This document shows, in pieces, positions 1 through 64,000 of a stretch of 64,000 nt of DNA; position 1 is the stretch's first letter; each line of letters starts with the position of its first letter. The notes below the pieces were generated by a model. It saw only the letters and a list, made by a program, of their open reading frames with translations, did no database searches and had not been told where the DNA came from. Both the position numbers and the translations under genes were made by a program. The stretch spans positions 1 to 64,000 of the forward strand of contig NZ_KB898939.1 of NCBI RefSeq assembly GCF_000377945.1. Reading direction: 5' to 3'. Source of the stretch: Thioalkalivibrio sulfidiphilus. GTDB taxonomy: Bacteria > Pseudomonadota > Gammaproteobacteria > Ectothiorhodospirales > Ectothiorhodospiraceae.

Positions 1-135
1 CAGGATGCGAAAGTGTTCGGTACAAGGAAATGTCCTGACGCGGTGATCTCCGCCATAGCGTGTGACGATGCGGGCGAAAGTCGTCCAAGGCAGAAAGTCC
101 ATCAACTGCGCGAACAAGGTCTTTCCGGTGTACAT
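1..135 (-). CDS. IS4-family transposase, N-terminal fragment cut by the window edge
   Basis: Reading leftward from an ATG at 135-133 gives 45 uninterrupted codons. The product starts MYTGKTLFAQLMDFLPW and continues TTFARIVTRYGGDHRVRTF, a sequence characteristic of the DUF4372 N-terminal domain of IS4-type DDE transposases. Only this N-terminal DNA-binding part is present; the DDE catalytic core would lie to the left. A purine-rich stretch (AGGACCCCCT, read on the minus strand) precedes the start. Whether the element is intact cannot be judged from here. Confidence 0.8.
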   Translation of the reverse strand, partial: MYTGKTLFAQLMDFLPWTTFARIVTRYGGDHRVRTFPCTEHFRIL

Positions 136-277
136 AGGGGGTCCTCGATGGAATACCCCTTGTACGATCCCTTGAACACGACCTCGCGCTCAAGTCGACA
201 CCACCAATTTTCAGAAAAATATGACTAAAAGTCATATTGTTATGCGAATATGCATCAGAGTTAACCGGACACTAGTG
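1..277 (-). mobile_element. Terminal part of an IS4-family (DUF4372-type) insertion sequence
   Basis: The window opens inside an insertion sequence whose transposase reads leftward off the edge from position 135. The 142 bases between the transposase start and 277 hold no gene and would be its upstream terminal region. The motif TTAACCGGACACTAGTG at 261-277 is my candidate for the terminal inverted repeat, because it stops exactly where an unrelated tandem repeat begins. The other end lies outside the window, so the element boundary is inferred. Confidence 0.65.
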
Positions 278-310
278 TTGAATTTTGAATTTTGAATTTT
301 GAATTTGAAT
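278..310. repeat. TTGAATTTT tandem word, single arm
   Basis: About four copies of a TTGAATTT(T) unit run from the end of the insertion sequence up to the stop codon of the ChaN-like gene. Elsewhere in the window (13318-13407 and 62739-62825) the same word forms paired inverted arms. Here only one arm is visible and the insertion sequence takes the place of the partner. The partner may therefore lie on the far side of the insertion sequence. Confidence 0.8.
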
Positions 311-1266
311 CACCCCCTCATCCCCTCCAGCTGCTTGCGGAAGGCCTCGCAGGGGTCATCGGGCGAGTTGCGCCGGGTGAACCAGAACAGGTGATGGGGC
401 GAGCCCCCGGCGTTGAGATAGTCAACGGCTGCCTGCCGCTCGGGATCCACCTCCACGAACATCAGGCTCAGCACCTGGCGGTCCGGCGCCTGCTGTTCCA
501 GGTACCAGGGCACGCCGTAATCGAGCCGGGCATGGGCCGCGCCGGTGATCAGCACCACGGGCCCCTCCTGGGCTGCGATCCGGTCGGCCATGTAGGCGTC
601 CCGGGCACGCTGGGCATTGATCATGCCGCCCGCCCGCGCCGCCGGCAGGTGTCCGCAATGGGCATCGACGATGCGCCGCTCAAGCCGCTGCATCGCGTCC
701 TCCGGCAACGGCCTGTCCAGACCCAGCCTGGCGCGATCCTCCCCGGGCAGGGATTCCAGCCCCTCCATGGCCACGGCCATGGCGCCGCGACGGGACAGGT
801 TGGTGGCCACGATGGGCAGCGCCTGATCCAGGGCGAACTGCACCAGGGGCCGGTACTCCGCCCAGACCCAGCCGCGCCCCGTCAGGCCCACCGCCTCGGC
901 CAGGTCATCGGCATCCGCGACACCGGCCAGGCGCTGCCGGTCGATGATCTCCTGATCCTCCAGATCGAAGATCTCGAAGGCCAGCGCAGGACGCCGCCCC
1001 AGCGCTAGCAGCGCCTGCAGGATCTCCAGCTGCCGGGCGTGGTGATCCGCGTTGCCGTGGGACTCGCCCAGCAGCACCACGTCGGCCCGGGCCATGCGTG
1101 CCAGGGCCTCGTGGCGGTCGGACTGTGCCCCGCCGGACCAGATCTGCCCCACCAGGGGATGGTCGCCGTGGCGCAGGTCTTCCTGCACGGCCTGGACCTG
1201 GGAAACAGAAATACACGGCACGATCAGGAGCGTCGCGAACCAGGTCCGCAGGCGTCGGCGGGGCAT
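310..1266 (-). CDS. ChaN-like haem-binding family protein (Cofac_haem_bdg)
   Basis: A 318-residue secreted protein of the ChaN/DUF399 family; characterised members bind haem and are tied to iron uptake, usually as outer-membrane lipoproteins. The start at 1266 is chosen because it gives a basic N-terminus followed by a hydrophobic signal segment (MPRRRLRTWFATLLIVPCIS), and longer readings would run into the divergent DUF1244 gene. Family motifs visible: VVLLGESHGNADHHARQLEI near residue 65, LAFEIFD near 95, and VLITGAAHARLDYGVP near 245. No lipobox Cys follows the signal peptide at the usual place, so it may be soluble periplasmic rather than lipidated. The stop codon abuts the TTGAATTTT repeat. 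Confidence 0.8.
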   Translation of the reverse strand: MPRRRLRTWFATLLIVPCISVSQVQAVQEDLRHGDHPLVGQIWSGGAQSDRHEALARMARADVVLLGESHGNADHHARQLEILQALLALGRRPALAFEIFDLEDQEIIDRQRLAGVADADDLAEAVGLTGRGWVWAEYRPLVQFALDQALPIVATNLSRRGAMAVAMEGLESLPGEDRARLGLDRPLPEDAMQRLERRIVDAHCGHLPAARAGGMINAQRARDAYMADRIAAQEGPVVLITGAAHARLDYGVPWYLEQQAPDRQVLSLMFVEVDPERQAAVDYLNAGGSPHHLFWFTRRNSPDDPCEAFRKQLEGMRG

Positions 1267-1369
1267 GGGGCATCCTCGGTGGCAGCCGGACAACGGCCGT
1301 TGAGTATAATGGCTGCGACCATGGCCCGGGCTTCCGGGTTCCTGACACTGTATTCCCGAGGAGATTTTG

Positions 1370-1669
1370 ATGGACGACAAGACCCGCACCGAGATCGAGG
1401 CGGCCGCCTTCAGGCGCCTGCTGGAACACCTGGATAGCCGCAAGGACGTGCAGAACATCGACCTCATGAACCTGGCCGGTTTCTGCCGCAACTGCCTGTC
1501 CAAGTGGTACAGCGCCGCGGCCCAGGAGCGGGGCGAGAACGTGGACTACGAGGCCGCCCGGGAGATCGTCTACGGCATGCCCTACTCGGAATGGAAGGCG
1601 CGCTACCAGCAGGAGGCCAGCGCCGAGCAGCAGGCGGCCTTCGAGCAGGCCCGGCCCCGTGACCATTGA
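1370..1669 (+). CDS. DUF1244 family protein
   Basis: A 99-residue protein of the small DUF1244 family, of unknown biochemical role. Characteristic features are the helical N-terminus with FRRLLEHLDSRKDVQNIDLM and the central GFCRNCLSKWY motif with two cysteines. The ATG at 1370 has a GAGGAG ribosome site at 1359-1364; a TTG one codon upstream is less likely. Its end overlaps the start of RNase D by 11 bases, which implies translational coupling. It is divergent from the ChaN-like gene, so 1267-1369 should carry promoters for both. Confidence 0.85.
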   Translation: MDDKTRTEIEAAAFRRLLEHLDSRKDVQNIDLMNLAGFCRNCLSKWYSAAAQERGENVDYEAAREIVYGMPYSEWKARYQQEASAEQQAAFEQARPRDH

Positions 1670-2849
1670 ATCGGGATCACGCCGGGTGACCGACGAGATC
1701 CGCTTCATCGACACCGCCGAGGCCCTGGCGGCCTTCTGCGGCGAGATCGCCGGCGCCGGGTGGATCGCCCTCGACACCGAGTTCGTGCGCGAAAAGACCT
1801 ACTACCCGCGCCTGTGCCTGGTACAGGTGGCCACCCCCGACGCCCTGGCCTGTATCGACCCCATCGCCCTGCCGGACCTGGGTCCGCTCGCGGCCCTGCT
1901 GCACGACCCGGCCGTGACCAAGGTGGTGCACGCCGCCCACCAGGACATGGAGATCCTGCTCCAGTCCACCGGGCGGGTGCCCACGCCGGTGTTCGATACC
2001 CAGGTGGCCGTGAGCCTGCTGGGCCACGGCGACCAGATCGGCTACGCCCGCATGGTGCAGATCTACCTGGACCTGGAACTGGACAAGGGCCACACCCGCA
2101 CCGACTGGAGCCAGCGCCCGCTGGAGACCGCCCAGCTGCGCTACGCCGCCGACGACGTGCGCCACCTGGCCCGGGTCTATCCCATGATCCTGAAGGATCT
2201 CGAGGAGAAGGGCCGGCTGGACTGGCTCAGCGAGGACTTCGCGGCCATCTCCGAGGAAAGCCGCTACCTGCCGGACCCGGACAACGCCTGGCGCCGGATC
2301 AAGGGACAGAAATACCTCAAGGGGGCGCAATTGGCCGTCCTGCAGGCCCTGGCCGCCTGGCGGGAACGCCAGGCCATGGAGAAGAACCTGCCCAAGCGCT
2401 GGATCCTGTCCGATGACGTGCTCACGGAACTGTCCCAGCGCTCGCCCACGGACCTCGCCAGCCTGGCGAAGGTGCGCGGCCTGGAGGAAAAGACCCTGCA
2501 GCGCCACGGTGAGACCCTGCTGGCCCTGGTCCGGGAGGCCCGCAGCCTGCCCGCCTCCGCCTGGCCCACCCGGCCGGGCCCATCCCGGGGCATCGGCCCC
2601 GAGCACGAGGAACTCATCGACGTGGCCATGGGCCTGCTGCGCCACCAGGCCCGGATCAACAACATCAGCCCCGCCGCCATCGCCACCCGCAAGGACCTGG
2701 AGGCCCTGTTCCGGGAAGAGCCCGGCTGCGCCCTGCTGCAGGGCTGGCGCGCGCGCATCGCCGGACGGGTGATCCTTGACTGGTACCTGGGCCGACTGCG
2801 CCTTCAGGTCCGGGACGAGCGCATGGCCCTCGACCGGGACGGTTCGTGA
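1659..2849 (+). CDS. rnd: Ribonuclease D
   Basis: 3'-5' exoribonuclease of the DEDD superfamily that trims tRNA and other small RNA 3' ends in the cytoplasm. It has 396 residues; the E. coli enzyme has 375. The exonuclease domain spans about residues 12-190 with exo I motif ALDTEFVREKTYYPRLCLVQ, an exo II region around VVHAAHQDMEIL and an exo III region RYAADDVRHLARVY. HRDC-type helical domains follow in the C-terminal half (AWRERQAMEKNLPKRWILSD). The start is a GTG inside the end of the DUF1244 gene; no better start exists before the first conserved motif. Confidence 0.93.
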   Translation: MTIESGSRRVTDEIRFIDTAEALAAFCGEIAGAGWIALDTEFVREKTYYPRLCLVQVATPDALACIDPIALPDLGPLAALLHDPAVTKVVHAAHQDMEILLQSTGRVPTPVFDTQVAVSLLGHGDQIGYARMVQIYLDLELDKGHTRTDWSQRPLETAQLRYAADDVRHLARVYPMILKDLEEKGRLDWLSEDFAAISEESRYLPDPDNAWRRIKGQKYLKGAQLAVLQALAAWRERQAMEKNLPKRWILSDDVLTELSQRSPTDLASLAKVRGLEEKTLQRHGETLLALVREARSLPASAWPTRPGPSRGIGPEHEELIDVAMGLLRHQARINNISPAAIATRKDLEALFREEPGCALLQGWRARIAGRVILDWYLGRLRLQVRDERMALDRDGS

Positions 2850-2928
2850 TCAGCGCCCCTTCGTGACCTGCCACGGGCCGGCGGGTTAAACTGTCCAGCT
2901 AACTCATTGCTCCCCGGGGTTTCTCCCA

Positions 2929-3417
2929 ATGCAGATTTCCAAAGACAAGGTGGTCGTGCTGGACTACGTGCTCACCGACGAACAGGGCCAGGTGATTGAC
3001 CGCTCCGACGACGCCAGCCAGTTCGCCTATCTCCACGGCGCCAACAACATCATCCCCGGCCTGGAAAAGGCGCTGGAAGGCCGTTCCACCGGCGACAGCC
3101 TGAAGGTCAGCATTCCGCCCGCCGAGGCCTACGGCGAGCGTGACGACAGCCTGACCCACACCCTGGACCGCAGCCAGTTCCAGGGCGTCGACGAGTTGCA
3201 GACCGGCATGCAGTTCCACGCCGGCAACCCCGACGGCACAGGCATGCACGTGGTCACCATCACCGCCATCGACGGCGACGCGGTCACCATCGACGCCAAC
3301 CACCCCCTGGCCGGCATGACGCTCAACTTCGACGTCACCGTGCGCGAGGTGCGCGACGCCTCTGCCGAGGAGATCGAGCACGGCCACGTGCACGGACCCG
3401 GTGGTCACCACCACTGA
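2929..3417 (+). CDS. slyD: FKBP-type peptidyl-prolyl isomerase SlyD
   Basis: 162-residue cytoplasmic prolyl isomerase and chaperone. The FKBP domain is split by the insert-in-flap chaperone domain: DYVLTDEQGQVIDRSDD near residues 11-27, the flap insert IPPAEAYGERDDSLTHTL near 64-81, and NHPLAGMTLNFDVTVREVRD near 123-142. The tail ends in a short His-rich metal-binding run (HGHVHGPGGHHH), much shorter than in E. coli SlyD. SlyD supplies nickel to hydrogenase and urease maturation in other bacteria. A strong terminator follows at 3463. Confidence 0.93.
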   Translation: MQISKDKVVVLDYVLTDEQGQVIDRSDDASQFAYLHGANNIIPGLEKALEGRSTGDSLKVSIPPAEAYGERDDSLTHTLDRSQFQGVDELQTGMQFHAGNPDGTGMHVVTITAIDGDAVTIDANHPLAGMTLNFDVTVREVRDASAEEIEHGHVHGPGGHHH

Positions 3418-3462
3418 GCCGCCCGGCGTAATGCCCCGCGCGGGTCAATTGATCGCGCAAAC

Positions 3463-3491
3463 AAAGAACCCCGCCAGTGGCGGGGTTCTTT
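3463..3491. terminator. Rho-independent terminator, bidirectional
   Basis: A 12-base stem (AAGAACCCCGCC paired with GGCGGGGTTCTT) with a short loop and a T-rich flank on both sides. It lies between the convergent slyD and cold-shock genes and can serve both. Confidence 0.9.
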
Positions 3492-3519
3492 ATTACGGGT
3501 CCGGTTCTGATTCAGTCCC

Positions 3520-3723
3520 TTATGCCGGCGTGACATTCACGGCCTGCAGACCCTTCGGGCCCTGCTGCACCTGGAAGCTCACGCGCTGGCCTTCGGCCAG
3601 GGTCTTGAAGCCCTCGGCCTGGATGGCAGAGTAGTGCACGAACACATCGGCGCCGCCCTCTTCCGGGGCAATAAAACCGAATCCTTTGGATTCGTTGAAC
3701 CACTTAACAATACCGGTAGACAT
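3520..3723 (-). CDS. Cold-shock domain protein (CspA family)
   Basis: 67-residue single-domain OB-fold nucleic-acid chaperone. It has RNP1 KGFGFIAP and RNP2 DVFVHYSAI, preceded by [10 protein letters not shown], all in the expected positions. It binds single-stranded RNA/DNA and melts mRNA structure. The spacer upstream is long (more than 350 bases to the next gene), which leaves room for the long structured leader usual in csp genes. A second, closely similar csp lies at 17652. Confidence 0.93.
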
Positions 3724-3888
3724 AAAAATAACCTCGGTCGATAGAGATAAACGTCATCGCACGGCCGGGTTCGCGAATCTCTGACTCAGGACACTAGGCT
3801 CACCCGACGCGCGCGGGGCTCAGTCTAGCGAGGAAGCGCCGAAGGCGCCAGAAGGACAAAATGCGCCACTCACGGAACCGTGAGTCGC

Positions 3889-3957
3889 CATAGGGCGGCC
3901 CGTGGCCGCCTGCTGACCACGAGCCTGCGGCTGACGGCGGGCACGGCCCGCCCTATG
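3889..3957. repeat. CATAGGGCGG palindromic intergenic element
   Basis: CATAGGGCGG at 3889-3898 pairs with CCGCCCTATG at 3948-3957, enclosing further GC-rich complementary stretches. A related copy sits at 14331-14401. The rest of the 3724-4081 gap holds the cold-shock leader region (with candidate AT-rich promoter around 3700-3790) and no convincing gene. Confidence 0.7.
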
Positions 3958-4081
3958 CGTTAGCGTGACGGCGCTTGCGCTGGAAAACAGCTCAAATGAT
4001 GCATGCACTCGCCTGCAGGCTGCGCTTTTTAGCCGCTGTCTGCCTTGCTATGCATCTGCCGGAGGATGGTTCCGGCGCCAG

Positions 4082-5269
4082 CTAGCGATCCACCTGCCAG
4101 CGCAGCACCGGCAGGGGACGGCTGCGCCCCTTGAGGAACAGCGGATTGGGCAGGCACTCGCAGGCGCGCGCACGTTCCTTGTCCAGGGTCTCGTGCAGGC
4201 TGCCGGAGAGCAGCACCTCGCCCGCCCTGGCCTGGGCCTGCAGGCGCGCGGCCACGTTCACCGCATCGCCCACCACCGTGTAGCTCAGGTAGGACTCGGC
4301 ACCCACGTTGCCGCAGACCACCTCGCCACGGTTGATGCCGATGCCGAGCCCCGCGTCCACACCCCAGTCTTCGCGCCAGCTGCGGCTCAGCCCCCGGAAG
4401 GCCCTCTGCATCTCCCGGGCACAGTCGAAGGCGCGCACACCGGCATCCTCCTGGGGCAGCGGCACACCGAAACCCACCAGCAGGCTGTCGCCCCCCATGC
4501 CGAACACGGTGCCCCGGTGGGCATGGGTCACCCGGGTCATCACGGAGAAGAAACTGTTGAGCAGGGTCACCACCTGCTCGGCGGAGAGGCGCTCGGAGAG
4601 CCTGGTGAAACCGCGCAGGTCGGCGAACATGACCGCCGCGTCGCGCCGCTCACTGCGCTTGAGCAGGCTGCGAGCCTCGTCTTCCGGGGCGGCCAGCAGG
4701 TCATCCACCAGTTCGGGACACAGGAAACGGCTGAACAGCCCGCGCATCTGCTCGCGGCGGGCCTGCTCCAGGGCCTCGCGCGCATCGCGCCAGCGCATCA
4801 GGGAACGGATGCGGGCACTGAGTTCTTCCGGGTAGACCGGCTTGGACAGGAATTCGTCGGCGCCTGCCTCCATGGCGCGCACCCGGTCCGACTGGTTGTT
4901 GAGCACCGTGACCATCACCACGGGAATGAACCAGGTCACCGGATCGGCCTTGATGCGCCGGCAGACCTCGTAGCCGTCCATGCCGCGCATCACCACGTCC
5001 AGCACCACCCCGTCCACCGCCTGCTCCCTAAGGATCTGCAGAGCCTGTGGGCCACTGTCCGCCTGCAGCACCCGATGTCCGAGCAACTCCAGGTGACGGG
5101 CCAGGATGAGACGGTTGACCTCCTGATCGTCCACCACCAGCAGGGTACGGCGTCCGCTCGCCTGCTCCAGCAGAGAGGCGTCGTCGGTGGTGGTATTTCC
5201 CTGAGGAAGGTGTCGTGCGTGCATCGGGGCGGCCCGGAAAATCACTGTCCTGAGCCTGAGCTTATGCAC
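4082..5269 (-). CDS. Response regulator with class III nucleotide cyclase output domain
   Basis: A 395-residue cytoplasmic protein. The receiver domain is at about 41-155, with acidic pocket VVDDQE, phospho-acceptor Asp91 (VVLDVVM) and Lys143 (FLSKP). A helical linker follows, then a cyclase catalytic domain at about 208-390. Both metal-binding Asp residues are visible: MFADLRGFT (Asp217) and MGGDSLLVGFG (Asp261). The stretch YTVVGDAVNVAARLQ matches the second conserved block. The usual adenine-reading Lys before the second Asp (GTIDK pattern) is replaced: it reads GTVFG here, so the nucleotide used is not predictable. No partner histidine kinase is adjacent. An internal start at residue 16 is possible. 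Confidence 0.88.
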   Translation of the reverse strand: MHKLRLRTVIFRAAPMHARHLPQGNTTTDDASLLEQASGRRTLLVVDDQEVNRLILARHLELLGHRVLQADSGPQALQILREQAVDGVVLDVVMRGMDGYEVCRRIKADPVTWFIPVVMVTVLNNQSDRVRAMEAGADEFLSKPVYPEELSARIRSLMRWRDAREALEQARREQMRGLFSRFLCPELVDDLLAAPEDEARSLLKRSERRDAAVMFADLRGFTRLSERLSAEQVVTLLNSFFSVMTRVTHAHRGTVFGMGGDSLLVGFGVPLPQEDAGVRAFDCAREMQRAFRGLSRSWREDWGVDAGLGIGINRGEVVCGNVGAESYLSYTVVGDAVNVAARLQAQARAGEVLLSGSLHETLDKERARACECLPNPLFLKGRSRPLPVLRWQVDR

Positions 5270-5357
5270 AAATGTGACGGAGTTCTGCCTCTATCCCGTG
5301 ACAGACGACGGGAGCGGCCGGACGGCCGATGGACGGGGGATCAGCGAACCGGCAGGT

Positions 5358-5558
5358 TCACTCGGCGGGCAACCACTCCACCTGGATGCTCAGACGGCGG
5401 TCCGGGGTGCGGCGTCGGTCCTCCAGGACCAGGCGGCCCTCGAAGTCCACGCAGGGGAAACTGGGTTCCAGATCCAGACAGCGCCGGTCACGCCTGCGGC
5501 GCTCCCCCACCCCACTGGATTCGCCCCCATCCCCCAACATATATCTATTTTTATTCAT
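5358..5558 (-). CDS. Small hypothetical protein rich in RR-DRR motifs
   Basis: A 66-residue reading frame with repeated ERRRRDRR, EDRRRTPDRR segments and an acidic-aromatic C-terminus (IQVEWLPAE). I have the impression of similar short arginine-aspartate-repeat proteins in other gammaproteobacteria, but this is not a recognised family. The start at 5558 is uncertain; upstream sequence is AT-rich (5540-5600) with no clear ribosome site, and an ATG at 5540 is an alternative. The rest of 5270-5729 holds AT-rich promoter-like sequence and an AAAAACTC/GAGTTTTT hairpin near 5573-5600. Confidence 0.45.
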   Translation of the reverse strand: MNKNRYMLGDGGESSGVGERRRRDRRCLDLEPSFPCVDFEGRLVLEDRRRTPDRRLSIQVEWLPAE

Positions 5559-5729
5559 TATAGTTATAAGAAAAAACTCACACGCCAGAGAGGAGTTTTT
5601 CGTAACGACATGAGAATAGGATAAAAACTCCGGATCCACAAGCAGGATAATCGAGCCGGGATCGACCAGCGGCCCCGCGACCCCGGACACGGATTACACT
5701 TGTCATGGCACCCCCACCGGAGCCCGCCC

Positions 5730-6185
5730 ATGGCCGCCTATCAGCGCATCCTGGTCTGCCTGGACCTTGATCCCAACAGTGGACAGACCCTCTCCCGCGC
5801 CGCGATGCTGGCCCAGGCCTGCGGCGCCCGCCTGGAGGCGATACACGTGGTGGAACACCACGCGCCCATGGACCTGGACTACGGCCTGGGCGGATTGCCC
5901 GGGATCGAACTGGACCTGCCGGCCCTGCTCAAGGGAGCCCGGGAGCGGCTGGACGGCCTTATGAACGAGGCCGGCCTGGGAGAGACCCCCAGGGAGGTGC
6001 TCGCCGGGATGGCGCACCTGGAGATCCCGCGCCTGGCGGAGGAACGGGGAGTCGACCTGATCGTCATGGGTGCCCACGCCCGGCGCGGCTTGGAGCGGCT
6101 GCTGGGCTCGACCACCCGGGCCGTGCTCAACCACGCGCCCTGCGACGTGCTCGCCGTGCGTCTCGAGAAACAACCGCAGCCATGA
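5730..6185 (+). CDS. Universal stress protein UspA family
   Basis: A 151-residue single Usp domain. It begins YQRILVCLDLDPNSGQTL and carries the nucleotide-binding region VDLIVMGAHARRGLERLLGS near residues 108-127. The first loop residue differs from the commoner GxHG form (GAHA here), but the downstream GST is kept, so ATP binding is plausible. The ATG at 5730 fits the domain start; an upstream ATG at 5704 would add ten unrelated residues. It overlaps the next gene by four bases (ATGA). Confidence 0.88.
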   Translation: MAAYQRILVCLDLDPNSGQTLSRAAMLAQACGARLEAIHVVEHHAPMDLDYGLGGLPGIELDLPALLKGARERLDGLMNEAGLGETPREVLAGMAHLEIPRLAEERGVDLIVMGAHARRGLERLLGSTTRAVLNHAPCDVLAVRLEKQPQP

Positions 6186-6448
6186 GCGGCAGCGATCGCG
6201 ACTGGATCACCTTCAGGGAACTGGATCAGGCCTGCGCCCGGGACAAGGGCAGCGCCTTTCGCGCCTTCAAGCGCCTGAGCGCCGGCTGGCAGGAGGAGAG
6301 GGATTTCAGGGTGCTGAAGGCCGGGGAGGATCAGGAACAGATCCTGACACTGAAGTCTGCGGGAAGACTCTACGCCGGGACGGTCAATGCGGTGCTGCTG
6401 TCGCCAGCGGCGGCCCGGCAGATCCGGGCCGCCCTGGATCAGTCCTGA
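6182..6448 (+). CDS. Hypothetical protein, translationally coupled to UspA
   Basis: An 88-residue protein of unknown function with no signal peptide or membrane segment. The N-terminal half (WITFRELDQACARDKGSAFR) resembles a small helical domain, and the C-terminus reads SAGRLYAGTVNAVLLSP. An ATGA overlap with the uspA-like gene indicates co-translation, so a stress-related role by association is possible. No family recognised. Confidence 0.75.
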   Translation: MSGSDRDWITFRELDQACARDKGSAFRAFKRLSAGWQEERDFRVLKAGEDQEQILTLKSAGRLYAGTVNAVLLSPAAARQIRAALDQS

Positions 6449-6457
6449 ACTCGAGAC

Positions 6458-6877
6458 TCAGGCGACGGCGTAGACGCCGCGCCCCTTGGTCTTGAGACGA
6501 CCGGTGCGCTTGAGGTAGGCCAGGGTCTGGCTGAGGTTCTTCACATTGGCGCCGGCGGCCTCCAGCTGGGCACGCAGATCGGAGGTGCTGATCTGCCCGG
6601 CCTCGGCCACGGCGTTCAGGACCACCTGGCTCAGGTTGCCACCGCTGCGCCCGCCCCGGCCGCCAGCGGCACGTCCACCCAGGGCACGGATCTGACGATC
6701 CAGGGCCGCGAGCTCGGAGCGATGACGGGCCACCAGGGCACGCCGCTCCTCGCGCAGGGCCTGCACCTGTGCGCGCCGGGACTCCTCCTCCTGCATCCGC
6801 TCCTGTTCCTCGCGTTCACGGGCAATCTGATAGAGTTCTTCGGAGGAGAGCTCCTCCAGGGGCTTGCGCTTCGCCAT
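6458..6877 (-). CDS. Coiled-coil plus winged-helix-like small protein
   Basis: A 139-residue protein. Residues 1-75 form a highly charged heptad-rich coiled coil (ELYQIAREREEQERMQEEES). A Gly/Arg-rich hinge (GGRAAGGRGGRSGG) follows, then a C-terminal region (SQVVLNAVAEAGQISTSDLR ... LKRTGRLKTKGRGVYAV) that looks like a winged-helix DNA-binding fold. The layout recalls small nucleoid-type proteins, but it is not a recognisable H-NS. The start MAKRKPLEE at 6877 is favoured by a GAGGT ribosome site. It converges with the preceding gene with ten bases between stops. Confidence 0.75.
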   Translation of the reverse strand: MAKRKPLEELSSEELYQIAREREEQERMQEEESRRAQVQALREERRALVARHRSELAALDRQIRALGGRAAGGRGGRSGGNLSQVVLNAVAEAGQISTSDLRAQLEAAGANVKNLSQTLAYLKRTGRLKTKGRGVYAVA

Positions 6878-7012
6878 GTATAAAAACCTCAATGAAAAGT
6901 AGAATATAAAATAAAACGACGCCGGGAGTTTATAACAATATCGCGTGATACATCAATCGAGAATCCGAATTCCCAATCATGGATTACCACTACACGACCA
7001 AGATCACGCTTT

Positions 7013-7624
7013 ATGAATAAACATAGAATCCTCATCATGAACAGCATGGCGGCAAACAATGAACAGATCTCCGCAGATGCAAATACGCCACCGCGCCTCT
7101 CGCCCGGGGATCGCGATGAGATCGTGCAACGGGTGACTGAGTTCTATGAAATTGCCGCACGTCGATTCGGCTGCAGCGCGCACGCCGTTCCCGTGAGTTT
7201 CAGATTGCGCGGCAGGGCGGCCGGGCAATGGCGTCTGCGCCAGGGACAGGAAAGCCTGCACTTCAACGAGCGCCTGTTCGCCGCAGACCCCGCTCAGCAC
7301 ATGCCCGACACCGTCGCCCATGAAGTGGCTCATTCGGTGGTCTATCGCTGCCATGGCCGCGGCAAGAGACCCCACGGTCCGGAATGGCGCGCCGTGATGA
7401 AGCACCTGGGTTTCGAGCCCCGCGTGACCCACGAGACCTCCCCGGAGCTGCTCGCGCGAATCCTCAATCACCACCTCTACCGGTGCGCCTGCCGAAGCCA
7501 TGCGCTGGGCCCCAGGCAACACCAGCAGGTGCACAGGGGCAAACGGGACTATCGCTGCAAACTCTGCGGCGAGAGGCTCATCCGGGCGGATCAGACGACC
7601 GGACTCGCAGTGCGGGAAAAATAA
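7013..7624 (+). CDS. SprT-like zinc metalloprotease-family protein
   Basis: A 203-residue protein with a zincin HEVAHSVVYRCHGRGKRPHG segment near residues 105-124 (HExxH plus a third His in PHGPEW). A C-terminal zinc ribbon follows: YRCAC near 161-165 and YRCKLCGERL near 182-191. This is the SprT/Spartan-like architecture, although E. coli SprT has no proven function. The start is uncertain: ATG at 7013 or at 7037, neither with a clear ribosome site. GC is lower than in neighbours upstream (6890-7060). Confidence 0.82.
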   Translation: MNKHRILIMNSMAANNEQISADANTPPRLSPGDRDEIVQRVTEFYEIAARRFGCSAHAVPVSFRLRGRAAGQWRLRQGQESLHFNERLFAADPAQHMPDTVAHEVAHSVVYRCHGRGKRPHGPEWRAVMKHLGFEPRVTHETSPELLARILNHHLYRCACRSHALGPRQHQQVHRGKRDYRCKLCGERLIRADQTTGLAVREK

Positions 7625-7779
7625 ATATCACGCCCGGTGAGAAATAAAAGCGGCGTGAAGAAACCGCGATCCATTTGATGCGGTGCTCGCGGGACTCGCG
7701 GGGCTCGAACACCCGGATTAATCGCCCGACCCGGACGAGGTTACCAGAACCGGGTCGGTGAATTCTGTCCAATGAGTTG

Positions 7780-8244
7780 ATGATGGACTGGATACTCACC
7801 AACTTCTCCACGCTGACCCTGGCACTGGGACTCATCCTGGCCGGCATCGTGCTGCCCCTGGCGGTGGCAGGCATCATGGTGCTGCGCCTGCCGCCGGACT
7901 ATTTCACCCACAGCCGCCGCGACCCCCTCTACCGCCACGGCACCCACCCGCTGATCGGCTGGTCCATGGTGCTGTTCAAGAACCTTTCGGGACTGGTGCT
8001 GGTAGCCCTGGGCGTGGTCATGCTGTTCACGCCGGGCCAGGGGCTGCTCACCCTGCTGGTGGGACTGATGCTGCTCAACTTCCCCGGCAAGTACCGGCTT
8101 GAGCGCCGCCTGGTTCGCCTGGGGCCGGTGATCCCGGCGCTCAACTGGCTGCGCATGCGCTGGGGCCGGCCAGCGCTGATCGATCCCGCCGATCCGGTGG
8201 AAGATCAAGCGGGGCGGCGTAAAAAGCCCGGGGTCCGCGAATGA
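7780..8244 (+). CDS. Small integral membrane protein, PGPGW-like
   Basis: About 154 residues with hydrophobic segments near residues 8-36 and 65-100. The second carries FTPGQGLLTLLVGLMLLNFP followed by basic KYRLERRLVR, which resembles the PGPGW family of putative inner-membrane proteins; the function is unknown. TTG 7777, ATG 7780 and ATG 7783 are consecutive in-frame starts, and none has a strong ribosome site. The C-terminal codons run into the left arm of the 8230-8427 repeat, so the last residues (GVRE) are encoded by repeat DNA. Confidence 0.7.
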   Translation: MMDWILTNFSTLTLALGLILAGIVLPLAVAGIMVLRLPPDYFTHSRRDPLYRHGTHPLIGWSMVLFKNLSGLVLVALGVVMLFTPGQGLLTLLVGLMLLNFPGKYRLERRLVRLGPVIPALNWLRMRWGRPALIDPADPVEDQAGRRKKPGVRE

Positions 8245-8427
8245 ACGCGAATCAACGCAAATGAAGGGCGGATTAAAGCGAACCGCGAAGGACGCGAAGG
8301 GATGCACGAAGGTCGCGAGGCTTTTTCAGGATGAATTTCCTCTGCGTCCCTTGCGAGACCTTTGCGTCCTTCGCGGTTCGGCTTTTGATTTCGCATTCGC
8401 GTTGATTCGCGTTCATTTGCGGACCCC
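8230..8427. repeat. Two nested inverted-word hairpins (CGCGAATGAACGCGAATC outer, CCGCGAAGGACGCGAAGG inner)
   Basis: The outer arm GGGGTCCGCGAATGAACGCG begins at 8230 and returns inverted at 8391-8427. The inner arm (about 8279-8320, containing AACCGCGAAGGACGCGAAGG) returns inverted at 8343-8380. The arms are imperfect, themselves made of short repeated words, and fill the whole gap between convergent genes. Confidence 0.9.
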
Positions 8428-8435
8428 ATAACCCC

Positions 8436-10331
8436 TTACCCCTCCAGCGCCTCCCAGCGCGCGTAGCACTGGGCCAGTTCCGTCTCGATCGCCGCGAGCC
8501 GCGCCTGCACTTCGGCGATCTTCTCCGGGCCCTGCTGGTAGAAGGTCGGATCACCCAGGGTCTCGGTCAGCGTCGCCTGCTCCGTCTCCAGGGCCTCGAT
8601 GCGACCCGGCAGGGCCTCCAGTTCGCGCTGGTCCTTGTAGCTCAATTTTTTCTGTTTCACCGCCGGTGCTGACTCCGGCTGGGGTTTCGGCCTCGCCGAT
8701 GCGGCCGGGGCGGCCGGCGCCGCGTCCCGGGATGCGGCACGCTGTCGCAACCAGTCCTCGTAACCGCCCACGTATTCGTTCACCCGGCCGTCGCCCTCGA
8801 AGGCGATGATGCTGGTGGCCACGTTGTCCAGGAAGGCGCGGTCGTGGCTGACCACCAGCACCGTGCCGGCGAAATTCACCAGGCGGTCTTCCAGCAGTTC
8901 CAGGGTCTCGGCGTCCAGGTCGTTGGTGGGCTCGTCCATCACCAGCAGGTTGGCGGGCCGGGTGAAGAGTTTTGCCAGCAGCAGGCGGTTGCGCTCGCCG
9001 CCGGACAGGGCCTTGACCGGCTGGCGTGAGCGGGCCGGCTCGAACAGGAAGTCCTGCAGGTAGGAGAGTACGTGGCGCGGCTCGCCGTCGATGTCCAGGC
9101 GGTCCCGGCCCTCGCCCACGTTGTCGGCCACACTGGCCTCCTCGTCCAGGGCCGCCCGGTGCTGGTCGAAGTAGGCGATCTCCAGGTTCGTGCCCAGGCG
9201 CACGTGGCCGGACTGCGGCTCGAGCTTGCCGAGCAGCAGGCGCAGCAGGGTGGTCTTGCCGGCGCCGTTGGGGCCGACGATGCCCACCTTGTCGCCGCGC
9301 AGGATCAGGGTGGAGAAATCCCGGATCACGGGCCTGCCGTCGTAATCAAAAGAAATATTCTCGGCCTCGATGACCAGGCGCCCGGAGCGCTCGGCGGACT
9401 GGATCTCCAGCCGCGCCGCCCCCTGGCGAACGCGGCGCTCGGCCCGTTCCGCGCGCAGCGCCTTGAGCGCACGCACCCGGCCCTCGTTGCGGGTGCGACG
9501 TGCCTTGATGCCCTGGCGGATCCAGGCCTCCTCCTGGGCGAGCTTCTTGTCGAACAGGGCGTTGGCGCGCTCCTCCGCCTCCAGGGCCTCGGCCTTGCGG
9601 CGCAGGTAGGTGTCGTAGTCGCCGGGCCAGTCGGTGAGCTTGCCCCGGTCCAGTTCGATGATGCTGGTGGCGAGCCGGCGCAGGAAGGCCCGGTCGTGGG
9701 TGATGAACAGCAGGCTGCCGCCGAAGCCCAGCAGGAACTCCTCCAGCCAGGCGATGGATTCGATGTCCAGGTGGTTGGTGGGCTCATCCAGCAGCAGCAG
9801 GTCCGGATCGGTGACCAGGGCACGGCCCAGCAGCACCCGGCGCTTGAGGCCGCCGGACAGGGCCTTGAAATCCGCATTGGCGGGCAGGCCCAGGCGCGAG
9901 ACCACCGTCTCCACCCGCTGCTCCAGGCTCCAGCCGTCGCCGGCCTCGAGCTTCTGCTGGGCCCGCTCCAGTTCCGCCATGGCGGCAGGGTCATCGGGAC
10001 GCTCAGTGAGGGCGTGCACGGCGCGGTGGTAGCGGCGCACCTGCTCGCCCATCTCCCCCAGGCCATCAGCCACCACGTCAAACACGCTGCCGCTGGTTGC
10101 GGCGGGCACCGCCTGCTCCAGCATGGCCACGCGCAGTTCACCGTTGCGCACCACCTCGCCGCCATCGGGCAGCACCTGCCCCAGCACCACCTTCATGAGC
10201 GTGGACTTGCCGGCCCCGTTGCGGCCCACCAGGCACAGTCGTTCGCCGGGTTCGATGCTCAGATTCACGTGGTCCAGCAGGGGGGCGGCGCCGTAACTCA
10301 GGGTGACGTCGCGCAGGGTCAGCAGGGGCAT
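8436..10331 (-). CDS. uup: ABC-F family ATPase Uup
   Basis: A 631-residue cytoplasmic protein with two fused ABC ATPase domains and no membrane segments, so ABC-F. Walker A sites are GRNGAGKST near residue 38 and GPNGAGKTT near 353; signatures are ALSGGLKRR and ALSGGERNR; Walker B are LLLLDEPTNHLD and LLVMDEPTNDLD. The linker between the domains and a C-terminal coiled coil (YKDQRELEALPGRIEALETE) match Uup rather than EttA. Uup proteins bind branched DNA and/or act on ribosomes. It stops nine bases from the repeat arm. Confidence 0.92.
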   Translation of the reverse strand: MPLLTLRDVTLSYGAAPLLDHVNLSIEPGERLCLVGRNGAGKSTLMKVVLGQVLPDGGEVVRNGELRVAMLEQAVPAATSGSVFDVVADGLGEMGEQVRRYHRAVHALTERPDDPAAMAELERAQQKLEAGDGWSLEQRVETVVSRLGLPANADFKALSGGLKRRVLLGRALVTDPDLLLLDEPTNHLDIESIAWLEEFLLGFGGSLLFITHDRAFLRRLATSIIELDRGKLTDWPGDYDTYLRRKAEALEAEERANALFDKKLAQEEAWIRQGIKARRTRNEGRVRALKALRAERAERRVRQGAARLEIQSAERSGRLVIEAENISFDYDGRPVIRDFSTLILRGDKVGIVGPNGAGKTTLLRLLLGKLEPQSGHVRLGTNLEIAYFDQHRAALDEEASVADNVGEGRDRLDIDGEPRHVLSYLQDFLFEPARSRQPVKALSGGERNRLLLAKLFTRPANLLVMDEPTNDLDAETLELLEDRLVNFAGTVLVVSHDRAFLDNVATSIIAFEGDGRVNEYVGGYEDWLRQRAASRDAAPAAPAASARPKPQPESAPAVKQKKLSYKDQRELEALPGRIEALETEQATLTETLGDPTFYQQGPEKIAEVQARLAAIETELAQCYARWEALEG

Positions 10332-10397
10332 AAGGGAAGCAAGGCCGGTAGGAATGGGCCCCGTATTCTACGCCACGGGGGCCTGCGCGGTCTGCGT

Positions 10398-10586
10398 CCC
10401 CTAGCCCGCATATCTCACCACCGTTCGTAGCGAGGGCGTCGAGATGCCGCTGTGACGGGGCGCGCGGAGCGGAAGACGGCGCAGGCGTAGCCGACACTAC
10501 GTCAAGCCGGCTGCAGGGAGCACGCCCCGTCACAGCGCGCATATCGGCGGCCGCAGTAGAAGGGTGGTGAGATATGCGGGCTAGGG
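10398..10586. repeat. CTAGCCCGCATATCTCACCA inverted repeat with inner hairpin
   Basis: A 24-base arm at 10398-10421 returns as a perfect inverted copy at 10563-10586. A second, inner pair, TGTGACGGGGCG (10451-10462) and CGCCCCGTCACA (10523-10534), is nested inside. The right arm contains the stop codon of the diguanylate cyclase gene (CTA at 10581-10583). The 10332-10397 stretch between the arm and uup holds only the uup leader. Confidence 0.92.
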
Positions 10587-11780
10587 ATGGAGCACCTCGC
10601 CCGGCCCCGTGGCTCGGTGGAAACAGTAGCCGTTGCGCCCGGAGCGCTTGACCTCGTACATGGCCCGGTCGGCATGGTCGATCACCTCCGGCGGCGAGGC
10701 GGTCATGTCCGGGAACTCGCAGATGCCGATGCTGGCCCCCACGGTGACGAGCGGACTCTGGGGGTCCTGCTCGTCGATGGGAAACGGTTGGGACAGGGCC
10801 TCGATGATGCGCAGCGCCACCTCGTGGATGCGCTCGCTGGTTTCCAGATCCTCCAGCAGCACGAAGAACTCGTCCCCGCCCATGCGCGCCACGGTATCGC
10901 TCTCGCGCACGCAGGCCTGCAGGCGCTGCGCCACCTGCCGCAACACCCGGTCGCCGGCCTCGTGGCCGTAGCTGTCGTTGACCGGCTTGAAGCGGTCCAG
11001 GTCGATGAACAGCCCGGCCCCCAGGCGGCCATGGCGGCGCGCCCGGGCCATGGCCTGTTCCAGGCGCTGTTCCATCTGGTAGCGGTTGGGCAGGTTGGTC
11101 AGGTGGTCGTGCAGGGCACGCTCGCGATGCCGGTTGCGCTCCGATTCCAGTTCCTGGCGGCGCAGGTAGAGCTGGCGCCGCTGACGCTCCAGGGCGTAGG
11201 CGGAAAATCCGCAGATCAGCAGGGTCGAGACCAGGTAGAAGTTGTAGCGCACCAGGATCTCGCCCAGGGGCTGGATGCCCACCAGGAACAGCCCGTTGAA
11301 CAGGGCGAGCACCAGCAGGTTGATCAGCAGGGCGCGCGCAAAGGACAGGCCGATGAACAGGAAGATCCAGATCATCACCAGCATCAGGCCCGCCAGGTAC
11401 TCCATGAAGGTGGTCCCGGACACGAAGGCCAGCATGAACAGGATGCCCAGGCTCGGCGCAAGGGACACCAGGGTCAGGACCCGCTGCGACAGGCGGGTGA
11501 AGGAGGGCAGGAAGGTGTAGACCAGGGCGGCGAGGCCCGCCACCATGACCAGGGCACGGACCACCCAGAAAAACGGCTGGTGATCGCCGTGAAACCAGAC
11601 ATCCACCCAGCCGTGCAGAAGATACAGCAGCACCCCCGTCACCAGGGCGATGCGTGCCTGCACGCGCTGCAGCCCCACGGTCTCCAGGTGATAGTCCCGC
11701 TCCACGGCCACGGGGCGAAACCACAGACCGAACCAGTGCATGCGCACCGGCAGGTTCCGTGACAGCTCGTCTGGCGACAT
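10581..11780 (-). CDS. Membrane-bound diguanylate cyclase (GGDEF)
   Basis: A 399-residue inner-membrane protein with about six hydrophobic segments between residues 45 and 205, then a short coiled coil and a GGDEF domain at about 225-390. The catalytic motif MGGDEFFVLL is intact, and an RESD inhibitory-site motif lies just upstream, so c-di-GMP synthesis with product inhibition is likely. No EAL domain. The ATG at 11780 is chosen for its AAGAGG ribosome site; a TTG at 11828 would add 16 residues. The stop codon lies inside a repeat arm. The substrate or ligand sensed by the membrane part is unknown. Confidence 0.9.
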   Translation of the reverse strand: MSPDELSRNLPVRMHWFGLWFRPVAVERDYHLETVGLQRVQARIALVTGVLLYLLHGWVDVWFHGDHQPFFWVVRALVMVAGLAALVYTFLPSFTRLSQRVLTLVSLAPSLGILFMLAFVSGTTFMEYLAGLMLVMIWIFLFIGLSFARALLINLLVLALFNGLFLVGIQPLGEILVRYNFYLVSTLLICGFSAYALERQRRQLYLRRQELESERNRHRERALHDHLTNLPNRYQMEQRLEQAMARARRHGRLGAGLFIDLDRFKPVNDSYGHEAGDRVLRQVAQRLQACVRESDTVARMGGDEFFVLLEDLETSERIHEVALRIIEALSQPFPIDEQDPQSPLVTVGASIGICEFPDMTASPPEVIDHADRAMYEVKRSGRNGYCFHRATGPGEVLHP

Positions 11781-11942
11781 GGGGCCTCTTGTCGGCTGGT
11801 GGGGGATGATGGAACGATTTTCCGACAATCTTACTCAATATTCTGGGGGCGAAGCATAGCTGCGCATCCATCAGGCCATCGGGCAGGGAGTCCCGAGCAA
11901 GTCAGGCTGACCAACAAGAACAACAAGATCCGGGGAAGACCC

Positions 11943-13316
11943 TTGACCAGACACAGCACAACCCTGCCGAGCGCATGCCTGGCCCTGGTCCTCGCCGTTG
12001 CGGGGCTCAGCGGCTGCGAGCGTGCGCCACACACCTCCCCGGAACTGGCCGCCATCGAACAGCGGGGCGAACTGGTGGTGCTCACCCGCAACGCCCCCAC
12101 CACCTACTACTTCGACCGGGACGGCGAGCCGGCCGGTTTCGAGTACGACCTGATCAGCGGCTTCGCCGCCCAGCTGGGCGTCACGCTCCGCTTCGTGATC
12201 AAGGACAGCATCGATGAGATCGTGCGCGCCCTGGCCGCCGGCGAGGGCGACCTGGCTGCCGCCGGGCTGACCCGCACCAGCCGCCGCCAGGAACAGTTCC
12301 TGTTCGGCCCCGCCTACATGCAGGTGCAGCAGCAGCTGGTCTGCCGTCGCGGCGGCCCGGCGCCCGCGAACCTGGAAGGCCTGAGCGACGTCAGCCTGAT
12401 GGTCACCGCCAGCAGCAGCTACGTGGAACGCCTGGAGGAACTGCGCGAGCAGTTCCCCGAACTCGCCTGGGAGGAGCGCGCCGACCTGGCCACCGAACAG
12501 ATCCTGGAGAAGGTCTGGAACCGGGAAGTGGACTGCGCCGTGGCCGATTCCAACATCGTGGCCATCAACCGTCGCTACTACCCGGAACTGCTGGTGATCA
12601 TGCCCCTGACCGAGGAGGAACCGCTGGCCTGGATGCTGCCGCCCGAGTCACGGGGGCTCGCCCGGGCCATCGAGCGCTGGTTCGTGGGCATGGAGGACGA
12701 AGGCCTGCTGACGGTGCTCAATGGCCGCTACTACGGTCACGTGGAGATCTTCGACTACGTGGACCTGGCCCGCTACCAGCGGCGCATCCGCAGCCTGCTG
12801 CCCCGCTACCGCCCCCATTTCGAGGCCGCCGCCGAGGCCCACGAACTGAGCTGGACCCTGCTGGCCGCCCAGGCCTACCAGGAATCCCACTGGAACCCCT
12901 CGGCGCGCAGCCCCACCGGGGTACGCGGCATGATGATGCTCACCCTGCGCACCGCCTCGGAACTGGGCGTCGACAACCGCCTGGACCCGGTACAGAGCAT
13001 CCACGGCGGTGCCCGCTACCTGGCCGACCTGCGCCGCCGCCTGCCGGAGTCCATCCAGGAACCGGACCGCACCTGGATCGCCCTGGCCGCCTACAACATC
13101 GGCATGGGCCATATCTTCGACGCCCGGGGCCTGGCCCGGGACCTGGGCCGCGACCCGGACCGCTGGGTGGAATTCCGCGAGGTGCTGCCCCTGCTCGCCC
13201 AGCCCCAGTACCACCGCAACCTGCGCTTCGGCTACGCCCGGGGCAACGAGCCGGTGGAATACGTGCGACGCATCCGCAACTACGAGGACATCCTGGTCAG
13301 AAGCCTGGGGGAATGA
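11943..13316 (+). CDS. mltF: Membrane-bound lytic murein transglycosylase F
   Basis: A 457-residue lipoprotein. The N-terminal signal ends in lipobox LSGC; the start is a TTG at 11943 with GGGGA upstream. Residues about 40-270 form a periplasmic solute-binding-protein-like domain (ELVVLTRNAPTTYYFDRDGE). Residues about 290-440 form a lytic transglycosylase domain with catalytic Glu in AQAYQESHWNPSARSPTGVR and the downstream LAAYNIGMGHI. It cleaves peptidoglycan at the outer membrane to give anhydromuropeptides. It is divergent from the diguanylate cyclase gene, with 162 bases between starts. Confidence 0.93.
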   Translation: MTRHSTTLPSACLALVLAVAGLSGCERAPHTSPELAAIEQRGELVVLTRNAPTTYYFDRDGEPAGFEYDLISGFAAQLGVTLRFVIKDSIDEIVRALAAGEGDLAAAGLTRTSRRQEQFLFGPAYMQVQQQLVCRRGGPAPANLEGLSDVSLMVTASSSYVERLEELREQFPELAWEERADLATEQILEKVWNREVDCAVADSNIVAINRRYYPELLVIMPLTEEEPLAWMLPPESRGLARAIERWFVGMEDEGLLTVLNGRYYGHVEIFDYVDLARYQRRIRSLLPRYRPHFEAAAEAHELSWTLLAAQAYQESHWNPSARSPTGVRGMMMLTLRTASELGVDNRLDPVQSIHGGARYLADLRRRLPESIQEPDRTWIALAAYNIGMGHIFDARGLARDLGRDPDRWVEFREVLPLLAQPQYHRNLRFGYARGNEPVEYVRRIRNYEDILVRSLGE

Positions 13317-13317
13317 C

Positions 13318-13407
13318 GATTCAAAATTCAAAATTCAAAATTCAAAGGGGATCGTTCATGCGGCTGGACCCGACTACCTTTGAATGTTGAATTTTGAATT
13401 TTGAATC
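13318..13407. repeat. TTGAATTTT inverted-word hairpin
   Basis: GATTCAAAATTCAAAATTC at 13318 onward is matched by an inverted arm at 13377-13407 (TTTGAATGTTGAATTTTGAA). The arms enclose about 28 bases. It starts four bases after the mltF stop codon and fills most of the spacer to the next gene. Confidence 0.9.
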
Positions 13408-13455
13408 CCGCTACAATACCCCTCCTCGCCAACAGACTATTCCCCGGAGCCTTCC

Positions 13456-14295
13456 GTGAGACTCACCCGCCAGGAATTCCGCGACTGGCCGCACAAGAGC
13501 ATCACCCTGCTGGGCATGTCCGGCGTGGGCAAGACACGCCTGGCGCACATCCTGCGCCAGCGCCACTGGTTCCATTACTCCGGTGACTACCGCATCGGCA
13601 CCCGCTACCTGGACGAGCCGATCCTGGACAACATCAAGCACCAGGCCATGCAGGTGCCCTTCCTGCGCGAGCTGCTGCGCTCGGACTCCATCTACATCCT
13701 GAACAACATCACCGTGGACAACCTGCAGCCGGTGTCGAGCTTCCTGGGCAAGCTGGGCGACCCGGAGCGGGGCGGCCTGCCGCTCACCGAGTTCAAGCGC
13801 CGCCAGGCCCTGCACCACGCCGCGGAGATTGCGGCCATGCGCGACGTGCCCGAGTTCATCGGGAAGGCGCGCAGCATCTACGGCTACGAACATTTCGTGA
13901 ACGACGCCGGCGGCAGCGTGTGCGAGCTGGACGATCCCGAGACCCTGGAACTGCTGGCCGAGCACACCCTGCTCATCTACATCCAGGCCACCCGCCAGGA
14001 CGAGGAAGAGCTCATCCGCCGCGCCGAATCCGCGCCCAAGCCCCTCTACTACCGGGAGGCCTTCCTGGACGAGCAGCTACGCGAGTACAAGCAGGCCCAC
14101 GCCATCGAGTACGTGGCCCAGATCGACCCGGACGACTTCGTGCGCTGGATGTTCCCGCGCCTGTTCCGCTCCCGCATCCCCCGCTACGAGGCCATCGCCC
14201 GGGACTACGGCTACACCATCACCACGGAAGAACTCGGGCGGGTGAAATCGGAACAGGACTTCCTGGCGCTGATCGAAACGGCCTTGGAGAGATAA
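13456..14295 (+). CDS. P-loop ATPase of unknown role next to metA
   Basis: A 279-residue cytoplasmic protein with Walker A LLGMSGVGKTRLA at residues 18-30, close to the N-terminus. The rest contains HWFHYSGDYRIGTRYLD and SIYILNNITVDNLQPV, which I do not match to a kinase family. The size and single P-loop suggest a small kinase or ATPase. The GTG start at 13456 is the only one that keeps the P-loop near the N-terminus. The function may relate to methionine synthesis by position, but that is inference only. Confidence 0.75.
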   Translation: MRLTRQEFRDWPHKSITLLGMSGVGKTRLAHILRQRHWFHYSGDYRIGTRYLDEPILDNIKHQAMQVPFLRELLRSDSIYILNNITVDNLQPVSSFLGKLGDPERGGLPLTEFKRRQALHHAAEIAAMRDVPEFIGKARSIYGYEHFVNDAGGSVCELDDPETLELLAEHTLLIYIQATRQDEEELIRRAESAPKPLYYREAFLDEQLREYKQAHAIEYVAQIDPDDFVRWMFPRLFRSRIPRYEAIARDYGYTITTEELGRVKSEQDFLALIETALER

Positions 14296-14300
14296 GTACG

Positions 14301-14497
14301 AATTGGGAATTGGGAAGTGGGAAGTAACCCCATAGGGCGGCCCGCGGCCGCCATCACCAAGACCCAAATACGGGCAGGCGGACATTGCCCGCCCTTATAT
14401 GTCCCGGAAGGATAGGGACGACGCGGGAATTGGGTAGTCGCAACGAAAGGATTAGAATCAACCCCATTCCCACTTCCCAATTCACACTTCCCACTTC
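14301..14497. repeat. GGGAAGTGGGAAGT outer arms with nested CATAGGGCGG palindrome
   Basis: AATTGGGAATTGGGAAGTGG begins at 14301 and an inverted, longer counterpart (CCCACTTCCCAATTCACACT) occupies about 14468-14497. Nested inside are CATAGGGCGG (14331-14340) and a diverged inverted partner ending at 14401. The right arm reaches within five bases of the metA start codon, where a ribosome site would normally lie. Confidence 0.88.
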
Positions 14498-14501
14498 AAA
14501 A

Positions 14502-15581
14502 GTGCCCCTCGTCGCCCACACCGACCTGCCTACCTTCACCCGCCTCGCCGAGGAAGGGGAGACCGTGCTGTCCGGCAACATCGCCCTGCAGCAGGAGATC
14601 CGCGAGCTGCACATCGGGCTGCTCAACATGATGCCCGACGCGGCCATCGCCGCCACCGAGCGCCAGTTCTTCCGCCTGGTGGGACAGAGCAACCAGATCG
14701 CCCAGTTCTACATGCACCCCTTCACCCTGGACGCCCTGCCCCGGGGCGCGGAGGGGCGCGCCCACGTGGAACGCTTCTACGAGAGCTTCGAGCAGATCAA
14801 GCGCGAGGGCCTGGATGCCCTGATCATCACCGGCGCCAACGTCACCCAGCCGGACCTGTCCATGGAGCCTTTCTGGGAACCGCTCATCGAGGTGATCGAC
14901 TGGGCCGCGGAGAATGTCACCTCCACCCTGTGCTCCTGCCTGGCCACCCACGCGGTGATGCAGTTCCGCCACGGCCAGCGCCGCCAGCCCCTGGGCTTCA
15001 AGCGCTGGGGGGTGTACGACCATCGCGTGCTGGATCGCAGCCACCCGCTGGTGGCCGGCGTGAACACCCGTTTCGACGTGCCCCACTCCCGCTTCAACGA
15101 GATCAACCGCGCCCAGTTCGAGGCCGAGGGCCTCAAGGTGCTGGTGGAAAGCGACCAGGCCGGTCCGCACCTGGCGGTGAGCGAGGACGGCTTTCGCATC
15201 GTGTTCTTCCAGGGTCACCCGGAGTACGACATCATCTCCCTGCTCAAGGAGTACAAGCGCGAGGTGAAGCGCTTCGCCGCCGGCGCCATCGACACCTATC
15301 CGCCGTTGCCGGAGAACTACTTCTCGCCCCGCTCCCAGGCCATCCTGGAGGAACATCGGGAGCGCGTGGAGGCAGCGCTGGCCCGGCGCGCCCCGGTGCC
15401 GGATCTGCCCGAGGCCCTGATCACCTCACACCTGGACAACACCTGGCACGACAGCGCCGAAGCGGTGATCAACAACTGGGTGGGCATGGTCTACCAGCTG
15501 ACCCACATCGACCGCCGCCGTCCCTTCAAGGACAACGTGGATCCCGCCGACCCGCTGCGCTCCCTGCGTGGCGGGCACTGA
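14502..15581 (+). CDS. metA: Homoserine O-acyltransferase, MetA family
   Basis: A 359-residue enzyme that acylates homoserine, the first committed step of methionine synthesis. Conserved blocks: RELHIGLLNMMPDAAIAATE near residue 34, LIITGANVTQPDLS near 107, catalytic Cys146 in CSCLATHA, and the His239/Glu241 pair in FFQGHPEYD. The residue that often separates acetyl from succinyl donors, after TGA, is Thr here rather than Gly or Glu, so the donor is unresolved. The C-terminal 45 residues exceed E. coli MetA (309). GTG start at 14502 matches the family start (PLVAH), with repeat DNA directly upstream instead of a ribosome site. Confidence 0.9.
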   Translation: MPLVAHTDLPTFTRLAEEGETVLSGNIALQQEIRELHIGLLNMMPDAAIAATERQFFRLVGQSNQIAQFYMHPFTLDALPRGAEGRAHVERFYESFEQIKREGLDALIITGANVTQPDLSMEPFWEPLIEVIDWAAENVTSTLCSCLATHAVMQFRHGQRRQPLGFKRWGVYDHRVLDRSHPLVAGVNTRFDVPHSRFNEINRAQFEAEGLKVLVESDQAGPHLAVSEDGFRIVFFQGHPEYDIISLLKEYKREVKRFAAGAIDTYPPLPENYFSPRSQAILEEHRERVEAALARRAPVPDLPEALITSHLDNTWHDSAEAVINNWVGMVYQLTHIDRRRPFKDNVDPADPLRSLRGGH

Positions 15582-15582
15582 G

Positions 15583-16911
15583 GTGTCAGAACCCGCCTCC
15601 AGGCTGCCGCGCCCGGCAGCCGCCCTCTTCGACCTGATCGCCAGCGACGAGGACGCGCGGGTCTGCAAGGACATCCCCGAGGCCGCCTGCCGGGAGATGC
15701 CGCGCAACTTCTTCCTCACCATCCTTTCCAACACCGCCAGCAAGATCGGCGACGAACTGGCCAGCGCCAAGCTGGTGCTGGCCTGGCTCATGGCCGCCCT
15801 GGGCGCGCCCGGCTTCCTGGCCGGATTCCTGGTGCCGGTGCGCGAATCCGGATCCCTGCTGCCCCAGCTGTTCGTGGCCAGCCACATCCGGCGCGCGGCC
15901 ATCCGCAAGTGGTTCTGGGTGGGCGGCAGCATCGGTCAGGGGCTCGCGGTGCTGGGCATGGCAGTGGTGGCCCTCACCCTGAGCGGCACCGCCGCGGGCT
16001 GGGCGCTGCTCGGCCTGCTGGCCCTGTTCGCCCTGTCCCGGGGGGTGAGTTCCGTGGCCTCCAAGGACGTGCTCGGCAAGACCATCGCCAAGACCCGGCG
16101 CGGCACGGTGATGGGCTACGCGGCGGCCCTGGCCGGTTTCGTCACCCTGGGCGTGGGCGGCTGGGTCAGCCTGCGCGCGGAAAGCACCGACAGCGTCGGC
16201 TTCTTCGCCGTGCTGCTGATCGCGGCGGGCCTGATGTGGTTTGCCGCCGGCGGCATCTTCGCCGCCGTCAAGGAGGCACCCGGCGCCACCGAGGGCGGCG
16301 GCAATGCGGTCAGCGAGGCGCTGCGCTCCCTGGGCCTGATGAAGACCGATCCGCTGTTCCGCCACTTCGTCATCACCCGCGCCCTGCTCATGAGCACCGC
16401 GCTGGCCATGCCCTTCTACGTGATCCTGGCCCAGCAGCAGACCGGCGGTAGCCTGGGGAGCCTCGGGCTCATGATCATCGCCACGGGGCTGGCCGGCGGC
16501 CTGAGCGCGCCGGTATGGGGACGGCTCTCGGACCGTTCCAGCCGCCTGGTGCTGGTGGCCTCGGGGGTAGTGGCCGGCGCCCTGGGGCTGCTGACCTTCG
16601 GCCTGTCCGGTGTTGAAGGCGCCTGGGCGAAGAGCGAAGTCCTGTTCGCCGCCCTGTTCCTGGTCATCGGCATTGCCCACTCGGGGGTGCGCCTGGGGCG
16701 CAAGACCTACCTGGTTGACATGGCCACCCAGGACAACCGCGCCGCCTACGTGGCGGTGAGCAACACCCTGGTGGGCGCCCTGCTGCTGGTGGGCGGGCTG
16801 TTCGGCGTGGTGGCGGACCTGGCGGGTGTGGCCGCCACTCTGGCCCTGCTGGGCCTGATGTCACTCCTGGGCGCGGTCAGCGCCTGGCGACTGGAGGAGG
16901 TGCAACGATGA
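15583..16911 (+). CDS. MFS-type permease
   Basis: About 442 residues with roughly ten to twelve hydrophobic segments; the first follows a 55-residue cytoplasmic N-terminus. No transporter subfamily motif is clear enough to name a substrate. A central cytoplasmic loop (KEAPGATEGGGNAVSEALRS) separates two six-helix halves, and the segment SGVRLGRKTYLVDMATQDNR lies in the second half. Start is GTG 15583 directly after metA (GTG 15568 is an alternative). The four-base overlap with the next gene suggests one operon from metA to 17258. Confidence 0.8.
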   Translation: MSEPASRLPRPAAALFDLIASDEDARVCKDIPEAACREMPRNFFLTILSNTASKIGDELASAKLVLAWLMAALGAPGFLAGFLVPVRESGSLLPQLFVASHIRRAAIRKWFWVGGSIGQGLAVLGMAVVALTLSGTAAGWALLGLLALFALSRGVSSVASKDVLGKTIAKTRRGTVMGYAAALAGFVTLGVGGWVSLRAESTDSVGFFAVLLIAAGLMWFAAGGIFAAVKEAPGATEGGGNAVSEALRSLGLMKTDPLFRHFVITRALLMSTALAMPFYVILAQQQTGGSLGSLGLMIIATGLAGGLSAPVWGRLSDRSSRLVLVASGVVAGALGLLTFGLSGVEGAWAKSEVLFAALFLVIGIAHSGVRLGRKTYLVDMATQDNRAAYVAVSNTLVGALLLVGGLFGVVADLAGVAATLALLGLMSLLGAVSAWRLEEVQR

Positions 16912-17258
16912 ACCTGTTTCGAACCCTGAGCCCACTGCTGATCATCCTCTGGGCCGCTGGGGCGGCTGCGCAGGCGTCCTTCGAGACCCGCCTGGTCTCC
17001 ATTCATCCCATCGACTGGCAATTCGCCGACGGGCGAGTCACGGAGGCCTTTCTGGTGCTGGAGGATGGCCGGGAGGTCCGCTTCGCCCACGAACGGGTGA
17101 CCGAGTTACAACCGGGCGAACGCCTGCGCCTGCACCCCTCCGGGCGCAGCATGCGGGAACGGCGCATTCCGGTGATCTGCACCCTGGAAAGGCTGGACGC
17201 CGGCGGTACGGTTTGGCAGTCCACCCGCGGCAATCTGTGTACAACCGGGGAGCTTTAA
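16908..17258 (+). CDS. Small secreted protein of unknown function
   Basis: A 116-residue protein with a clear signal peptide (SPLLIILWAAGAAAQA, cleavage likely after AQA). The mature part has no recognised domain; two cysteines (ICTLE and NLCTT) could form a disulphide in the periplasm. It overlaps the MFS gene by four bases. The 393-base gap that follows (17259-17651) holds the REP-like element at 17303 and the long leader of the next csp gene. Confidence 0.7.
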   Translation: MNLFRTLSPLLIILWAAGAAAQASFETRLVSIHPIDWQFADGRVTEAFLVLEDGREVRFAHERVTELQPGERLRLHPSGRSMRERRIPVICTLERLDAGGTVWQSTRGNLCTTGEL

Positions 17259-17302
17259 TAAGGCGGCCCTTTAATTCACTCACCTTGTCACCTATGGTGA
17301 AT

Positions 17303-17374
17303 CGTAGGCCGGACAAAGCGCAGCGGTGTCCGGCATAAGCTGCCCGATGCCGCTTGCGCTCTATCGGGCCTACG
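17303..17374. repeat. REP-like palindromic element
   Basis: CGTAGGCC at 17303-17310 pairs with GGCCTACG at 17367-17374. Two smaller internal stems, GGACAAAGCGCAGCGGTGTCC and GCCCGATGCC...ATCGGGC, make a branched structure. The wording closely resembles enterobacterial REP/BIME sequences (CGTAGGCCGGA...). No REP-associated transposase is in the window. Confidence 0.8.
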
Positions 17375-17651
17375 AATCTTGCGCGATGGTCTCGTTATTT
17401 AATGGCCGGGGTAATAGGAGTGAGGAGATAAGGGTGAGGCGTCATAGCCCCCCTCACACCTATCCCTCACCCCTGACAAAATATCGCTGGCGATTCCCCG
17501 AACGGCCGCGTATAGTGGCACTCGCAGTCTGTTCTTGCAGTCAGAGTCGGAAGTCCCCTGTCGTTTCGTTACCGCAGTCACTCCCGCCGGTTGTTCTCCA
17601 GGAATCCGCTGCATCACCGTTTGTTTCCTGATATTTGAGGTTTATCGAGTT

Positions 17652-17855
17652 ATGTCTAAAGGCACTGTGAAGTGGTTTAACGAAAGCAAGGGCTTCGGCT
17701 TCATCACCCCCGAAGATGGCGGCAAGGATGTGTTCGTGCACTTCTCCGCGATCGAAGCCAGTGGTTTCCGCACCCTGGCCGAGGGCCAGCAGGTCTCCTT
17801 CGAGGTGACCAACGGTCCCAAGGGTCTGGCCGCTGCGAACGTCAAGCCGGTCTAA
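17652..17855 (+). CDS. Cold-shock domain protein (CspA family), second copy
   Basis: 67 residues, same length as the protein at 3520 and nearly identical through the RNA-binding face: [20 protein letters not shown] and [14 protein letters not shown]. The leader upstream is long (about 190-250 bases) and contains no other gene, as expected for a csp mRNA controlled by leader structure. It ends in a strong terminator at 17883. Two such genes 14 kb apart suggest separate expression conditions. Confidence 0.93.
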
Positions 17856-17882
17856 GATCAGTCTGCCGAAAGCAGATACCTG

Positions 17883-17912
17883 GAACCCCGCCTTGTGCGG
17901 GGTTCTTTTGTT
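17883..17912 (+). terminator. Rho-independent terminator of the csp gene
   Basis: GAACCCCGC and GCGGGGTTC form a nine-base stem with a CTTGT loop, followed by TTTTGTTTTG. It lies 28 bases after the stop codon. Confidence 0.92.
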
Positions 17913-17969
17913 TTGTCCGTGAAAAAGACCGGCATACCCAGCAGATCAAGACCGGGGACCGGGTAAATC

Positions 17970-18051
17970 GACAGGATTAACATGATTTACAGGATTGGGT
18001 CATGAAAGACGAGTCCTTGTCTCAAATCCTGTAAATCATGTTAATCCTGTC
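17970..18051. repeat. ACAGGATTAACATGATTTAC perfect inverted pair, gene-less
   Basis: A 27-base arm at 17970-17996 returns as an exact inverted copy at 18025-18051, with 28 bases between. It is the same family as the arms around the GxxExxY gene at 46978-47414. It lies between two convergent genes. Confidence 0.95.
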
Positions 18052-18066
18052 CAATGCTGTTTTGAC

Positions 18067-18537
18067 TCATGCCCGATGCCAGTAACGCAGGGCGTAGTCC
18101 CGGGACTCATCGCGCACCGGCAGGCGCTCCAGGCCCCGCCGCTGGAAGAACGGCTCGGCGTCCGCCTGGGCCTTGATCAGGACACCGTCCAGCCCCAGTT
18201 CGCGGGATCGCTCCAGGCAGACCGCAAGCAGGTGCGCACCGATACCTTGACGCTGCCGCTCGGGATCCACATACAGGCCATGGAGCAGCAGGCCTGACAT
18301 GCCCTCGGGCAGATCTGCCCGCTCCGCTGGCTCCCAGGCGGCCAGGCCCGTGACCACTGAATCTTCCTCCGCCACCCACACCTCCAGGTGCCCCAGATCC
18401 GTTTCGCTGTAGCGGTACAGGGGCAGGGACAGGCGCTTGACCCGCTCCGGGAGCCGCCAGGTCATGACGGCGCGCTCAATGACGCCATTGATGGCGGGCA
18501 GGTCGGCCTTGCCGGCGGCACGGTACGCGATGCTCAT
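18067..18537 (-). CDS. GNAT family N-acetyltransferase
   Basis: A 156-residue single GNAT domain. The acetyl-CoA-binding motif is LYVDPERQRQGIGAHLL near residues 88-104, followed by ERSRELGLDGVLIKAQADAE and PFFQRRGLERL, the usual C-terminal end of the fold. The substrate is unknown. The start MSIAYRAAGKADL at 18537 fits the domain; an upstream ATG at 18564 would add nine residues. Confidence 0.88.
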   Translation of the reverse strand: MSIAYRAAGKADLPAINGVIERAVMTWRLPERVKRLSLPLYRYSETDLGHLEVWVAEEDSVVTGLAAWEPAERADLPEGMSGLLLHGLYVDPERQRQGIGAHLLAVCLERSRELGLDGVLIKAQADAEPFFQRRGLERLPVRDESRDYALRYWHRA

Positions 18538-18644
18538 CGGGATGGATCCTGGCGTTTCAGTCATGGGCAATCCAGAGCCGGACTGCGACGGGCGCGAAGG
18601 CTTTTCATCGAGCATTGCTTCACGGCCTTCGCGGTCCAGCATTT

Positions 18645-18866
18645 TCAGGCGGCGATCGCAGGTCCCCGGGGGGTGGCAGACGCCCTGGCCGCGCGGCGGG
18701 CGCGGATGCGCTCCCAGACCTTCTCGTGGAAGTGGTAGGCCACGGTGTTCACCAGGGGTTCCACCAGGGCCACCAGACCGCCAATCACCACGCTGCCCGT
18801 GAGTGCGAAGACGACGGCGAAGGCGACGCTGAAGTGCACGATGGCAAAGCTTGCAGTCTTGATCAT
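18645..18866 (-). CDS. DUF2061 small membrane protein
   Basis: 73 residues with two hydrophobic segments (FAIVHFSVAFAVVFALTG and IGGLVALVEPLVNTVAYHFH) and a basic C-terminus (EKVWERIRARRAAR). This matches the DUF2061 family of predicted inner-membrane proteins, function unknown. A Fur-box-like sequence lies 46-64 bases upstream of the start, so iron-responsive expression is possible. Confidence 0.85.
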   Translation of the reverse strand: MIKTASFAIVHFSVAFAVVFALTGSVVIGGLVALVEPLVNTVAYHFHEKVWERIRARRAARASATPRGPAIAA

Positions 18867-18911
18867 GGCGGCATCTCCTCATCAAACATGTTGCCTTGAT
18901 GATGAGAGTAG

Positions 18912-18930
18912 GCAAATGAGAATCATTATT
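18912..18930 (-). promoter_or_regulatory. Fur-box-like site
   Basis: GCAAATGAGAATCATTATT agrees with the 19-base Fur consensus GATAATGATAATCATTATC at 14 or more positions. It lies upstream of the DUF2061 gene. The rest of the 18867-19056 gap shows no gene. Confidence 0.6.
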
Positions 18931-19056
18931 GAAATTGATTTTTCAAAAATACCGAATAGGCAGGGACTATCCGGCCATCGGGCAAGCCCCGCACGGCACC
19001 AGGAGGCCGACCGGGGGGCCGCTGAAGGAACAAGGGTTTGTCGTGCGAGCGGCTGC

Positions 19057-20559
19057 CTACTCGACCACCACCATGCCGAGACGTGCCACATGACGCGTCG
19101 GTGAAAACTTGAACGGGTGTTCTACATAGACGGGTTCGTATTCGTTGGGATCGACACCCAGATGACGGATCGCCCACTCAGTAACGCGCTCGGTCGGTTC
19201 GGCGGTTCCACGCCGGCCAGCATCCCACAGAATGATCAGCGGGCGACGTGCGGCGTCATCACTCTGCGGGGGGACGGCGGCCGCTGAACTGTAGGCTGGC
19301 TGGCGGAACTGGTAATGAAGGTTGCCGCTGATGAAGTAGTTGTGCCCGAGAATCAGTCCCTGCTCGAACCCCGTCTGCTGCCTGATCTGTGCAGCCAGTT
19401 CGGCGTAGGGCCAGTTAGCATTGGCCGGTCGCTTGATGTGCTCCGCCAGCGGGATACGCACCAGGGTGAAGGTGACGGTGATCGCCGCCAACGCGATACA
19501 GGTGCGCGCATACCACCGTACGCGACGGGCGGTGAGCACGCTGTCTGGCACTACAGCGAAAAAGACCAGAGGTGCGAGAAAAAACAGTGGCAACACCCAA
19601 CGCACCTTCGGCTTCCCCAGGTTTAGCGCAACGACGATGACGGTCAGGATCACCAAGGCGATCAGCATGTAACGCACCAGCAGGCGTGCGTGGTCGCCGG
19701 CTGGCCTCAGGAGATGCGGCCAGCCGCGGTGGAAGAAAACCAGCAGGACCAGCCAGAGCGGGCTCAGGAATGCCAGCGTGGTGTTGAGATAAAGGTGGGG
19801 CAGCGCATCCAGGACACGGAAGCTGTCCCCTCGGTCATGAACCCGGAGAAACGCCGTCCCTGCGGACAGATTCTCCGCCAGCCACAGCAAATGGGGGATC
19901 ATCAGCGCAAAGGCGAGGATCAATGCCGCCACAGTGCGCCAGTCGAGCACCAGTCGACGACCTGAGGGTATGGTAAGCAGCGCCAGCGTGATGGCGGTCA
20001 GGAAGAAGGCGAAGTTGTACTTGGACAGCAACCCGCCGGCGATGACGCCACCGGCGAGAACGTAGTGCAGATGAGTCGCGCGCCGCGACGGGCTTTCCTC
20101 CACCCACCTCAACGCATTGGCCGTCAGTGCCAGAAAGGCCGCCGCCATGACCAGCACCGCGAGGCTATGGGTCAGATCACGCTGGGCCTCCCAAAGGATC
20201 TCCGGAATCAGAAAGAGGCTGAGCGTAGCAAGTACGGCACGGCGCTCGTCTCTCAGAAGATCGCGGGCAGCGAAATAGACGAACAGGTAAGTCAGGAAAA
20301 GGAGCGAATTGCGGGCCAGCAGCATCGTCAGCGGATGCATGCCAAGGAACTCAGCCCACAGTTTCACGTACCAGACGAACATGGGAGGCTGATCGGTGTA
20401 CCCCGACAGCCACCACTGGGTAAACAGCACGATCTCCGCCTCGTCCATTTCAAACGAGTCGGAGAAAAAGGGGCGGTAGAGGGCGTGTATGGTGAAGTAG
20501 GCGGCAAGGCCCAGCAGGAGCGTGCGAGCATTCAGTATCGTCGAAGTCATCGTCGCCAC
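19057..20559 (-). CDS. GT39/ArnT-like polytopic glycosyltransferase
   Basis: A 500-residue inner-membrane protein with about ten to twelve hydrophobic segments and an early acidic motif FEMDEAEIVLFTQWWLSGYT. This is typical of GT-C enzymes of the PMT/ArnT family, which use polyprenyl-phosphate sugars on the periplasmic side. Other landmarks are EAQRDLTHSL near 135 and LLSKYNFAFFLTA near 180. A soluble C-terminal part of about 130 residues follows. A clear paralogue is at 36696. The sugar and acceptor are unknown. No partner genes for undecaprenyl-phosphate sugar synthesis lie nearby. Confidence 0.85.
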   Translation of the reverse strand: MATMTSTILNARTLLLGLAAYFTIHALYRPFFSDSFEMDEAEIVLFTQWWLSGYTDQPPMFVWYVKLWAEFLGMHPLTMLLARNSLLFLTYLFVYFAARDLLRDERRAVLATLSLFLIPEILWEAQRDLTHSLAVLVMAAAFLALTANALRWVEESPSRRATHLHYVLAGGVIAGGLLSKYNFAFFLTAITLALLTIPSGRRLVLDWRTVAALILAFALMIPHLLWLAENLSAGTAFLRVHDRGDSFRVLDALPHLYLNTTLAFLSPLWLVLLVFFHRGWPHLLRPAGDHARLLVRYMLIALVILTVIVVALNLGKPKVRWVLPLFFLAPLVFFAVVPDSVLTARRVRWYARTCIALAAITVTFTLVRIPLAEHIKRPANANWPYAELAAQIRQQTGFEQGLILGHNYFISGNLHYQFRQPAYSSAAAVPPQSDDAARRPLIILWDAGRRGTAEPTERVTEWAIRHLGVDPNEYEPVYVEHPFKFSPTRHVARLGMVVVE

Positions 20560-20611
20560 AGGTGCGTTATCGGGTTCAGGTCAGCCCCTGTTCCGGGATG
20601 CGGGGAGGCTG

Positions 20612-21316
20612 TGGTGGCGTGAGCGTACCGGACCGTGCCTTGGACCGTCCACATCCGTATATCGTGGCCGCAGGTTCGGGCCATGACCTGCATCAGCGCC
20701 GACGAACTCTTCAGGAATCGCGCCACAGCCGTGCCGTCCCTTCGTCCACATCCAGCCGCTTGCGCAGTTCCGGGTCCTGTGTGGCGATGCCCGAGGGACA
20801 CCGGTTGGTGAGACACATGCGCGCAGCCACGCAGCCCACCGCCTGGATGGCGCTGTTGGCTATCGCGATACCGTCGGCGCCCAGGGCCAGGGCCTTGATG
20901 AAGTCCTCGGGCGTGACCAGATCCGTGAAGGCGGGCGGGGAGACGGCATCCTGCCCGGGCTCGATACCACGCACCTTCGCTATCTCCTCGGTCACCTTGC
21001 GGCCCGGCAGATATCCGCCGACGCCGGTCTTGGCCGAGCCCCGGGCCAGTGCCAGCTTGGCCTCCCGGGAGAGCGAGCCGAAGCTCATGTCGGAGACGAA
21101 CAGCGGGATGTCGAGCTTGAGCGGGCGCTTCGCCCGCGGCCCGATGACGAGTTCAGTACCCACCTCGGCATCCTGGGGAAGCGGGCGGGTGGCGAGCTGG
21201 GCGGTGAGGATCTGGATGTCATCCCAGCAGGGCAGCTCCGCCCGGGGCACGCCTATGGCCACGATCTCTCCGTGGGGACCGGTACGCTCCAGCCCGTGAA
21301 CGAGTTTGAATCCCAC
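20612..21316 (-). pseudogene. Decayed FMN-binding glutamate synthase-like gene (GltB central/FMN domain)
   Basis: From MGFKLVHGLERTGPHGEIV the frame follows the glutamate-synthase-like FMN domain (DDIQILTAQLATRPLPQDAE, VSDMSFGSLSREAKLALARG). It then jumps directly to AKTGVGGYLPGRKV, missing the cysteine/FeS-adjacent stretch. After VSPPAFTDL it jumps again to FIKALALGADGIAIANS, missing most of the flavin-barrel core. The frame ends early at 20711, but the next stretch of the family sequence (RFLKSSSALMQVMARTCGH) continues in another frame from about 20726 to 20613. Two in-frame deletions plus a frameshift make it non-functional. Family members normally exceed 400 residues. Confidence 0.8.
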
Positions 21317-21358
21317 GAACCCCGCCTTGCCTCTTGCTTCTGGCGGCCTCCGGCCGCC

Positions 21359-23636
<2,278 letters not shown>

Positions 23637-23641
23637 CCTTA

Positions 23642-25129
23642 CTAATCCAGCACCGCTTCCAGGCGCTCGCAGACGGTCTCGATGACAGCGACCCGGGCGA
23701 AGCGCTTGTCCTCGGATGGCACCAGGGTCCAGGGGGCTTGCTCGGTGCTGGTACGGAACACCATCTCGTTGATGGCAGCCTCGTACTCGGGGCGCTTCTC
23801 CCGGTTGCGCCAGTCCTCGTCGGTGAGCTTGTGCTGCTTGTAGGCGGTCTCCTCCCGGGCGCGGAAGCGGGCCAGCTGCTCGGCCTCGCTGATGTGCAGC
23901 CAGAACTTGTGCACCAGGATGCCGTGCTCGCAGAGCTGCTGCTCGAAGTCGTTGATCTCGTGGAAGGCCCGGCGCCACTGCTCCGCCCGGGCCAGATCCT
24001 CCACCCGCTCCACCAGCACCCGCCCGTACCAGGAACGATCAAACACGGTGATGCGCCCGCTCCCCGGCACATGGCGCCAGAAGCGCCAAAGGTAATGATG
24101 GGCCAACTCCTCGTCGCTGGGGGCGCCCACGGGGATCACCCGGTGCAGCCGGGCATCGATGCCCGCGGTGAGCCGCCGGATGGTGCCGCCCTTGCCCGCC
24201 GCATCCCAGCCCTCGAACACCAGCACACTGGCCCGGCCGGCATCGTGGGCCTTCCAGGTCAGTGCGCGCAGGCGCCGCTGAGCCTCCTCCAGACGCTTCT
24301 TGTACCGAGCCTTGTCCAGGGACTGGCCCAGGTCCACCTGGTCCAGCACCGTGAGTCGCGCTTCCTCCGCCTCGGGCAGGCTGGGGGCGTGGGACAGTAT
24401 CTCCTCCCGGTGCACGGGGCCCTCGGCATCCAGCCGTTCCGTGATGGCCTTGAGCAGGGTGCGGGCCACGGTCAGGTCCCGGTAGCGGGGGTCGGTGGCC
24501 TCGATCAGATACCAAGGGGCGAGCGCCGTGTCCGTGGCCTGGATGACCGTCTCGCCGACGCCGACAAAGGCCTTGTAATCCAGCAGCTTGTCGCCGTTGC
24601 GCCGGCGGGACCAGCGGCTGTCCGGGTCCTGCTTGCGTGCCTTGAGCCGCTGTTTCTGGGTGTCCTTGTCCAGATGGAACCAGAACTTGAGGATCAGGGT
24701 GTCCTCCAGGGCCAGCATGCGTTCCAGGTCCCGAATGCGGGTGGCGGCAGCCTCCACCCGCGCCCTATCCCACTCGCCGGTGGTGCCGCGCATCAGCGGC
24801 TCGGCATACCAGGCGCCGAAGAACAGGCCGATCTTTCCCCGGGCGGGCAGGCTACGCCAGTAGCGCCAGTAGCGCGGGTGCGACTGCTCCTCGCTGGAGA
24901 CGTCCCAGAAGGCGTGGGTCTCGGTGCCGCGGGTGTCCAGCCAGCCGTTGAGACGATTGACCACCTCGCCCCGGCCCACGCCCTCGACCCCTTCCACGAT
25001 CACCAGCACCGAGACCCCGCTGTCGCGCAGGCGCTGCTGGGCCTCCGTGAGCCCGGCACGCAGCGCCGGCAGGGCTTCCTTGTAGTCGGATTTTGAGACC
25101 TTGCGGCCCAGTTCGGCGGCTTCGAACAT
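23642..25129 (-). CDS. pap: Polyphosphate:AMP phosphotransferase (two-domain PPK2)
   Basis: A 495-residue enzyme with two tandem PPK2 domains, the layout of class II Pap, which makes ADP from AMP and polyphosphate. The C-terminal domain has a full Walker A (FEGWDAAGKGGTIRRL near residue 305) and DRSWYGRVLVERVE. The N-terminal domain has a degenerate P-loop (VEGVEGVGRGEVVNRL), as usual for the inactive half. It would help recycle AMP; notably the PAPS/APS genes further on (cysD/cysNC) draw on the same adenylate pool. Start at 25129 is the only ATG before the first block. Confidence 0.93.
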   Translation of the reverse strand: MFEAAELGRKVSKSDYKEALPALRAGLTEAQQRLRDSGVSVLVIVEGVEGVGRGEVVNRLNGWLDTRGTETHAFWDVSSEEQSHPRYWRYWRSLPARGKIGLFFGAWYAEPLMRGTTGEWDRARVEAAATRIRDLERMLALEDTLILKFWFHLDKDTQKQRLKARKQDPDSRWSRRRNGDKLLDYKAFVGVGETVIQATDTALAPWYLIEATDPRYRDLTVARTLLKAITERLDAEGPVHREEILSHAPSLPEAEEARLTVLDQVDLGQSLDKARYKKRLEEAQRRLRALTWKAHDAGRASVLVFEGWDAAGKGGTIRRLTAGIDARLHRVIPVGAPSDEELAHHYLWRFWRHVPGSGRITVFDRSWYGRVLVERVEDLARAEQWRRAFHEINDFEQQLCEHGILVHKFWLHISEAEQLARFRAREETAYKQHKLTDEDWRNREKRPEYEAAINEMVFRTSTEQAPWTLVPSEDKRFARVAVIETVCERLEAVLD

Positions 25130-25285
25130 GCGGATAGATCCCGGCTGTGTGCGCTGCCCCTATAGCACACCGATTTCCCCATCGGGGCAAGCGGGACTTG
25201 CCCGGCCGGGGCCTTGTACGTACCCTTTGGCCGCTTAGCAACCCGAATAGATGCGGGTCACCCCCCTCAACCCAAGCAGGATGTC

Positions 25286-25948
25286 ATGGTCATGAACTTC
25301 GAACAGGCCCGCTTTAACATGGTCGAGCAGCAGATCCGCCCCTGGGATGTGCTGGATCAGAGGGTGCTCGACGTGATCGAGCAGACCCCCCGGGAACTGT
25401 TCGTACCCGAGCAGCACCAGGGTCTGGCCTATGCGGACATCGAGATCCCCCTCGGCCACGGCGAGTCCATGATGGCCCCTAAGGTGGAGGCCCGCATGCT
25501 GCAGGCCCTGAACGTGCAGCCCACGGACGTGTGTCTGGAGATCGGCACCGGCTCAGGCTACGTCACCTGCTGCCTGGCCAAACTGGGCGCCCAGGTGGAC
25601 AGCGTGGACATCCACGACGACTTCAAGTACGCCGCCATGAAGCGCCTGGAACAGCAGGGCATCACCAATGCCGCCCTGCGCCAGGGAGACGCCGCCCATG
25701 GCTGGACCGTGCAGCGGGAGCGTTACGACGTGATCGCCGTGACCGCCTCCCTGCCCGAGTACCGGGACTGCTTCGAGCGCCAGCTCAACGTGGGCGGGCG
25801 TCTGTTTGTGGTGGTGGGTCAGGCCCCGGTAATGGAGGCCATGCTCATCACCCGCCTGGGCGAGAATGAGTTCTCCCGGGAGATGCTGTTCGAGACCTGC
25901 CTCAAGCCCCTGGTAGGCACCGAGCCCAAACCCCGTTTCGTCTTCTGA
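25286..25948 (+). CDS. Protein-L-isoaspartate O-methyltransferase family protein
   Basis: A 220-residue SAM-dependent methyltransferase of the PCMT fold. The SAM loop is LEIGTGSGYVTCCLAKLGAQ near residue 85, and FVPEQHQGLAYADIEIPLGH near 39-58 matches the family. It departs from classical Pcm in the acceptor region, and such rhodanese/tolC-linked homologues are of uncertain function. ATG 25286 follows AGGA by five bases; ATG 25292 is an alternative. It begins a run with rhodanese, TolC and isochorismatase genes. Confidence 0.85.
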   Translation: MVMNFEQARFNMVEQQIRPWDVLDQRVLDVIEQTPRELFVPEQHQGLAYADIEIPLGHGESMMAPKVEARMLQALNVQPTDVCLEIGTGSGYVTCCLAKLGAQVDSVDIHDDFKYAAMKRLEQQGITNAALRQGDAAHGWTVQRERYDVIAVTASLPEYRDCFERQLNVGGRLFVVVGQAPVMEAMLITRLGENEFSREMLFETCLKPLVGTEPKPRFVF

Positions 25949-25966
25949 GGACGGCCTGCGGCGACC

Positions 25967-26290
25967 ATGCAGCAGCTCACGCCCCGGGGTCTGCAGGCCT
26001 GGCTCGAAGACAGCGGGCGGCCCGCGCCCCTGCTGCTGGACGTGCGCGAGCCCTGGGAATACGACATCGCCCACATCCAGGGCTCCACCCTGGTGCCCCT
26101 GTCCCGCATCCCCGCCTGGCTGACCGGGGCGGACCCGCAGCAGGAGATCGTGGTGATCTGCCACCACGGGGTGCGCAGCCACCACGCGGGGCTGTTCCTG
26201 GAACACCACGGCTTTTCCCGGGTCACTAACCTGGTGGGCGGGATCGACGCCTGGTCCCGGGAAGTGGATCCGCATCTTCCCCTATACTGA
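25967..26290 (+). CDS. Single-domain rhodanese
   Basis: A 107-residue sulfurtransferase domain with catalytic Cys in VVICHHGVRSHHAG and the conserved LLLDVREPWEYDIAHI. Other family blocks are GSTLVPLSRIP and VTNLVGGIDAW. It is cytoplasmic, with no signal peptide. It can carry persulfide sulfur between proteins, and its position between a methyltransferase and TolC is common in related genomes as far as I recall. It is 18 bases downstream of the preceding gene, so co-transcribed. Confidence 0.92.
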   Translation: MQQLTPRGLQAWLEDSGRPAPLLLDVREPWEYDIAHIQGSTLVPLSRIPAWLTGADPQQEIVVICHHGVRSHHAGLFLEHHGFSRVTNLVGGIDAWSREVDPHLPLY

Positions 26291-26337
26291 TCCATCGACA
26301 CCGCGTCCTTCTCAAGGAAGACCATCGCGGCTAGAAT

Positions 26338-26353
26338 ATTAGAAATATCTAAT
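26338..26353. promoter_or_regulatory. AT-rich palindrome upstream of tolC
   Basis: ATTAGAAATATCTAAT is a perfect six-base inverted repeat around AATA. It sits 45-60 bases before the tolC start in otherwise GC-rich DNA. The shape resembles operators of ArsR/MarR-type regulators, but no regulator gene is adjacent, and assignment is a guess. Confidence 0.4.
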
Positions 26354-26397
26354 AATCAATTCCCTGCGGGGCATGCATCCGCACCATGGAGAGACCC

Positions 26398-27720
26398 ATG
26401 ACCACCCGACTGCATCGCATCCTCCTGTCCCTGACCCTGGGCACTGCGATCCTGCTGCCCACCAGCCAGGCGGCGGACCTCTGGACCATCTACCAGACGG
26501 CCCTGCAGCACGATGCCGAGCTGCGCGCCGCGGAGGCCGACTACCGGGCCGCACTGGAGGCCCGCCCCCAGGCCCGCTCCGTCCTGTTGCCCCAGATCGA
26601 TGCCGGTGCCTCCCAGGCCCACACCCGCACCGAACCCTCGGGTTTCCCCAATACCAGCTACGACACCACCCGCTTCGACATCACCCTGAACCAGAGCGTC
26701 TACGACCACCGCAACTACGTGGCCCTGCGCCAGGCGGACCTGAGCATCGCCCAGGCCACCGCGTTCCGCGACGCCGCCCGCCAGGCACTGATCCTGCGCG
26801 TCGCCGAGGCATACTTCGACGTGCTCGCCGCCCAGGACAACCTGTCCTTCGCCGAGGCCGAAAAAGAGGCCATCGGCCGGCAGCTGGAACAGGCGGAGCG
26901 GCGTTTCGAGGTGGGGCTGATCGCCATCACCGACGTGAAGGAATCCCAGGCCCAGTTCGACATCGCCGTGGCCCAGGAGATCGCCGCCCGCAACCAGCTG
27001 GACATCGCCCGGGAACAGCTGGCGGTGGTCACCGGCCAGTACTACGAGGCCCTGGCCAGCCTGAGCGACCGCCTGCCCCTGACCACGCCGGAACCCGCCG
27101 ACATGAACCGCTGGGTGGAGAGCGCCATCGACCGCAACCTGGGTCTGACCGCCCGGCGCTTCGCCACCGAGGCCGCCGCCGAGGAGATCAAGCGCCAGCG
27201 CGCCGGCCACTACCCCACCGTGGGTCTGCAGGCCAGCTATGCGGACATCGACAACAGCGGCGCCCCGACGGCCAACTCCCAGCTCCTGGACCGCACCGAC
27301 GCCCAGATCGCCCTGCAGCTGCGCGTGCCCATCTACAGCGGCGGGCGCACCTCCTCGCTCACCCGCGAATCCCGGGAACGCTTCGACAGTGCCCGGGAAC
27401 AGCTGGAACTGACCCAGCGCCTGACCGTGCAGCAGACCCGCAGCGCCTACCTGTCCGTGGTGGCCGGCATCTCCCGGGTGCAGGCCCTGAACCAGGCTCT
27501 GGCCTCCACCCAGGCCGCCGCGGAGGCCGCCGAGGCGGGCTTCGAGGTGGGCACCCGCACCGCCGTGGACGTGCTGCTGGCCCTGCGCGAGGTGTTCCGC
27601 GCCCAGCGGGACTACGCCCAGGCCCGCTATGAATTCGTGGTCAACACCCTGCGCCTGAAGCAGGCCGCGGGCACCCTGGACGAGCAGGACATTCAGGCCA
27701 TCAACGCCTGGCTGGAGTGA
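26398..27720 (+). CDS. tolC: Outer-membrane efflux channel TolC
   Basis: A 440-residue outer-membrane protein with a signal peptide (LLSLTLGTAILLPTSQAADL, cut near ASQ/QAA). It has two tandem OEP repeats rich in long helices (VALRQADLSIAQATAFRDAA; QAAAEAAEAGFEVGTRTAVD), the trimeric tunnel architecture. It serves tripartite export systems, which are not encoded here. The ATG at 26398 has GGAGAG upstream; an ATG at 26386 lies inside that ribosome site. It is followed after only four bases by the isochorismatase gene. Confidence 0.94.
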   Translation: MTTRLHRILLSLTLGTAILLPTSQAADLWTIYQTALQHDAELRAAEADYRAALEARPQARSVLLPQIDAGASQAHTRTEPSGFPNTSYDTTRFDITLNQSVYDHRNYVALRQADLSIAQATAFRDAARQALILRVAEAYFDVLAAQDNLSFAEAEKEAIGRQLEQAERRFEVGLIAITDVKESQAQFDIAVAQEIAARNQLDIAREQLAVVTGQYYEALASLSDRLPLTTPEPADMNRWVESAIDRNLGLTARRFATEAAAEEIKRQRAGHYPTVGLQASYADIDNSGAPTANSQLLDRTDAQIALQLRVPIYSGGRTSSLTRESRERFDSAREQLELTQRLTVQQTRSAYLSVVAGISRVQALNQALASTQAAAEAAEAGFEVGTRTAVDVLLALREVFRAQRDYAQARYEFVVNTLRLKQAAGTLDEQDIQAINAWLE

Positions 27721-27724
27721 CCCC

Positions 27725-28288
27725 GTGCAGGCCCTCGGACTCTGCCACGCCGCCCATGCCCAGCTGCTGATCGTCGACGTCCAGGAGCGCCTGGCCGGCG
27801 CCATGGACGCAACGGCCCGGGAGGGCGTGGTGCGCGCCGCCGGGCGCCTCGCCCAGGCCGCCGGCCAGCTGGAGATCCCGGTGCTGGTCTCCGAGCAGTA
27901 CCCAAAGGGACTCGGCCCCACTGTGGCGCCCCTGGCCGCGCAGCTGCCGGCCAGCGCCCGGGTGCTGGATAAGACTTCCTTCTCCTGCTGCGGCGATTCC
28001 GGCCTGCTGGATGCGTTGAAATCGGCCCGCCGCCCCCAGGTGGTGGTCTGCGGCATGGAGACCCACGTGTGCGTGCTGCAGACCGCCCTGGACCTGCTCG
28101 GCGCCGGCTTCACCCCCTTCGTAGCTGAAGATGCCGTCTGCTCCCGTGACCCGGCCCACAAGGCCAACGCCCTGCACCGCCTGCGCCAGGCCGGCGCCGT
28201 GGTGACCAATCACGAGTCGGTGATCTTCGAATGGCTGCGGGATGCAAGGCATTCCCAGTTCAAGGCCCTGTCGGGTTTGATCAAGTAG
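27725..28288 (+). CDS. Isochorismatase-family cysteine hydrolase
   Basis: A 187-residue cytoplasmic hydrolase with the family triad: Asp in LLIVDVQERL, Lys in VLDKTSFSC, and nucleophile Cys in METHVCVLQTALDLL. The substrate is unknown; YcaC-like members are common. It starts with GTG four bases after tolC. Its TAG stop lies at the left edge of the 28287-28588 repeat. Confidence 0.9.
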   Translation: MQALGLCHAAHAQLLIVDVQERLAGAMDATAREGVVRAAGRLAQAAGQLEIPVLVSEQYPKGLGPTVAPLAAQLPASARVLDKTSFSCCGDSGLLDALKSARRPQVVVCGMETHVCVLQTALDLLGAGFTPFVAEDAVCSRDPAHKANALHRLRQAGAVVTNHESVIFEWLRDARHSQFKALSGLIK

Positions 28289-28588
28289 CAAGTGGCAAGT
28301 CTCAAGTGGCAAGGAAATTCAAAGAGTTGCCGCAGAGACGCGAAGGCGCAGAAAAATGCAATGAACAGGATTTTTCTGGATTGACAGGATAAGTACTTGA
28401 GTTTGAAACCCATTATTCATCCGATCCTGTGAATCCTGAAAAATCCTGTCGTTCTTTTCATTCGTACTCTGCGACTCCACATCTCTGCAGCAAGTCACTT
28501 CAATCCCAGCACAGCACCTGACCCTGCAGCCAGTGTCCAGACAACAAGCGGTTTTCCTTGCCACTTGAGACTAGCCACTTGCCACTTG
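28287..28588. repeat. Three nested inverted-word pairs
   Basis: The outer pair is GCAAGTGGCAAGTCTCAAGT (from 28288) with an inverted copy at about 28551-28588. The middle pair is TTGCCGCAGAGACGCGAAGG (from 28326), degenerate inverted at about 28460-28496. The inner pair is GAACAGGATTTTTCTGGATT (from 28362) with an inverted copy at 28424-28450. The outer arms contain the stop codons of both flanking convergent genes. This fills the 28289-28570 spacer completely. Confidence 0.93.
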
Positions 28589-29818
28589 CTCCACCCAGTC
28601 CACCACCCGCGCTACCGCGCCCCGGTTTTCTTGCACCACCCGCGCCGCCGACTCTCCCCGGCGTGAACGCTCGGCCTCATCGCTCAGCAGCGCGATGAGC
28701 CGCCCGGCCAGGGTGGCCTCGTCGGCCACCACCTCCGCCCCACCCGCCTGCACCAGGGCGTCAAACACCTCGCGGAAGTTGAACACGTGGGGGCCGGTCA
28801 GGACCGGAAGTCCATGGGCCGCCGCCTCCAGGGGATTGTGCCCGCCGGTCGGCACCAGGCTGCCGCCCATGAAGGCCACCCGGGCGAGGGGAAACAGTTC
28901 GGGCAATTCGCCCATGGTGTCGCCCAGCCACACCCGGGTGTCGGGTCCCGGCTGCTCACCCCGTGAACGCCGGGCAGCCGGCATCCCCGCCGCCCGACAC
29001 AGCTCGGCCACCGCCTCGAAACGCTCCGGATGCCGGGGCACCAGGATCAGCAGGGCGTCCGGCACACGTTCGAGTACCCGCCCGTGGACCGCGAGCAGAC
29101 GCTCGTCCTCGCCCTCGTGGGTACTGGCCGCGATCCATGCCGGTCGCATCAGGGGCTTGATCCCCGCCCCACCTGCCGGCAGTTCCAGGTCGTATTTCAG
29201 ATTGCCGGTCACCCGCACCCGCTCGGGCCTGGCGCCCAGCCCGATGAACCGCTCGGCATCCTCGTCCGACCGGGCCGCCAGCGCGGTCACCGCCCCCAAG
29301 GCCTCGGCCACCAGGGGCCGGATGCGCCGGTAGCCCCGGAATGAACGCGCCGAGAGCCGCCCGTTGACCAGCATCACCGGCACCCCCTGCCGGCGGCAGG
29401 CGGCGAACAGATTGGGCCAGAGTTCCGTCTCCATGACCACGAGCAGGCGCGGCCGAACGGCGCGCAACAGGCCGCGCATCAGATGGGGCAGATCCAGGGG
29501 CAGGTAACGGTGCTCCACCGTCTCACCCAGACGCCGGCGCAACTCGGCAGAACCGGTGGGCGTGGTGGTGGTGACGAGGATGCGGTGATCCGGGAAACGG
29601 GCCATTAGCGCGCGCACCAGCGGCACCGCGGCCACCACCTCCCCCACGGAGACCGCATGAACCCAGAGGCGGGGCGCAGCATCCAGGCGCGGCCCCACGG
29701 CAAAGCGCTCCCCCCAACGCCGCCGGTATTCCGGATTGCGCCGGGCGCGCCACAGCAGCCGCAGGGCCACGAGGGGCCACAGCAGGTACAGCAGCAGGGA
29801 ATAGAGGCTACGCCACAT
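28571..29818 (-). CDS. waaA: 3-deoxy-D-manno-octulosonic acid (Kdo) transferase
   Basis: A 415-residue inner-membrane-anchored GT-B enzyme that adds Kdo to lipid A precursors. The N-terminal membrane anchor is SLYSLLLYLLWPLVALRLLW. LWVHAVSVGEVVAAVPLVRA lies near residue 50, and ETELWPNLFAACRRQGVPVM holds the usual conserved WPN. GGSLVPTGGHNPLEAAAHGL near 320 is the donor-sugar motif. The last codons (VASG and stop) are encoded by the repeat arm, so its native C-terminus may have been rewritten. Last gene of the hldE-gmhA-gmhB-waaA run. Confidence 0.95.
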   Translation of the reverse strand: MWRSLYSLLLYLLWPLVALRLLWRARRNPEYRRRWGERFAVGPRLDAAPRLWVHAVSVGEVVAAVPLVRALMARFPDHRILVTTTTPTGSAELRRRLGETVEHRYLPLDLPHLMRGLLRAVRPRLLVVMETELWPNLFAACRRQGVPVMLVNGRLSARSFRGYRRIRPLVAEALGAVTALAARSDEDAERFIGLGARPERVRVTGNLKYDLELPAGGAGIKPLMRPAWIAASTHEGEDERLLAVHGRVLERVPDALLILVPRHPERFEAVAELCRAAGMPAARRSRGEQPGPDTRVWLGDTMGELPELFPLARVAFMGGSLVPTGGHNPLEAAAHGLPVLTGPHVFNFREVFDALVQAGGAEVVADEATLAGRLIALLSDEAERSRRGESAARVVQENRGAVARVVDWVEQVASG

Positions 29819-29899
29819 GGCTATCGCGGTATCCGGACAGGCTCGTTCGACACGGCCCGGATGTTAGCACGGCGCTGCGCGGTCAACCGCGCGGGGGAA

Positions 29900-30436
29900 T
29901 CAGCCTGTACCCGTGATGATCTGAGCGATGTGCTGCCAATCCGCACAGACGTGATCGGCAGCCGCATCACGCAAGGCATCGTCTCGTTCGGATGGGAGGG
30001 CGAGTAAGATGGTACGGCAACCCGCCTCGCGACCCGCCTCGATGTCCGATGCCTTGTCGCCGATCATGAAGCTGTGCGCGGGGTCCACACCCAGGACTTC
30101 GGCCGAACGCCGGATCATCAGGGCAGAGGGCTTGCGGCACTCGCAATGCGCTTCGGGCGCATGTAGACAGTACTGGGCATCGTCGATGAAGACGCCGCGC
30201 TCCGACAAGAGCTCCAGCAGCCGCCCGTGCACTGCCTGGACGGCATCAGCACCGAAGTACCCTCTTCCGACACCCGACTGGTTACTGATAATGGACAGCC
30301 GATACCCCGCATGACGGCAAGCGGCCAGTGCTTCCGCCACGCCCGGGAGCAGCTCCACCTGATCCGGGTCGCTGGGGTAACCCACATCCACCATCAGCGT
30401 GCCGTCGCGGTCCAGAAACAGGGCCTTACCACTCAT
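29900..30436 (-). CDS. gmhB: D-glycero-beta-D-manno-heptose-1,7-bisphosphate 7-phosphatase
   Basis: A 178-residue HAD-family phosphatase. Catalytic DRDGT at residues 9-13, a SNQSG motif near 51, and a zinc loop CLHAPEAHCECRKP near 89-102 diagnostic of GmhB. It removes the 7-phosphate during ADP-heptose synthesis. It overlaps gmhA by four bases. The sequence between it and waaA (29819-29899) is short and featureless. Confidence 0.94.
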   Translation of the reverse strand: MSGKALFLDRDGTLMVDVGYPSDPDQVELLPGVAEALAACRHAGYRLSIISNQSGVGRGYFGADAVQAVHGRLLELLSERGVFIDDAQYCLHAPEAHCECRKPSALMIRRSAEVLGVDPAHSFMIGDKASDIEAGREAGCRTILLALPSERDDALRDAAADHVCADWQHIAQIITGTG

Positions 30437-31044
30437 GCGCGGGAATCGCCGTCATACTGGTTCGGAATGCGCCCCTCGGCGACGGCCTCGTCCACAGCCA
30501 TGCAGATCAGATGACCGATGGTGATGTGACTCTCCTGTATGCGGGCGGTGTCCGTGGAGGGAACCTGAATACAGTGATGGGCAACGCCGGCCAGCTTCCC
30601 ACCACCACTCCCGGTGAGCGCCACGGTGACGAGGCCACGCGCCCGTGCCGACTCGATGGCCTTGAGTACATTGGGGGAGTTGCCGCTGGTGCTTAGCCCA
30701 ACAGCCACGTCACCGGAGCGACCCAGGGCCTGGATCTGGCGCAGGAAGATCTGCTCAAATCCGTAGTCATTCCCGATGCTGGTGAGGATCGAGGTGTCGG
30801 TTGTCAGCGCTACGGCAGCCAGCGGACGGCGTTCGAACATGAAGCGTCCCACCAGCTCCGCCGCCAGGTGCTGGGCATCTGCAGCACTGCCGCCGTTACC
30901 AAAGAAGAACACCGTCCTGCCAACGGCCAGGGCAGAGACCACCACCTCGATCACTTCGAGGATCCGGCTCGCCTGCTCGTCAGCAAGCTGCGTCTTGATC
31001 CGCGCGCTCTCGCGCAGCACGTTTCCAAGGGATTCCGGGGTCAT
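30433..31044 (-). CDS. gmhA: Phosphoheptose isomerase
   Basis: A 203-residue SIS-domain enzyme converting sedoheptulose 7-phosphate to D-glycero-D-manno-heptose 7-phosphate. FFFGNGGSAADAQHLAAELV near residues 47-66 and STSGNSPNVLKAIESARARG near 119 are the SIS motifs. GNDYGFEQIF and ESHITIGHLI give the GmhA metal and substrate side chains. Overlapping start with gmhB shows coupling. Confidence 0.94.
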   Translation of the reverse strand: MTPESLGNVLRESARIKTQLADEQASRILEVIEVVVSALAVGRTVFFFGNGGSAADAQHLAAELVGRFMFERRPLAAVALTTDTSILTSIGNDYGFEQIFLRQIQALGRSGDVAVGLSTSGNSPNVLKAIESARARGLVTVALTGSGGGKLAGVAHHCIQVPSTDTARIQESHITIGHLICMAVDEAVAEGRIPNQYDGDSRA

Positions 31045-31131
31045 GGGCGGTGTCCTGGCCGACGATTCAAGAGTGTTGCAAGGCAGATGGATATCACCTC
31101 TTCCGCATGATCAGGGCGTGCTCGACACACC

Positions 31132-32547
31132 CTATCCACGAATGAGGTCGATGATACTGCTGGTCGATGCGCCCTCCACGTAGGGCAGAACTTCCACACG
31201 CCCCCCGGAAGCACGCACGCACTCCGCTCCCGCGATCTGTTCAGGGCGATAGTCGCCGCCCTTGACCAGCACATCCGGGCGGACAGCGCAGATCAGGCGC
31301 TCTGGGGTATCTTCGCTGAAGGGCACCACCCAGTCCACGGAGGCAAGGCCGGCCAGTACGGCCATGCGCCGGGCCAGCGTATTGACCGGACGCTCATTGC
31401 CCTTGAGACGCCGCACCGAGGCATCGTCATTGACCGCCACGATGAGCCGGTCACCGAGGCGGCGGGCCTGCTCCAGATAGGCCACGTGCCCCTCGTGCAA
31501 CAGATCGAAGCAGCCATTGGTCATCACCAGGCGCTCACCCAGGGACCTGGCCTCCTCCACTGCCAGCAGCAGATCTTCCTCCGAGAGGACGCTGCTCCAA
31601 CCGCCCCGCTGGCGGCGCAGGGCACCGCGAAGTTCGGCCGGGGAAACGAATGCCGTGCCCAGCTTGCCGACCACGATGCCGGCCGCCAGGTTGGCCAAGC
31701 CGGCCGCCTCGGCCAGATCGCGGCCGGCTGCCAGTGCCGCGGCCACCACGGCAATGACGGTGTCGCCGGCACCGGTCACATCAAACACTTCCCGAGCCCG
31801 GGTGGGCAGGTGCAGGGGATCGTGACCCTGGCGAAGCAGCAACATGCCACGGTCACCCAGGGTGATGAGCAGGACTTCGAGTTCCAGGCCGGCGCGCATC
31901 TGCTCGCCTCGCTCCACCAATTGATCATCATGGGCGCAGGGCCCTGCCACCGCCTCAAATTCGGACAGGTTGGGCGTGATCAGGGTGGCGCCGCGATAGC
32001 GCTCAAAATCCAGCCCCTTGGGGTCTACCAGTACCGGCACACCAGCGGCGCGGGCCGCGGCGATCAGCTCAGGTGTCTGCTGCAGGGTCCCCTTGCCGTA
32101 GTCCGAGAGTACCAGCGCGGCAATGCCGGCAGTCAGCCTCCCGCATACGTCTTTCACCAGCTCGCTACCGTCTACCCCTTGCAGGGGTGACTCGAAATCC
32201 AGACGCAGGAGTTGCTGGTGCTGGCTGATCACACGCAGCTTGGTGATGGTGGGTACATCAGGGCAGGTCATGAAGCGGCAGTGAATCCCTGCACTGGCCA
32301 GAATCGAGCGCAGAGAGCTACCCGCCTCGTCATTGCCGACCAGTCCGGCCAGCTCCACCTGGACACCCAGCCGGGCCATGTTGAGGGCGACATTCGCCGC
32401 CCCTCCGGCCCGTTCCTCCGCATCCGTGACCCGAACCACCGGCACGGGGGCCTCCGGGGAAATGCGCGACACGGGTCCGGTCCAGTAGCGGTCCAGCATG
32501 AGATCGCCGACCACCAGAACCCGGGCCTGATCGAAAGGCGGCAACAT
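31132..32547 (-). CDS. hldE: Bifunctional heptose 7-phosphate kinase / heptose 1-phosphate adenylyltransferase
   Basis: 471 residues. An N-terminal PfkB-type ribokinase domain (about 1-315) carries [18 protein letters not shown] and the catalytic [14 protein letters not shown]-terminal nucleotidyltransferase domain (about 340-471) has [16 protein letters not shown] (HxGH type) and the closing [12 protein letters not shown]. It makes ADP-heptose for the lipopolysaccharide core. The start at 32547 is chosen because longer readings have no ribosome site and would overlap the divergent lpxL leader. Confidence 0.94.
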
Positions 32548-32683
32548 CTGGCTCAAGGGGGGCTCCAGGAAAAGCGGATTTACACAAGGGAAGTCAGTGG
32601 TTGATTGTATCACGCAAGCCAATGAAGTCCTTTGGGTTCACCCCCCAGCCCCTGCTAGAATGCCGATTTTGACCGGCCCGCCC

Positions 32684-33607
32684 ATGAGCAAGACAAGCCC
32701 CCCCCAATCCCTCTGGCACCCGCGCCACTGGCCCATGTGGCTGGGCGTGGGGCTGCTCTGGGCCGCCAGTCACATGCCCTGGCGTTGGCAGATCCGGCTG
32801 GGCGAAGCCCTGGGCAGCCTCGCCTGGCATCTGGCCAGAAGCCGGCGGCACGTGGCGCAGGTGAACGTGGATCTGTGTTTCCCCAGCCTGGAACCCGCAG
32901 CTCGCCGCGAATTGGTCCGGGAGCATTTCCGCGCCATGGGTGCGGCGCTGTTCGAGACACCCTTCGGCTGGTGGGCCGACGACCGACGGCTGCAACCGCT
33001 GGCGCATATCGAGGGACTGGAACACCTGAAGACGGCGCTGGAGGGCGGCAAGGGCGTCCTGCTGCTATCGGCGCACTTCACCACCCTGGAGATTGCCGGC
33101 CGTCTGCTCGTCCCGCACCAGCCCTTCGCCGCCATGTACCGTCCCCACGAGAACCCGGTCATCGAGTACTGCTTTCGACGCAACCGTGAGCACCACTGCC
33201 AGCGCGCCATCAGACGCGACAAGGCCAAGGATGTGATTCGTGCGCTGAGAGACAACCTGGTCGTCTGGTACGCGCCCGACCAGGCCTACAAGGCCAAGAA
33301 CAGCACCATCGTGCCCTTCTTTGGCGTACCTGCCGCCACCAATAACGCCACGGCGCGCCTGGCGAAGATCAGTGGCGCACCCGTGGTGCCATTCTTCGGC
33401 TATCGCCTTCCCGGTAGCCAGGGTTATCGACTGGTGATTGGCGCCCCGCTGGAGCACTTCCCCATTGACGACGCCGAGTCCGATGCGCAGCGCATCAACG
33501 AAGTGGTCGAGAAGGCGGTCATGGAGGCCCCGGCTCAATACTTCTGGACCCATCGCCGCTTCAAGTACAAACGCAACTGGGGTATACCGGATCCATACCG
33601 AAAGTGA
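32684..33607 (+). CDS. Lipid A biosynthesis late acyltransferase (LpxL/LpxM type)
   Basis: A 307-residue inner-membrane acyltransferase. One N-terminal hydrophobic segment (MWLGVGLLWAASHMPW), the HX4E catalytic motif in LLSAHFTTLEIAG, and RRNREHHC and QAYKAKNSTIVPFFG downstream. It adds a secondary acyl chain to Kdo-lipid A, in line with the divergent waaA operon next door. Whether it is LpxL or LpxM cannot be told from one copy. It is divergent from hldE with 136 bases between starts. Confidence 0.9.
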   Translation: MSKTSPPQSLWHPRHWPMWLGVGLLWAASHMPWRWQIRLGEALGSLAWHLARSRRHVAQVNVDLCFPSLEPAARRELVREHFRAMGAALFETPFGWWADDRRLQPLAHIEGLEHLKTALEGGKGVLLLSAHFTTLEIAGRLLVPHQPFAAMYRPHENPVIEYCFRRNREHHCQRAIRRDKAKDVIRALRDNLVVWYAPDQAYKAKNSTIVPFFGVPAATNNATARLAKISGAPVVPFFGYRLPGSQGYRLVIGAPLEHFPIDDAESDAQRINEVVEKAVMEAPAQYFWTHRRFKYKRNWGIPDPYRK

Positions 33608-33730
33608 GCATGTTCATCACCATGGGGCATGCAGCCTTTGAGCTGGTGATGGATATCGACAAGTACAGGGCGCATCCATACCTGAACGCGTGATCGGAAT
33701 CAGTACTTGGACCTGAGCAGGGATCATCCC

Positions 33731-34642
33731 ATGACCGACTCCCAGTCTTTGACCCATCTCGAGCGCCTTGAGGCCGAGAGTATTCACATCATGCGGGAGG
33801 TGGTCGCAGAGACCGAGAATCCCGTCATGCTGTACTCCATCGGCAAGGACAGTGCGGTGATGCTGCACCTGGCCATGAAGGCCTTTTATCCCGCCAAGCC
33901 CCCATTCCCCCTGCTGCATGTGGATACCCGCTGGAAATTCCGGGAAATGTATGCGTTCCGCGACAGAATCGCCCAGGAATTGGGCATGGACCTGATCGTC
34001 TACACCAATCCGGAAGGGGTGGCCCAAGGCGTCAATCCCTTTACCCATGGTTCCGAGCTGCACACCCACATCATGAAGACTGAGGCACTGAAACAGGCGC
34101 TTAACAAGTATGGCTTCGATGCGGCCATCGCCGGTGCACGTCGTGATGAGGAAAAATCCCGTGCCAAGGAACGCATCTTCTCATTCCGCACTGCCCAGCA
34201 TCGCTGGGACCCCAAGAACCAGCGCCCAGAGCTGTGGAAGCTCTACAACGCCCGCAAGCAGAAGGGGGAGTCCATCCGAGTATTCCCCTTGTCCAACTGG
34301 ACCGAGCTGGATATCTGGCAATACATCTATTTGAAGAACATCCCCATTGTGCCCCTGTACTTTGCTGCCGAACGGCCCGTCGTTGAGCGGGACGGAGTTC
34401 TGATCATGGTGGATGACCACAGGATGCCGCTCCATGAGGGGGAGGCGCCCATGATGCGCAGGGTGCGTTTCCGCACGCTGGGTTGTTACCCGCTCACCGG
34501 CGCCATTGAATCCACCGCCGACACACTGCCGGCGATCATCCAGGAGATGCTGCTGGCTCGCACTTCCGAACGGAAGGGTCGGATCATTGATCAGGATGCA
34601 GCCGCCTCCATGGAGAAGAAGAAGCAGGAGGGGTATTTCTGA
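33731..34642 (+). CDS. cysD: Sulfate adenylyltransferase subunit 2
   Basis: A 303-residue PP-loop ATPase that makes APS from ATP and sulfate with CysN. The PP-loop motif is [17 protein letters not shown] near residue 33. [16 protein letters not shown] and [20 protein letters not shown] are the family blocks. ATG 33731 has AGGGAT upstream. It overlaps cysNC by one base. In the 33608-33730 leader a 27-codon frame at 33610 is present but not convincing. Confidence 0.95.
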
Positions 34643-36552
34643 TGAGCCACAGTCAGGAGCAGATGATCAGCACGGATATCGAGCAGACTCTCAAGCATCA
34701 CGAGCACAAGAACCTGCTGCGCTTTATTACCTGCGGCAGTCTGAACGATGGCAAAAGCACGCTGATCGGTCGCCTGCTCTACGACTCCCAGATGCTCTTT
34801 ATGGATCAGTTGGTCGCCCTCCAGAACGATTCCAGGAAATGGAGCACCCAGGAAGGCGACATCGACCTGGCCCTGCTGGTGGATAGCCTCGCTGCCGAGC
34901 GAGAGCAAGGGAACACCATCGATGTTGCCTACCGCTACTTCAGCACCGACAAGCGAAAGTTTATCTTGGCGGATACGCCCGGGCATGAGCAGTACACCCG
35001 AAACATGATCACCGGCGCATCCAGTGCAGATCTCGCCGTGATACTGATCGACGCGAGCCAGGGTGTCCTGACGCAGACCCGCCGTCACACCCACTTGGTG
35101 TCCCTGATCGGTATACGTCACGTGGTACTCGCCATTAACAAGATGGATCTGGTGGGCTATTCACATGAGGTCTTCGAGCGCATCGTTGAGGATTACCGGG
35201 AATTCGCAGACAAGTTGGCTATAGAGAATTGCGTCGCCATCCCGATCTCCGCCCTCAAGGGGGATAACATCGTTCGCCCGAGCAAGGCCATGGACTGGTA
35301 CCACGGCAGCACGCTTATGGGGTATCTGGAGACCGTCGAGATAGACGATACACGGATGCAAAGGGCGCCCTTCCGTCTGCCGGTACAATGGGTCAACCAT
35401 CCGAATCCTGATTTTCGCGGTTTCTCCGGTTACGTGGCCAGCGGCACGATTCGACCTGGAGACCGAATCCGTGTGCAGCCCTTAGGGAAGGAGAGCCGGG
35501 TTACGCGTATCGTCACTGACGAAGGCGATCTGAGCCACGCAGTCGCCGGTCAATCCATCACTCTGACCCTGGAAGATGAGATCGATATCTCGCGGGGATC
35601 GGTGATCTCGACCGTCGATGCACCTGCCGAGGTGGCAGACCAGTTCGAGGCCAGGATCGTCTGGATGCATGAGCAGCCACTGTATCCGGGACGCACCTAT
35701 CTGATGAAGATCGGCACAAATACCATCAATGCGGTGATCACCGACATCAAGTATCAGATCAACGTCAACACACTTGAACATCTGGCGGCCGACAAGCTTG
35801 ATCTGAACGGCATCGCCGTGTGCAACATCGGCCTGGATCGCTCAATCCCCTTCGATCCCTACGAACTGAATCGGGACGTGGGCGGATTCATCCTGATTGA
35901 TCGTCTGAGCAATAACACCGTCGGCGCCGGCATGATCAATTACGCCTTGCGGCGCGCCCATAACATCCACCTGCAGCATCTGGACATTGACAAGGAGGCG
36001 CGGTCCGCCCAGAAGGGGCACAAGCCATGTGTTCTGTGGTTTACGGGCCTCTCCGGGTCTGGCAAATCCACCGTCGCCAACCTGGTGGAAAAGAAGCTCT
36101 TCAACCTGGGCGCCCACACCTACCTGCTTGACGGTGACAATGTACGCCATGGCCTGAACCGGGACCTGGGATTTACCACTGCCGATCGAGTCGAAAACAT
36201 TCGTCGCGTGGCGGAGTTGAGTAAGCTGATGGTGGATGCAGGACTGATCGTACTGACCGCCTTTATCTCCCCCTTCCGCTCTGAGCGGCGCATGGCCCGT
36301 GAGCTGCTCCCTGAGGGGGAATTCATTGAGGTATTCATGGATACCCCGCTCGAAATCGCAGAGCAGCGTGATCCGAAAGGTCTGTATAAAAAAGCCCGCA
36401 GGGGTGATCTCAAGAACTTCACCGGCATCGATTCACCTTACGAGTCCCCGGAGGCTGCAGAAATCCGCATCGACACCAGCACCTTGAGCGCGGAAGAGGG
36501 TGCAGACCGGATCATCGGGTTGCTCAGGGAACGGGGTGTTTTGAATTCCTGA
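34642..36552 (+). CDS. cysNC: Sulfate adenylyltransferase subunit 1 fused to APS kinase
   Basis: A 636-residue fusion. The N-terminal CysN GTPase (about 1-455) has G1 [14 protein letters not shown]3 [13 protein letters not shown] and NKMD. The C-terminal APS kinase (about 460-636) has P-loop [19 protein letters not shown] and [13 protein letters not shown]. Together with CysD it yields PAPS directly. No PAPS reductase or sulfite reductase lies in this locus, while a sulfotransferase is present at 45961, so delivery of PAPS to glycan sulfation is an attractive reading. It starts by TGATG overlap with cysD. Confidence 0.95.
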
Positions 36553-36559
36553 TGGCCTG

Positions 36560-36641
36560 ATGGGTGCGCTGCGCTTCACCCATCCTACGATTTCGAGGTG
36601 TTTCCGGATTGCAGGATGGGCAAAGCAAAGCGTGCCCATGG
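36560..36641. repeat. GATGGGTGCGCTGCGC REP-like palindrome
   Basis: GATGGGTGCGCTGCGCTTCA (from 36560) is self-complementary through CACCCATCC, and GGATGGGCAAAGCAAAGCGT with TGCCCATG near 36614-36641 forms a second stem-like stretch. This word is widespread in proteobacterial intergenic DNA. The remaining 36642-36695 shows nothing. Confidence 0.7.
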
Positions 36642-36695
36642 AGTATGTAAAATCAGTACATCCGGCGTTCCGTCATATTCCCCGCTCAGATTGAT

Positions 36696-38180
36696 CTAAC
36701 AGTGATCTTCCAGACGCGACACATTGGAGGATATGAGCATCACGCCCAGGGCTGCACCGCTTGCCTCATCATGCAGAACCTGGAAATCAACCCCTGAGAT
36801 GTCAATCTGCAGTTCCCCCGCGAGCCAGTCGCGCAGGGACGCGGAAGGTTCGGCACTACGTTGCGCATCCCAGGCGACCAGCAGATCCTCGCCAGGACCG
36901 CAGCTTAACCCGGATCGGCTCACGCCTGGATATGCAGCACTGCTCTCTTGCATGCGGAAACGCAGATTGCCCGCGATGAAGGCACGATCGGCCACGATCA
37001 GGCCTTGATGAAACCCGGCACGTCGAATCTCCTCCGCCATTGTTTCAAAGGGATAACTGTAGCGGTGCTGCCCTTCCAGGGCGGGCCACTCGTGGACACG
37101 CCCGGTCATGATCAAAAGGACCAGCCCAGGGACGGCCAGGCAGATGGCCACGAAGGCGCGAACACGCGCGGGCGACAGGGCAGCCGCTGGCAATCCGGAA
37201 AAGATGTACAGCGGAAAGAGCAGGAACAGGGGCAGCATCCAGCGGTCCTTGAAGTGAGCAACCCCCAGAAACAGGACCATGCCAACCAGAAACACGGTCA
37301 CGGCGATCAGGTAGCGGCGCAGCGGAAACTCACCCGAAACACTTGGGTTGCCACGGCCCGCCAGCGCAGACATGAAATCTCGGCGAAACACAGCCAGCAA
37401 CACGACCCACAAGGGTGTCAGGAAGGCGATCACTGCGATGGTCAGGCTGGTCAGCCCTGACAAAGGCCAAAGGCCACCACCGAAATCCATCTTCTCCATG
37501 GAGCGTGTTCCAAGCTCTCCCGTGCCAAAAAACCAGAACACATGGGGCGCCAGCACCAGCGCGGCGACACCTGCGCTGAGCAGAATCCGTGGCGTTAAAA
37601 GCAGGGCACGCCCCCGGGGCAGACTCAGCAGGACGGACAGGACCGCACTGGCAAACAGGGCATAGTTGTACTTTGACAAAATGCCCAGGCCGAGCAGCAG
37701 ACCCAGCAGCAGGTAGTGCGCCAAGGTCGGACGTTCAAGCCAGCGCAACAGCACATAGACACTCGCTGAAGTGACGGTAGTTACCATGACGGAGTGCGTC
37801 AGGTCGCGCTGGGATTCCCAGGCCACCTGCGGAATGAGCAGCAGGGAGAGTGTCGCCAGCACCGCAAGCCGGGGATCCGGCATGAGCCTGCGCGCCGAAA
37901 GATACACAAACACATAGGTCAGCAACAGCAGCGCGTTCTTGACGACACTCAACGCCAGAAGGTTCACGCCCAGCACCTGGAAGGCGAGCTTCTGAACCCA
38001 GGCGTACAGAGGTGGCTGCCCCGAGTACCCGGCCAACCACCACTGGGTCACCACCAGCATCTCCGCCTCATCCAGGTCCAATACTGGCGAGCCGGTGACA
38101 CGTATGATCACCTGCAGCGTGAAGTAGAAAAGCAGGCCGGGGATCAGCCAGCGCTCCCAGGCCGACCCTTGTGCACTCAC
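36696..38180 (-). CDS. GT39/ArnT-like polytopic glycosyltransferase, second copy
   Basis: 494 residues and the same plan as the protein at 19057: an early acidic LDLDEAEMLVVTQWWLAGYS, then ESQRDLTHSVM, then LSKYNYALFASAV, each at the corresponding place. About ten to twelve membrane segments. A lipid-linked-sugar transferase acting on the outer face of the inner membrane is the best call. It starts with GTG and overlaps the GT4 gene by four bases, placing it in the operon of 40353-36696. The sugar and acceptor are unknown. Confidence 0.87.
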   Translation of the reverse strand: MSAQGSAWERWLIPGLLFYFTLQVIIRVTGSPVLDLDEAEMLVVTQWWLAGYSGQPPLYAWVQKLAFQVLGVNLLALSVVKNALLLLTYVFVYLSARRLMPDPRLAVLATLSLLLIPQVAWESQRDLTHSVMVTTVTSASVYVLLRWLERPTLAHYLLLGLLLGLGILSKYNYALFASAVLSVLLSLPRGRALLLTPRILLSAGVAALVLAPHVFWFFGTGELGTRSMEKMDFGGGLWPLSGLTSLTIAVIAFLTPLWVVLLAVFRRDFMSALAGRGNPSVSGEFPLRRYLIAVTVFLVGMVLFLGVAHFKDRWMLPLFLLFPLYIFSGLPAAALSPARVRAFVAICLAVPGLVLLIMTGRVHEWPALEGQHRYSYPFETMAEEIRRAGFHQGLIVADRAFIAGNLRFRMQESSAAYPGVSRSGLSCGPGEDLLVAWDAQRSAEPSASLRDWLAGELQIDISGVDFQVLHDEASGAALGVMLISSNVSRLEDHC

Positions 38181-39280
38181 AGCAAGCCCGTCCCGGATGC
38201 GATCAGCTCCCTGTAGACGCTCAGGTTGCCCTCCACCATGGCGTCGATGGAGAAGCGCTCACGCACCAGAGCGCGGCCCGCCTCCCCCATTTGCCGCGCA
38301 CGTTCCGGATCCTTGAGCAGGCCGATCACCGCCTGCGCAAGCGCCGCCGGATCGGCGGGCGGCACCAGCACGCCATTCGCCTCCCGAATAATCTCCGGCA
38401 GCCCGCCGGCACGGGTACCCACCAGGGGAACGCCGGCGGCGGCGGCCTGCAGCAACGAGACCCCGAGCCCCTCCATATCCGCCGGGTGCACGACCAGGTC
38501 CAGGCAGGGCAGGATGCGCGACAGGTCGTCGCGAAAACCGGCCAGTTGCACACGCCCCTCCAGGCCCATGTCGCGAATCTGGTTGTGCAGTTCATCTTTC
38601 AGAGGACCCTGGCCGAACATCAGGATGCGGGTGTCCGGGCAGGCGGTGAGGATCGCCGGTGCGGCGGTGAGCAGATGCCGATGACCCTTGCGCACGATCA
38701 GCTGGGCGATGACGCCTATGGTGCGTTCACCGGGCGCCAAGGCAAATGCGCTGCGGAACCAGTCCCGATCGCAGGCCTGATCGTACGCGGCCACGTCCAC
38801 CGCACTCGGCACGCAGACGAGCTTCTCGGGGGACACTCCCTCGGACAGCAGCACCTGACGGATGGCCTCGGAGATGGTGATGACCCGTGCGAACAACCGG
38901 TACTTGAGGCGCGCCCAGAGGGCGGGCTCGGGATTATCCACGCGTCTGGACAGCACTGCCGGCACCCCGGCGCGCATCGCCGCTATCCCACCCAGGATGT
39001 CTGCACCGCGCCGGCTGTGGAGGTGCACCAGGTCCGGGGATTCTGCACGGATGACCCGGCTCAAGCGGCCCGAGAAGCCCATGTCGAGGTCCCCCGACAT
39101 GGGCAACTCGTGTACTGCTTCACAGTAGGGGCGGGCGGCCTCGGCAATGGCTGCGCCCACGGGGCAAACCAGGACATTGGCCACGCCCCGCGCCGCCAGC
39201 CCCTCCAGCAGGTAACGCACCTGCAGAGCGCCTCCGTACAGGTGGCGACCGGTCTCCACGTGCAGGACACGCAGTCTCAC
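38177..39280 (-). CDS. GT4 family glycosyltransferase
   Basis: A 367-residue GT-B enzyme. The N-terminal acceptor domain begins LRVLHVETGRHLYGGALQ. The donor half has GVIAQLIVRKGHRHLLTAAP near residue 190, and the GT4 signature ADMEGLGVSLLQAAAAGVPL near 268 with the following GLPEII. It likely adds a core or outer-core sugar. It overlaps both neighbours, so the four-gene run from 40353 to 36696 is one operon. Confidence 0.9.
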   Translation of the reverse strand: MRLRVLHVETGRHLYGGALQVRYLLEGLAARGVANVLVCPVGAAIAEAARPYCEAVHELPMSGDLDMGFSGRLSRVIRAESPDLVHLHSRRGADILGGIAAMRAGVPAVLSRRVDNPEPALWARLKYRLFARVITISEAIRQVLLSEGVSPEKLVCVPSAVDVAAYDQACDRDWFRSAFALAPGERTIGVIAQLIVRKGHRHLLTAAPAILTACPDTRILMFGQGPLKDELHNQIRDMGLEGRVQLAGFRDDLSRILPCLDLVVHPADMEGLGVSLLQAAAAGVPLVGTRAGGLPEIIREANGVLVPPADPAALAQAVIGLLKDPERARQMGEAGRALVRERFSIDAMVEGNLSVYRELIASGTGLL

Positions 39281-40353
39281 GCCATCGACTCCGCTCGTGA
39301 CAGCAACCTCTCAACCTGTCCCATGACCTCGTCCACCGAGATCCCCGTCAGACAATCGAAACGCCCCCCGCAGGTGGGATTCCGCCGGCAGGGACTGCAG
39401 GGCAGTTCGTGGTAGATCACCACCGTATTGTCTCGACCAGTCTCCAGGTAGGGGCAGGTGGAACCGAACAGGGCGATGGTGGGCACATTGAACGCGGGGC
39501 CCATGTGGGTCAACCCTGTATCCACCCCGATCAGGAGCCGGGCGTGGGAGATAATTGCCGCCGCTCCGGTCAGGGACGTCTCCCCTACCCGGTTGTCCAC
39601 AGCCTCACCTGCGGCTGCGGCGATGCGCGCCGCCGCCTCCCTGTCACCGGGGCCGCCGAGCAGCACCAGCCTTGCACCCAGCCGCTCGTACAGTTGCCGC
39701 GCCAAGTCTGCCCAGTAGGCCTCAACCCAGTGCTTCTGGGGGCGGGTTGTGAAAGGGCAGCCGACCACATAACCTGCGGGACCATGGGACTGCGCAATCT
39801 CGGCTGCTGCGGCCTCATCTGCGGTCGAAACCCCCACGTGCATGAAGAAGTCATCAGCCTGGAGCCCGAGTTCCTGTGCCAGATGCAGGTACTCGGAACC
39901 GATGCGTCGTGGATCCCCGCCCTTGCGATCTACCACCCGGGTCATGAGCAACCCACTGCCCTCACGGGAGCCCAGCCCCACCCGCTCCCGGGCGCCCGAG
40001 AGCCAGGCCCAGATGCCGCTCTTGAACAGGCCCTGTAGGTCGAGCGCCAGATCGTAACGCTCGGCGCGAAGCTCTACCAAAAAGTCGCGAATTTCGCGAA
40101 TCAGTCGCCACCAGCGCAGCGTTCGGAACAGCTTCTTCCAATTGCCCTTGGGCCAGACAACAATGCGATCAATCTCATCGTTGTCGATCAGCAGTGGCAT
40201 CGCCTGTGGCTCTACCAACCAGGTGATGTGCACGTTCGGCCATGTACATCGGATCGCTTTTAGCAAAGGCGAGGCCATCACGACGTCACCGATGGCCGAA
40301 AGGCGGATAATTAAAACAGTAGAACCTTTGACACTCCCATTAAAATCAAACAT
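39277..40353 (-). CDS. GT9 family heptosyltransferase-like protein
   Basis: A 358-residue GT9 enzyme. It starts VLIIRLSAIGDVVMASPLLK. The nucleotide-sugar side has VVGCPFTTRPQKHWVEAYW, LLGGPGDREAA, and ARLLIGVDTGLTHMGPAFNV. The layout is that of WaaC/WaaF-type ADP-heptose transferases, which fits the adjacent ADP-heptose genes. Which heptose it adds is not resolvable. GC falls at its 5' end (about 40250-40350), near the left edge of the AT-rich island. Confidence 0.88.
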   Translation of the reverse strand: MFDFNGSVKGSTVLIIRLSAIGDVVMASPLLKAIRCTWPNVHITWLVEPQAMPLLIDNDEIDRIVVWPKGNWKKLFRTLRWWRLIREIRDFLVELRAERYDLALDLQGLFKSGIWAWLSGARERVGLGSREGSGLLMTRVVDRKGGDPRRIGSEYLHLAQELGLQADDFFMHVGVSTADEAAAAEIAQSHGPAGYVVGCPFTTRPQKHWVEAYWADLARQLYERLGARLVLLGGPGDREAAARIAAAAGEAVDNRVGETSLTGAAAIISHARLLIGVDTGLTHMGPAFNVPTIALFGSTCPYLETGRDNTVVIYHELPCSPCRRNPTCGGRFDCLTGISVDEVMGQVERLLSRAESMA

Positions 40354-40406
40354 TTTACGTTTAAAACAAATAAATAATGCACGTCAAAAGGACAATCACG
40401 CATAGC

Positions 40407-41282
40407 TTACACGCCATCGACATGTAGCCATCCCTTCATACGAAGTGCATCAAACACAACGCTGGGCGTAATTGGCTCCATACATTCCATTGATTCGCAC
40501 GGCGGCAACATCCTATTCGAATCAAAGCATGGTGAGCATGGAGACCGATGATAAAAAGTCAATTGATCCTTATATGCAGAGATTTCCGGCAGGATAAAAC
40601 CCCCATATATTATTGCAGCACGTACACCAACAGCCTCTGACAAGTGCATTAATCCGCCCTCAAGCCCTATGAACAGTCGAGCATGCTTCAACACTGCCGC
40701 AGTCTCGCGTATATCAAGCCCGCGTCTATCTATAACGCCACTCAAGAGTGGATCGGCTTGATTGCCTACCTGGACAATAGCAAAGGCCTTGAGTAATTCA
40801 CACAATTGCTGAAATCGCTCCACACCCCATTCTTTTCGATTCGCCGTCAAACCCATTTTCCCAATCGGGCATACGACAATATAGCTACTTGGCAATCCAA
40901 GACGGACAGAATCGAGTTCATCATTCGACAAAAATACCTCTGGTCTTCGCGTCTCAATGCCCCCTATAGACTGCCCCAGCTGTTTGTAGATTGACTCCTT
41001 AGTAGATGGAGTAACGCGGTAGCGCGGCTTCAAATGCTTGCCAGTTGTCACAATATGCAGATCTGTAACCCAGTCTATATTCGGGTTGCCGATAAACAAT
41101 GCCGGCCATGGAGTCTCAACGATGATTTTGTGCAGCGGATATTTGGCTCGGATACCCGGCAGGAGCATCGACAACATGATATTGTCACCCAAGCCGCGTG
41201 AAAAACGACGCAGTATGATCGTTTTTGGCCGTATTATATAATAAGCCAATCTAACATAATTAAGCGCCTTTATGAGCATCAA
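40407..41282 (-). CDS. GT9-like glycosyltransferase, AT-rich
   Basis: A 291-residue short GT9-type protein. It has RRFSRGLGDNIMLSMLLPGI near residue 25, and HARLFIGLEGGLMHLSEAVG near 205, which parallels the GT9 donor motif but with GLEGGLMH in place of GVDTGLTH. The end carries a Cys-rich stretch (SPCSPCFD and PPCESMECME). Length is below typical GT9 (about 350). Codon use is AT-rich compared with 39277-40353. It overlaps the pyruvyltransferase-family gene by four bases. Confidence 0.78.
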   Translation of the reverse strand: MMLIKALNYVRLAYYIIRPKTIILRRFSRGLGDNIMLSMLLPGIRAKYPLHKIIVETPWPALFIGNPNIDWVTDLHIVTTGKHLKPRYRVTPSTKESIYKQLGQSIGGIETRRPEVFLSNDELDSVRLGLPSSYIVVCPIGKMGLTANRKEWGVERFQQLCELLKAFAIVQVGNQADPLLSGVIDRRGLDIRETAAVLKHARLFIGLEGGLMHLSEAVGVRAAIIYGGFILPEISAYKDQLTFYHRSPCSPCFDSNRMLPPCESMECMEPITPSVVFDALRMKGWLHVDGV

Positions 41283-42409
41283 GACAGCATTCCTAGCTGC
41301 GCCCTAATATCATTAGAAACTGAAAGCATAAATGAATCGAATATTCGCGCATACCTTGCCTTTACTTCATAAAACTCTTCAAATACTTCTATGCTCCCAG
41401 ATGCGACCCTCCTAATCCGCTCATCAAGCTTATATCTTAGGTTGCTATCGGTAGAACTTACATTCCAGTCGCTCATTCCAAACATCTGCGAAAAGCCTAA
41501 TCCCCTAGCATCAAGATTGATGTTGATAAATGGCTTACCAAGACCTGCCGCGAGTATTGATGCATGTAGCCTAGACCCAACAACCATAGTTACTTCCCGA
41601 TAGAAATCCACAACCTCATCTACATAGTTAGAAAAAAACACCCTATCTTCCGGGAATTCACACTGAGCTGTAAATACATCTCTGTCATCATGGCACACAA
41701 TCACCGGACACAATCCCAATGATTTAACTGTTTCACGCATATTCTTAACCAGCCCGATCAACCACCTGTACAGAGCAGGGTCCCCTTGATTTGCCAAAGG
41801 AAATGGAAATGTTAGCGCTACCACACCTCCACCATGGACATGGAATTTCTCATCGCACAAGTAGAGCGCAGGACACCCTGTTACAACCGCATCATGATAT
41901 CCGATGTCAATGAGAAACTTCTCAGTCAAATGATCTCGAACAGCACACATCCTCGCATGATTATGCGTTGCGAGTATGTCGCTGTAATACGAGGGCTTCT
42001 GTATGTTCGGCTTGTCCTCCTGCAACTTCGAGGAAATCCCCATTCCAATTAAATACAGTGGCGACTGAAGCGCCTTAATCTCATTTCGATCAATGCGCAA
42101 AGCCCAGTTATTATAAAGATCCGACCCCCCCACAACGACCGCATCTGCATACTCATTGCTGAGATCAATGTTTTCACCCTTTAGTCTTATGGGCTTACCC
42201 CACCCACGATTTGCCGCAGCAGCTTTAGGCAAAAACAAAACATCCGAAAGATGCTGCCTCAAGTGTTTGCGTATTGAGCGAATAACAAAATGATCACCCG
42301 CATTGTAAGTATGCGGGCAGTAGTGATGGATCACTGTCGTGCCCCGAACCCGGGCGCTTTTGCTCCGCACAACTGGATTTATCTTCTTACGCCTGAAATA
42401 TGAAAACAT
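41279..42409 (-). CDS. Polysaccharide pyruvyltransferase-family protein
   Basis: A 376-residue protein of the PS_pyruv_trans (CsaB-like) family. The C-terminal GSRLHASILAAGLGKPFINI motif near residues 276-295 is diagnostic. The N-terminal GGSDLYNNWALRIDRNEIKA lies in the donor half. It may pyruvylate a sugar, or be a related transferase. AT-rich codon use, likely acquired with the neighbours. The spacer to the next gene (42410-42480) is AT-rich and empty. Confidence 0.85.
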   Translation of the reverse strand: MFSYFRRKKINPVVRSKSARVRGTTVIHHYCPHTYNAGDHFVIRSIRKHLRQHLSDVLFLPKAAAANRGWGKPIRLKGENIDLSNEYADAVVVGGSDLYNNWALRIDRNEIKALQSPLYLIGMGISSKLQEDKPNIQKPSYYSDILATHNHARMCAVRDHLTEKFLIDIGYHDAVVTGCPALYLCDEKFHVHGGGVVALTFPFPLANQGDPALYRWLIGLVKNMRETVKSLGLCPVIVCHDDRDVFTAQCEFPEDRVFFSNYVDEVVDFYREVTMVVGSRLHASILAAGLGKPFININLDARGLGFSQMFGMSDWNVSSTDSNLRYKLDERIRRVASGSIEVFEEFYEVKARYARIFDSFMLSVSNDIRAQLGMLS

Positions 42410-42480
42410 ATAAGCCAGACCGTTATAATATTTGTCTTTTCTATAGCCTATAAATGCGCAGCAAACTCAATATGTAGTTC

Positions 42481-43584
42481 TTAGTTATTATTATCACAAA
42501 CCATATTTATCATTTTGCAATAGGATTTTGCCGCATTCTCTTGTGTATACTCATTCACTGAGCTTATGAGCTCCTCAACAGATGCGTGATTATCCAAAGT
42601 AGCCGCAATGGCGCGCGCCATTTCATATGGCGATCTTACGGGGACGATTCTACCCCACCGACCATTCTTTAGAATCTCGCGCACGCCACCTGGACAATCA
42701 GTCGCCACCACAGGCGTCCCAAGCGCCAGCGCCTCTGTCAACGCGTTTGGGGAGCCTTCCCTTACAGATGAAAGCACATATAAATCTGCCGATTTTATGT
42801 AAGGGTATGGATTATCAACAAATCCTGCAAAATCCACATCCTCTCCCACTCCCATGGTCATCGAAAGGGATTTCAGTTCATCCTTCAGATGCCCCTCACC
42901 AAGAATGATCAACTTCAGTGCTCTCTGCTGACGAACTATAGAGAACGCTTCCAATAGAGTGGGGAAATCTTTGACTCGATGCAAATTGCCGATCCCGATG
43001 ATGACTGGAACCGACTTATCCTTTATCCACTCATGCTCAATCACACCATCGGCCTGACTAAGCATGCGTTTATTGATAACCGGATTTCTTATTAAGTATA
43101 TCTCATCGGCAGAAATACCAGTTACTGCCGAGACATCCTTCCTGACCGCCTCTGCATTTACCACAAGCGCATCCGCATCCCTGTAAACGCGTGCTATTGC
43201 CCGCCGCCTATACCACCGAATTAAAGGTAGTTCACTATCCAGTTTTGATAAAATAGTCGTCCCAGGACGCATTATTATTTTAGCATTACTTGCCACACGT
43301 TTCCGCGCTGAAAGGACCAGCTTTAAATCCTTGTCCTTAGCAACGATGATGCAGTCTGGCGCTTCTCGTCTCAAATAGGCACAAACGTAATCAAATCTTT
43401 CACGCCTACCCAAGGGCAGACCACAAAAAACCACGCGCGCATCCAAATGATCTAGATAGGGACCGTCTTCTGGTGCAATATAATCTACCGATAATCCCAA
43501 CCCAGCCAACCCAGACGCCGTGTTGACCATCATCCTCTCCACACCACCACGGCCATATTTTGCTATTAGAAATGCAATATGCAT
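42481..43584 (-). CDS. GT4 family glycosyltransferase, AT-rich copy
   Basis: 367 residues: YGRGGVERMMVNTASGLAGL near residue 10, GIGNLHRVKDFPTLLEAFSI near 196, and SSVREGSPNALTEALALGTP near 272. It shares the wording of the two GT4 proteins at 43639 and 44759, so the three form a family within the locus. Transcribed away from them; the 54-base spacer at 43585-43638 must hold divergent promoters. AT-rich codon use. Confidence 0.9.
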   Translation of the reverse strand: MHIAFLIAKYGRGGVERMMVNTASGLAGLGLSVDYIAPEDGPYLDHLDARVVFCGLPLGRRERFDYVCAYLRREAPDCIIVAKDKDLKLVLSARKRVASNAKIIMRPGTTILSKLDSELPLIRWYRRRAIARVYRDADALVVNAEAVRKDVSAVTGISADEIYLIRNPVINKRMLSQADGVIEHEWIKDKSVPVIIGIGNLHRVKDFPTLLEAFSIVRQQRALKLIILGEGHLKDELKSLSMTMGVGEDVDFAGFVDNPYPYIKSADLYVLSSVREGSPNALTEALALGTPVVATDCPGGVREILKNGRWGRIVPVRSPYEMARAIAATLDNHASVEELISSVNEYTQENAAKSYCKMINMVCDNNN

Positions 43585-43638
43585 ATTTAATTCGCATCAC
43601 ATTAAGTAGCCATTACGCCAATATAATTAAATTCACAC

Positions 43639-44766
43639 ATGACGAAACCACATAATTCATCTCCGACCCTCGCCGTTTTCCTCGCAACATCCGGTCACAG
43701 CGGTGTCGATCGGATCATGAATAACCTCTTACCAGCTGTCGTTAGGCTAGGTATACATGTCGACCTACTTAAAATCGGAGGTCATGGGCCATATATCCAA
43801 GACACGCCCAACGGGTTCCGCATCGTACCGTTAAATTGTCGCCATGTTAGTACTGCATTGCCTTCCCTTGTTCGCTACTTGAGAAACGAGCAACCTGTAG
43901 CACTTCTATCAGATAAGGATCGCGTCAATAGAACAGCGATTCTAGCTCGCTGGCTTGCAAGAAGTAACTCACGCCATTATGTTCGCATCGGCACTACAGT
44001 CTCTGCGAACCTAGCGAATCGCACAAAACTAGAACGCTGGAAACAGACCCAATCTATACGTTACCTCTATAGTCATTCAGACGGCATCCTTGTCCCTTCT
44101 AAAGGCGTAGCTGATGATCTACACCGTCTCATGCGAAGCAATCATCCACCCATCAAAGTAGTTCCCAGCCCTGTAGTCAGAGGAGACTTGATTGCGCTTT
44201 CAACAGCCTCGCCGATTGATCCATGGTTGGATAAAATTTCTCCCCCCCTAATTCTCGCAGCAGGAGAACTGTCTGCACGAAAAGACCACGCCACATTGAT
44301 CCGTGCTTTTTCTGTAGCCAGAGCAGAGCGCCCGATGAAACTCGCAATCATCGGTGAAGGACGTGAACGAACTCGACTACAAGCTCTAGCACATGAACTT
44401 GGTATCTCTTCGGATGTTTATCTACCCGGATTTGTGACTAACCCCTACCCATGGATAGCGCGAGCCGACGTTTTTGCACACAGCTCCCGCTGGGAGGGTC
44501 TGGCTGTGGTATTGGTGGAAGCATTGGCCCTCGGTACGCCTGTTGTCGCGACTGATTGCCCGAGCGGAACCCGAGAGCTTCTTGATGATGGCAGACTCGG
44601 AAGACTCGTGCCCGTTGGAGATGCCAATGCGATGGCGCGCGCTATATTAGACACGCTGATAACCCCCATTGACCGGCAAAGTCTACAGTATGCCACTCAG
44701 CCATACCATGTGATGCGTAGCGCCCGAGCATATTTACATGCCATGGGGCTGACCCCCAATGTCTAA
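43639..44766 (+). CDS. GT4 family glycosyltransferase
   Basis: 375 residues. SGHSGVDRIMNNLLPAVVRL near residue 18, LAAGELSARKDHATLIRAFS near 206, and SSRWEGLAVVLVEALALGTP near 280 are the GT4 landmarks. It has Asp in place of Glu in the first motif (GVDR against GVER in the two paralogues). AT-rich like its left neighbours, whereas the next gene is GC-rich. It overlaps the next gene by eight bases. Confidence 0.9.
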   Translation: MTKPHNSSPTLAVFLATSGHSGVDRIMNNLLPAVVRLGIHVDLLKIGGHGPYIQDTPNGFRIVPLNCRHVSTALPSLVRYLRNEQPVALLSDKDRVNRTAILARWLARSNSRHYVRIGTTVSANLANRTKLERWKQTQSIRYLYSHSDGILVPSKGVADDLHRLMRSNHPPIKVVPSPVVRGDLIALSTASPIDPWLDKISPPLILAAGELSARKDHATLIRAFSVARAERPMKLAIIGEGRERTRLQALAHELGISSDVYLPGFVTNPYPWIARADVFAHSSRWEGLAVVLVEALALGTPVVATDCPSGTRELLDDGRLGRLVPVGDANAMARAILDTLITPIDRQSLQYATQPYHVMRSARAYLHAMGLTPNV

Positions 44767-45910
44767 ACGTTCAGTTCACATTGAACAACCACCTGATCTA
44801 GCGGTACTGATCTCACTCTCCGGCGAGGGCGGTGTCGAGCGCATGGTGCTCAACCTGGTTCGGGAACTGGCGCGGCTCGGGCTCGTCATCGACCTGGTAC
44901 TGATCCGCGAGGAAAGCGGCCACCTGGCGGATCTGCCACCCGGCGTCAATATTGTGCGCCTGGGCACCCGTCACAGCGCCCTCAGCGTGAAACCACTCGC
45001 TCGCTACCTCGCATCACGCCGCCCGCCGGTCCTGCTGGCCGCCAAGGACCGGGCCGGAAGGGCCGCGCTGACTGCACGTAAGAAGTCGGGCGTTGAAACA
45101 CGCATCTTCATCCGCCTGGGCACCACCCTCTCCGAGGCGCTGGAGGGCCGCTCCCTGCTGCGCAAGTGGCTGCGCTATCGACCCATGCGCCGTCTCTACC
45201 CCCTCGCCGACGGCATCATTGCCGTGTCCCAGGGCGTAGCCGACGATGTGAAGGCCATCACGGGTGTAGATGACAAGCGGATGCATGTGATCCGCAACCC
45301 GGTGATCACCCCCGGCCTGGAGGCACGTGCCGCAGAGCCGGCACCCCACCCCTGGCTGACGGACGGTGGCGATCCGATCGTCATGGGCATGGGCCGGCTT
45401 ACCCGGCAGAAGGACTTTCCCACTCTCATGCGTGCCTTCGCCCGATTGCGCGAGCGCACGCCTGCGCGGCTTGTGATCCTGGGGGAGGGCAGCGACCGTG
45501 ACAGCCTGTCCGCATTGGCGCGTGAACTTGGCATCCACGATGCATTGCTCATGCCAGGCTTTCAGCCCAACCCCTATGCCTGGCTATCCCGGTCACGGCT
45601 GTACGTGCTTTCCTCACTCTGGGAGGGATCGCCCAACGCCCTCACGGAAGCCATGGCGCTCGGTATACCGGTGGTCTCCACCGACTGCCGCAGCGGTCCC
45701 AGGGAAGTGCTCGATGGTGGACGCTTTGGGGCCCTGGTGCCCACCGGTGACCCAGCCGCACTGGCGGAAGCCATGGCTTGCACCCTGTCCACTCCCCTGC
45801 CCAGGGAGACCCTGATGGCTGCGGTGCAGGAATACCGGGCTGACACAAGCGCACTGCGATACCTGCAGGTGATGGGGCTGGCACCGACTGAGGTACGCGG
45901 GGCGCCTTAG
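44759..45910 (+). CDS. GT4 family glycosyltransferase, GC-rich paralogue
   Basis: 383 residues. SGEGGVERMVLNLVRELARL near residue 21, GMGRLTRQKDFPTLMRAFAR near 217, and SSLWEGSPNALTEAMALGIP near 290. It is close in wording to the 42481 and 43639 proteins, but its codons are GC-rich like the core genome. The tandem therefore joins an acquired copy to a resident-like copy. It likely extends the same glycan. Translation is coupled to 43639 by overlap. Confidence 0.92.
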   Translation: MSKRSVHIEQPPDLAVLISLSGEGGVERMVLNLVRELARLGLVIDLVLIREESGHLADLPPGVNIVRLGTRHSALSVKPLARYLASRRPPVLLAAKDRAGRAALTARKKSGVETRIFIRLGTTLSEALEGRSLLRKWLRYRPMRRLYPLADGIIAVSQGVADDVKAITGVDDKRMHVIRNPVITPGLEARAAEPAPHPWLTDGGDPIVMGMGRLTRQKDFPTLMRAFARLRERTPARLVILGEGSDRDSLSALARELGIHDALLMPGFQPNPYAWLSRSRLYVLSSLWEGSPNALTEAMALGIPVVSTDCRSGPREVLDGGRFGALVPTGDPAALAEAMACTLSTPLPRETLMAAVQEYRADTSALRYLQVMGLAPTEVRGAP

Positions 45911-45960
45911 GCCGCGACCTAATCGTTTAGAATGTACCCGCACGGCCAATCGGAACCCCC

Positions 45961-46614
45961 ATGCTCCTGTCTCCCAAACACAACTTCCTGTTCGTCCACA
46001 TTGCCAAGACCGGCGGAACCAGCGTGCGCGCGGCGCTTTCACGCTATCGCTATCGCGGCATTTACGGCTTGCCGATGTTCATCGCCAACAAGCTGGATCA
46101 GATGACCGGGCATCGCATCGGCACCAAGTTTCCACGCCATGCCAAAGCGATTGCGGCAAAGGAAATGCTGCCGGCGGAGTTCTACGAGGGACTGTTCAAG
46201 TTCGTATTTGTACGCAACCCCTGGGATCTGCAGGTCAGTTCCTTCTTCCATATCCGCCGGGAACGTCCCGAAGTGCTGGAGGGTGTGGAAAATTTCGAGC
46301 AGTTCGTGCGGCTCAAGTTCGACCCAGAGCGCCCGTGGAACTACATGCTGGATACGTCGAGGGAACTGCAGAGCGACTACGTGGTGGATCTGCACGGCAA
46401 TCTGATCGTGGACTTCATCGGCCACTACGAGAGCCTGCAGGAAGACTTCGACACCGTATGCGAACGCATCGGCGTGCCCCGCGTCGCGCTGCCCCACAAG
46501 CGCAAGGCCGAAGGTCGGGACGATTTCCGCCGCTACTACACCGACGAAACCGCGGAGATCGTGGCTGTCCACTACCGACCGGATATAGAGACCTTCGGCT
46601 ACCGGTTCGGCTGA
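45961..46614 (+). CDS. Sulfotransferase family 2 protein
   Basis: A 217-residue protein with the PAPS-binding loop FVHIAKTGGTSVRAAL near residues 11-26 and the 3'-phosphate motif KFVFVRNPWDLQVSSFF near 80-96. Both are standard for carbohydrate sulfotransferases. No signal peptide, so it would act in the cytoplasm on a lipid-linked or nucleotide-linked sugar. It is 50 bases after the GT4 pair. PAPS is supplied by cysD/cysNC in the same region. Confidence 0.88.
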   Translation: MLLSPKHNFLFVHIAKTGGTSVRAALSRYRYRGIYGLPMFIANKLDQMTGHRIGTKFPRHAKAIAAKEMLPAEFYEGLFKFVFVRNPWDLQVSSFFHIRRERPEVLEGVENFEQFVRLKFDPERPWNYMLDTSRELQSDYVVDLHGNLIVDFIGHYESLQEDFDTVCERIGVPRVALPHKRKAEGRDDFRRYYTDETAEIVAVHYRPDIETFGYRFG

Positions 46615-46733
46615 ATGGGTGGGCAGGGGCGGCGACCCCGCCGCGAATTGGCCAGGGGCAGGTTGCCACACCTTGTCGGCCCGGAGTCGGGCCTCCTACT
46701 GCGAACTTCGACAGCGCAGAATTGACGCCTTTT

Positions 46734-46952
46734 TCAGGCCTTCAGCACGTATTCTGTACCGCAGTAAGGACAGATCATGCGCCCGTCCTTGGCATCCTCG
46801 ATGGGGATGAATACGCGGGGGTGCGAGGCCCACAGGGCCGTGCCGGGCTGGGGGCAGTGCAGGGGCAGATCGGCCCGGGTCACCTCAACGCGGGTCTGGG
46901 CGTTGGCGGGCTGGTACTGGTTCTGGTGTTCGGCGGTGTGGGGGTTGGGCAT
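46734..46952 (-). CDS. CHCC-type zinc-finger domain protein
   Basis: A 72-residue protein. The zinc site is Cys33 (LHCPQPG), His44 (SHPRVF), and Cys61/Cys64 (MICPYCGTEY), matching the NDUFS6-like CHCC family. In many gammaproteobacteria this small gene lies beside ilvE and waaF-type genes. Here it is separated from ilvE by the GxxExxY cassette. Function unknown. The preceding gap (46615-46733) shows no gene. Confidence 0.88.
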   Translation of the reverse strand: MPNPHTAEHQNQYQPANAQTRVEVTRADLPLHCPQPGTALWASHPRVFIPIEDAKDGRMICPYCGTEYVLKA

Positions 46953-46977
46953 TATTATTAACTCCAGAAGAACATCT

Positions 46978-47414
46978 GACAGGATTTACATGATTAACAG
47001 GATTATTGCTTTGGCAGCCTGTACTTTCTACGCACCTCAACACTTCGCCCGAAATTGATCAGCAGTCCCAAGTCCATGCGTGTTGTAGCAAGATAGTTCA
47101 CCAGCTGAACTTGATGCTGGCGGCTCAGGCTTTCGACAGCCTTGAGTTCACAAACGACTTTCTTTTCCACGAGCAAGTCTATGCAATACGTCCCGACCAC
47201 GTGATCCCTATACCAAACATCGGTGATCACCTGCGTTTCGGCCGATATCCCACGAGCACTCAGCTCGACAAGCAACGCCCTCTCATAGACCTTTTCCAGA
47301 AATCCGAATCCCAGTTCATTGTGAACCTGGTAGGCCGACGCAATGATCGACCTCGTCAGTGGATCGTCTATGGCTTCCATGCCTATTCATCCTGTTGATC
47401 ATGTAAATCCTGTC
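46978..47414. mobile_element. Inverted-arm cassette carrying a GxxExxY gene
   Basis: ACAGGATTTACATGATTA lies in the left arm (46978-47004), and the 27-base right arm at 47388-47414 is its inverted copy with two changes. The enclosed GxxExxY gene begins seven bases inside the right arm, and its stop codon overlaps the left arm by two bases. So the 437-base unit is little more than arm-gene-arm. The right arm also supplies the sequence upstream of the start codon (AGGATGAATAGG). The same arms without a gene occur at 17970, 23513 and 48438. Mobility is inferred, not shown. Confidence 0.8.
47003..47380 (-). CDS. GxxExxY protein (PDDEXK_3 nuclease-like)
   Basis: A 125-residue protein with the name-giving GFLEKVY motif at residues 26-32 and the nuclease-like pattern Asp68 (CIDLL), Glu78 and Lys80 (CELKAVESL). 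LLINFGRSVEV near 106-116 is the usual C-terminal signature. The residues expected for a PD-(D/E)XK active site are all present, so it could be an active nuclease; the family's role is not established. It lies wholly within inverted repeat arms, splitting the ilvE/zinc-finger neighbourhood. Confidence 0.9.
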   Translation of the reverse strand: MEAIDDPLTRSIIASAYQVHNELGFGFLEKVYERALLVELSARGISAETQVITDVWYRDHVVGTYCIDLLVEKKVVCELKAVESLSRQHQVQLVNYLATTRMDLGLLINFGRSVEVRRKYRLPKQ

Positions 47415-47429
47415 AAATTTCTCTTTGCA

Positions 47430-48350
47430 TCAGACAAACGTCAGCCACTGGTCGTGGCGGCCGGTGCGGCCGTGGACCACGTCGAAGTAGAGGGTCTGCA
47501 GCTTTTCGGTGATGGGGCCGCGGCCGCCGTTGCCGATGGGGCGGCGGTCCAGTTCGCGGATGGGGGTCACCTCGGCGGCGGTGCCGGTGAAGAAGGCCTC
47601 GTCGGCAACGTAGACCTCGTCACGGGTGATGCGCTTCTCGCGAATCTCCAGGCCCTCTTCGGCGGCCAGGGCGAAGATGGTCTTGCGGGTGATGCCGTCC
47701 AGGGCGGAGGTGAGTTCGGGGGTGTAGATCACGCCGTCCTGGATCATGAAGAAGTTCTCGCCGCTTCCCTCGGAGACGTAACCCTCGGTATCCAGCAGCA
47801 GGGCCTCGTCGTAGCCGCAGGAGAGCGCCTCCTGCAGGGCCAGCATGGAGTTCATGTAGTTGCCGTTGGCCTTGGCCTTGCACATGGTGATGTTCACGTG
47901 GTGCCGGTTGAACGAGGAGGTCTTCACCCGGATGCCCCGCTCCATGTTCTCGGCGCCCAGGTAGGCGCCCCATTCCCAGGCGGCGACGATGGCGTGCACT
48001 TCCAGGTTGTCGGCGCGCAGGCCCATGCCCTCGGAGCCATAGAAGCACATGGGCCGCATGTAGGCGCTCTTGAGGTGGTTCTCGCGAACGGCGGCCTTCT
48101 GGGCCTCGTTGAGCTGGTCCTGGCTGTAGGGGATCTTCATGCCCAGGATGCGCGCGGAGCGGAACAGGCGCCGGGTGTGGTCTTCCAGGCGGAAGATGGC
48201 GGTGCCCCGGTCGGTCTGGTAGGCGCGTACGCCCTCGAACACGCCCATGCCATAGTGCAGGGTGTGGGTCAGCACGTGGGTGGTGGCATCGCGCCAGGGC
48301 ACCATCTTGCCGTCGTACCAGATCAGACCGTCGCGGTCGGCCATGGACAT
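47430..48350 (-). CDS. ilvE: Branched-chain amino acid aminotransferase
   Basis: A 306-residue PLP class IV aminotransferase for Ile, Leu and Val synthesis. THVLTHTLHYGMGVFEGVRA near residue 23, catalytic Lys region CKAKANGNYMNSMLALQEAL near 157, and EGYVSEGSGENFFM near 188. Start ATG 48350 (MSM) or 48344. Its spacers are repeat-filled on both sides (47388-47414 and 48388-48562). Confidence 0.95.
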   Translation of the reverse strand: MSMADRDGLIWYDGKMVPWRDATTHVLTHTLHYGMGVFEGVRAYQTDRGTAIFRLEDHTRRLFRSARILGMKIPYSQDQLNEAQKAAVRENHLKSAYMRPMCFYGSEGMGLRADNLEVHAIVAAWEWGAYLGAENMERGIRVKTSSFNRHHVNITMCKAKANGNYMNSMLALQEALSCGYDEALLLDTEGYVSEGSGENFFMIQDGVIYTPELTSALDGITRKTIFALAAEEGLEIREKRITRDEVYVADEAFFTGTAAEVTPIRELDRRPIGNGGRGPITEKLQTLYFDVVHGRTGRHDQWLTFV

Positions 48351-48387
48351 GGGGGTTACCTCGGTTGTCTCGTGTCTTTAAAGTCGA

Positions 48388-48562
48388 ATGGACAGGATGA
48401 ACAGGATTTTTCAGGACTGTAAGAAAACAAAGGAATCGACAGGATTTACATGATTAACATGATTTTTTGAAATGCCTTAATCGTGTTAATCATGTAAATC
48501 CTGTCAAAAATTGTTCTTTCTTTTTCCTGCCAATCCAGAACAATCCTGTAAATCCTGTCCAT
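48388..48562. repeat. Two nested inverted pairs of the ACAGGAT family
   Basis: The outer pair is GACAGGATGAACAGGATTTT (from 48391) and a returning copy near 48526-48562 (CAATCCTGTAAATCCTGTCC). The inner pair is GACAGGATTTACATGATTAA (from 48438) and its inverted copy at 48479-48505. It fills the whole spacer between ilvE and glnE. Confidence 0.92.
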
Positions 48563-48567
48563 TGCAT

Positions 48568-51480
48568 TCAAGCCTTGCCTTCCTCCATCACCCGGCGCCA
48601 GAGGGCGCGCACGGTCTCGCGCTGCTCGGCGAACTCGGCCGCGTCCACCACCGCGTCCGACTCCTGCAAGGTCAGCCGGTGGATGCGGTTGCGGAATTCA
48701 CGGTAGGTGTCGGTCAGGAAGCGGGCATCCTCTTCCGGCAGCACGCCGGTGACCACGAGGCGCTCCAGGATGCGGATGTTGTCCGGGTAATCCAGCAGCG
48801 GCGGGTGGTCGCAGGCGTACGCCAAAACCCAGTATTGGACCATAAATTCGATGTCGGCGATACCACCCGGATCCCGCTTGAGGTTGAACCGGGACGGGTC
48901 CCGGGAGGCGTGTTCGGACCACATCTTCTCGCGCATCTCGCGCACTTCCTGGCGCAATTTCTCCCGGTCGCGGCAGATGCCGAGCACACGGCGGCGGATC
49001 TCGGCGAAGCCCTCGGCGATGCGCGCATCCCCGGCCACCGGCCGGGCGCGCACCAGGGCCTGGTGCTCCCAGGTCCAGGCCTTGGTCTCCTGGTAGAGCT
49101 CGAAGGCCTTGAGGCTGCTAACCAGCAGGCCCGAGGCGCCGCTCGGACGCAGCCGGGTGTCCACCTCGTAGAGCCGGCCGGCGCCGGTATAGGTGCCGAG
49201 CACGTGCACGATGCGCTGGCCCAGGCGGGCGAAGAACTCGCTGTTGTCCAGGGCCTTGTCGCCGTCGGTCATCTGCTGCTCGCCGGCGCTGTCGTGCAGG
49301 AACACGATGTCCAGGTCCGAGCCATAACCCAGCTCCAGGCCGCCCAGCTTGCCGTAGCCGATGATGGCAAAACCCGGCTCGTAGGGCTGCCCGTCGATCA
49401 GGCAGCGGGGGCGGCCATAGCGGGCATGCAGCTGGGCCATGACCAGGGCCAGCACCCGTTCCAGCACCACCTCGGCGATCCAGGTGAGGTGGTCACTCAC
49501 CTTCATGAGCGGCAGCACGCCCATGATGTCGGCGGCGGCCACCTTGAGCATCTGCACCTGCTGGAACTGGCGCAGGCGGTCCATCATCTGCTCCATGTCG
49601 TCTTCCGGCACCTGGGACAGCTCCTCGTCCAGCTCCGCCGAGAGACCCTCCCGATCCATGGGGGCGTAGAGGCTGCGCGGGTCCAGCAGCTCGTCCAGCA
49701 GCAGGGGGTGGCGGGTGAGCAGCTGGGCGATCCAGGGGCTTGCGTCGCAGAGCTTCACCAGCTGGGAGAGGGCCATGGGGCTTTCCACCAGCAGGGACAG
49801 GTACACCGAACGACGGGCGATGCTGCGCACCAGGGTCACCAGCCGGGACAGGACGGTGTCCGGGTCCTCGGCACCGGCGGCGGCACCCAGCAGCAGGGGC
49901 ATGAGCTGGTCCAGACGCTCGCGGCCCGTGGCGGTCAGGGAGCGGCAGGCGGCGCCCTCGCGCAGGTCCTCGATCAACTCCAGGGCCTTGGGCGCGTCCC
50001 GGAAACCCGCCTCCGCCAGTACCGCCTGGGCCCGCTCGCCGGAGCGGTCGCCGGCCCAGATGGAGGCCAGCACGGCCTGCCCCGGACCTTCGGCCCCGGC
50101 CGCCTCCTCCGCCTCGCCCTGGGGTGCGGCGAATACCTGCTGGAAGTGCTCCTGGACCCGGCGCCGGTGACGGGCCAGGTCCCGCGAGAAACCCTCCCAG
50201 TCGTCATGGCCCATGGAAAAGGCCAGGCGCAGGCGCGCCTCGTCGCTTTCGGGCAGGCGATGGGTCTGCTGGTCCTGGGCCATCTGCAGGTGGTTTTCCG
50301 TGCGACGCAGGAATTCGTAGGCGGTGATGAGCTGTTCCACCACGTAGCCGGGCATCAGCTCCATCTCCGCCAGGCGACGCAGCACCGGGCGGATGCCGCG
50401 CAGCTGCAGGCGGGGGTCACGGCCGGCGCGGATCAGCTGGAAGGCCTGGCCGATGAACTCCACCTCCCGGATGCCCCCCTCGCCCAGCTTCACGTCATCG
50501 CCGCGGCTGCGGCGCGCCGCCTCCCGGTTGATCATGGCCTTCATGTCGCGCAGGGCGGCAAAGGCGCCGTAGTCCAGGTAGCGGCGGAACACGAATGGCC
50601 GCAGGGCGCGCATCAGCTCCCGGCCCGCCTCCCGGTCGCCGGCCACCACCCGGGCCTTGATCAGGGCGTAGCGCTCCCATTCCCGGCCATGGCTTTCGTA
50701 GTAGCCCTCCAGGGCGTCGAAATCCATGACCAGGGGGCCGGAGTCGCCGAAGGGCCGCAGCCGCATGTCCACCCGGAACACGAAGCCCTCGGCGGTGTTC
50801 TCGTCCAGCAGGCGGATCAGGCGCTGGCCCAGACGGATGAAAAACTGCTGGTTGTCCAGGGGCTTCTCGCCGTCGGTCTCGCCCCGGGCCGCATAGGTGA
50901 AGATGAGATCCACGTCGGAGGAGAAGTTGAGTTCCCGGCCGCCCAGCTTGCCCATGCCGAGCACCACCAGGCGCTGGGGCCGGCCCTCGGCGTCCCGGGG
51001 CTCCCCGTGGCGCTGCACCAGCTGGTCATGGACCCAGGCGGCGGCCTGGTCGATGCAGTGCTCGGCGAGATCCGTGAGATCACCCAGGGTCTCGTCCAGG
51101 CTCGCCTCACCGCTCAGGTCGCGCCAGGCGATGCGCATCATCTCCCGCTGGCGCAACAGGCGCAGGTCGCGCATGAGGGCGGCCTCGTCCTGCGCCGCCT
51201 GGACCACCGCGCTCACCCGGGCCGCCATCTCCCCGGACTCCAGGGGGCGGGCCAGGGTCCCGTCCTGGATCAGTTCCAGGAGCAGATTCGGCCGGCGTAT
51301 GGCGATCCGCGCCGCGAACTCGCTGCCCGCCCAGACCCGTACCAGCGCCTCGGGCCAGTGGTCCAGGGCGATGCCGTCGCGGGCACAGGCAGACTCGAAA
51401 TCATCCAGCAGACGGATCAGATCCGGGCGCAGGGCTTCGGGGAGGACGTCCAGGGAGGGGCGGGGCGGAAGGCTGTTCAT
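48568..51480 (-). CDS. glnE: Bifunctional glutamine synthetase adenylyltransferase/adenylyl-removing enzyme
   Basis: A 970-residue cytoplasmic enzyme that attaches and removes AMP on glutamine synthetase in response to PII. The N-terminal de-adenylylating nucleotidyltransferase domain has LGMGKLGGRELNFSSDVDLI near residue 174. The C-terminal adenylylating domain has IGYGKLGGLELGYGSDLDIV near 704. Helical linkers separate them, and the end has RDPGGIADIEFMVQYWV near 880. Length matches the family (about 950). Confidence 0.97.
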   Translation of the reverse strand: MNSLPPRPSLDVLPEALRPDLIRLLDDFESACARDGIALDHWPEALVRVWAGSEFAARIAIRRPNLLLELIQDGTLARPLESGEMAARVSAVVQAAQDEAALMRDLRLLRQREMMRIAWRDLSGEASLDETLGDLTDLAEHCIDQAAAWVHDQLVQRHGEPRDAEGRPQRLVVLGMGKLGGRELNFSSDVDLIFTYAARGETDGEKPLDNQQFFIRLGQRLIRLLDENTAEGFVFRVDMRLRPFGDSGPLVMDFDALEGYYESHGREWERYALIKARVVAGDREAGRELMRALRPFVFRRYLDYGAFAALRDMKAMINREAARRSRGDDVKLGEGGIREVEFIGQAFQLIRAGRDPRLQLRGIRPVLRRLAEMELMPGYVVEQLITAYEFLRRTENHLQMAQDQQTHRLPESDEARLRLAFSMGHDDWEGFSRDLARHRRRVQEHFQQVFAAPQGEAEEAAGAEGPGQAVLASIWAGDRSGERAQAVLAEAGFRDAPKALELIEDLREGAACRSLTATGRERLDQLMPLLLGAAAGAEDPDTVLSRLVTLVRSIARRSVYLSLLVESPMALSQLVKLCDASPWIAQLLTRHPLLLDELLDPRSLYAPMDREGLSAELDEELSQVPEDDMEQMMDRLRQFQQVQMLKVAAADIMGVLPLMKVSDHLTWIAEVVLERVLALVMAQLHARYGRPRCLIDGQPYEPGFAIIGYGKLGGLELGYGSDLDIVFLHDSAGEQQMTDGDKALDNSEFFARLGQRIVHVLGTYTGAGRLYEVDTRLRPSGASGLLVSSLKAFELYQETKAWTWEHQALVRARPVAGDARIAEGFAEIRRRVLGICRDREKLRQEVREMREKMWSEHASRDPSRFNLKRDPGGIADIEFMVQYWVLAYACDHPPLLDYPDNIRILERLVVTGVLPEEDARFLTDTYREFRNRIHRLTLQESDAVVDAAEFAEQRETVRALWRRVMEEGKA

Positions 51481-51520
51481 GGGGGCAGATTACGGGCCAC
51501 CCCGCAACCCCGCAAGTGAG

Positions 51521-51548
51521 CAAAAAAACCCCGGCCCGAAGGCCGGGG
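51521..51548 (-). terminator. Orphan rho-independent terminator facing leftward
   Basis: CCCCGGCCCGAAGGCCGGGG (51529-51548) is a perfect hairpin preceded on the plus strand by seven A, which on the minus strand gives a T-run after the stem. It would end a leftward transcript coming from 51549 or beyond. No leftward gene is there. Confidence 0.82.
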
Positions 51549-52095
51549 CAATCTCAGAGGGGATACACCCGCAAAACACCATTCGGACAGGTACGGATCT
51601 GCTATGGAACCGCACCTGGCCTGGAGCCCCGGCGCATTGCGCCGTGCCCCGCTTGCAGCGACCGGCGATTCCCTGACCGGGCGCATGCCCGGGATACGGC
51701 CACCACGATTTGCCGCATCCCGACACCGGCGTGTCACCGCCGATGTTCTTGCCGGATTGGGCGATCACCCGAAGGCACCTGCCATGGAATCCGGCGTAAA
51801 CTGTGTTCTTCTCTGGGGGTACAACACCCCCGGAAGAAAGGTTCGGGCTTCCCTGCCTCGCTTGTTAGCGACCTGTAAGATGGGTCCCGGAGAGGATTTA
51901 TTCCGGATTCACGAGAAATTGATGTAAAAAAACTCTTTCAGGGCGAAACCGGGTGACTCACCCGTCACGATGGAATAAATTTTTGACTCGAACCATCTTT
52001 GGGAACATGCAGCCGTGCGCCCGCCATTCGGGGATTCACCCGGGCAGGTGTCCAATTATTCCAACCACAACACGGCTGCCCATCAGGAGGGATAC
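51549..52095. other. Gene-free 547-base spacer with several GC stems
   Basis: No convincing protein frame on either strand. Palindromes are visible at 51633-51651 (CCGGCGCATTGCGCCG type), 51673-51690 (CCGGGCGCATGCCCGGG) and 51817-51833 (GGGGGTACAACACCCCC). An AT-richer stretch at 51895-51990 precedes the sigma-factor gene and probably carries its promoter. The left part may encode a structured leftward RNA ending at the terminator above. Confidence 0.5.
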
Positions 52096-52653
52096 ATGAG
52101 CTGGATCCATTTATTCGGGGGAGGATCCCGTGCCTGGCAGCAGCGGCTCAAGGAGAGTCGCGTCCGGTTGTACCGGCTGGCGCTGTCCTGGTGCGGTGAT
52201 GAGATGCTGGCCGACGACCTTGCCCAGGAGACCCTGGCCAGGGCGTTGCGCAAACACCAACAACTGCGGGACCCGGAGCGGGTCGACGCCTGGCTGTTCG
52301 CCATCCTGCACAACTGCTGGCGCGAACACCTGCGACGCCTCAAGCCCCAGGTCCCCCTGGACGATATTCAGTTCGTCTGTGATCGCTGCCCGGAGTACGA
52401 GCACACACAGGACGAGATCGTGTTCCAGGTGCGTCAGGCGGTGGCCGCCCTGCCCATGGGGCAGCGGGAAGTGGTCACCCTGGTGGATCTGGAGGGACTG
52501 AGCTACGCGGAAGTGGCCCAGGTCCTGGAAATACCCCTGGGCACGGTGATGAGCCGTCTGAGCCGCGCAAGGCGGGCCCTGAGAGAGACCCTGGAGTCCG
52601 TGCAATCGCCCGCCGGGAACCAGGAAGCGCCGAAACTCTGGAGAGTCAAGTGA
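52096..52653 (+). CDS. ECF-type RNA polymerase sigma factor
   Basis: 185 residues. Region 2 spans about 20-86 (ADDLAQETLARALRKHQQLR; DAWLFAILHNCWREHLRRLK) and region 4 about 112-165 (LPMGQREVVTLVDLEGLSYA; IPLGTVMSRLSRARRALRE). The ATG at 52096 has a strong AGGAGGG ribosome site. It overlaps the anti-sigma gene by one base (TGATG). The spacer at 51549 supplies its promoter, and autoregulation is usual for the family. Confidence 0.94.
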   Translation: MSWIHLFGGGSRAWQQRLKESRVRLYRLALSWCGDEMLADDLAQETLARALRKHQQLRDPERVDAWLFAILHNCWREHLRRLKPQVPLDDIQFVCDRCPEYEHTQDEIVFQVRQAVAALPMGQREVVTLVDLEGLSYAEVAQVLEIPLGTVMSRLSRARRALRETLESVQSPAGNQEAPKLWRVK

Positions 52654-53408
52654 TGGACAAATCACACATCGGTGGCGACGAACACACCCTGAACGCTCTG
52701 GTGGACGGGGAACTGGACAGCGCCGCACGCCGGGAGATCCTGCGCCGTCTGCGCGAGGACGAGGAACTGCGCGGCGTCGCCTGCAGCCTGCGCCACGTGA
52801 AGACCCTGGTGCACCACGGCTATGCCAGCGCGGAGCCGCCGCGCCGACGCCGGGAACACCCCATACGCCGGGCGATGCGTTTCCCCTCCATGGCCGCCGC
52901 GGCCGTGCTGCTGGGCATCGGCTTCGCTGCCGGTCTGCTGATTTCCGACGGCATCGAGCGCCACAAGCCCGAGGCCTACGTGGCCCACATCCAGGGTCCC
53001 GAGCCCGCCGCCGTGGTCAACGGCGTGCGCATCGAGCCGCGCCAGATCCAGGCCAACAAGTTCGTGCTGCACATCAGCCAGGGCGGCGAGCACCGCTTCG
53101 CCGATGTCATGGATCGCGCCGAGCAACTGCTGGCCGTCTACCCGGGCCCGGGCCTGGAGATCGAGGTGGTGGCCAACTCCGAGGGACTTGGCCTGTTCCG
53201 CGAGGAGACCTCCACCCAGGTGGAGCGCATCCGTCTGCTCACTGAGCGCCACGAGAACGTCCACTTCATCGCCTGCCAGAACACCATGGAAGTCCTGCAG
53301 CGCCAGGGCGTGCGCACCCGCCTGATCACCGGCACCAAGACCACCCAGTCCGCCGTTGATCACATCATCGACCGGCTCCAGGACGGCTGGGTCTACGTGC
53401 GCACGTAG
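52653..53408 (+). CDS. Anti-sigma factor with C-terminal DsrE-like domain
   Basis: 251 residues in three parts. Residues 1-60 are a short cytoplasmic anti-sigma-type segment (LNALVDGELDSAARREILRR). Residues 80-98 are a single membrane span (MAAAAVLLGIGFAAGLLIS). Residues about 135-251 read as a DsrE/DsrF-type sulfur-relay fold in the periplasm: LEIEVVANSEGLGLF, HFIACQNTMEVLQRQGV and RLQDGWVYVRT. Cys208 (ACQNT) is where DsrE/TusD proteins keep their sulfur-carrying Cys. The DsrE-like reading is from pattern memory. Fusing a sulfur-relay-like sensor to an anti-sigma is unusual. Confidence 0.82.
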   Translation: MDKSHIGGDEHTLNALVDGELDSAARREILRRLREDEELRGVACSLRHVKTLVHHGYASAEPPRRRREHPIRRAMRFPSMAAAAVLLGIGFAAGLLISDGIERHKPEAYVAHIQGPEPAAVVNGVRIEPRQIQANKFVLHISQGGEHRFADVMDRAEQLLAVYPGPGLEIEVVANSEGLGLFREETSTQVERIRLLTERHENVHFIACQNTMEVLQRQGVRTRLITGTKTTQSAVDHIIDRLQDGWVYVRT

Positions 53409-53437
53409 CCGTTCAAGCTCTCGAAAGGCGATACACA

Positions 53438-53470
53438 CGAAAAGACCGGCCTTGGCCGGTCTTTTCGTTG
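53438..53470. terminator. Rho-independent terminator of the sigma/anti-sigma pair
   Basis: CGAAAAGACCGGCC and GGCCGGTCTTTTCG form a 14-base stem with a two-base loop, T-rich on both sides. It lies between the anti-sigma gene and the convergent pilU gene and may serve both. Confidence 0.93.
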
Positions 53471-53498
53471 ACTGACTCCACGGGCATCGCCCCGTCTC

Positions 53499-54572
53499 TC
53501 AGTGCCGCTTCGTCCCCTCGTGGCGCACGGCCTCGAACTCTGCCTTGCTGATGGCCTTCTCGTAGGCCTCCCGCCCGGTGATGGTGCCCGCATCCAGCAG
53601 CCGGCGCAGGGCAGAGTCCATGGTCTGCATGCCCACCAGGGCACCGCTCTGCATGGTGCTCTCCAGCTGCTCGGTACGCCCCTCGCGGATGAGATTCGAG
53701 ACCGCCGGAGTGTTCACCAGGATCTCGATGGCTGCCACGCGGCCCTTGCCGTCGGCACGCCGCGCCAGCTGCTGGGAGATCACGCCGCGCAGGGAGGTGG
53801 AGAGCATGGTGCGGATCTGACCCTGCTTCTGGGCCGGGAAGGTATTGATGATGCGATCCACGGTGGAAGCGGCGCCGCTGGTGTGCAGGGTACCCAGCAC
53901 CAGGATACCGGTCTCCGCGGCGGTCACCGCCAGGCTGATGGTCTCCAGATCACGCATCTCACCCACCAGAATGACATCCGGATCTTCGCGCAGGGCGGAA
54001 CGCAGGGCAGTCGAGAAACTGGGGGTGTGCAGGCCCACTTGGCGCTGGCTGATCAGCGAACGTTTGCGTTCATGAATGAACTCGATCGGATCCTCGATGG
54101 TGATGATGTGGCCCTTGCGACGAGCATTGATGTCGTCAACGATGGCCGCAAGCGTGGTGGTTTTACCTGAGCCGGTCTTGCCGGTCACAAGGACCAGACC
54201 GTGTCGCTGCATGCTCAGACTGGAGACAACTGGCGGCAGCCCCAGCTCATCCAGGCTCAGAGAACGCGAAGGGATACCGCGAAATACCGCGCCGATGCCA
54301 TTGATCTGGCGCAGCATGTTGACCCGGAATCGCGACAACCCCTGGATTTCGTAAGCAAAATCGGCGCCATCGTCCCGCTCGAATGCCAGCCGAGAATGGT
54401 CCGGAAGGATTTCTGCCAGGGCATCCGAGACCGCCTCGGCGCTCATGGGCGCCTCCTCGATGGGCTTGAGCTCCCCATAGACACGCACCCTGGGAGGGTC
54501 TCCAGACATCATGTGCAGATCGGAGCCATCCATTTCGACCATGCGGGTCAGCAGAGAGTCGATGCGTTTCAT
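53499..54572 (-). CDS. pilU: Type IV pilus retraction ATPase PilU
   Basis: A 357-residue AAA-type ATPase of the PilT/PilU group. Walker A VTGKTGSGKTTTLA near residue 131, the Asp box ITIEDPIEFIHERKRSLISQ, Walker B LREDPDVILVGEMRD and the His box GTLHTSGAAS are all intact. Position downstream of pilT supports PilU. It powers pilus retraction as an accessory to PilT. Six bases separate it from pilT. It is the last gene of the kinase-pilT-pilU operon. Confidence 0.92.
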   Translation of the reverse strand: MKRIDSLLTRMVEMDGSDLHMMSGDPPRVRVYGELKPIEEAPMSAEAVSDALAEILPDHSRLAFERDDGADFAYEIQGLSRFRVNMLRQINGIGAVFRGIPSRSLSLDELGLPPVVSSLSMQRHGLVLVTGKTGSGKTTTLAAIVDDINARRKGHIITIEDPIEFIHERKRSLISQRQVGLHTPSFSTALRSALREDPDVILVGEMRDLETISLAVTAAETGILVLGTLHTSGAASTVDRIINTFPAQKQGQIRTMLSTSLRGVISQQLARRADGKGRVAAIEILVNTPAVSNLIREGRTEQLESTMQSGALVGMQTMDSALRRLLDAGTITGREAYEKAISKAEFEAVRHEGTKRH

Positions 54573-54578
54573 GTCGAC

Positions 54579-55673
54579 TTATCCGCCCGCCAGATTAATC
54601 TTGGGGAGCAGCGAGGCATCGGTGACAAAGCGCTGGAAGGCCTTCTTGTCATTAGCGTGCAGATAGGCATCATCGGGATCGATGAGCTTCTTCTCCAGAG
54701 CCTCCATCAGCGCCTGATCCAGCAGTTGCATACCCCGCTCACGCCCGGTCTGCATCTGGGAAGGGATCTGGTGCACCTTGTCGGTCATGATCATCTTGGC
54801 GATGGCCCGGGTGACCACCAGGCATTCCACCACGGCATGGCGTCCACGTCCGTCTGCTTTCTTGACCAGGTTCTGGGTAAGTACGCCATGAAGGTTCTGG
54901 GACAGAAAGGTCTTACCCTGCTCGCGCAACTCGATGGGAATGGCATCCAGGATACGGTCGATGGTCTTGACCGCAGAGGTGGTATGCAGGGTACCAAGCA
55001 CCAGATGACCGGTCTCGGCGGCGATCATTGCCATGGTGATGGACTCCGCGTCACGCAACTCACCCACCAGGATTACGTCCGGGTCCTCGCGCAGTGCCGC
55101 GCGCAGACCATCCGCATAGCTCTGCACGTGGGTACCCACCTCCCGCTGTATCACCTGGGCTTTCTTGCTGTGGTGCACGAACTCGATCGGATCTTCCAGG
55201 CTCAGGATGTTGACCGCCCGGCGGCTGTTGATGTGATCGATGATCGCCGCCAGCGTAGTGGACTTGCCGGTACCCGTTGAGCCGGTGACCAGTACCATGC
55301 CCTGGTGATGCTCAATGAGCTCGTGAACCACCGGCGGCAGACCCAGTTCGTCCAGCTGGGGGACACTGGCGGGCACGTGACGGAAGGTCGCACCCACACC
55401 TGTTGCCTTGCGAAACAGGTTGACACGGAACCGGCCCACCTCGTCCGCTACGTAGGAGAAGTCCAGATCCTCGCCCTCTCGAAAACGCTTACGCTGGGTC
55501 GGCGTGAGGATCTCCAGCACGTAGGCCTCCAGTTCACGCTCACCCAGGTCGCGGAACTTGATGGGCATCAGATCCCCATTCATGCGCAGCATCGGCGGCA
55601 CACCCACCGCGAGATGCAAGTCCGAACAACCCTGCTCGCGGCCCAGCTTGAGAAATGCGTTGATGCGTGCCAT
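54579..55673 (-). CDS. pilT: Type IV pilus retraction ATPase PilT
   Basis: 364 residues. Walker A VTGSTGTGKSTTLA near residue 130, Asp box LSLEDPIEFVHHSKKAQVIQ, Walker B LREDPDVILVGELRD and GTLHTTSAVKTIDR are all intact. The N-terminus begins MARINAFLKLGREQGCSDLH. It overlaps the kinase gene by one base at 55673. Which of the two is the main motor cannot be told from sequence alone; both keep full ATPase motifs. Confidence 0.9.
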   Translation of the reverse strand: MARINAFLKLGREQGCSDLHLAVGVPPMLRMNGDLMPIKFRDLGERELEAYVLEILTPTQRKRFREGEDLDFSYVADEVGRFRVNLFRKATGVGATFRHVPASVPQLDELGLPPVVHELIEHHQGMVLVTGSTGTGKSTTLAAIIDHINSRRAVNILSLEDPIEFVHHSKKAQVIQREVGTHVQSYADGLRAALREDPDVILVGELRDAESITMAMIAAETGHLVLGTLHTTSAVKTIDRILDAIPIELREQGKTFLSQNLHGVLTQNLVKKADGRGRHAVVECLVVTRAIAKMIMTDKVHQIPSQMQTGRERGMQLLDQALMEALEKKLIDPDDAYLHANDKKAFQRFVTDASLLPKINLAGG

Positions 55674-58081
55674 CAGTCGATGAATCCCGCCAGGGCGCGG
55701 CGGACCTCCTCCATGTTCTGGTACCGGTCTTCCGGGGACAAGGCCATCATCTTTGTCACCACGGCGCCCAGCGTCCTGGGCACGCCCGGGTTGACCTCGC
55801 TCACCGGACGGGCCTTGCCCTGTACATGCTGGTACATCACGGCCATCTGGTCCTCGCCGGTGTAGGGGAGGGTACCGGTAAGCATCTCATACATCATGAT
55901 GCCCAAAGCGTAGATATCGGACCGGGCATCAACTGGCTTGCCCAGCACCTGCTCCGGTGACATGTACTTGGGCGTACCGATGAGGATGCCAGTGCGGGTC
56001 AGCTGCTGATCGCCAGCGGCGCGGGCGGCTGCCACGCCAAAGTCCACGATCTTCAGCACACCACGGTTGTTGATCAGCACGTTACCCGGCTTGAGATCGC
56101 GATGCACCACACCGGTTTCATGGGCCGCGGCCATGCCCTTGGCGATGTCGTGTGTGTAGCGCAGGGCGGTCTCGATCGGTAGCGGTTCGCGGGCCTCCAG
56201 GGACACAGCCAGAGTACTGGAGGGGAAGTACTCCATGGAGATAGCCAACAGTCCCTGAATGTTGAGGAAGTCATATATGCGAATGACGTTCTCGTGGGTG
56301 ATCTTGCGCGACAGGCGCATCTCCTGCACGAAGCGCTTGATCATGTCCTCATCGGAGGCCATCTGGGGATGCAGCACCTTGAGGATCAATGACTCGGAGA
56401 TCACTTCGTCCTCGACCAGCAGGACTGTACCGAATGCACCGCGCCCAACACGGCGCACGTAGCGGTAGCGATCTCCGATCATCTCCCCCGGCTGAAGGCG
56501 ATTGATGTCGAGGTTTGCCAGTGACTGAGGCGCCGAGGCTGGCGGGCGGGCCGGCTCGTCCGGGTTCTGAAGCATGGACATCGCCAGGGTGTCATCGGCA
56601 TGAGCCGGCGTTGGCTTGGATACCATGCGAGTCAGGGAAGCTGCAGCGGAGAATTTGTCCTGCAAGCGGTCGCGCACCTCCAGTGCCGACTCGCGCACCT
56701 CGGAGGTGGCCTTTTCAGTGTACTTGATGATCACCTCGCAGATCCCGGCAGCATTATCGGAACCGGCCAGCTCGCCCAGGGTATGCAGGGCCTCCAGCTG
56801 GATCTCGGGCACGGGGCGTTTGAGCTGCTCCAGCACAGCATGGATCACCCTCTCGTCGCCCAGCTTGGCGAGCGCCCGCAGCACGACCGGCGCCGCTTTC
56901 TCGTCGCGCTTGAGCATGCGCACCAGTGCCGGCGTGGCGGCCTTGTTGCCGATATTGGCCAGGGCATCCACGGCACGTTCACGCACCCACCAGTCGGAAT
57001 CCTCCAGGGCATCTATAAGATGACTGATAGCCTGTTCGTCCCGTGTGGAATTGAGGATCTCGATGGCGGAGCGGCGGATGAATTCATCATCGTCCTTGAT
57101 CAGTTCCACCACAGCCTTGACCACCCTGGGCCCACCAATCTTGGCCAAAGCGTCAGCGGAGCGTGCGCGCACCCACCAGTCCGCGTCCTTGACCGACTCC
57201 AGCAGTTCCTTGATGGCGGCTGCGCTGCCGATCTTGTTGAGCACCTCCACGGCTGCCCGGCGGGCATGCTCCGCCTCGTCATGGAGCACCGCAGACAGGT
57301 ACTTCATGGTGTCCGGATCGTTGCGCTTGATAATAGTTTCTATGGCCTGCTCCTGGACCTTGATGTCCCGGTCACGCAGCAGGTTGCAGAGCTTTTCCAG
57401 ATCGAGCCGGGCGTCATGGGTCGAGAGGACTTCTAAGGCCGCCTGGCGCACCCCTTTGTCCGGATCCTCAAGCAGGTGCTGCAGGGTCTCCACCACTTCC
57501 GGGGTCTGGAACCGCCCCAGAATACGCACGATCTGCATGCGCACCACCGGATCCTTGCCCGAGACCCGGTTGAGCAACTCTGGTACCAACGACGGGTCAG
57601 CCACTTCGGTGACCAGCTTCATCAGGGCGTTGCGGTCGGTGGGCTCCAAGGTATAGGCGTAGCGCAACAGCGCACCGGCATCCAGACGCTTGCGATGGGC
57701 AGAGAGCACCTGGATCAACGCACTCTTGGGGATACGGGGGTCGCCGAAGGCCGACATGAGACGGTTGGGATCAAAGCCGGTACCGCGACACAGGACGTCC
57801 GTGACCCGCGATACGGACTGGGAGTTGCCGTCCGCCAGGGCCTCGGAGAACACCGGCAGGCTGGCGTTATCCAGCAGCCTGACCAGAAGCTCGGAGATGC
57901 GCGGCACCTCATCGCGAGCCGCGTGGCCAAGCGCATGGATGAGCTTATTCACACCCGTGTCGCCCAGGCCCCGCAGCTTGGAAACCAGTTGCTTGCGATC
58001 CTCGGCAGTACCCACCCGCTCGCGGGGGTCCAGCAGGCGCGCGATGATGCGCTCGGCCTTGAAGTCCCGCAGCAGGCTCAT
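55673..58081 (-). CDS. HEAT-repeat protein fused to a Ser/Thr kinase domain
   Basis: 802 residues. Residues about 30-490 are HEAT-like helical repeats with recurrent DADWWVRARSADALAKIG and DSDWWVRERAVDALANIG, and similar units. A linker with Pro-rich TPAHADD and PARPPASAP follows. The protein kinase domain occupies 534-802: glycine loop GRGAFG (546-551), Lys568, HRDLKPGN with HRD at 660-662, and DFG at 680-682. All catalytic residues are present, so it should be active. No membrane segment. It is translationally coupled to pilT, which points to a role in pilus control. Start ATG 58081; an upstream ATG at 58117 is less likely. Confidence 0.9.
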   Translation of the reverse strand: MSLLRDFKAERIIARLLDPRERVGTAEDRKQLVSKLRGLGDTGVNKLIHALGHAARDEVPRISELLVRLLDNASLPVFSEALADGNSQSVSRVTDVLCRGTGFDPNRLMSAFGDPRIPKSALIQVLSAHRKRLDAGALLRYAYTLEPTDRNALMKLVTEVADPSLVPELLNRVSGKDPVVRMQIVRILGRFQTPEVVETLQHLLEDPDKGVRQAALEVLSTHDARLDLEKLCNLLRDRDIKVQEQAIETIIKRNDPDTMKYLSAVLHDEAEHARRAAVEVLNKIGSAAAIKELLESVKDADWWVRARSADALAKIGGPRVVKAVVELIKDDDEFIRRSAIEILNSTRDEQAISHLIDALEDSDWWVRERAVDALANIGNKAATPALVRMLKRDEKAAPVVLRALAKLGDERVIHAVLEQLKRPVPEIQLEALHTLGELAGSDNAAGICEVIIKYTEKATSEVRESALEVRDRLQDKFSAAASLTRMVSKPTPAHADDTLAMSMLQNPDEPARPPASAPQSLANLDINRLQPGEMIGDRYRYVRRVGRGAFGTVLLVEDEVISESLILKVLHPQMASDEDMIKRFVQEMRLSRKITHENVIRIYDFLNIQGLLAISMEYFPSSTLAVSLEAREPLPIETALRYTHDIAKGMAAAHETGVVHRDLKPGNVLINNRGVLKIVDFGVAAARAAGDQQLTRTGILIGTPKYMSPEQVLGKPVDARSDIYALGIMMYEMLTGTLPYTGEDQMAVMYQHVQGKARPVSEVNPGVPRTLGAVVTKMMALSPEDRYQNMEEVRRALAGFID

Positions 58082-58157
58082 GCCGCCCCCTGCACGCACG
58101 GGGCGCGGGGTTCGCAAGCACAGGTTGTGAAGGGGTTGCCGGCTGGGCGCATCAGAC

Positions 58158-58631
58158 TCAACTGTCCAGTGGGGTGACCCTGACGATATAGGCCTTGTTC
58201 ACCAGTGTAATGGTGGCGTCATCGTCCATGAACAGGCGCACGAAGCGATCCTCGAAGATGTTCACATAATCGAACAGGCGCGCGTGCTCCGGCACCAGCA
58301 TCTCCCGGATCACCCCCTCCAGGGTGGAACCGTCCATCAGGTGCAGGCGGGTGCGCAGGGCCACGGCGCCCTCGGGGGCCTGCTCCGGCTCGTGGGTGTA
58401 CTCCAGGCGTACCACCGCGTGTTTGTTGTAGAAGCGCAGGTCATCGTCACTGCCGCCCCGGAAGACGAAAAACGGCTCGGGTCCGTTCATGGCCTCCTCG
58501 GGCCGCTCCTCCCCCTCGTGGTGATCGCTCTGACAATGCAGGAAGATCGCGCCCACCACCGGTCCCTCCGGATGCACCCAAAGCCTTACATGCTTGAGTT
58601 TCTTGGGGATCTTCAAGGCTTCACTGTCCAT
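58158..58631 (-). CDS. Hypothetical protein upstream of the HEAT-kinase gene
   Basis: A 157-residue cytoplasmic protein of unknown family. Notable segments are VRLWVHPEGPVVGAIFLHCQ, MNGPEPFFVFRGGSD and ARLFDYVNIFEDRFVRLFMD. The C-terminal half resembles a small beta-rich fold. It lies 76 bases before the kinase gene on the same strand, so probably one transcript. Start at 58631 gives MDSEALKIPKK; an ATG at 58685 is an alternative. Confidence 0.75.
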   Translation of the reverse strand: MDSEALKIPKKLKHVRLWVHPEGPVVGAIFLHCQSDHHEGEERPEEAMNGPEPFFVFRGGSDDDLRFYNKHAVVRLEYTHEPEQAPEGAVALRTRLHLMDGSTLEGVIREMLVPEHARLFDYVNIFEDRFVRLFMDDDATITLVNKAYIVRVTPLDS

Positions 58632-58765
58632 AGGGGCTCCCAGTCGGGCCGGCATGCCGGGCCGGCGGCATAGGTCTTTGAGCATTCATTGTATTCAGTA
58701 TCGCCCATTTGGCGTCCCATGTGGCAAACACCGGGCACGAGAGATGCTTGACAGGCGATATTTCA

Positions 58766-58784
58766 TTTAATGATAATCGTTCGC
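58766..58784 (+). promoter_or_regulatory. Fur box upstream of the ferric iron transporter
   Basis: TTTAATGATAATCGTTCGC matches the Fur consensus GATAATGATAATCATTATC at about 14 of 19 positions. It lies 64-82 bases before the iron-binding protein gene and probably gives iron-repressed expression of the three transporter genes. Confidence 0.75.
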
Positions 58785-58848
58785 ATTAGCATTAACACAA
58801 GGTCTGCCGGCAGCCCGGCTACCCCATTCAACCCCCGGAGATTCACCC

Positions 58849-59886
58849 ATGCACCCCCGTCTCGCCCGTCTGCTGATCCTGCTCCTGCTGGCCCTGCTCG
58901 GCCCCATCCCCGCCACCGCCCTGGCCCAGGGCGAGGTCAACGTCTATTCCGCGCGCCAGGAGGCACTGATCAAGCCCCTGCTGGACGAGTTCACGGAGCA
59001 GACCGGCATCCGGGTCAACCTGGTCACCGCCCAGGCAGGCGCCCTGTTGCAGCGCCTGCGCAGCGAGGGCCGCAACTCCCCCGCCGACCTGATCATCACC
59101 GTGGATGCCGGCAACCTGCACAACGCCCAGACGGCCGGCGTACTGCAGCCGGTGCGCTCCGAGGCCCTGGAGGCCGCGATCCCGGCCCAGTACCGGGACC
59201 CGGAGCACCACTGGTTCGGCCTGTCCATGCGCGCCCGACCCATCATGGTGGTGGAGGGTCGCGTGGCCGAGGGCGAGATCAGCCGCTACGAGGACCTGAC
59301 CGACCGCCGCTACCGGGGCCGCATCTGCATCCGCTCCTCGGATAACGTCTACAACCAGTCCATGATCGCCGCCATGATCGTGGCCAAGGGCGAGGCGGAG
59401 ACCGAGGCCTGGGCCCGGGGCCTGGTGGCCAACCTGGCCCGCCCGCCCCGGGGCGGTGACCGGGACCAGATCCGCGCCGCCGCCGCGGGTCAGTGCGACA
59501 TCGCCATCGCCAACACCTACTACCTGGCCCAGATGCTCGCCGGTGACGACGCCAACGACCGCGAGGCCGCCCGGCGCATCCGGGTGATCTGGCCCAACCA
59601 GGGCGAGGGCGACCGGGGCACCCACGTGAACATCAGCGGCGCCGGCGTCACCGCCCACGCCCCCAACCGGGACAACGCCATCCGCCTGCTGGAGTTCCTG
59701 ATGAGCGACGCCTCCCAGCAGTGGTACGCCGAGGCCAACCAGGAGTACCCGGTGAAGGAGGGCGTTGCCTGGAGCGAAACCCTGGAAAGGCTCGGCCGTT
59801 TCCGCGCCGATGAGATCAACATGGCCCTGCTCGGCGAGTACAACGCCCGGGCCGTGCGCCTGATGGACCGCGCGCGCTGGCGGTAA
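58849..59886 (+). CDS. fbpA: Ferric iron ABC transporter, periplasmic binding protein
   Basis: 345 residues with a signal peptide (LARLLILLLLALLGPIPATA, cut near ALA). The mature protein starts EVNVYSARQEALIKPLLDEF, the usual FbpA/FutA opening. YNQSMIAAMIVAKGEAETEA and NTYYLAQMLAGDD lie in the iron-binding half, and the Tyr pair is consistent with the Fe3+ site. It binds ferric iron and delivers it to the permease. ATG 58849 follows a GGAG ribosome site. Confidence 0.94.
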   Translation: MHPRLARLLILLLLALLGPIPATALAQGEVNVYSARQEALIKPLLDEFTEQTGIRVNLVTAQAGALLQRLRSEGRNSPADLIITVDAGNLHNAQTAGVLQPVRSEALEAAIPAQYRDPEHHWFGLSMRARPIMVVEGRVAEGEISRYEDLTDRRYRGRICIRSSDNVYNQSMIAAMIVAKGEAETEAWARGLVANLARPPRGGDRDQIRAAAAGQCDIAIANTYYLAQMLAGDDANDREAARRIRVIWPNQGEGDRGTHVNISGAGVTAHAPNRDNAIRLLEFLMSDASQQWYAEANQEYPVKEGVAWSETLERLGRFRADEINMALLGEYNARAVRLMDRARWR

Positions 59887-59888
59887 GG

Positions 59889-59961
59889 CAGTGGCAAGTG
59901 GCGAGTCTCAAGTGGCAAGGAAAACAGTTTCCTTGCCACTTGCCACTTGAGACTAGCCACT
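59889..59961. repeat. GTGGCAAGTGGCGAGTCTCA hairpin, near-perfect
   Basis: CAGTGGCAAGTGGCGAGTCT begins at 59889, and the inverted arm GTTTCCTTGCCACTTGCCAC occupies 59927-59961. They enclose almost no loop, so a long stable hairpin forms. It lies inside the fbpA-fbpB operon, three bases after the fbpA stop, and could attenuate or stabilise message between binding protein and permease. Confidence 0.93.
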
Positions 59962-60013
59962 GGATCCCAGCGCCAGCTGGTATCATCCGAGCCTTTGACC
60001 GGAAGCCCCCGAC

Positions 60014-61702
60014 TTGAACCAGGACGCCGTCCAAGCCGCCGCCCCACCCGCCCGCACCTGGCACCGCCCGGATGCCTGGCGTACCGGCGTGGTGCTCACG
60101 GCCTTGGTGCTGGCCCTGCCGGTGCTGGTGGTGTTCGCCCACCTGTTCCTGCCCTCCACCGATGTCTGGCAGCACCTGCGCGAGACGGTGCTGCGGGACT
60201 ACGTGGTCAACTCCCTGCTGCTCATGCTCGGCGTGGGCGCCGGCGTACTGCTCATCGGCATCCCCACCGCCTGGCTGGTGAGTCTGTGCGAATTCCCCGG
60301 CCGGCGCATCTTCCAGTGGGCCCTGCTGCTGCCGCTGGCCATGCCCGCCTACATCATCGCCTACACCTACACCGGCATGCTGGACTTCCCCGGCCCGGTG
60401 CAGACCCAGCTACGGGAGTGGTTCGGCTGGGGCTATGGCGACTACTGGTTCCCGGAGATCCGCTCCCTGGGCGGCGCCATGGCGATGCTGTCCCTGGTGC
60501 TCTATCCCTACGTCTACCTGCTGGCCCGGGCCGCCTTCCTGGAACAGTCCGTGTGCGTGCTGGAGGTCTCCCGCACGCTGGGCAACGGTCCCTGGGCGGG
60601 CTTTACCCGGGTGGCCCTGCCGCTGGCACGCCCCGCCATCATTACCGGACTCTCGCTGGCGCTCATGGAGACGCTCGCCGACTACGGCACCGTGGCCTAC
60701 TTCGGCATCCCCACTTTCACCACCGGCATCTTCCGCACCTGGTTCGGCATGGCGGACCCGGCGGCGGCGGCGCAGCTCTCCGCCCTGCTCATGAGCTTCG
60801 TGTTCGTGCTCATCGTGCTGGAACGCTGGTCCCGGCGCCGGGCGCGCTTTCACCACACCAGCAGCCGCTACACCCAGCTGCCCCGCTACCAGCTGCGGGG
60901 CTGGCGCCGCGTCGCCGCCGTGGCGGTCTGCGCCCTGCCCGTGCTGCTGGGTTTCGTGCTGCCCGCCCTGCAGCTGGCCAACTGGGCGGCGGGCACCACC
61001 GAGACCTGGATGAGCGCCGAGTTCCTGCGCCTAGTCTGGAACAGCCTGGGCCTGGCGGCCATCGCCGCCCTGCTCGCCCTGGCACTCGCCCTGTTCATGG
61101 CCTATGGACAGCGCCTACGCCCCTCCTGGAGCAACGCCGTGGCGGTGCGCGTGGCCGGCATGGGCTATGCCGTGCCGGGCACCGTGATCGCCGTGGGCGT
61201 GATGCTGCCGTTCGCCTGGCTCGACAACACCGTGGACGCCTGGATGCGCGAGAGCTTCGGCATCTCCACAGGACTGATCCTCTCCGGCACCCTGGTTGCG
61301 CTGATCTTTGCCTACTGCGTGCGTTTCCTGGCGGTGTCCCTGCAGACCGTCGAGGCGGCGCTCGGCAAGATCAAGCCCTCCATGGATGACGCCGCCCGGT
61401 CCCTGGGCATGCCCCCCAACCGGGTGCTGCGGGTGGTGCACATGCCCATCATGCGCGGCTCCCTGCTCACCGCCCTGCTGCTGGTGTTCGTGGACGTGCT
61501 CAAGGAACTGCCCGCCACCCTCATCCTGCGACCCTTCAACTTCAACACGCTCGCGGTGCGCACCTTCGAGCTGGCCTCCGACGAGCGTCTCGCGGACGCG
61601 GCCAGCGCGGCACTGGCCATCGTGATCGCCGGCATCATTCCGGTTATCCTGCTCAGCCGCACCATCAGCCGATCCCGACCCGGACATGACACCGCTGCTT
61701 GA
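60014..61702 (+). CDS. fbpB: Ferric iron ABC transporter, permease
   Basis: A 562-residue inner-membrane protein with about twelve membrane segments in two halves. Each half carries the binding-protein-dependent transport loop: SRTLGNGPWAGFTRVALPLA near 195 and ARSLGMPPNRVLRVVHMPIM near 460, which contact the ATPase. It forms the channel for FbpA-delivered iron. TTG start at 60014 is the best fit, preceded by GGAAGC. It overlaps fbpC by 17 bases. Confidence 0.92.
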   Translation: MNQDAVQAAAPPARTWHRPDAWRTGVVLTALVLALPVLVVFAHLFLPSTDVWQHLRETVLRDYVVNSLLLMLGVGAGVLLIGIPTAWLVSLCEFPGRRIFQWALLLPLAMPAYIIAYTYTGMLDFPGPVQTQLREWFGWGYGDYWFPEIRSLGGAMAMLSLVLYPYVYLLARAAFLEQSVCVLEVSRTLGNGPWAGFTRVALPLARPAIITGLSLALMETLADYGTVAYFGIPTFTTGIFRTWFGMADPAAAAQLSALLMSFVFVLIVLERWSRRRARFHHTSSRYTQLPRYQLRGWRRVAAVAVCALPVLLGFVLPALQLANWAAGTTETWMSAEFLRLVWNSLGLAAIAALLALALALFMAYGQRLRPSWSNAVAVRVAGMGYAVPGTVIAVGVMLPFAWLDNTVDAWMRESFGISTGLILSGTLVALIFAYCVRFLAVSLQTVEAALGKIKPSMDDAARSLGMPPNRVLRVVHMPIMRGSLLTALLLVFVDVLKELPATLILRPFNFNTLAVRTFELASDERLADAASAALAIVIAGIIPVILLSRTISRSRPGHDTAA

Positions 61703-62729
61703 AGTCGACAACGTGGACGTGGCCTATGGCAGCACCGCCGTGGTGCACAAGGTCAACCTGGAACTGCGCAAGGGCCTGATCGGCTGCCTGCTGGGCCCGA
61801 GCGGTTGCGGCAAGACCACCCTGCTGCGCGCCATCGCCGGCTTCGAGCCCGTGGCCGCCGGCGAGATCCGCCTCAACGGCGATCCGGTCAGCCGACCAGG
61901 CTGGACCCTGCCCCCGGAACGCCGCCAGGTGGGCATGGTGTTCCAGGACTTCGCCCTGTTTCCACACCTGAACGTCGCCGAGAACATCGCCTTCGGCATC
62001 CGCCACCTGCCCGCCCGCGACCGGGACACCCGGGTGCGCGAGCTGCTGGAACTGGTGGGCCTGCCCAGCTACGGGAAGCACTACCCCCATGCCCTCTCCG
62101 GCGGCCAGCAGCAACGCATCGCGCTCGCCCGTGCCATGGCCCCGCGCCCGCGCCTGCTGCTGCTGGACGAACCCTTCTCCAGCATGGACGTGGAGCTGCG
62201 CGAGGAGCTGGCCCGGGAGGTGCGCCGCATCCTCAAGCAGGAGCAGATCACCGCCATCCTGGTGACCCACGACCAGATGGAGGCCTTCGCCATGGCGGAT
62301 CGCATCGGCGTGGTCAACGCTGGGCGCATCCTGCAGTGGGACACCGCCTACAACCTCTACCACCGCCCCGCCGAGCGCTTCGTGGCCGACTTCATCGGCC
62401 AGGGCAAGCTGCTGCCCGGCACGGTGCTCAACGATCACCAGGTGGAGACCGAACTGGGCATCATCACCGGCCTGGTGCCCGAGGGCTGCGGCGTGGGCGC
62501 CCCGGTGGACGTGCTGGTGCGCCCCGACGACATCCGCCCCGACGACCAGAGCCACATCAGCGGCGAGGTGCTGGACAAGGCCTTCCGCGGCGCCAGCTTC
62601 CTGTACACCCTACGGCTGGCGAGCGGCGGCAAGGTGCTGTGCTTCGCCCCCAGCCACGACAACTTCGCCGTGGGCGAACGCATCGGGCTGAAGCTCGCGT
62701 TCAACCATCTGGTGATATTTCCCCGCTGA
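61686..62729 (+). CDS. fbpC: Ferric iron ABC transporter, ATP-binding protein
   Basis: A 347-residue ABC ATPase. Walker A GPSGCGKTTLLRAIAG near residue 38, signature LSGGQQQRIALARAMA near 137, Walker B LLLLDEPFSSMD, and the His loop ILVTHDQMEAFAM are all intact. A C-terminal TOBE-like regulatory region (about 245-347) follows. It drives iron import. It starts inside the end of fbpB. Confidence 0.93.
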   Translation: MTPLLEVDNVDVAYGSTAVVHKVNLELRKGLIGCLLGPSGCGKTTLLRAIAGFEPVAAGEIRLNGDPVSRPGWTLPPERRQVGMVFQDFALFPHLNVAENIAFGIRHLPARDRDTRVRELLELVGLPSYGKHYPHALSGGQQQRIALARAMAPRPRLLLLDEPFSSMDVELREELAREVRRILKQEQITAILVTHDQMEAFAMADRIGVVNAGRILQWDTAYNLYHRPAERFVADFIGQGKLLPGTVLNDHQVETELGIITGLVPEGCGVGAPVDVLVRPDDIRPDDQSHISGEVLDKAFRGASFLYTLRLASGGKVLCFAPSHDNFAVGERIGLKLAFNHLVIFPR

Positions 62730-62738
62730 GACAGCGGG

Positions 62739-62825
62739 GATTCAAGATTCAAAATTCAAGATTCAAAGGAAAATCGGTGGCATCATTCGACGACCCCTTT
62801 GAATTTTGAATTTTGAATTTTGAAT
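62739..62825. repeat. TTGAATTTT inverted-word hairpin
   Basis: GATTCAAGATTCAAAATTC from 62739 pairs with TTTGAATTTTGAATTTTGAA at about 62796-62825. A variant of the word (TTCAAG) appears in the left arm. It lies ten bases after the fbpC stop, and its right arm contains the proposed start codon of the next gene. Confidence 0.92.
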
Positions 62826-63290
62826 AGAGACTCACAACCCCGCCTCGGCTGGCGCGAATGGATCGCGCTGCCGGAACTGGGCATCCCGCGCCTGGAATGC
62901 AAGGTGGACACCGGCGCGCGCACCTCGGCCCTGCACGCCTTCTACGTGGAACCCTTCCAGCGGGACGGGCAGAAATGGGTGCGCTTCGGTCTGCACCCGG
63001 CGGCCGGCAGCGAGGCCCCCGAGATCCACTGCGAGGCGCCGGTCACGGACCGGCGTACGGTCACCGATTCGGGCGGCCACCGCACCCGCCGCTACGTGAT
63101 CACCACCACGGTGGTCATCGGCAGCCGCCGCCACCGCATCGAGATCACCCTGACCAACCGGGACACCATGCGCTTTCGCATGTTGCTCGGCCGCACCGCG
63201 CTCACCCATGGCTACCTGGTCGACCCCAGCGCGGCCCATCTGGCGGGGGAACCGGGTCTGGTAAGCATGAAGGAGGAGGGCAAAGCGTAA
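62820..63290 (+). CDS. Retropepsin-like aspartic protease family protein (PF05618, RimB-like)
   Basis: A 156-residue protein. LGWREWIALPELGIPRLECK opens the domain and KVDTGARTSALHA near residues 28-40 carries the catalytic Asp of the retropepsin-like fold. MRFRMLLGRTALTHGYLVDP near 117-136 is the family's second block. Members of this family act with RimK glutamate ligases in some bacteria; no rimK is in the window. The start is a TTG that lies in the repeat's right arm, and no better in-frame start precedes the conserved block. Confidence 0.82.
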   Translation: MNRDSQPRLGWREWIALPELGIPRLECKVDTGARTSALHAFYVEPFQRDGQKWVRFGLHPAAGSEAPEIHCEAPVTDRRTVTDSGGHRTRRYVITTTVVIGSRRHRIEITLTNRDTMRFRMLLGRTALTHGYLVDPSAAHLAGEPGLVSMKEEGKA

Positions 63291-63339
63291 ACCGGTTTCC
63301 ATGACTTCACCTTACAGGCAGCGTTTGGGTTGGCTGGTT

Positions 63340-63400
63340 TATTTCATCCTTCCACCTTCACCCTCACACTTCACCCTCAACACTTGCCCTTTGCCCCCCA
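63340..63400. repeat. CACTTCACCCTCA word run, single arm
   Basis: TTCACCCTCACACTTCACCC and neighbouring CTTTGCCC words make an imperfect tandem of the same style as the other intergenic arms, with no partner seen. It lies between the retropepsin gene and the riboswitch. The rest of 63291-63421 holds nothing else that I recognise. Confidence 0.55.
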
Positions 63401-63421
63401 CTCCATTAGCATGCCCCCGCA

Positions 63422-63535
63422 CTCAGGGGAGTAGCCGACCCGGCGCAACGCCGGGGGCATGCGTCAACATGATTGACCCGAAGGGTCATGGCGCATGCGG
63501 CCGATGCGGTCTGGCGAGACCTGTGGTATCGACCT
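63422..63535 (+). promoter_or_regulatory. yybP-ykoY-type manganese riboswitch
   Basis: The leader carries AGGGGAGTAGCC at 63425 and, about 85 bases later, GGTCTGGCGAGACC, the two hallmark loops of the yybP-ykoY aptamer. GC-rich stems lie between them (CCCGGCGCAACGCCGGG, then a GACCCGAAGGGTC hairpin). It sits directly before a TMEM165/GDT1-type exporter, its standard partner. It should turn that gene on when Mn2+ is high. Confidence 0.93.
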
Positions 63536-63599
63536 CCGTTCCGGGCTGGACGGGAGGGCGTGCCACCGGTTTCCGTCGTCCAGCCCCGAGGAATGATCC

Positions 63600-64000
63600 G
63601 TGGAAGTCTTCTTCATCGCCCTGGCCACCGTGGCCATCGCCGAGATCGGCGACAAGACCCAGTTCGTCACCCTTACCCTCAGCGCACGCTACCGCAGGCC
63701 CTGGCCCATCCTGGCCGGCGTGCTCGCCGCGTCATTGGCCAATCACGGACTCGCCGCCGTGGGCGGCCTGTGGCTGTCGCGCCTGCTGCCGGACACGCTC
63801 ATCACCTGGATCGTCGGACTCGGCTTCATCGCCATGGCGCTGTGGACCCTGCGCGGTGATCACCACGAGGAGCACGCGCCCGAGATCAGCGTGCGCGGTG
63901 CCTTCCTCACCACCTTCGTGCTGTTCTTCCTCATGGAGATGGGCGACAAGACGCAGATCGCCACCGCGGCACTGGCCGCCAACTTCGACACGGTGGTCTG
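63600..64000 (+). CDS. TMEM165/GDT1-family manganese exporter, cut by the window edge
   Basis: 133 codons run from a GTG at 63600 (GAGGA ribosome site just upstream) to the end. Both family signatures are visible: AEIGDKTQFVTLTLSARYRR near residue 14 and MEMGDKTQIATAALAANF near 112. The hydrophobic segments between them have the expected spacing. The family (UPF0016; MneA in Vibrio) exports Mn2+. The C-terminal part lies outside the window. Confidence 0.9.
   Translation, partial: MEVFFIALATVAIAEIGDKTQFVTLTLSARYRRPWPILAGVLAASLANHGLAAVGGLWLSRLLPDTLITWIVGLGFIAMALWTLRGDHHEEHAPEISVRGAFLTTFVLFFLMEMGDKTQIATAALAANFDTVV

Follow-up and report, generated by a model that had tools for sequence, protein, structure and literature searches.

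In a 64,000-nt stretch of the Thioalkalivibrio sulfidiphilus genome (contig NZ_KB898939.1, positions 1 to 64,000; hereafter the window), as at most other loci that we compared, a gene of the GxxExxY nuclease family lies between two inverted arrays of a short repeated site. Sequence comparison showed that this gene and its arm family go together, that gene-less followers bearing the same type of arms accompany them, and that arm type is inherited by protein clade. Because the gene is nearly always found between such arrays, and because dozens of gene-less copies of the arms occur per genome, we interpret the unit as an undescribed kind of selfish element with miniature followers. We consider it probable that the nuclease ORF and its inverted arrays of about three 7-mer sites together make up a self-contained selfish element, the spread of which would be driven by the nuclease.

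The window cassette, its nuclease and its arms

The original prediction had described an arm-gene-arm unit that splits the zinc-finger/ilvE neighbourhood, with the stop of the gene at one arm, its start just inside the other, and the ribosome-site region within the upstream arm. All of this was borne out (Table 1): the stop codon contacts one arm, the start codon lies ~8 nt from the other, and the AGGA located 12–15 nt before the ATG comes, on our reading of the sequence, from ACAGGATG, the unit of the upstream arm that lies closest to the gene. The two arms are 30 nt each, 93% complementary and 385 nt apart. The enclosed ORF was identified as GxxExxY by its match to TIGR04256 (E = 1e−39, 135.4 bits vs. 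a curated cut-off of 35) and matched PF13366 (PDDEXK_3; E = 2e−41, 141.8 vs. a cut-off of 22) as its sole Pfam family. It is the only ORF between the arms, with no DDE transposase present; its neighbours include no cas genes, and the repeats are inverted 7-mer arrays without spacers of the CRISPR kind and form no CRISPR array. An Rfam 15 search at gathering scores gave no match at the cassette or the hairpins; the only matches in the window were a cspA thermoregulator (3461–3808), a TPP riboswitch (23295–23397), and a manganese riboswitch (63414–63584). Across the 3.05-Mb genome (G000), the arm word had 103 matches at ≤3 mismatches, and the reversed control pattern had none.

Table 1 Cassette components, neighbouring genes and solo (gene-less) hairpins in the window
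Feature	Position	Strand	Remarks
GxxExxY gene, 125-aa PD-(D/E)XK nuclease	47003..47380	minus	D68, E78-x-K80, Q92xxxY96 conserved
Arm, 5' side of gene	47389..47418		reads ACAGGATTTACATGATCAACAGGAT on minus strand; holds AGGA preceding start codon
Arm, 3' side of gene	46974..47003		touches stop codon
zf-CHCC zinc-finger gene	46734..46952	minus	flanks cassette downstream, co-directional
Branched-chain aminotransferase ilvE	47430..48350	minus	flanks cassette upstream, co-directional; named from its own sequence, no family search
Solo hairpin, window arm family	17970..18051		loop inverted in close relative G004
Solo hairpin, window arm family	23513..23595		nested within CCGCAGAGGCGCGGAG arms; whole nest 23430–23640
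Solo hairpin, window arm family	28365..28449		enclosed by outer CCGCAGAGACGCGAAGG arms; interior replaced in G004
Two-layer solo hairpin, window arm family	48387..48563		inner layer 48439–48504
Solo hairpin	8230..8427		outer arms match GxxExxY cassette at carA/carB (L031); nested second hairpin resembles L032 cassette arms
Solo hairpin, 7-nt-period arms	13318..13407		matches PF05635 cassette C6
Solo hairpin, 7-nt-period arms	14300..14490		matches PF05635 cassette C24
Solo hairpin, 7-nt-period arms	59897..59961		matches PF05635 cassette C14
Solo hairpin, 7-nt-period arms	62740..62825		matches PF05635 cassette C6

Among 73 family members, D68, K80, and Q92 were invariant, E78 was present in at least 90%, and Y96 was nearly invariant. 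The predicted structure of the window protein (pLDDT 94.9, pTM 0.87) found its best Foldseek match in the Cas4 protein SSO0001 (PDB 4ic1, E = 9.5e−5), with further matches to lambda-exonuclease-like enzymes and archaeal Hjc Holliday-junction resolvases. By its conserved residues and modelled fold, the protein is therefore a minimal Cas4/RecB-like PD-(D/E)XK nuclease with predicted cleavage activity. It shares with the Cas4, RecB-like, and lambda-exonuclease enzymes both the fold and the catalytic plan, including QxxxY, but differs from them in being a minimal domain of 125 residues, located outside any CRISPR or recombination operon and bounded by its own arms. A role in cutting or moving arm DNA would fit this Cas4/resolvase-like fold, and a catalytic domain lacking strand-transfer chemistry would need host help. 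Judged by dN/dS values of 0.06–0.24 in most orthologous pairs (0.5 in one near-identical pair), the protein is under purifying selection. A sequence search for a solved GxxExxY structure found none, and the open literature searched yielded no reported function; GxxExxY was named in two openly accessible papers and its family accessions in one, and in one of these papers the name is purely an annotation.

The arms of GxxExxY genes mostly consist of a 7-mer core, C[AG]CN[AG]A[G/T], in three units spaced 1–3 nt apart (array period 8–10 nt), with an outer edge reading approximately TT[C/A]AC. They end at a median distance of 10 nt from both the start and the stop codon. Left and right arms shared 93% of core positions but 48% of spacer letters, with spacer lengths kept in 69 of 73 cases. 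Since the cores are shared and the spacers are not, the conserved entity is an inverted array of sites, more than a perfect palindrome, and we read the cores as putative recognition sites and not just as a copied palindrome. At one locus (L025:1417–1500) an arm consists of about eight tandem ACAGGATTT units, which suggests growth of arms by slippage; L272 has a similar CACGGAGTA expansion. CACAGAG-type arrays at L183:709–1193 enclose a different, 154-aa ORF, whose product contains a PD-(D/E)XK-like motif (GPDIEG...IVEAK) and is possibly another cargo nuclease.

Arms at GxxExxY loci and gene-less hairpins

Five GxxExxY genes were found in G000, and the family was present in 17 of the 58 genomes comprising G000 and its relatives, where nearly all loci lie between inverted arms whose words vary from locus to locus (ACAGGATTTACATGATT, CGCAAAGACGCAAAG, CACAGAGGTCACAGAGG, CACGGATAAACACGGAT, and others). 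A scan of species genomes (one per species) returned 80 named GxxExxY loci from phyla including Bacteroidota, Planctomycetota, Chloroflexota, Acidobacteriota, Cyanobacteria, and Spirochaetota, as well as from archaea (Methanosarcinales, Methanothrix); divergent members are under-sampled in this set because the peptide GPGL[LM]E[SG][VA]Y served as the seed of the scan.

Arms were scored by local alignment of the 150 nt upstream of a gene to the reverse complement of the 150 nt downstream. GxxExxY genes had a median score of 39; shifting the position within these loci gave a mean of 16 and never more than 28. A score of 28 or higher was found for 57/77 GxxExxY genes (74%) vs. 14/347 neighbouring genes (4%; p = 6e−40, Fisher's test). 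Across all distinct loci, 119 of 155 attained this score, their arms lying directly against the ORF; of the 36 that did not, 15 had inward-facing arrays on both sides, bringing the total to 134/155; no arms were recognisable at the other 21, a halovirus copy among them. Seen from the arms, inward-facing array pairs in 554 kb of loci had loops either of ≤135 nt (solo hairpins) or of ~370–710 nt, and the longer loops almost always contained GxxExxY. The expectations that GxxExxY genes elsewhere would have matching inverted arms, and that these would not be equally common near unrelated genes, thus both held. Given the simplicity of the arm words and their abundance in some genomes, one could regard the arms as common low-complexity sequence with the gene nearby by accident or through ascertainment. 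We give this reading next to no probability: it is already refuted by the controls, as such arms are rare or absent around neighbouring genes and at shifted positions, reversed control patterns give close to 0 matches, and the class of arm is specific to the gene family (p = 1e−12, see below).

Neighbours of GxxExxY were predominantly co-directional with it, both upstream (57/70, p = 1e−7) and downstream (54/70, p = 6e−6). Insertion contexts included radA/GxxExxY/FAD-dependent protein and fabD/GxxExxY/fabG according to annotation, and carA/carB, trpE/trpG, glyQ/glyS, and nuoE/nuoF according to sequence reading. The gene occurred in 8 of 72,556 plasmid records and, among phages, in one virus, where it had no arms; with so few records, near-identical empty sites were not found among plasmids and phages.

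The original prediction placed gene-less copies of the window arms at 17970, 23513, and 48438. Hairpins were found at all three sites, and additionally at 28365, but their arms turned out to be 7-mer arrays with free spacers, not exact copies, and the hairpin at 48438 to be merely the inner layer of a two-layer structure, several of the hairpins being nested in others. In genomes with GxxExxY, three-unit arrays with 2-nt spacers had a median of 32 matches, vs. 0 in genomes without it (p = 2e−6). At least 10 matches were present in 13/17 genomes with the gene vs. 0/41 without (p = 7.5e−10; p = 0.008 within genus g3 alone), and reversed control patterns gave close to 0 matches. Two genomes with the gene (G044 and G051) had few or no array matches.

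Most of 70 solo hairpins from G000, a set partly chosen via the word ACAGGAT, had a counterpart among the arms of that genome's nine gene-bearing cassettes (five with GxxExxY, four with PF05635); the median score was 33 against these and 15 against foreign cassette sets (p = 7e−11). Within the window, 9 of 12 hairpins matched an own cassette at a score of at least 24. Two cassettes, L032 and L034, had one matching hairpin each (p = 0.07–0.12), and across phyla the preference of nearby hairpins for the home cassette was significant but weak (n = 16, medians 22.5 vs. 20.5, p = 0.009). The suggestion that the gene-less hairpins are non-autonomous relatives of the cassette gained support from this same-genome matching, and from a confirmed prediction for 10-nt arrays described below. 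The loops of solo hairpins were mostly unrelated to each other and, by eye, unlike the GxxExxY gene; simple internal deletion of a cassette therefore fails to explain the hairpins, and we rejected it. An abundant family of CCGCAGAGGCGCGGAG hairpins (L266 8552 and 9547; L017; L020; L024; L029) had no clear gene-bearing cassette in G000, and is possibly an orphaned follower family.

Arm type, protein phylogeny and the PF05635 system

The 11 loci with T-ending cores form a single protein clade, requiring 1 change on the protein tree vs. 10.7 after shuffling; for core positions 2 and 5, too, changes were fewer than in shuffled data. This association extends to copies within one genome: in G000, T-type arms flank the genes of the two T-clade proteins, and G-type arms those of the remaining three. 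Arm type correlated with protein across all pairs (Mantel r = 0.34) and across pairs below 60% identity (r = 0.25), with p = 0.001 representing the permutation floor. We predicted that genomes whose cassettes have 10-nt CRCRRAT arms would also carry solo arrays of that type, which would explain G019 and G031, two of the exceptions to the array-count comparison above. Matches to the 10-nt GAT/AAT pattern numbered 25 in G000, 13 in G004, 11 in G019, and 12 in G031, compared with 2 in G003, 1 in G007, and 0 in the other 52 genomes; at least 10 matches were thus restricted to the four genomes with T-type 10-nt cassettes (p = 2.4e−6, 58 genomes). The hairpins also resembled the cassette of their own genome, reading CACGGAT in G019 and G031, and CGCGAAT or CGCAAAT in G000 and G004.

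A second gene family, PF05635 (23S_rRNA_IVP, a four-helix bundle), was also found between inverted arms, with a median score of 33 and an in-locus control maximum of 23. The period of these arms was 7 nt in 18/19 cases and none had GxxExxY cores, vs. 98/119 GxxExxY arms that did (p = 1e−12). All four PF05635 genes of G000 have 7-nt-period arms, matched by four solo hairpins in the window (Table 1); loci of this kind are L192–L221, L266, L269, L270, and L271. This gene, unrelated to GxxExxY, has a parallel system of its own.

These results bear on two rival explanations. In the first, GxxExxY is a passenger that just inserts into the loops of hairpins spread by some other enzyme (e.g. a Y1/RAYT transposase) or by replication slippage. 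The variation of loops between persisting arms, the nesting of hairpins, and the presence of Y1-type transposase genes in 50/58 relatives all agree with this, but we consider it unlikely. Among the 50 genomes with Y1 genes, at least 10 array matches occurred in 13/17 with GxxExxY and in 0/33 without; Y1 genes do not predict the arms, and RAYT/Y1 transposases were rejected as the driver. Moreover, arm type follows GxxExxY phylogeny even between copies in one genome, long-loop array pairs enclose almost nothing but GxxExxY, and PF05635 has a distinct arm period of its own.

The second explanation, which we regard as quite unlikely, operates at the level of RNA: the arms would pair in polycistronic mRNA and loop out the ORF, as in 23S rRNA intervening sequences, sparing the operon transcript and leaving the protein with an unrelated role. 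23S rRNA intervening sequences carry a small PF05635 four-helix-bundle ORF in a hairpin loop, and so resemble the elements described here in architecture and, in part, in gene content; the sense orientation of GxxExxY within operons points the same way. The present elements differ in being intergenic (the window insert lies in the ilvE/zf-CHCC spacer, not in 23S rRNA) and in the period of their arms, 7 nt for PF05635 and 8–10 nt for GxxExxY. Furthermore, spacers are poorly complementary (48%) although the cores match, the majority of copies are intergenic hairpins without a gene, and an mRNA stem alone would not predict a cognate association between protein and arms. The selfish-element reading remains our preferred one.

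Turnover, proposed mechanism and related systems

The ilvE/zf-CHCC spacer proved polymorphic when checked for presence and absence of the insert, as the original prediction had proposed. The cassette is present there in G000, G004, and G001; G003 has one arm with a truncated gene, and G002 a single 23-nt arm; no arm was seen in the other relatives examined, and the spacer is empty in other genera. Elements of G006, including its GxxExxY cassette, were absent from the corresponding sites of G009, G011, or G021. A comparison of 26 hairpin sites between G000 and G004 classed 9 as the same, 13 as changed (including sites that differ just by ordinary divergence), 3 as absent, and 1 as having its loop inverted between intact arms. 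In the latter, at 17970, the 28-nt loop is perfectly inverted, indicating, from the sequence, recombination or strand switching across the arms. Hairpins of different families nest in layers. No target-site duplication was obvious at the few sites read by eye, where relatives were too diverged to fix the ends of elements. An element of 188 bp (10399–10586; second copy at L266 6691–6874), the inverted ends of which measure 28 bp CCCTAGCCCGCATATCTCACCACCGTTC, is cleanly missing from G004; it has the appearance of a conventional MITE that has nothing to do with the GxxExxY arms.

At trpE/trpG, both G000 and G004 have GxxExxY, with proteins 56% identical in genomes that are ~94% alike; a site can thus be taken more than once or have its occupant replaced. 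This is at odds with a domesticated or defensive role of the nuclease in keeping palindromic repeats in check, with arms acting as autoregulatory or immunity sites. Such a role would suit the Cas4/lambda-exonuclease/resolvase-like fold and the rarity of the gene on plasmids (8/72,556 records) and phages (one virus), but hairpins are far more numerous, not scarcer, where the gene is present, and we consider it very unlikely.

Under the selfish-element reading, we infer that the nuclease mobilises gene-bearing and gene-less copies alike. It would recognise its own 7-mer arrays, probably when extruded as a hairpin or cruciform or exposed as a single strand at the replication fork, and cut at or beside them. 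Host repair or template switching would then copy the arm-bounded unit into intergenic DNA elsewhere, often inside or around hairpins already present. The nuclease would act both on the gene-bearing copy and, in trans, on gene-less copies. The gene, with little room for a promoter of its own, may persist where it is sense-oriented inside operons, through read-through. A broader claim, to which we assign an even chance, is that a lone Cas4/RecB-like nuclease, without DDE, HuH, or site-specific recombinase chemistry, spreads its own and gene-less arm hairpins by way of cognate 7-mer arrays and thus defines a new class of mobile DNA, with PF05635 as a second, convergent case with 7-nt arms, the two together being the source of many unexplained short-period palindromes between the genes of bacteria.

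Among known systems, REPIN/RAYT behaves most similarly, by analogy and not by membership. RAYTs belong to the HuH enzymes, are relatives of IS200/IS605 transposases and act on single-stranded REP hairpins, some of which carry a GTAG motif (PMC3116915, PMC8266576). In both systems a single chromosomal gene is associated with palindromic repeats and with dispersed, matching non-autonomous hairpins, and protein groups have co-evolved with the repeats (PMC3116915, PMC8266576). In contrast to REP/RAYT, the GxxExxY enzyme is a PD-(D/E)XK Cas4-like nuclease, the unit contains no Y1 HuH transposase, and the arms are 7-mer arrays; membership fails because the enzyme is not an HuH transposase; nor are the arms predicted by Y1 genes. 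Heptamer repeats of the TAACTGA type (Beggiatoaceae, cyanobacteria, Bacteroidetes) are likewise abundant intergenic 7-nt arrays close to start codons, but they were rejected as the same thing, being direct repeats, almost none of them inverted, with no enclosed gene (PMC4679880). MITEs of DDE transposons share the dependence of short, gene-less inverted-repeat elements on a gene-bearing relative, but the GxxExxY unit has no DDE transposase and no obvious target duplication, and its arms are arrays that are not exact copies. The original prediction knew of no description of a nuclease-arm pairing, and we found none in 5.39 million open papers, among which the arm words occurred in two, both on unrelated subjects.

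The GxxExxY family, distributed across many bacterial phyla and archaea, thereby gains a DNA partner and a testable role. Genomes with multiple cassettes contain several protein-array pairs, such as the window protein with its cognate arm ACAGGATTTACATGATTAACAGGAT and the L033 protein with CGCAAAGTCGCAAAG, both in G000, so specificity is directly testable. Intergenic hairpins of unexplained origin (ACAGGATTT, CACAGAG, CGCAAAG, and CACGGAT types) become assignable to named gene-bearing parents. If the nuclease does mobilise the arms, its chemistry would be unusual for a mobilising enzyme, and its fold relates it to Cas4, a participant in the acquisition of CRISPR spacers.

Follow-up and report, generated by a model that had tools for sequence, protein, structure and literature searches.

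An anti-sigma factor fused to a periplasmic DsrE domain: a candidate sulfur-sensing system of Gammaproteobacteria

The ECF26 sigma factors of the alphaproteobacterium Sinorhizobium meliloti recognize promoters with GGAATA at -35 and GT at -10 (PMC3511301, PMC6180224); GGAATA/GT has been given as the consensus, and the mapped rpoE4 promoter reads GGAATAAGCGAGGCAGCTCGCTCGTCTC (PMC6180224). Both RpoE1 and RpoE4 are responsive to sulfite-generating compounds, and the sulfite dehydrogenase SorT is under their control (PMC3511301, PMC6180224). It is poorly understood how external sulfur is sensed by the proteins that regulate sulfur oxidation (PMC11582611). In Hyphomicrobium denitrificans, the sulfane-sulfur repressors SoxR and sHdrR are cytoplasmic proteins of the ArsR type (PMC10451225, PMC12423496), and external sulfur is signalled via YeeE-like SoxT importers (PMC11582611).

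We analysed a stretch of 64,000 nucleotides from Thioalkalivibrio sulfidiphilus (the window), in which an ECF sigma factor gene is followed by a gene for an anti-sigma factor with a DsrE-like periplasmic part. The sigma factor shares 42.6% identity with RpoE6, 44.9% with an Agrobacterium ECF sigma factor and 31% with Escherichia coli RpoE, its ECF26 likeness being expressed as pairwise identity. A profile of the anti-sigma protein matched EcfR6 and its Agrobacterium homologue along the anti-sigma domain and the membrane span but no further (positions 5-107); these two were the ECF26 anti-sigmas compared.

Architecture and distribution of the fusion protein

The sigma gene (52096..52653, forward strand) encodes 185 amino acids with sigma70 regions 2 and 4. 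The reading frame behind it (52653-53408, forward strand; ATG at 52653, stop codon at 53406-53408) encodes a membrane anti-sigma factor of 251 amino acids fused to a periplasmic DsrE domain. One base is common to its ATG and the TGA of the sigma gene, which thus lies directly before it, as the original prediction had placed it. The architecture is well supported. Residues 4-58 (52662..52826) form a putative anti-sigma domain of three predicted helices, which together with the membrane span is homologous to EcfR6 and the Agrobacterium anti-sigma; a weak VIA match to MucA (Z 5.5) was also obtained. A single membrane span follows at residues 79-98 (52887..52946), with a mean hydropathy of 2.2 against 0.77 for the next best segment of the protein. 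Seven arginines stand directly on its N-terminal, cytoplasmic side and only two basic residues directly on its C-terminal side, which by the positive-inside rule gives an N-in/C-out topology, in agreement with the cytoplasmic anti-sigma-like segment and one span that had been predicted. By analogy with its homologues, the N-terminal domain probably sequesters the ECF sigma factor. The periplasmic part, expected to begin at residue 100, does so, and the DsrE domain proper occupies residues 134-251 (53052..53405), after a low-confidence linker.

Since neither Pfam nor NCBIfam yielded a significant anti-sigma or DsrE match on the window protein, DsrE family membership had to be established by profile and fold. 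The Pfam model PF02635, without a significant match on the window protein itself, scored on 6 of 19 aligned relatives. MTH1491 was found at 1.6e-8 by a search with the single sequence, and a profile built from the 19 relatives retrieved MTH1491 (1l1s) at 5.9e-19 and ST0148 (2pd2) at 1.5e-11; no significant similarity to E. coli TusD emerged when profiles were compared. In the AlphaFold2 model, pLDDT is mostly above 90 from residue 141 onward. Foldseek and VIA agreed on the top fold matches, namely MTH1491, ST0148, YchN, SSO1126, TusD and the DsrE of DsrEFH. The best VIA match, to MTH1491, had a Z of 18.7 (1.6 A over 110 residues), and YchN, TusD and DsrE were matched with Z 12-14; the ten best matches, with Z from 18.7 to 11.2, were all of the DsrE/YchN/TusD type, whereas unrelated folds stayed below Z 7. 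The DsrE-like periplasmic domain proposed from the sequence is thus borne out by the predicted fold and the profile.

The original prediction had singled out Cys208 (tgc, 53274..53276) in this periplasmic part. When 77 distinct full-length relatives were aligned, all 77 had cysteine in column 208, and this is the only cysteine among the last 140 residues of each; Trp246 and Tyr248 are likewise invariant, and His140 nearly so. Cys208 aligned with a cysteine of MTH1491, and its place after a strand suggests that it is equivalent to the active cysteine of DsrE/TusD. The lone periplasmic cysteine argues against an internal disulfide and would be compatible with an intermolecular bond or with chemistry through a persulfide or an adduct. 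The stand-alone DsrE proteins of the fetched loci keep the cysteine in 52 of 54 cases. In two secreted DsrE proteins of the g3 genomes (L034:990-1472 and L057:8544-9035), serine takes its place.

Matches to the anti-sigma/DsrE protein were found in 31 of 58 relatives, and an ECF gene stood just upstream of every full-length member of the first locus set. A chance or misread reading frame was ruled out, as the pair of ECF gene and fusion is kept in about 28 of the 58 relatives and far beyond them. Among 274 sampled gammaproteobacterial genomes, 56 carried 78 full-length matches. Across 299 sampled genomes of the phylum, full-length fusions occurred only in Gammaproteobacteria, and the other classes gave only partial or stand-alone DsrE matches.

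The window's genome (69 contigs, 3.05 Mb) encodes a paralogous anti-sigma/DsrE protein (C9:44996-45709, 31% identity), whose unit (L004:6426-8237) is a three-gene operon of ECF, anti-sigma/DsrE and a secreted DsrE protein of 147 amino acids (PF02635, 5e-10). In most of 40 further loci, a secreted DsrE gene likewise lies near the unit, either third in the operon or divergent from it, which supports a periplasmic site for the sensor domain. No DsrF or DsrH gene stands beside the window unit, so that the gene set of a cytoplasmic transfer system of the DsrEFH/TusBCD type is absent there. The window's genome also contains soxB and a gene for a SorA-like sulfite dehydrogenase; given these genes and the Thioalkalivibrio congeners, the sulfur oxidizer first surmised from the sequence is a fair reading of the organism.

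The window unit adjoins glnE, as do six units in other families. In genome G005, an ECF/anti-sigma pair directly follows genes for a sulfite dehydrogenase and a cytochrome, and a single stretch of about 12 kb in G202 holds soxXYZA, soxB, a secreted DsrE gene, the ECF and anti-sigma/DsrE pair, a second secreted DsrE gene, and genes for a porin, a thioredoxin-like protein and a YedE transporter. In 22 of 52 loci, the system has as its neighbour a gene for a porin-like outer membrane protein with an AANWL-LQGTEP motif (for example, L149:12073-13659, L047:11743-13125 and L211:14622-16040); two copies that were scanned had no Pfam match. Elsewhere in the window (55673-58117, reverse strand), a protein of 814 amino acids is encoded directly before pilT/pilU-like genes; its sequence suggests HEAT-type repeats with a Ser/Thr kinase domain behind them.

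Promoter motif and predicted regulon

The motif was derived by comparing the upstream regions of the sigma genes alone. In the first set, GGAATA-N16-CRTC preceded every sigma gene examined; in a wider set, GGAATA-N15..17-CRTC preceded 51 of 55 and also 17 of 35 stand-alone DsrE genes, against a background of 16 among 1146 other reading frames and 1 among 1146 reversed sequences. Only 3 of 22 porin-like genes had a site of their own. At the window unit, the predicted ECF promoter of the sigma/anti-sigma operon, GGAATAAATTTTTGACTCGAACCATCTTT, lies at 51972..52000 on the forward strand, and a second, divergent ECF-type promoter, GGAATAAATCCTCTCCGGGACCCATCTTA, kept in all five species of the genus, lies at 51876..51904 on the reverse strand. 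The window's own sigma site has CATC at -10, where most sigma sites show CGTC; the promoter of the paralogue operon is of the CGTC type, which is also found before soxB. The assignment of sites to one or the other of the paralogous sigma factors is provisional, as it is read from the -10 element alone.

A search for GGAATAA-N14..16-CRTC in the five congeneric species returned 44 sites, 32 with spacing 15 and 12 with spacing 14 or 16, against 3 in backward controls over all spacings. We took the genes behind the spacing-15 sites as the genus targets, and the regulon predicted from these sequences is well supported. In all five species, such sites flank both sides of the window unit and precede the paralogue operon, and a further site stands before a sorA-like sulfite dehydrogenase gene, the spacers having diverged. 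The SorA-like protein scored 3.5e-78 with the SorA model, below the equivalog cut-off, and a SorB-like cytochrome adjoins it. Sites were also found in four species before modE-modABC and in four before soxB, two of the latter through the motif search and two, from the window's genome and its nearest relative, through inspection of the gene. These two sites read GGAATAG-N15-CGTCCTT, with GGAATAG instead of GGAATAA, and lie about 140-160 bases ahead of the start. In the two closest species, the genes for a small c-type cytochrome and for a PstS-like binding protein also have sites. Relaxing the search for CATC sites brought in one more secreted DsrE gene, the third (C8:96564; PF02635 at 7e-6, above gathering). 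ECF-type sites before sulfur genes, which the original prediction had proposed to look for, thus stand before the sorA-like gene, soxB and secreted DsrE genes and, elsewhere, before YeeE/YedE genes and a sox operon.

Two loci of the window's genome deserve separate mention. The gene for the PstS-like binding protein (L100:6515-7399, on C10), with a perfect ECF site in front, lies between gyrB-like and M3-peptidase-like genes. At the mod operon, modE was not seen before modA, and the sole strict ECF-type site lies at the end of modA, before modB (L101:6832, on C18).

In a distant set of 12 genomes carrying the system, GGAATAA-N15-CRTCT occurred at 21 sites, with 3 in backward controls. These sites precede ECF operons, YeeE/YedE sulfur transporter genes (PF04143) in three families, soxX-soxY of a soxXYZA-soxB-DsrE operon, secreted DsrE genes and, in one genome, a gene for a thioredoxin-like protein; a few have no clear gene behind them. 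The occurrence of sulfur genes as targets or neighbours in independent lineages indicates that the link to sulfur is not confined to a single genus. From lineage to lineage the target set varies: a stricter motif matched only the ECF operon itself in the g3 genomes (same family), and a SorA homologue was found in only 7 of the 57 system genomes searched. On the latter count, SorA was ruled out as a universal target.

The divergent promoter faces an intrinsic terminator (51549-51522) located just before glnE, and no conserved reading frame was seen between the two. The element, with a conserved 5' block and a conserved block before the terminator, looks from its sequence like an ECF-dependent small RNA (candidate transcript 51522..51870, reverse strand). 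The same arrangement of promoter and terminator occurs in two genomes of another family, G157 and G271 (at the equivalent loci L156 and L158), where the predicted transcript has about 118-126 nt and a CUCCUCC loop on a hairpin. Rfam matches within 51522-51600, the best being SorX (E 0.0016), were below the gathering score and were not accepted.

Possible routes of sulfur sensing

We favour, with a probability of roughly 0.6, an ECF26-like switch in which the periplasmic DsrE domain senses reduced-sulfur species directly through Cys208. This supports the original prediction that persulfide or reduced sulfur could be sensed outside the membrane, with release of the sigma factor. The anti-sigma domain would hold the sigma factor at the inner membrane, and a reduced or sulfane sulfur species would react at or bind near Cys208 of the sensor. 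The signal could be a persulfide or polysulfide, or an adduct derived from thiosulfate or sulfite, perhaps passed on by secreted DsrE proteins of the same regulon. The resulting change would cross the membrane span and free the sigma factor, either directly or via proteolysis of the anti-sigma. Freed sigma would then read GGAATAA-N15-CATC before its own operon, the divergent small RNA and the sorAB-like sulfite dehydrogenase genes, and before those for the c-type cytochrome, the ABC-type binding protein and secreted DsrE, together with the molybdate uptake genes in congeners. The identity of the signal, the chemistry at Cys208 and the manner of sigma release are what we infer least directly in this scheme.

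Direct sensing has two serious rivals. The sensor domain might instead bind secreted DsrE proteins, whose sulfur-loaded or unloaded state would decide whether the anti-sigma holds or releases the sigma factor. DsrE homologues and DsrE-type domains form oligomers, RseB acts on RseA in a comparable protein-mediated manner, and a secreted DsrE gene adjoins the unit in most loci, with an ECF site of its own in 17 of 35 cases; the two g3 copies with serine for cysteine point the same way, in that some secreted DsrE proteins may act by binding only. However, no secreted DsrE gene adjoins the window's own unit, and the cysteine of the sensor is kept at least as strictly as that of the secreted proteins (77 of 77 versus 52 of 54); we consider this route rather unlikely. 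The other serious rival, that the cysteine reports periplasmic thiol oxidation or sulfite or electrophile stress and that control of sulfur genes serves detoxification, draws on the description of ECF26 homologues as a sulfite response (PMC3511301), on the sorAB-like genes among the predicted targets and on the thioredoxin-like gene with a site in one genome. A lone periplasmic cysteine, however, excludes an intramolecular disulfide, and the predicted targets include the energy-yielding soxB and sox operons as well as sulfur importers, with which substrate use fits better than stress; we judge this reading rather unlikely as well.

We consider it very unlikely that this is an ordinary envelope-stress ECF system in which the DsrE domain serves only as a structural tail or as one that senses proteolysis. 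Membrane anti-sigmas under regulated proteolysis are a common type, and the porin-like protein is a frequent neighbour, but strict conservation of Cys208, Trp246 and Tyr248, with near-strict His140, and the sulfur-specific predicted targets speak against a tail of this kind.

If direct sensing through Cys208 holds, DsrE, known as a sulfur carrier, would also be a signalling domain, and a second class of proteobacteria would have its sulfur oxidation linked to ECF26-like sigma factors. The proposal offers a concrete, testable sensor, with one domain, one invariant cysteine, one promoter motif and a set of predicted targets, and possibly a biosensor for reduced sulfur. In a wider and more tentative form, which we put somewhat below even odds, a widespread gammaproteobacterial class of periplasmic DsrE domains on anti-sigmas would take up sulfane sulfur on a single cysteine, exchange it with the secreted DsrE carriers of the regulon and thereby set how strongly the genes for Sox, sulfite dehydrogenase and sulfur import are expressed; in some lineages, a sigma-dependent small RNA would form a repressing arm. 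A DsrE anti-sigma was not found in searches of the open-access literature, most subscription journals lying outside their coverage, which suggests that periplasmic sulfur sensing by such a protein is so far undescribed.

Comparison with known systems

The window unit shares its operon order and its promoter type, GGAATA with a GTC-type -10, with the ECF26 pairs RpoE4-EcfR4 (EcfR4 being the anti-sigma that takes part in sulfite control), RpoE1-EcfR1 and RpoE6-EcfR6 of S. meliloti. Its anti-sigma is homologous to EcfR6 in the N-terminal domain and the single span, whereas EcfR6 and the Agrobacterium protein carry another periplasmic domain in the place of DsrE. Sulfite dehydrogenase genes are targets in both systems (predicted targets here), but the predicted regulon of the window system also includes secreted DsrE genes and, as extra targets, sox, yeeE and mod genes. 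The simplest account of these sequences is that the window unit is of the ECF26 type, with its periplasmic domain exchanged for DsrE. The RseA-RpoE system of E. coli likewise pairs a membrane anti-sigma with an adjacent ECF gene, but its sigma factor is only 31% identical, RseA was not matched by the window profile and its periplasmic domain is unrelated to DsrE.

With the DsrE/DsrF-like family (PF02635), the window domain shares the fold and the cysteine after a core strand, and with MTH1491 also the GW-Y motif of the C-terminal strand. Known DsrE and TusD proteins are soluble cytoplasmic sulfur carriers that act in complexes, whereas the DsrE domain of the window lies behind a membrane span and faces the periplasm. 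A similar difference of compartment separates the system from SoxR and sHdrR: in both cases thiosulfate oxidation genes are controlled by sulfur availability (predicted for the window system), but SoxR and sHdrR are cytoplasmic, whereas the window system would read its signal outside the membrane.
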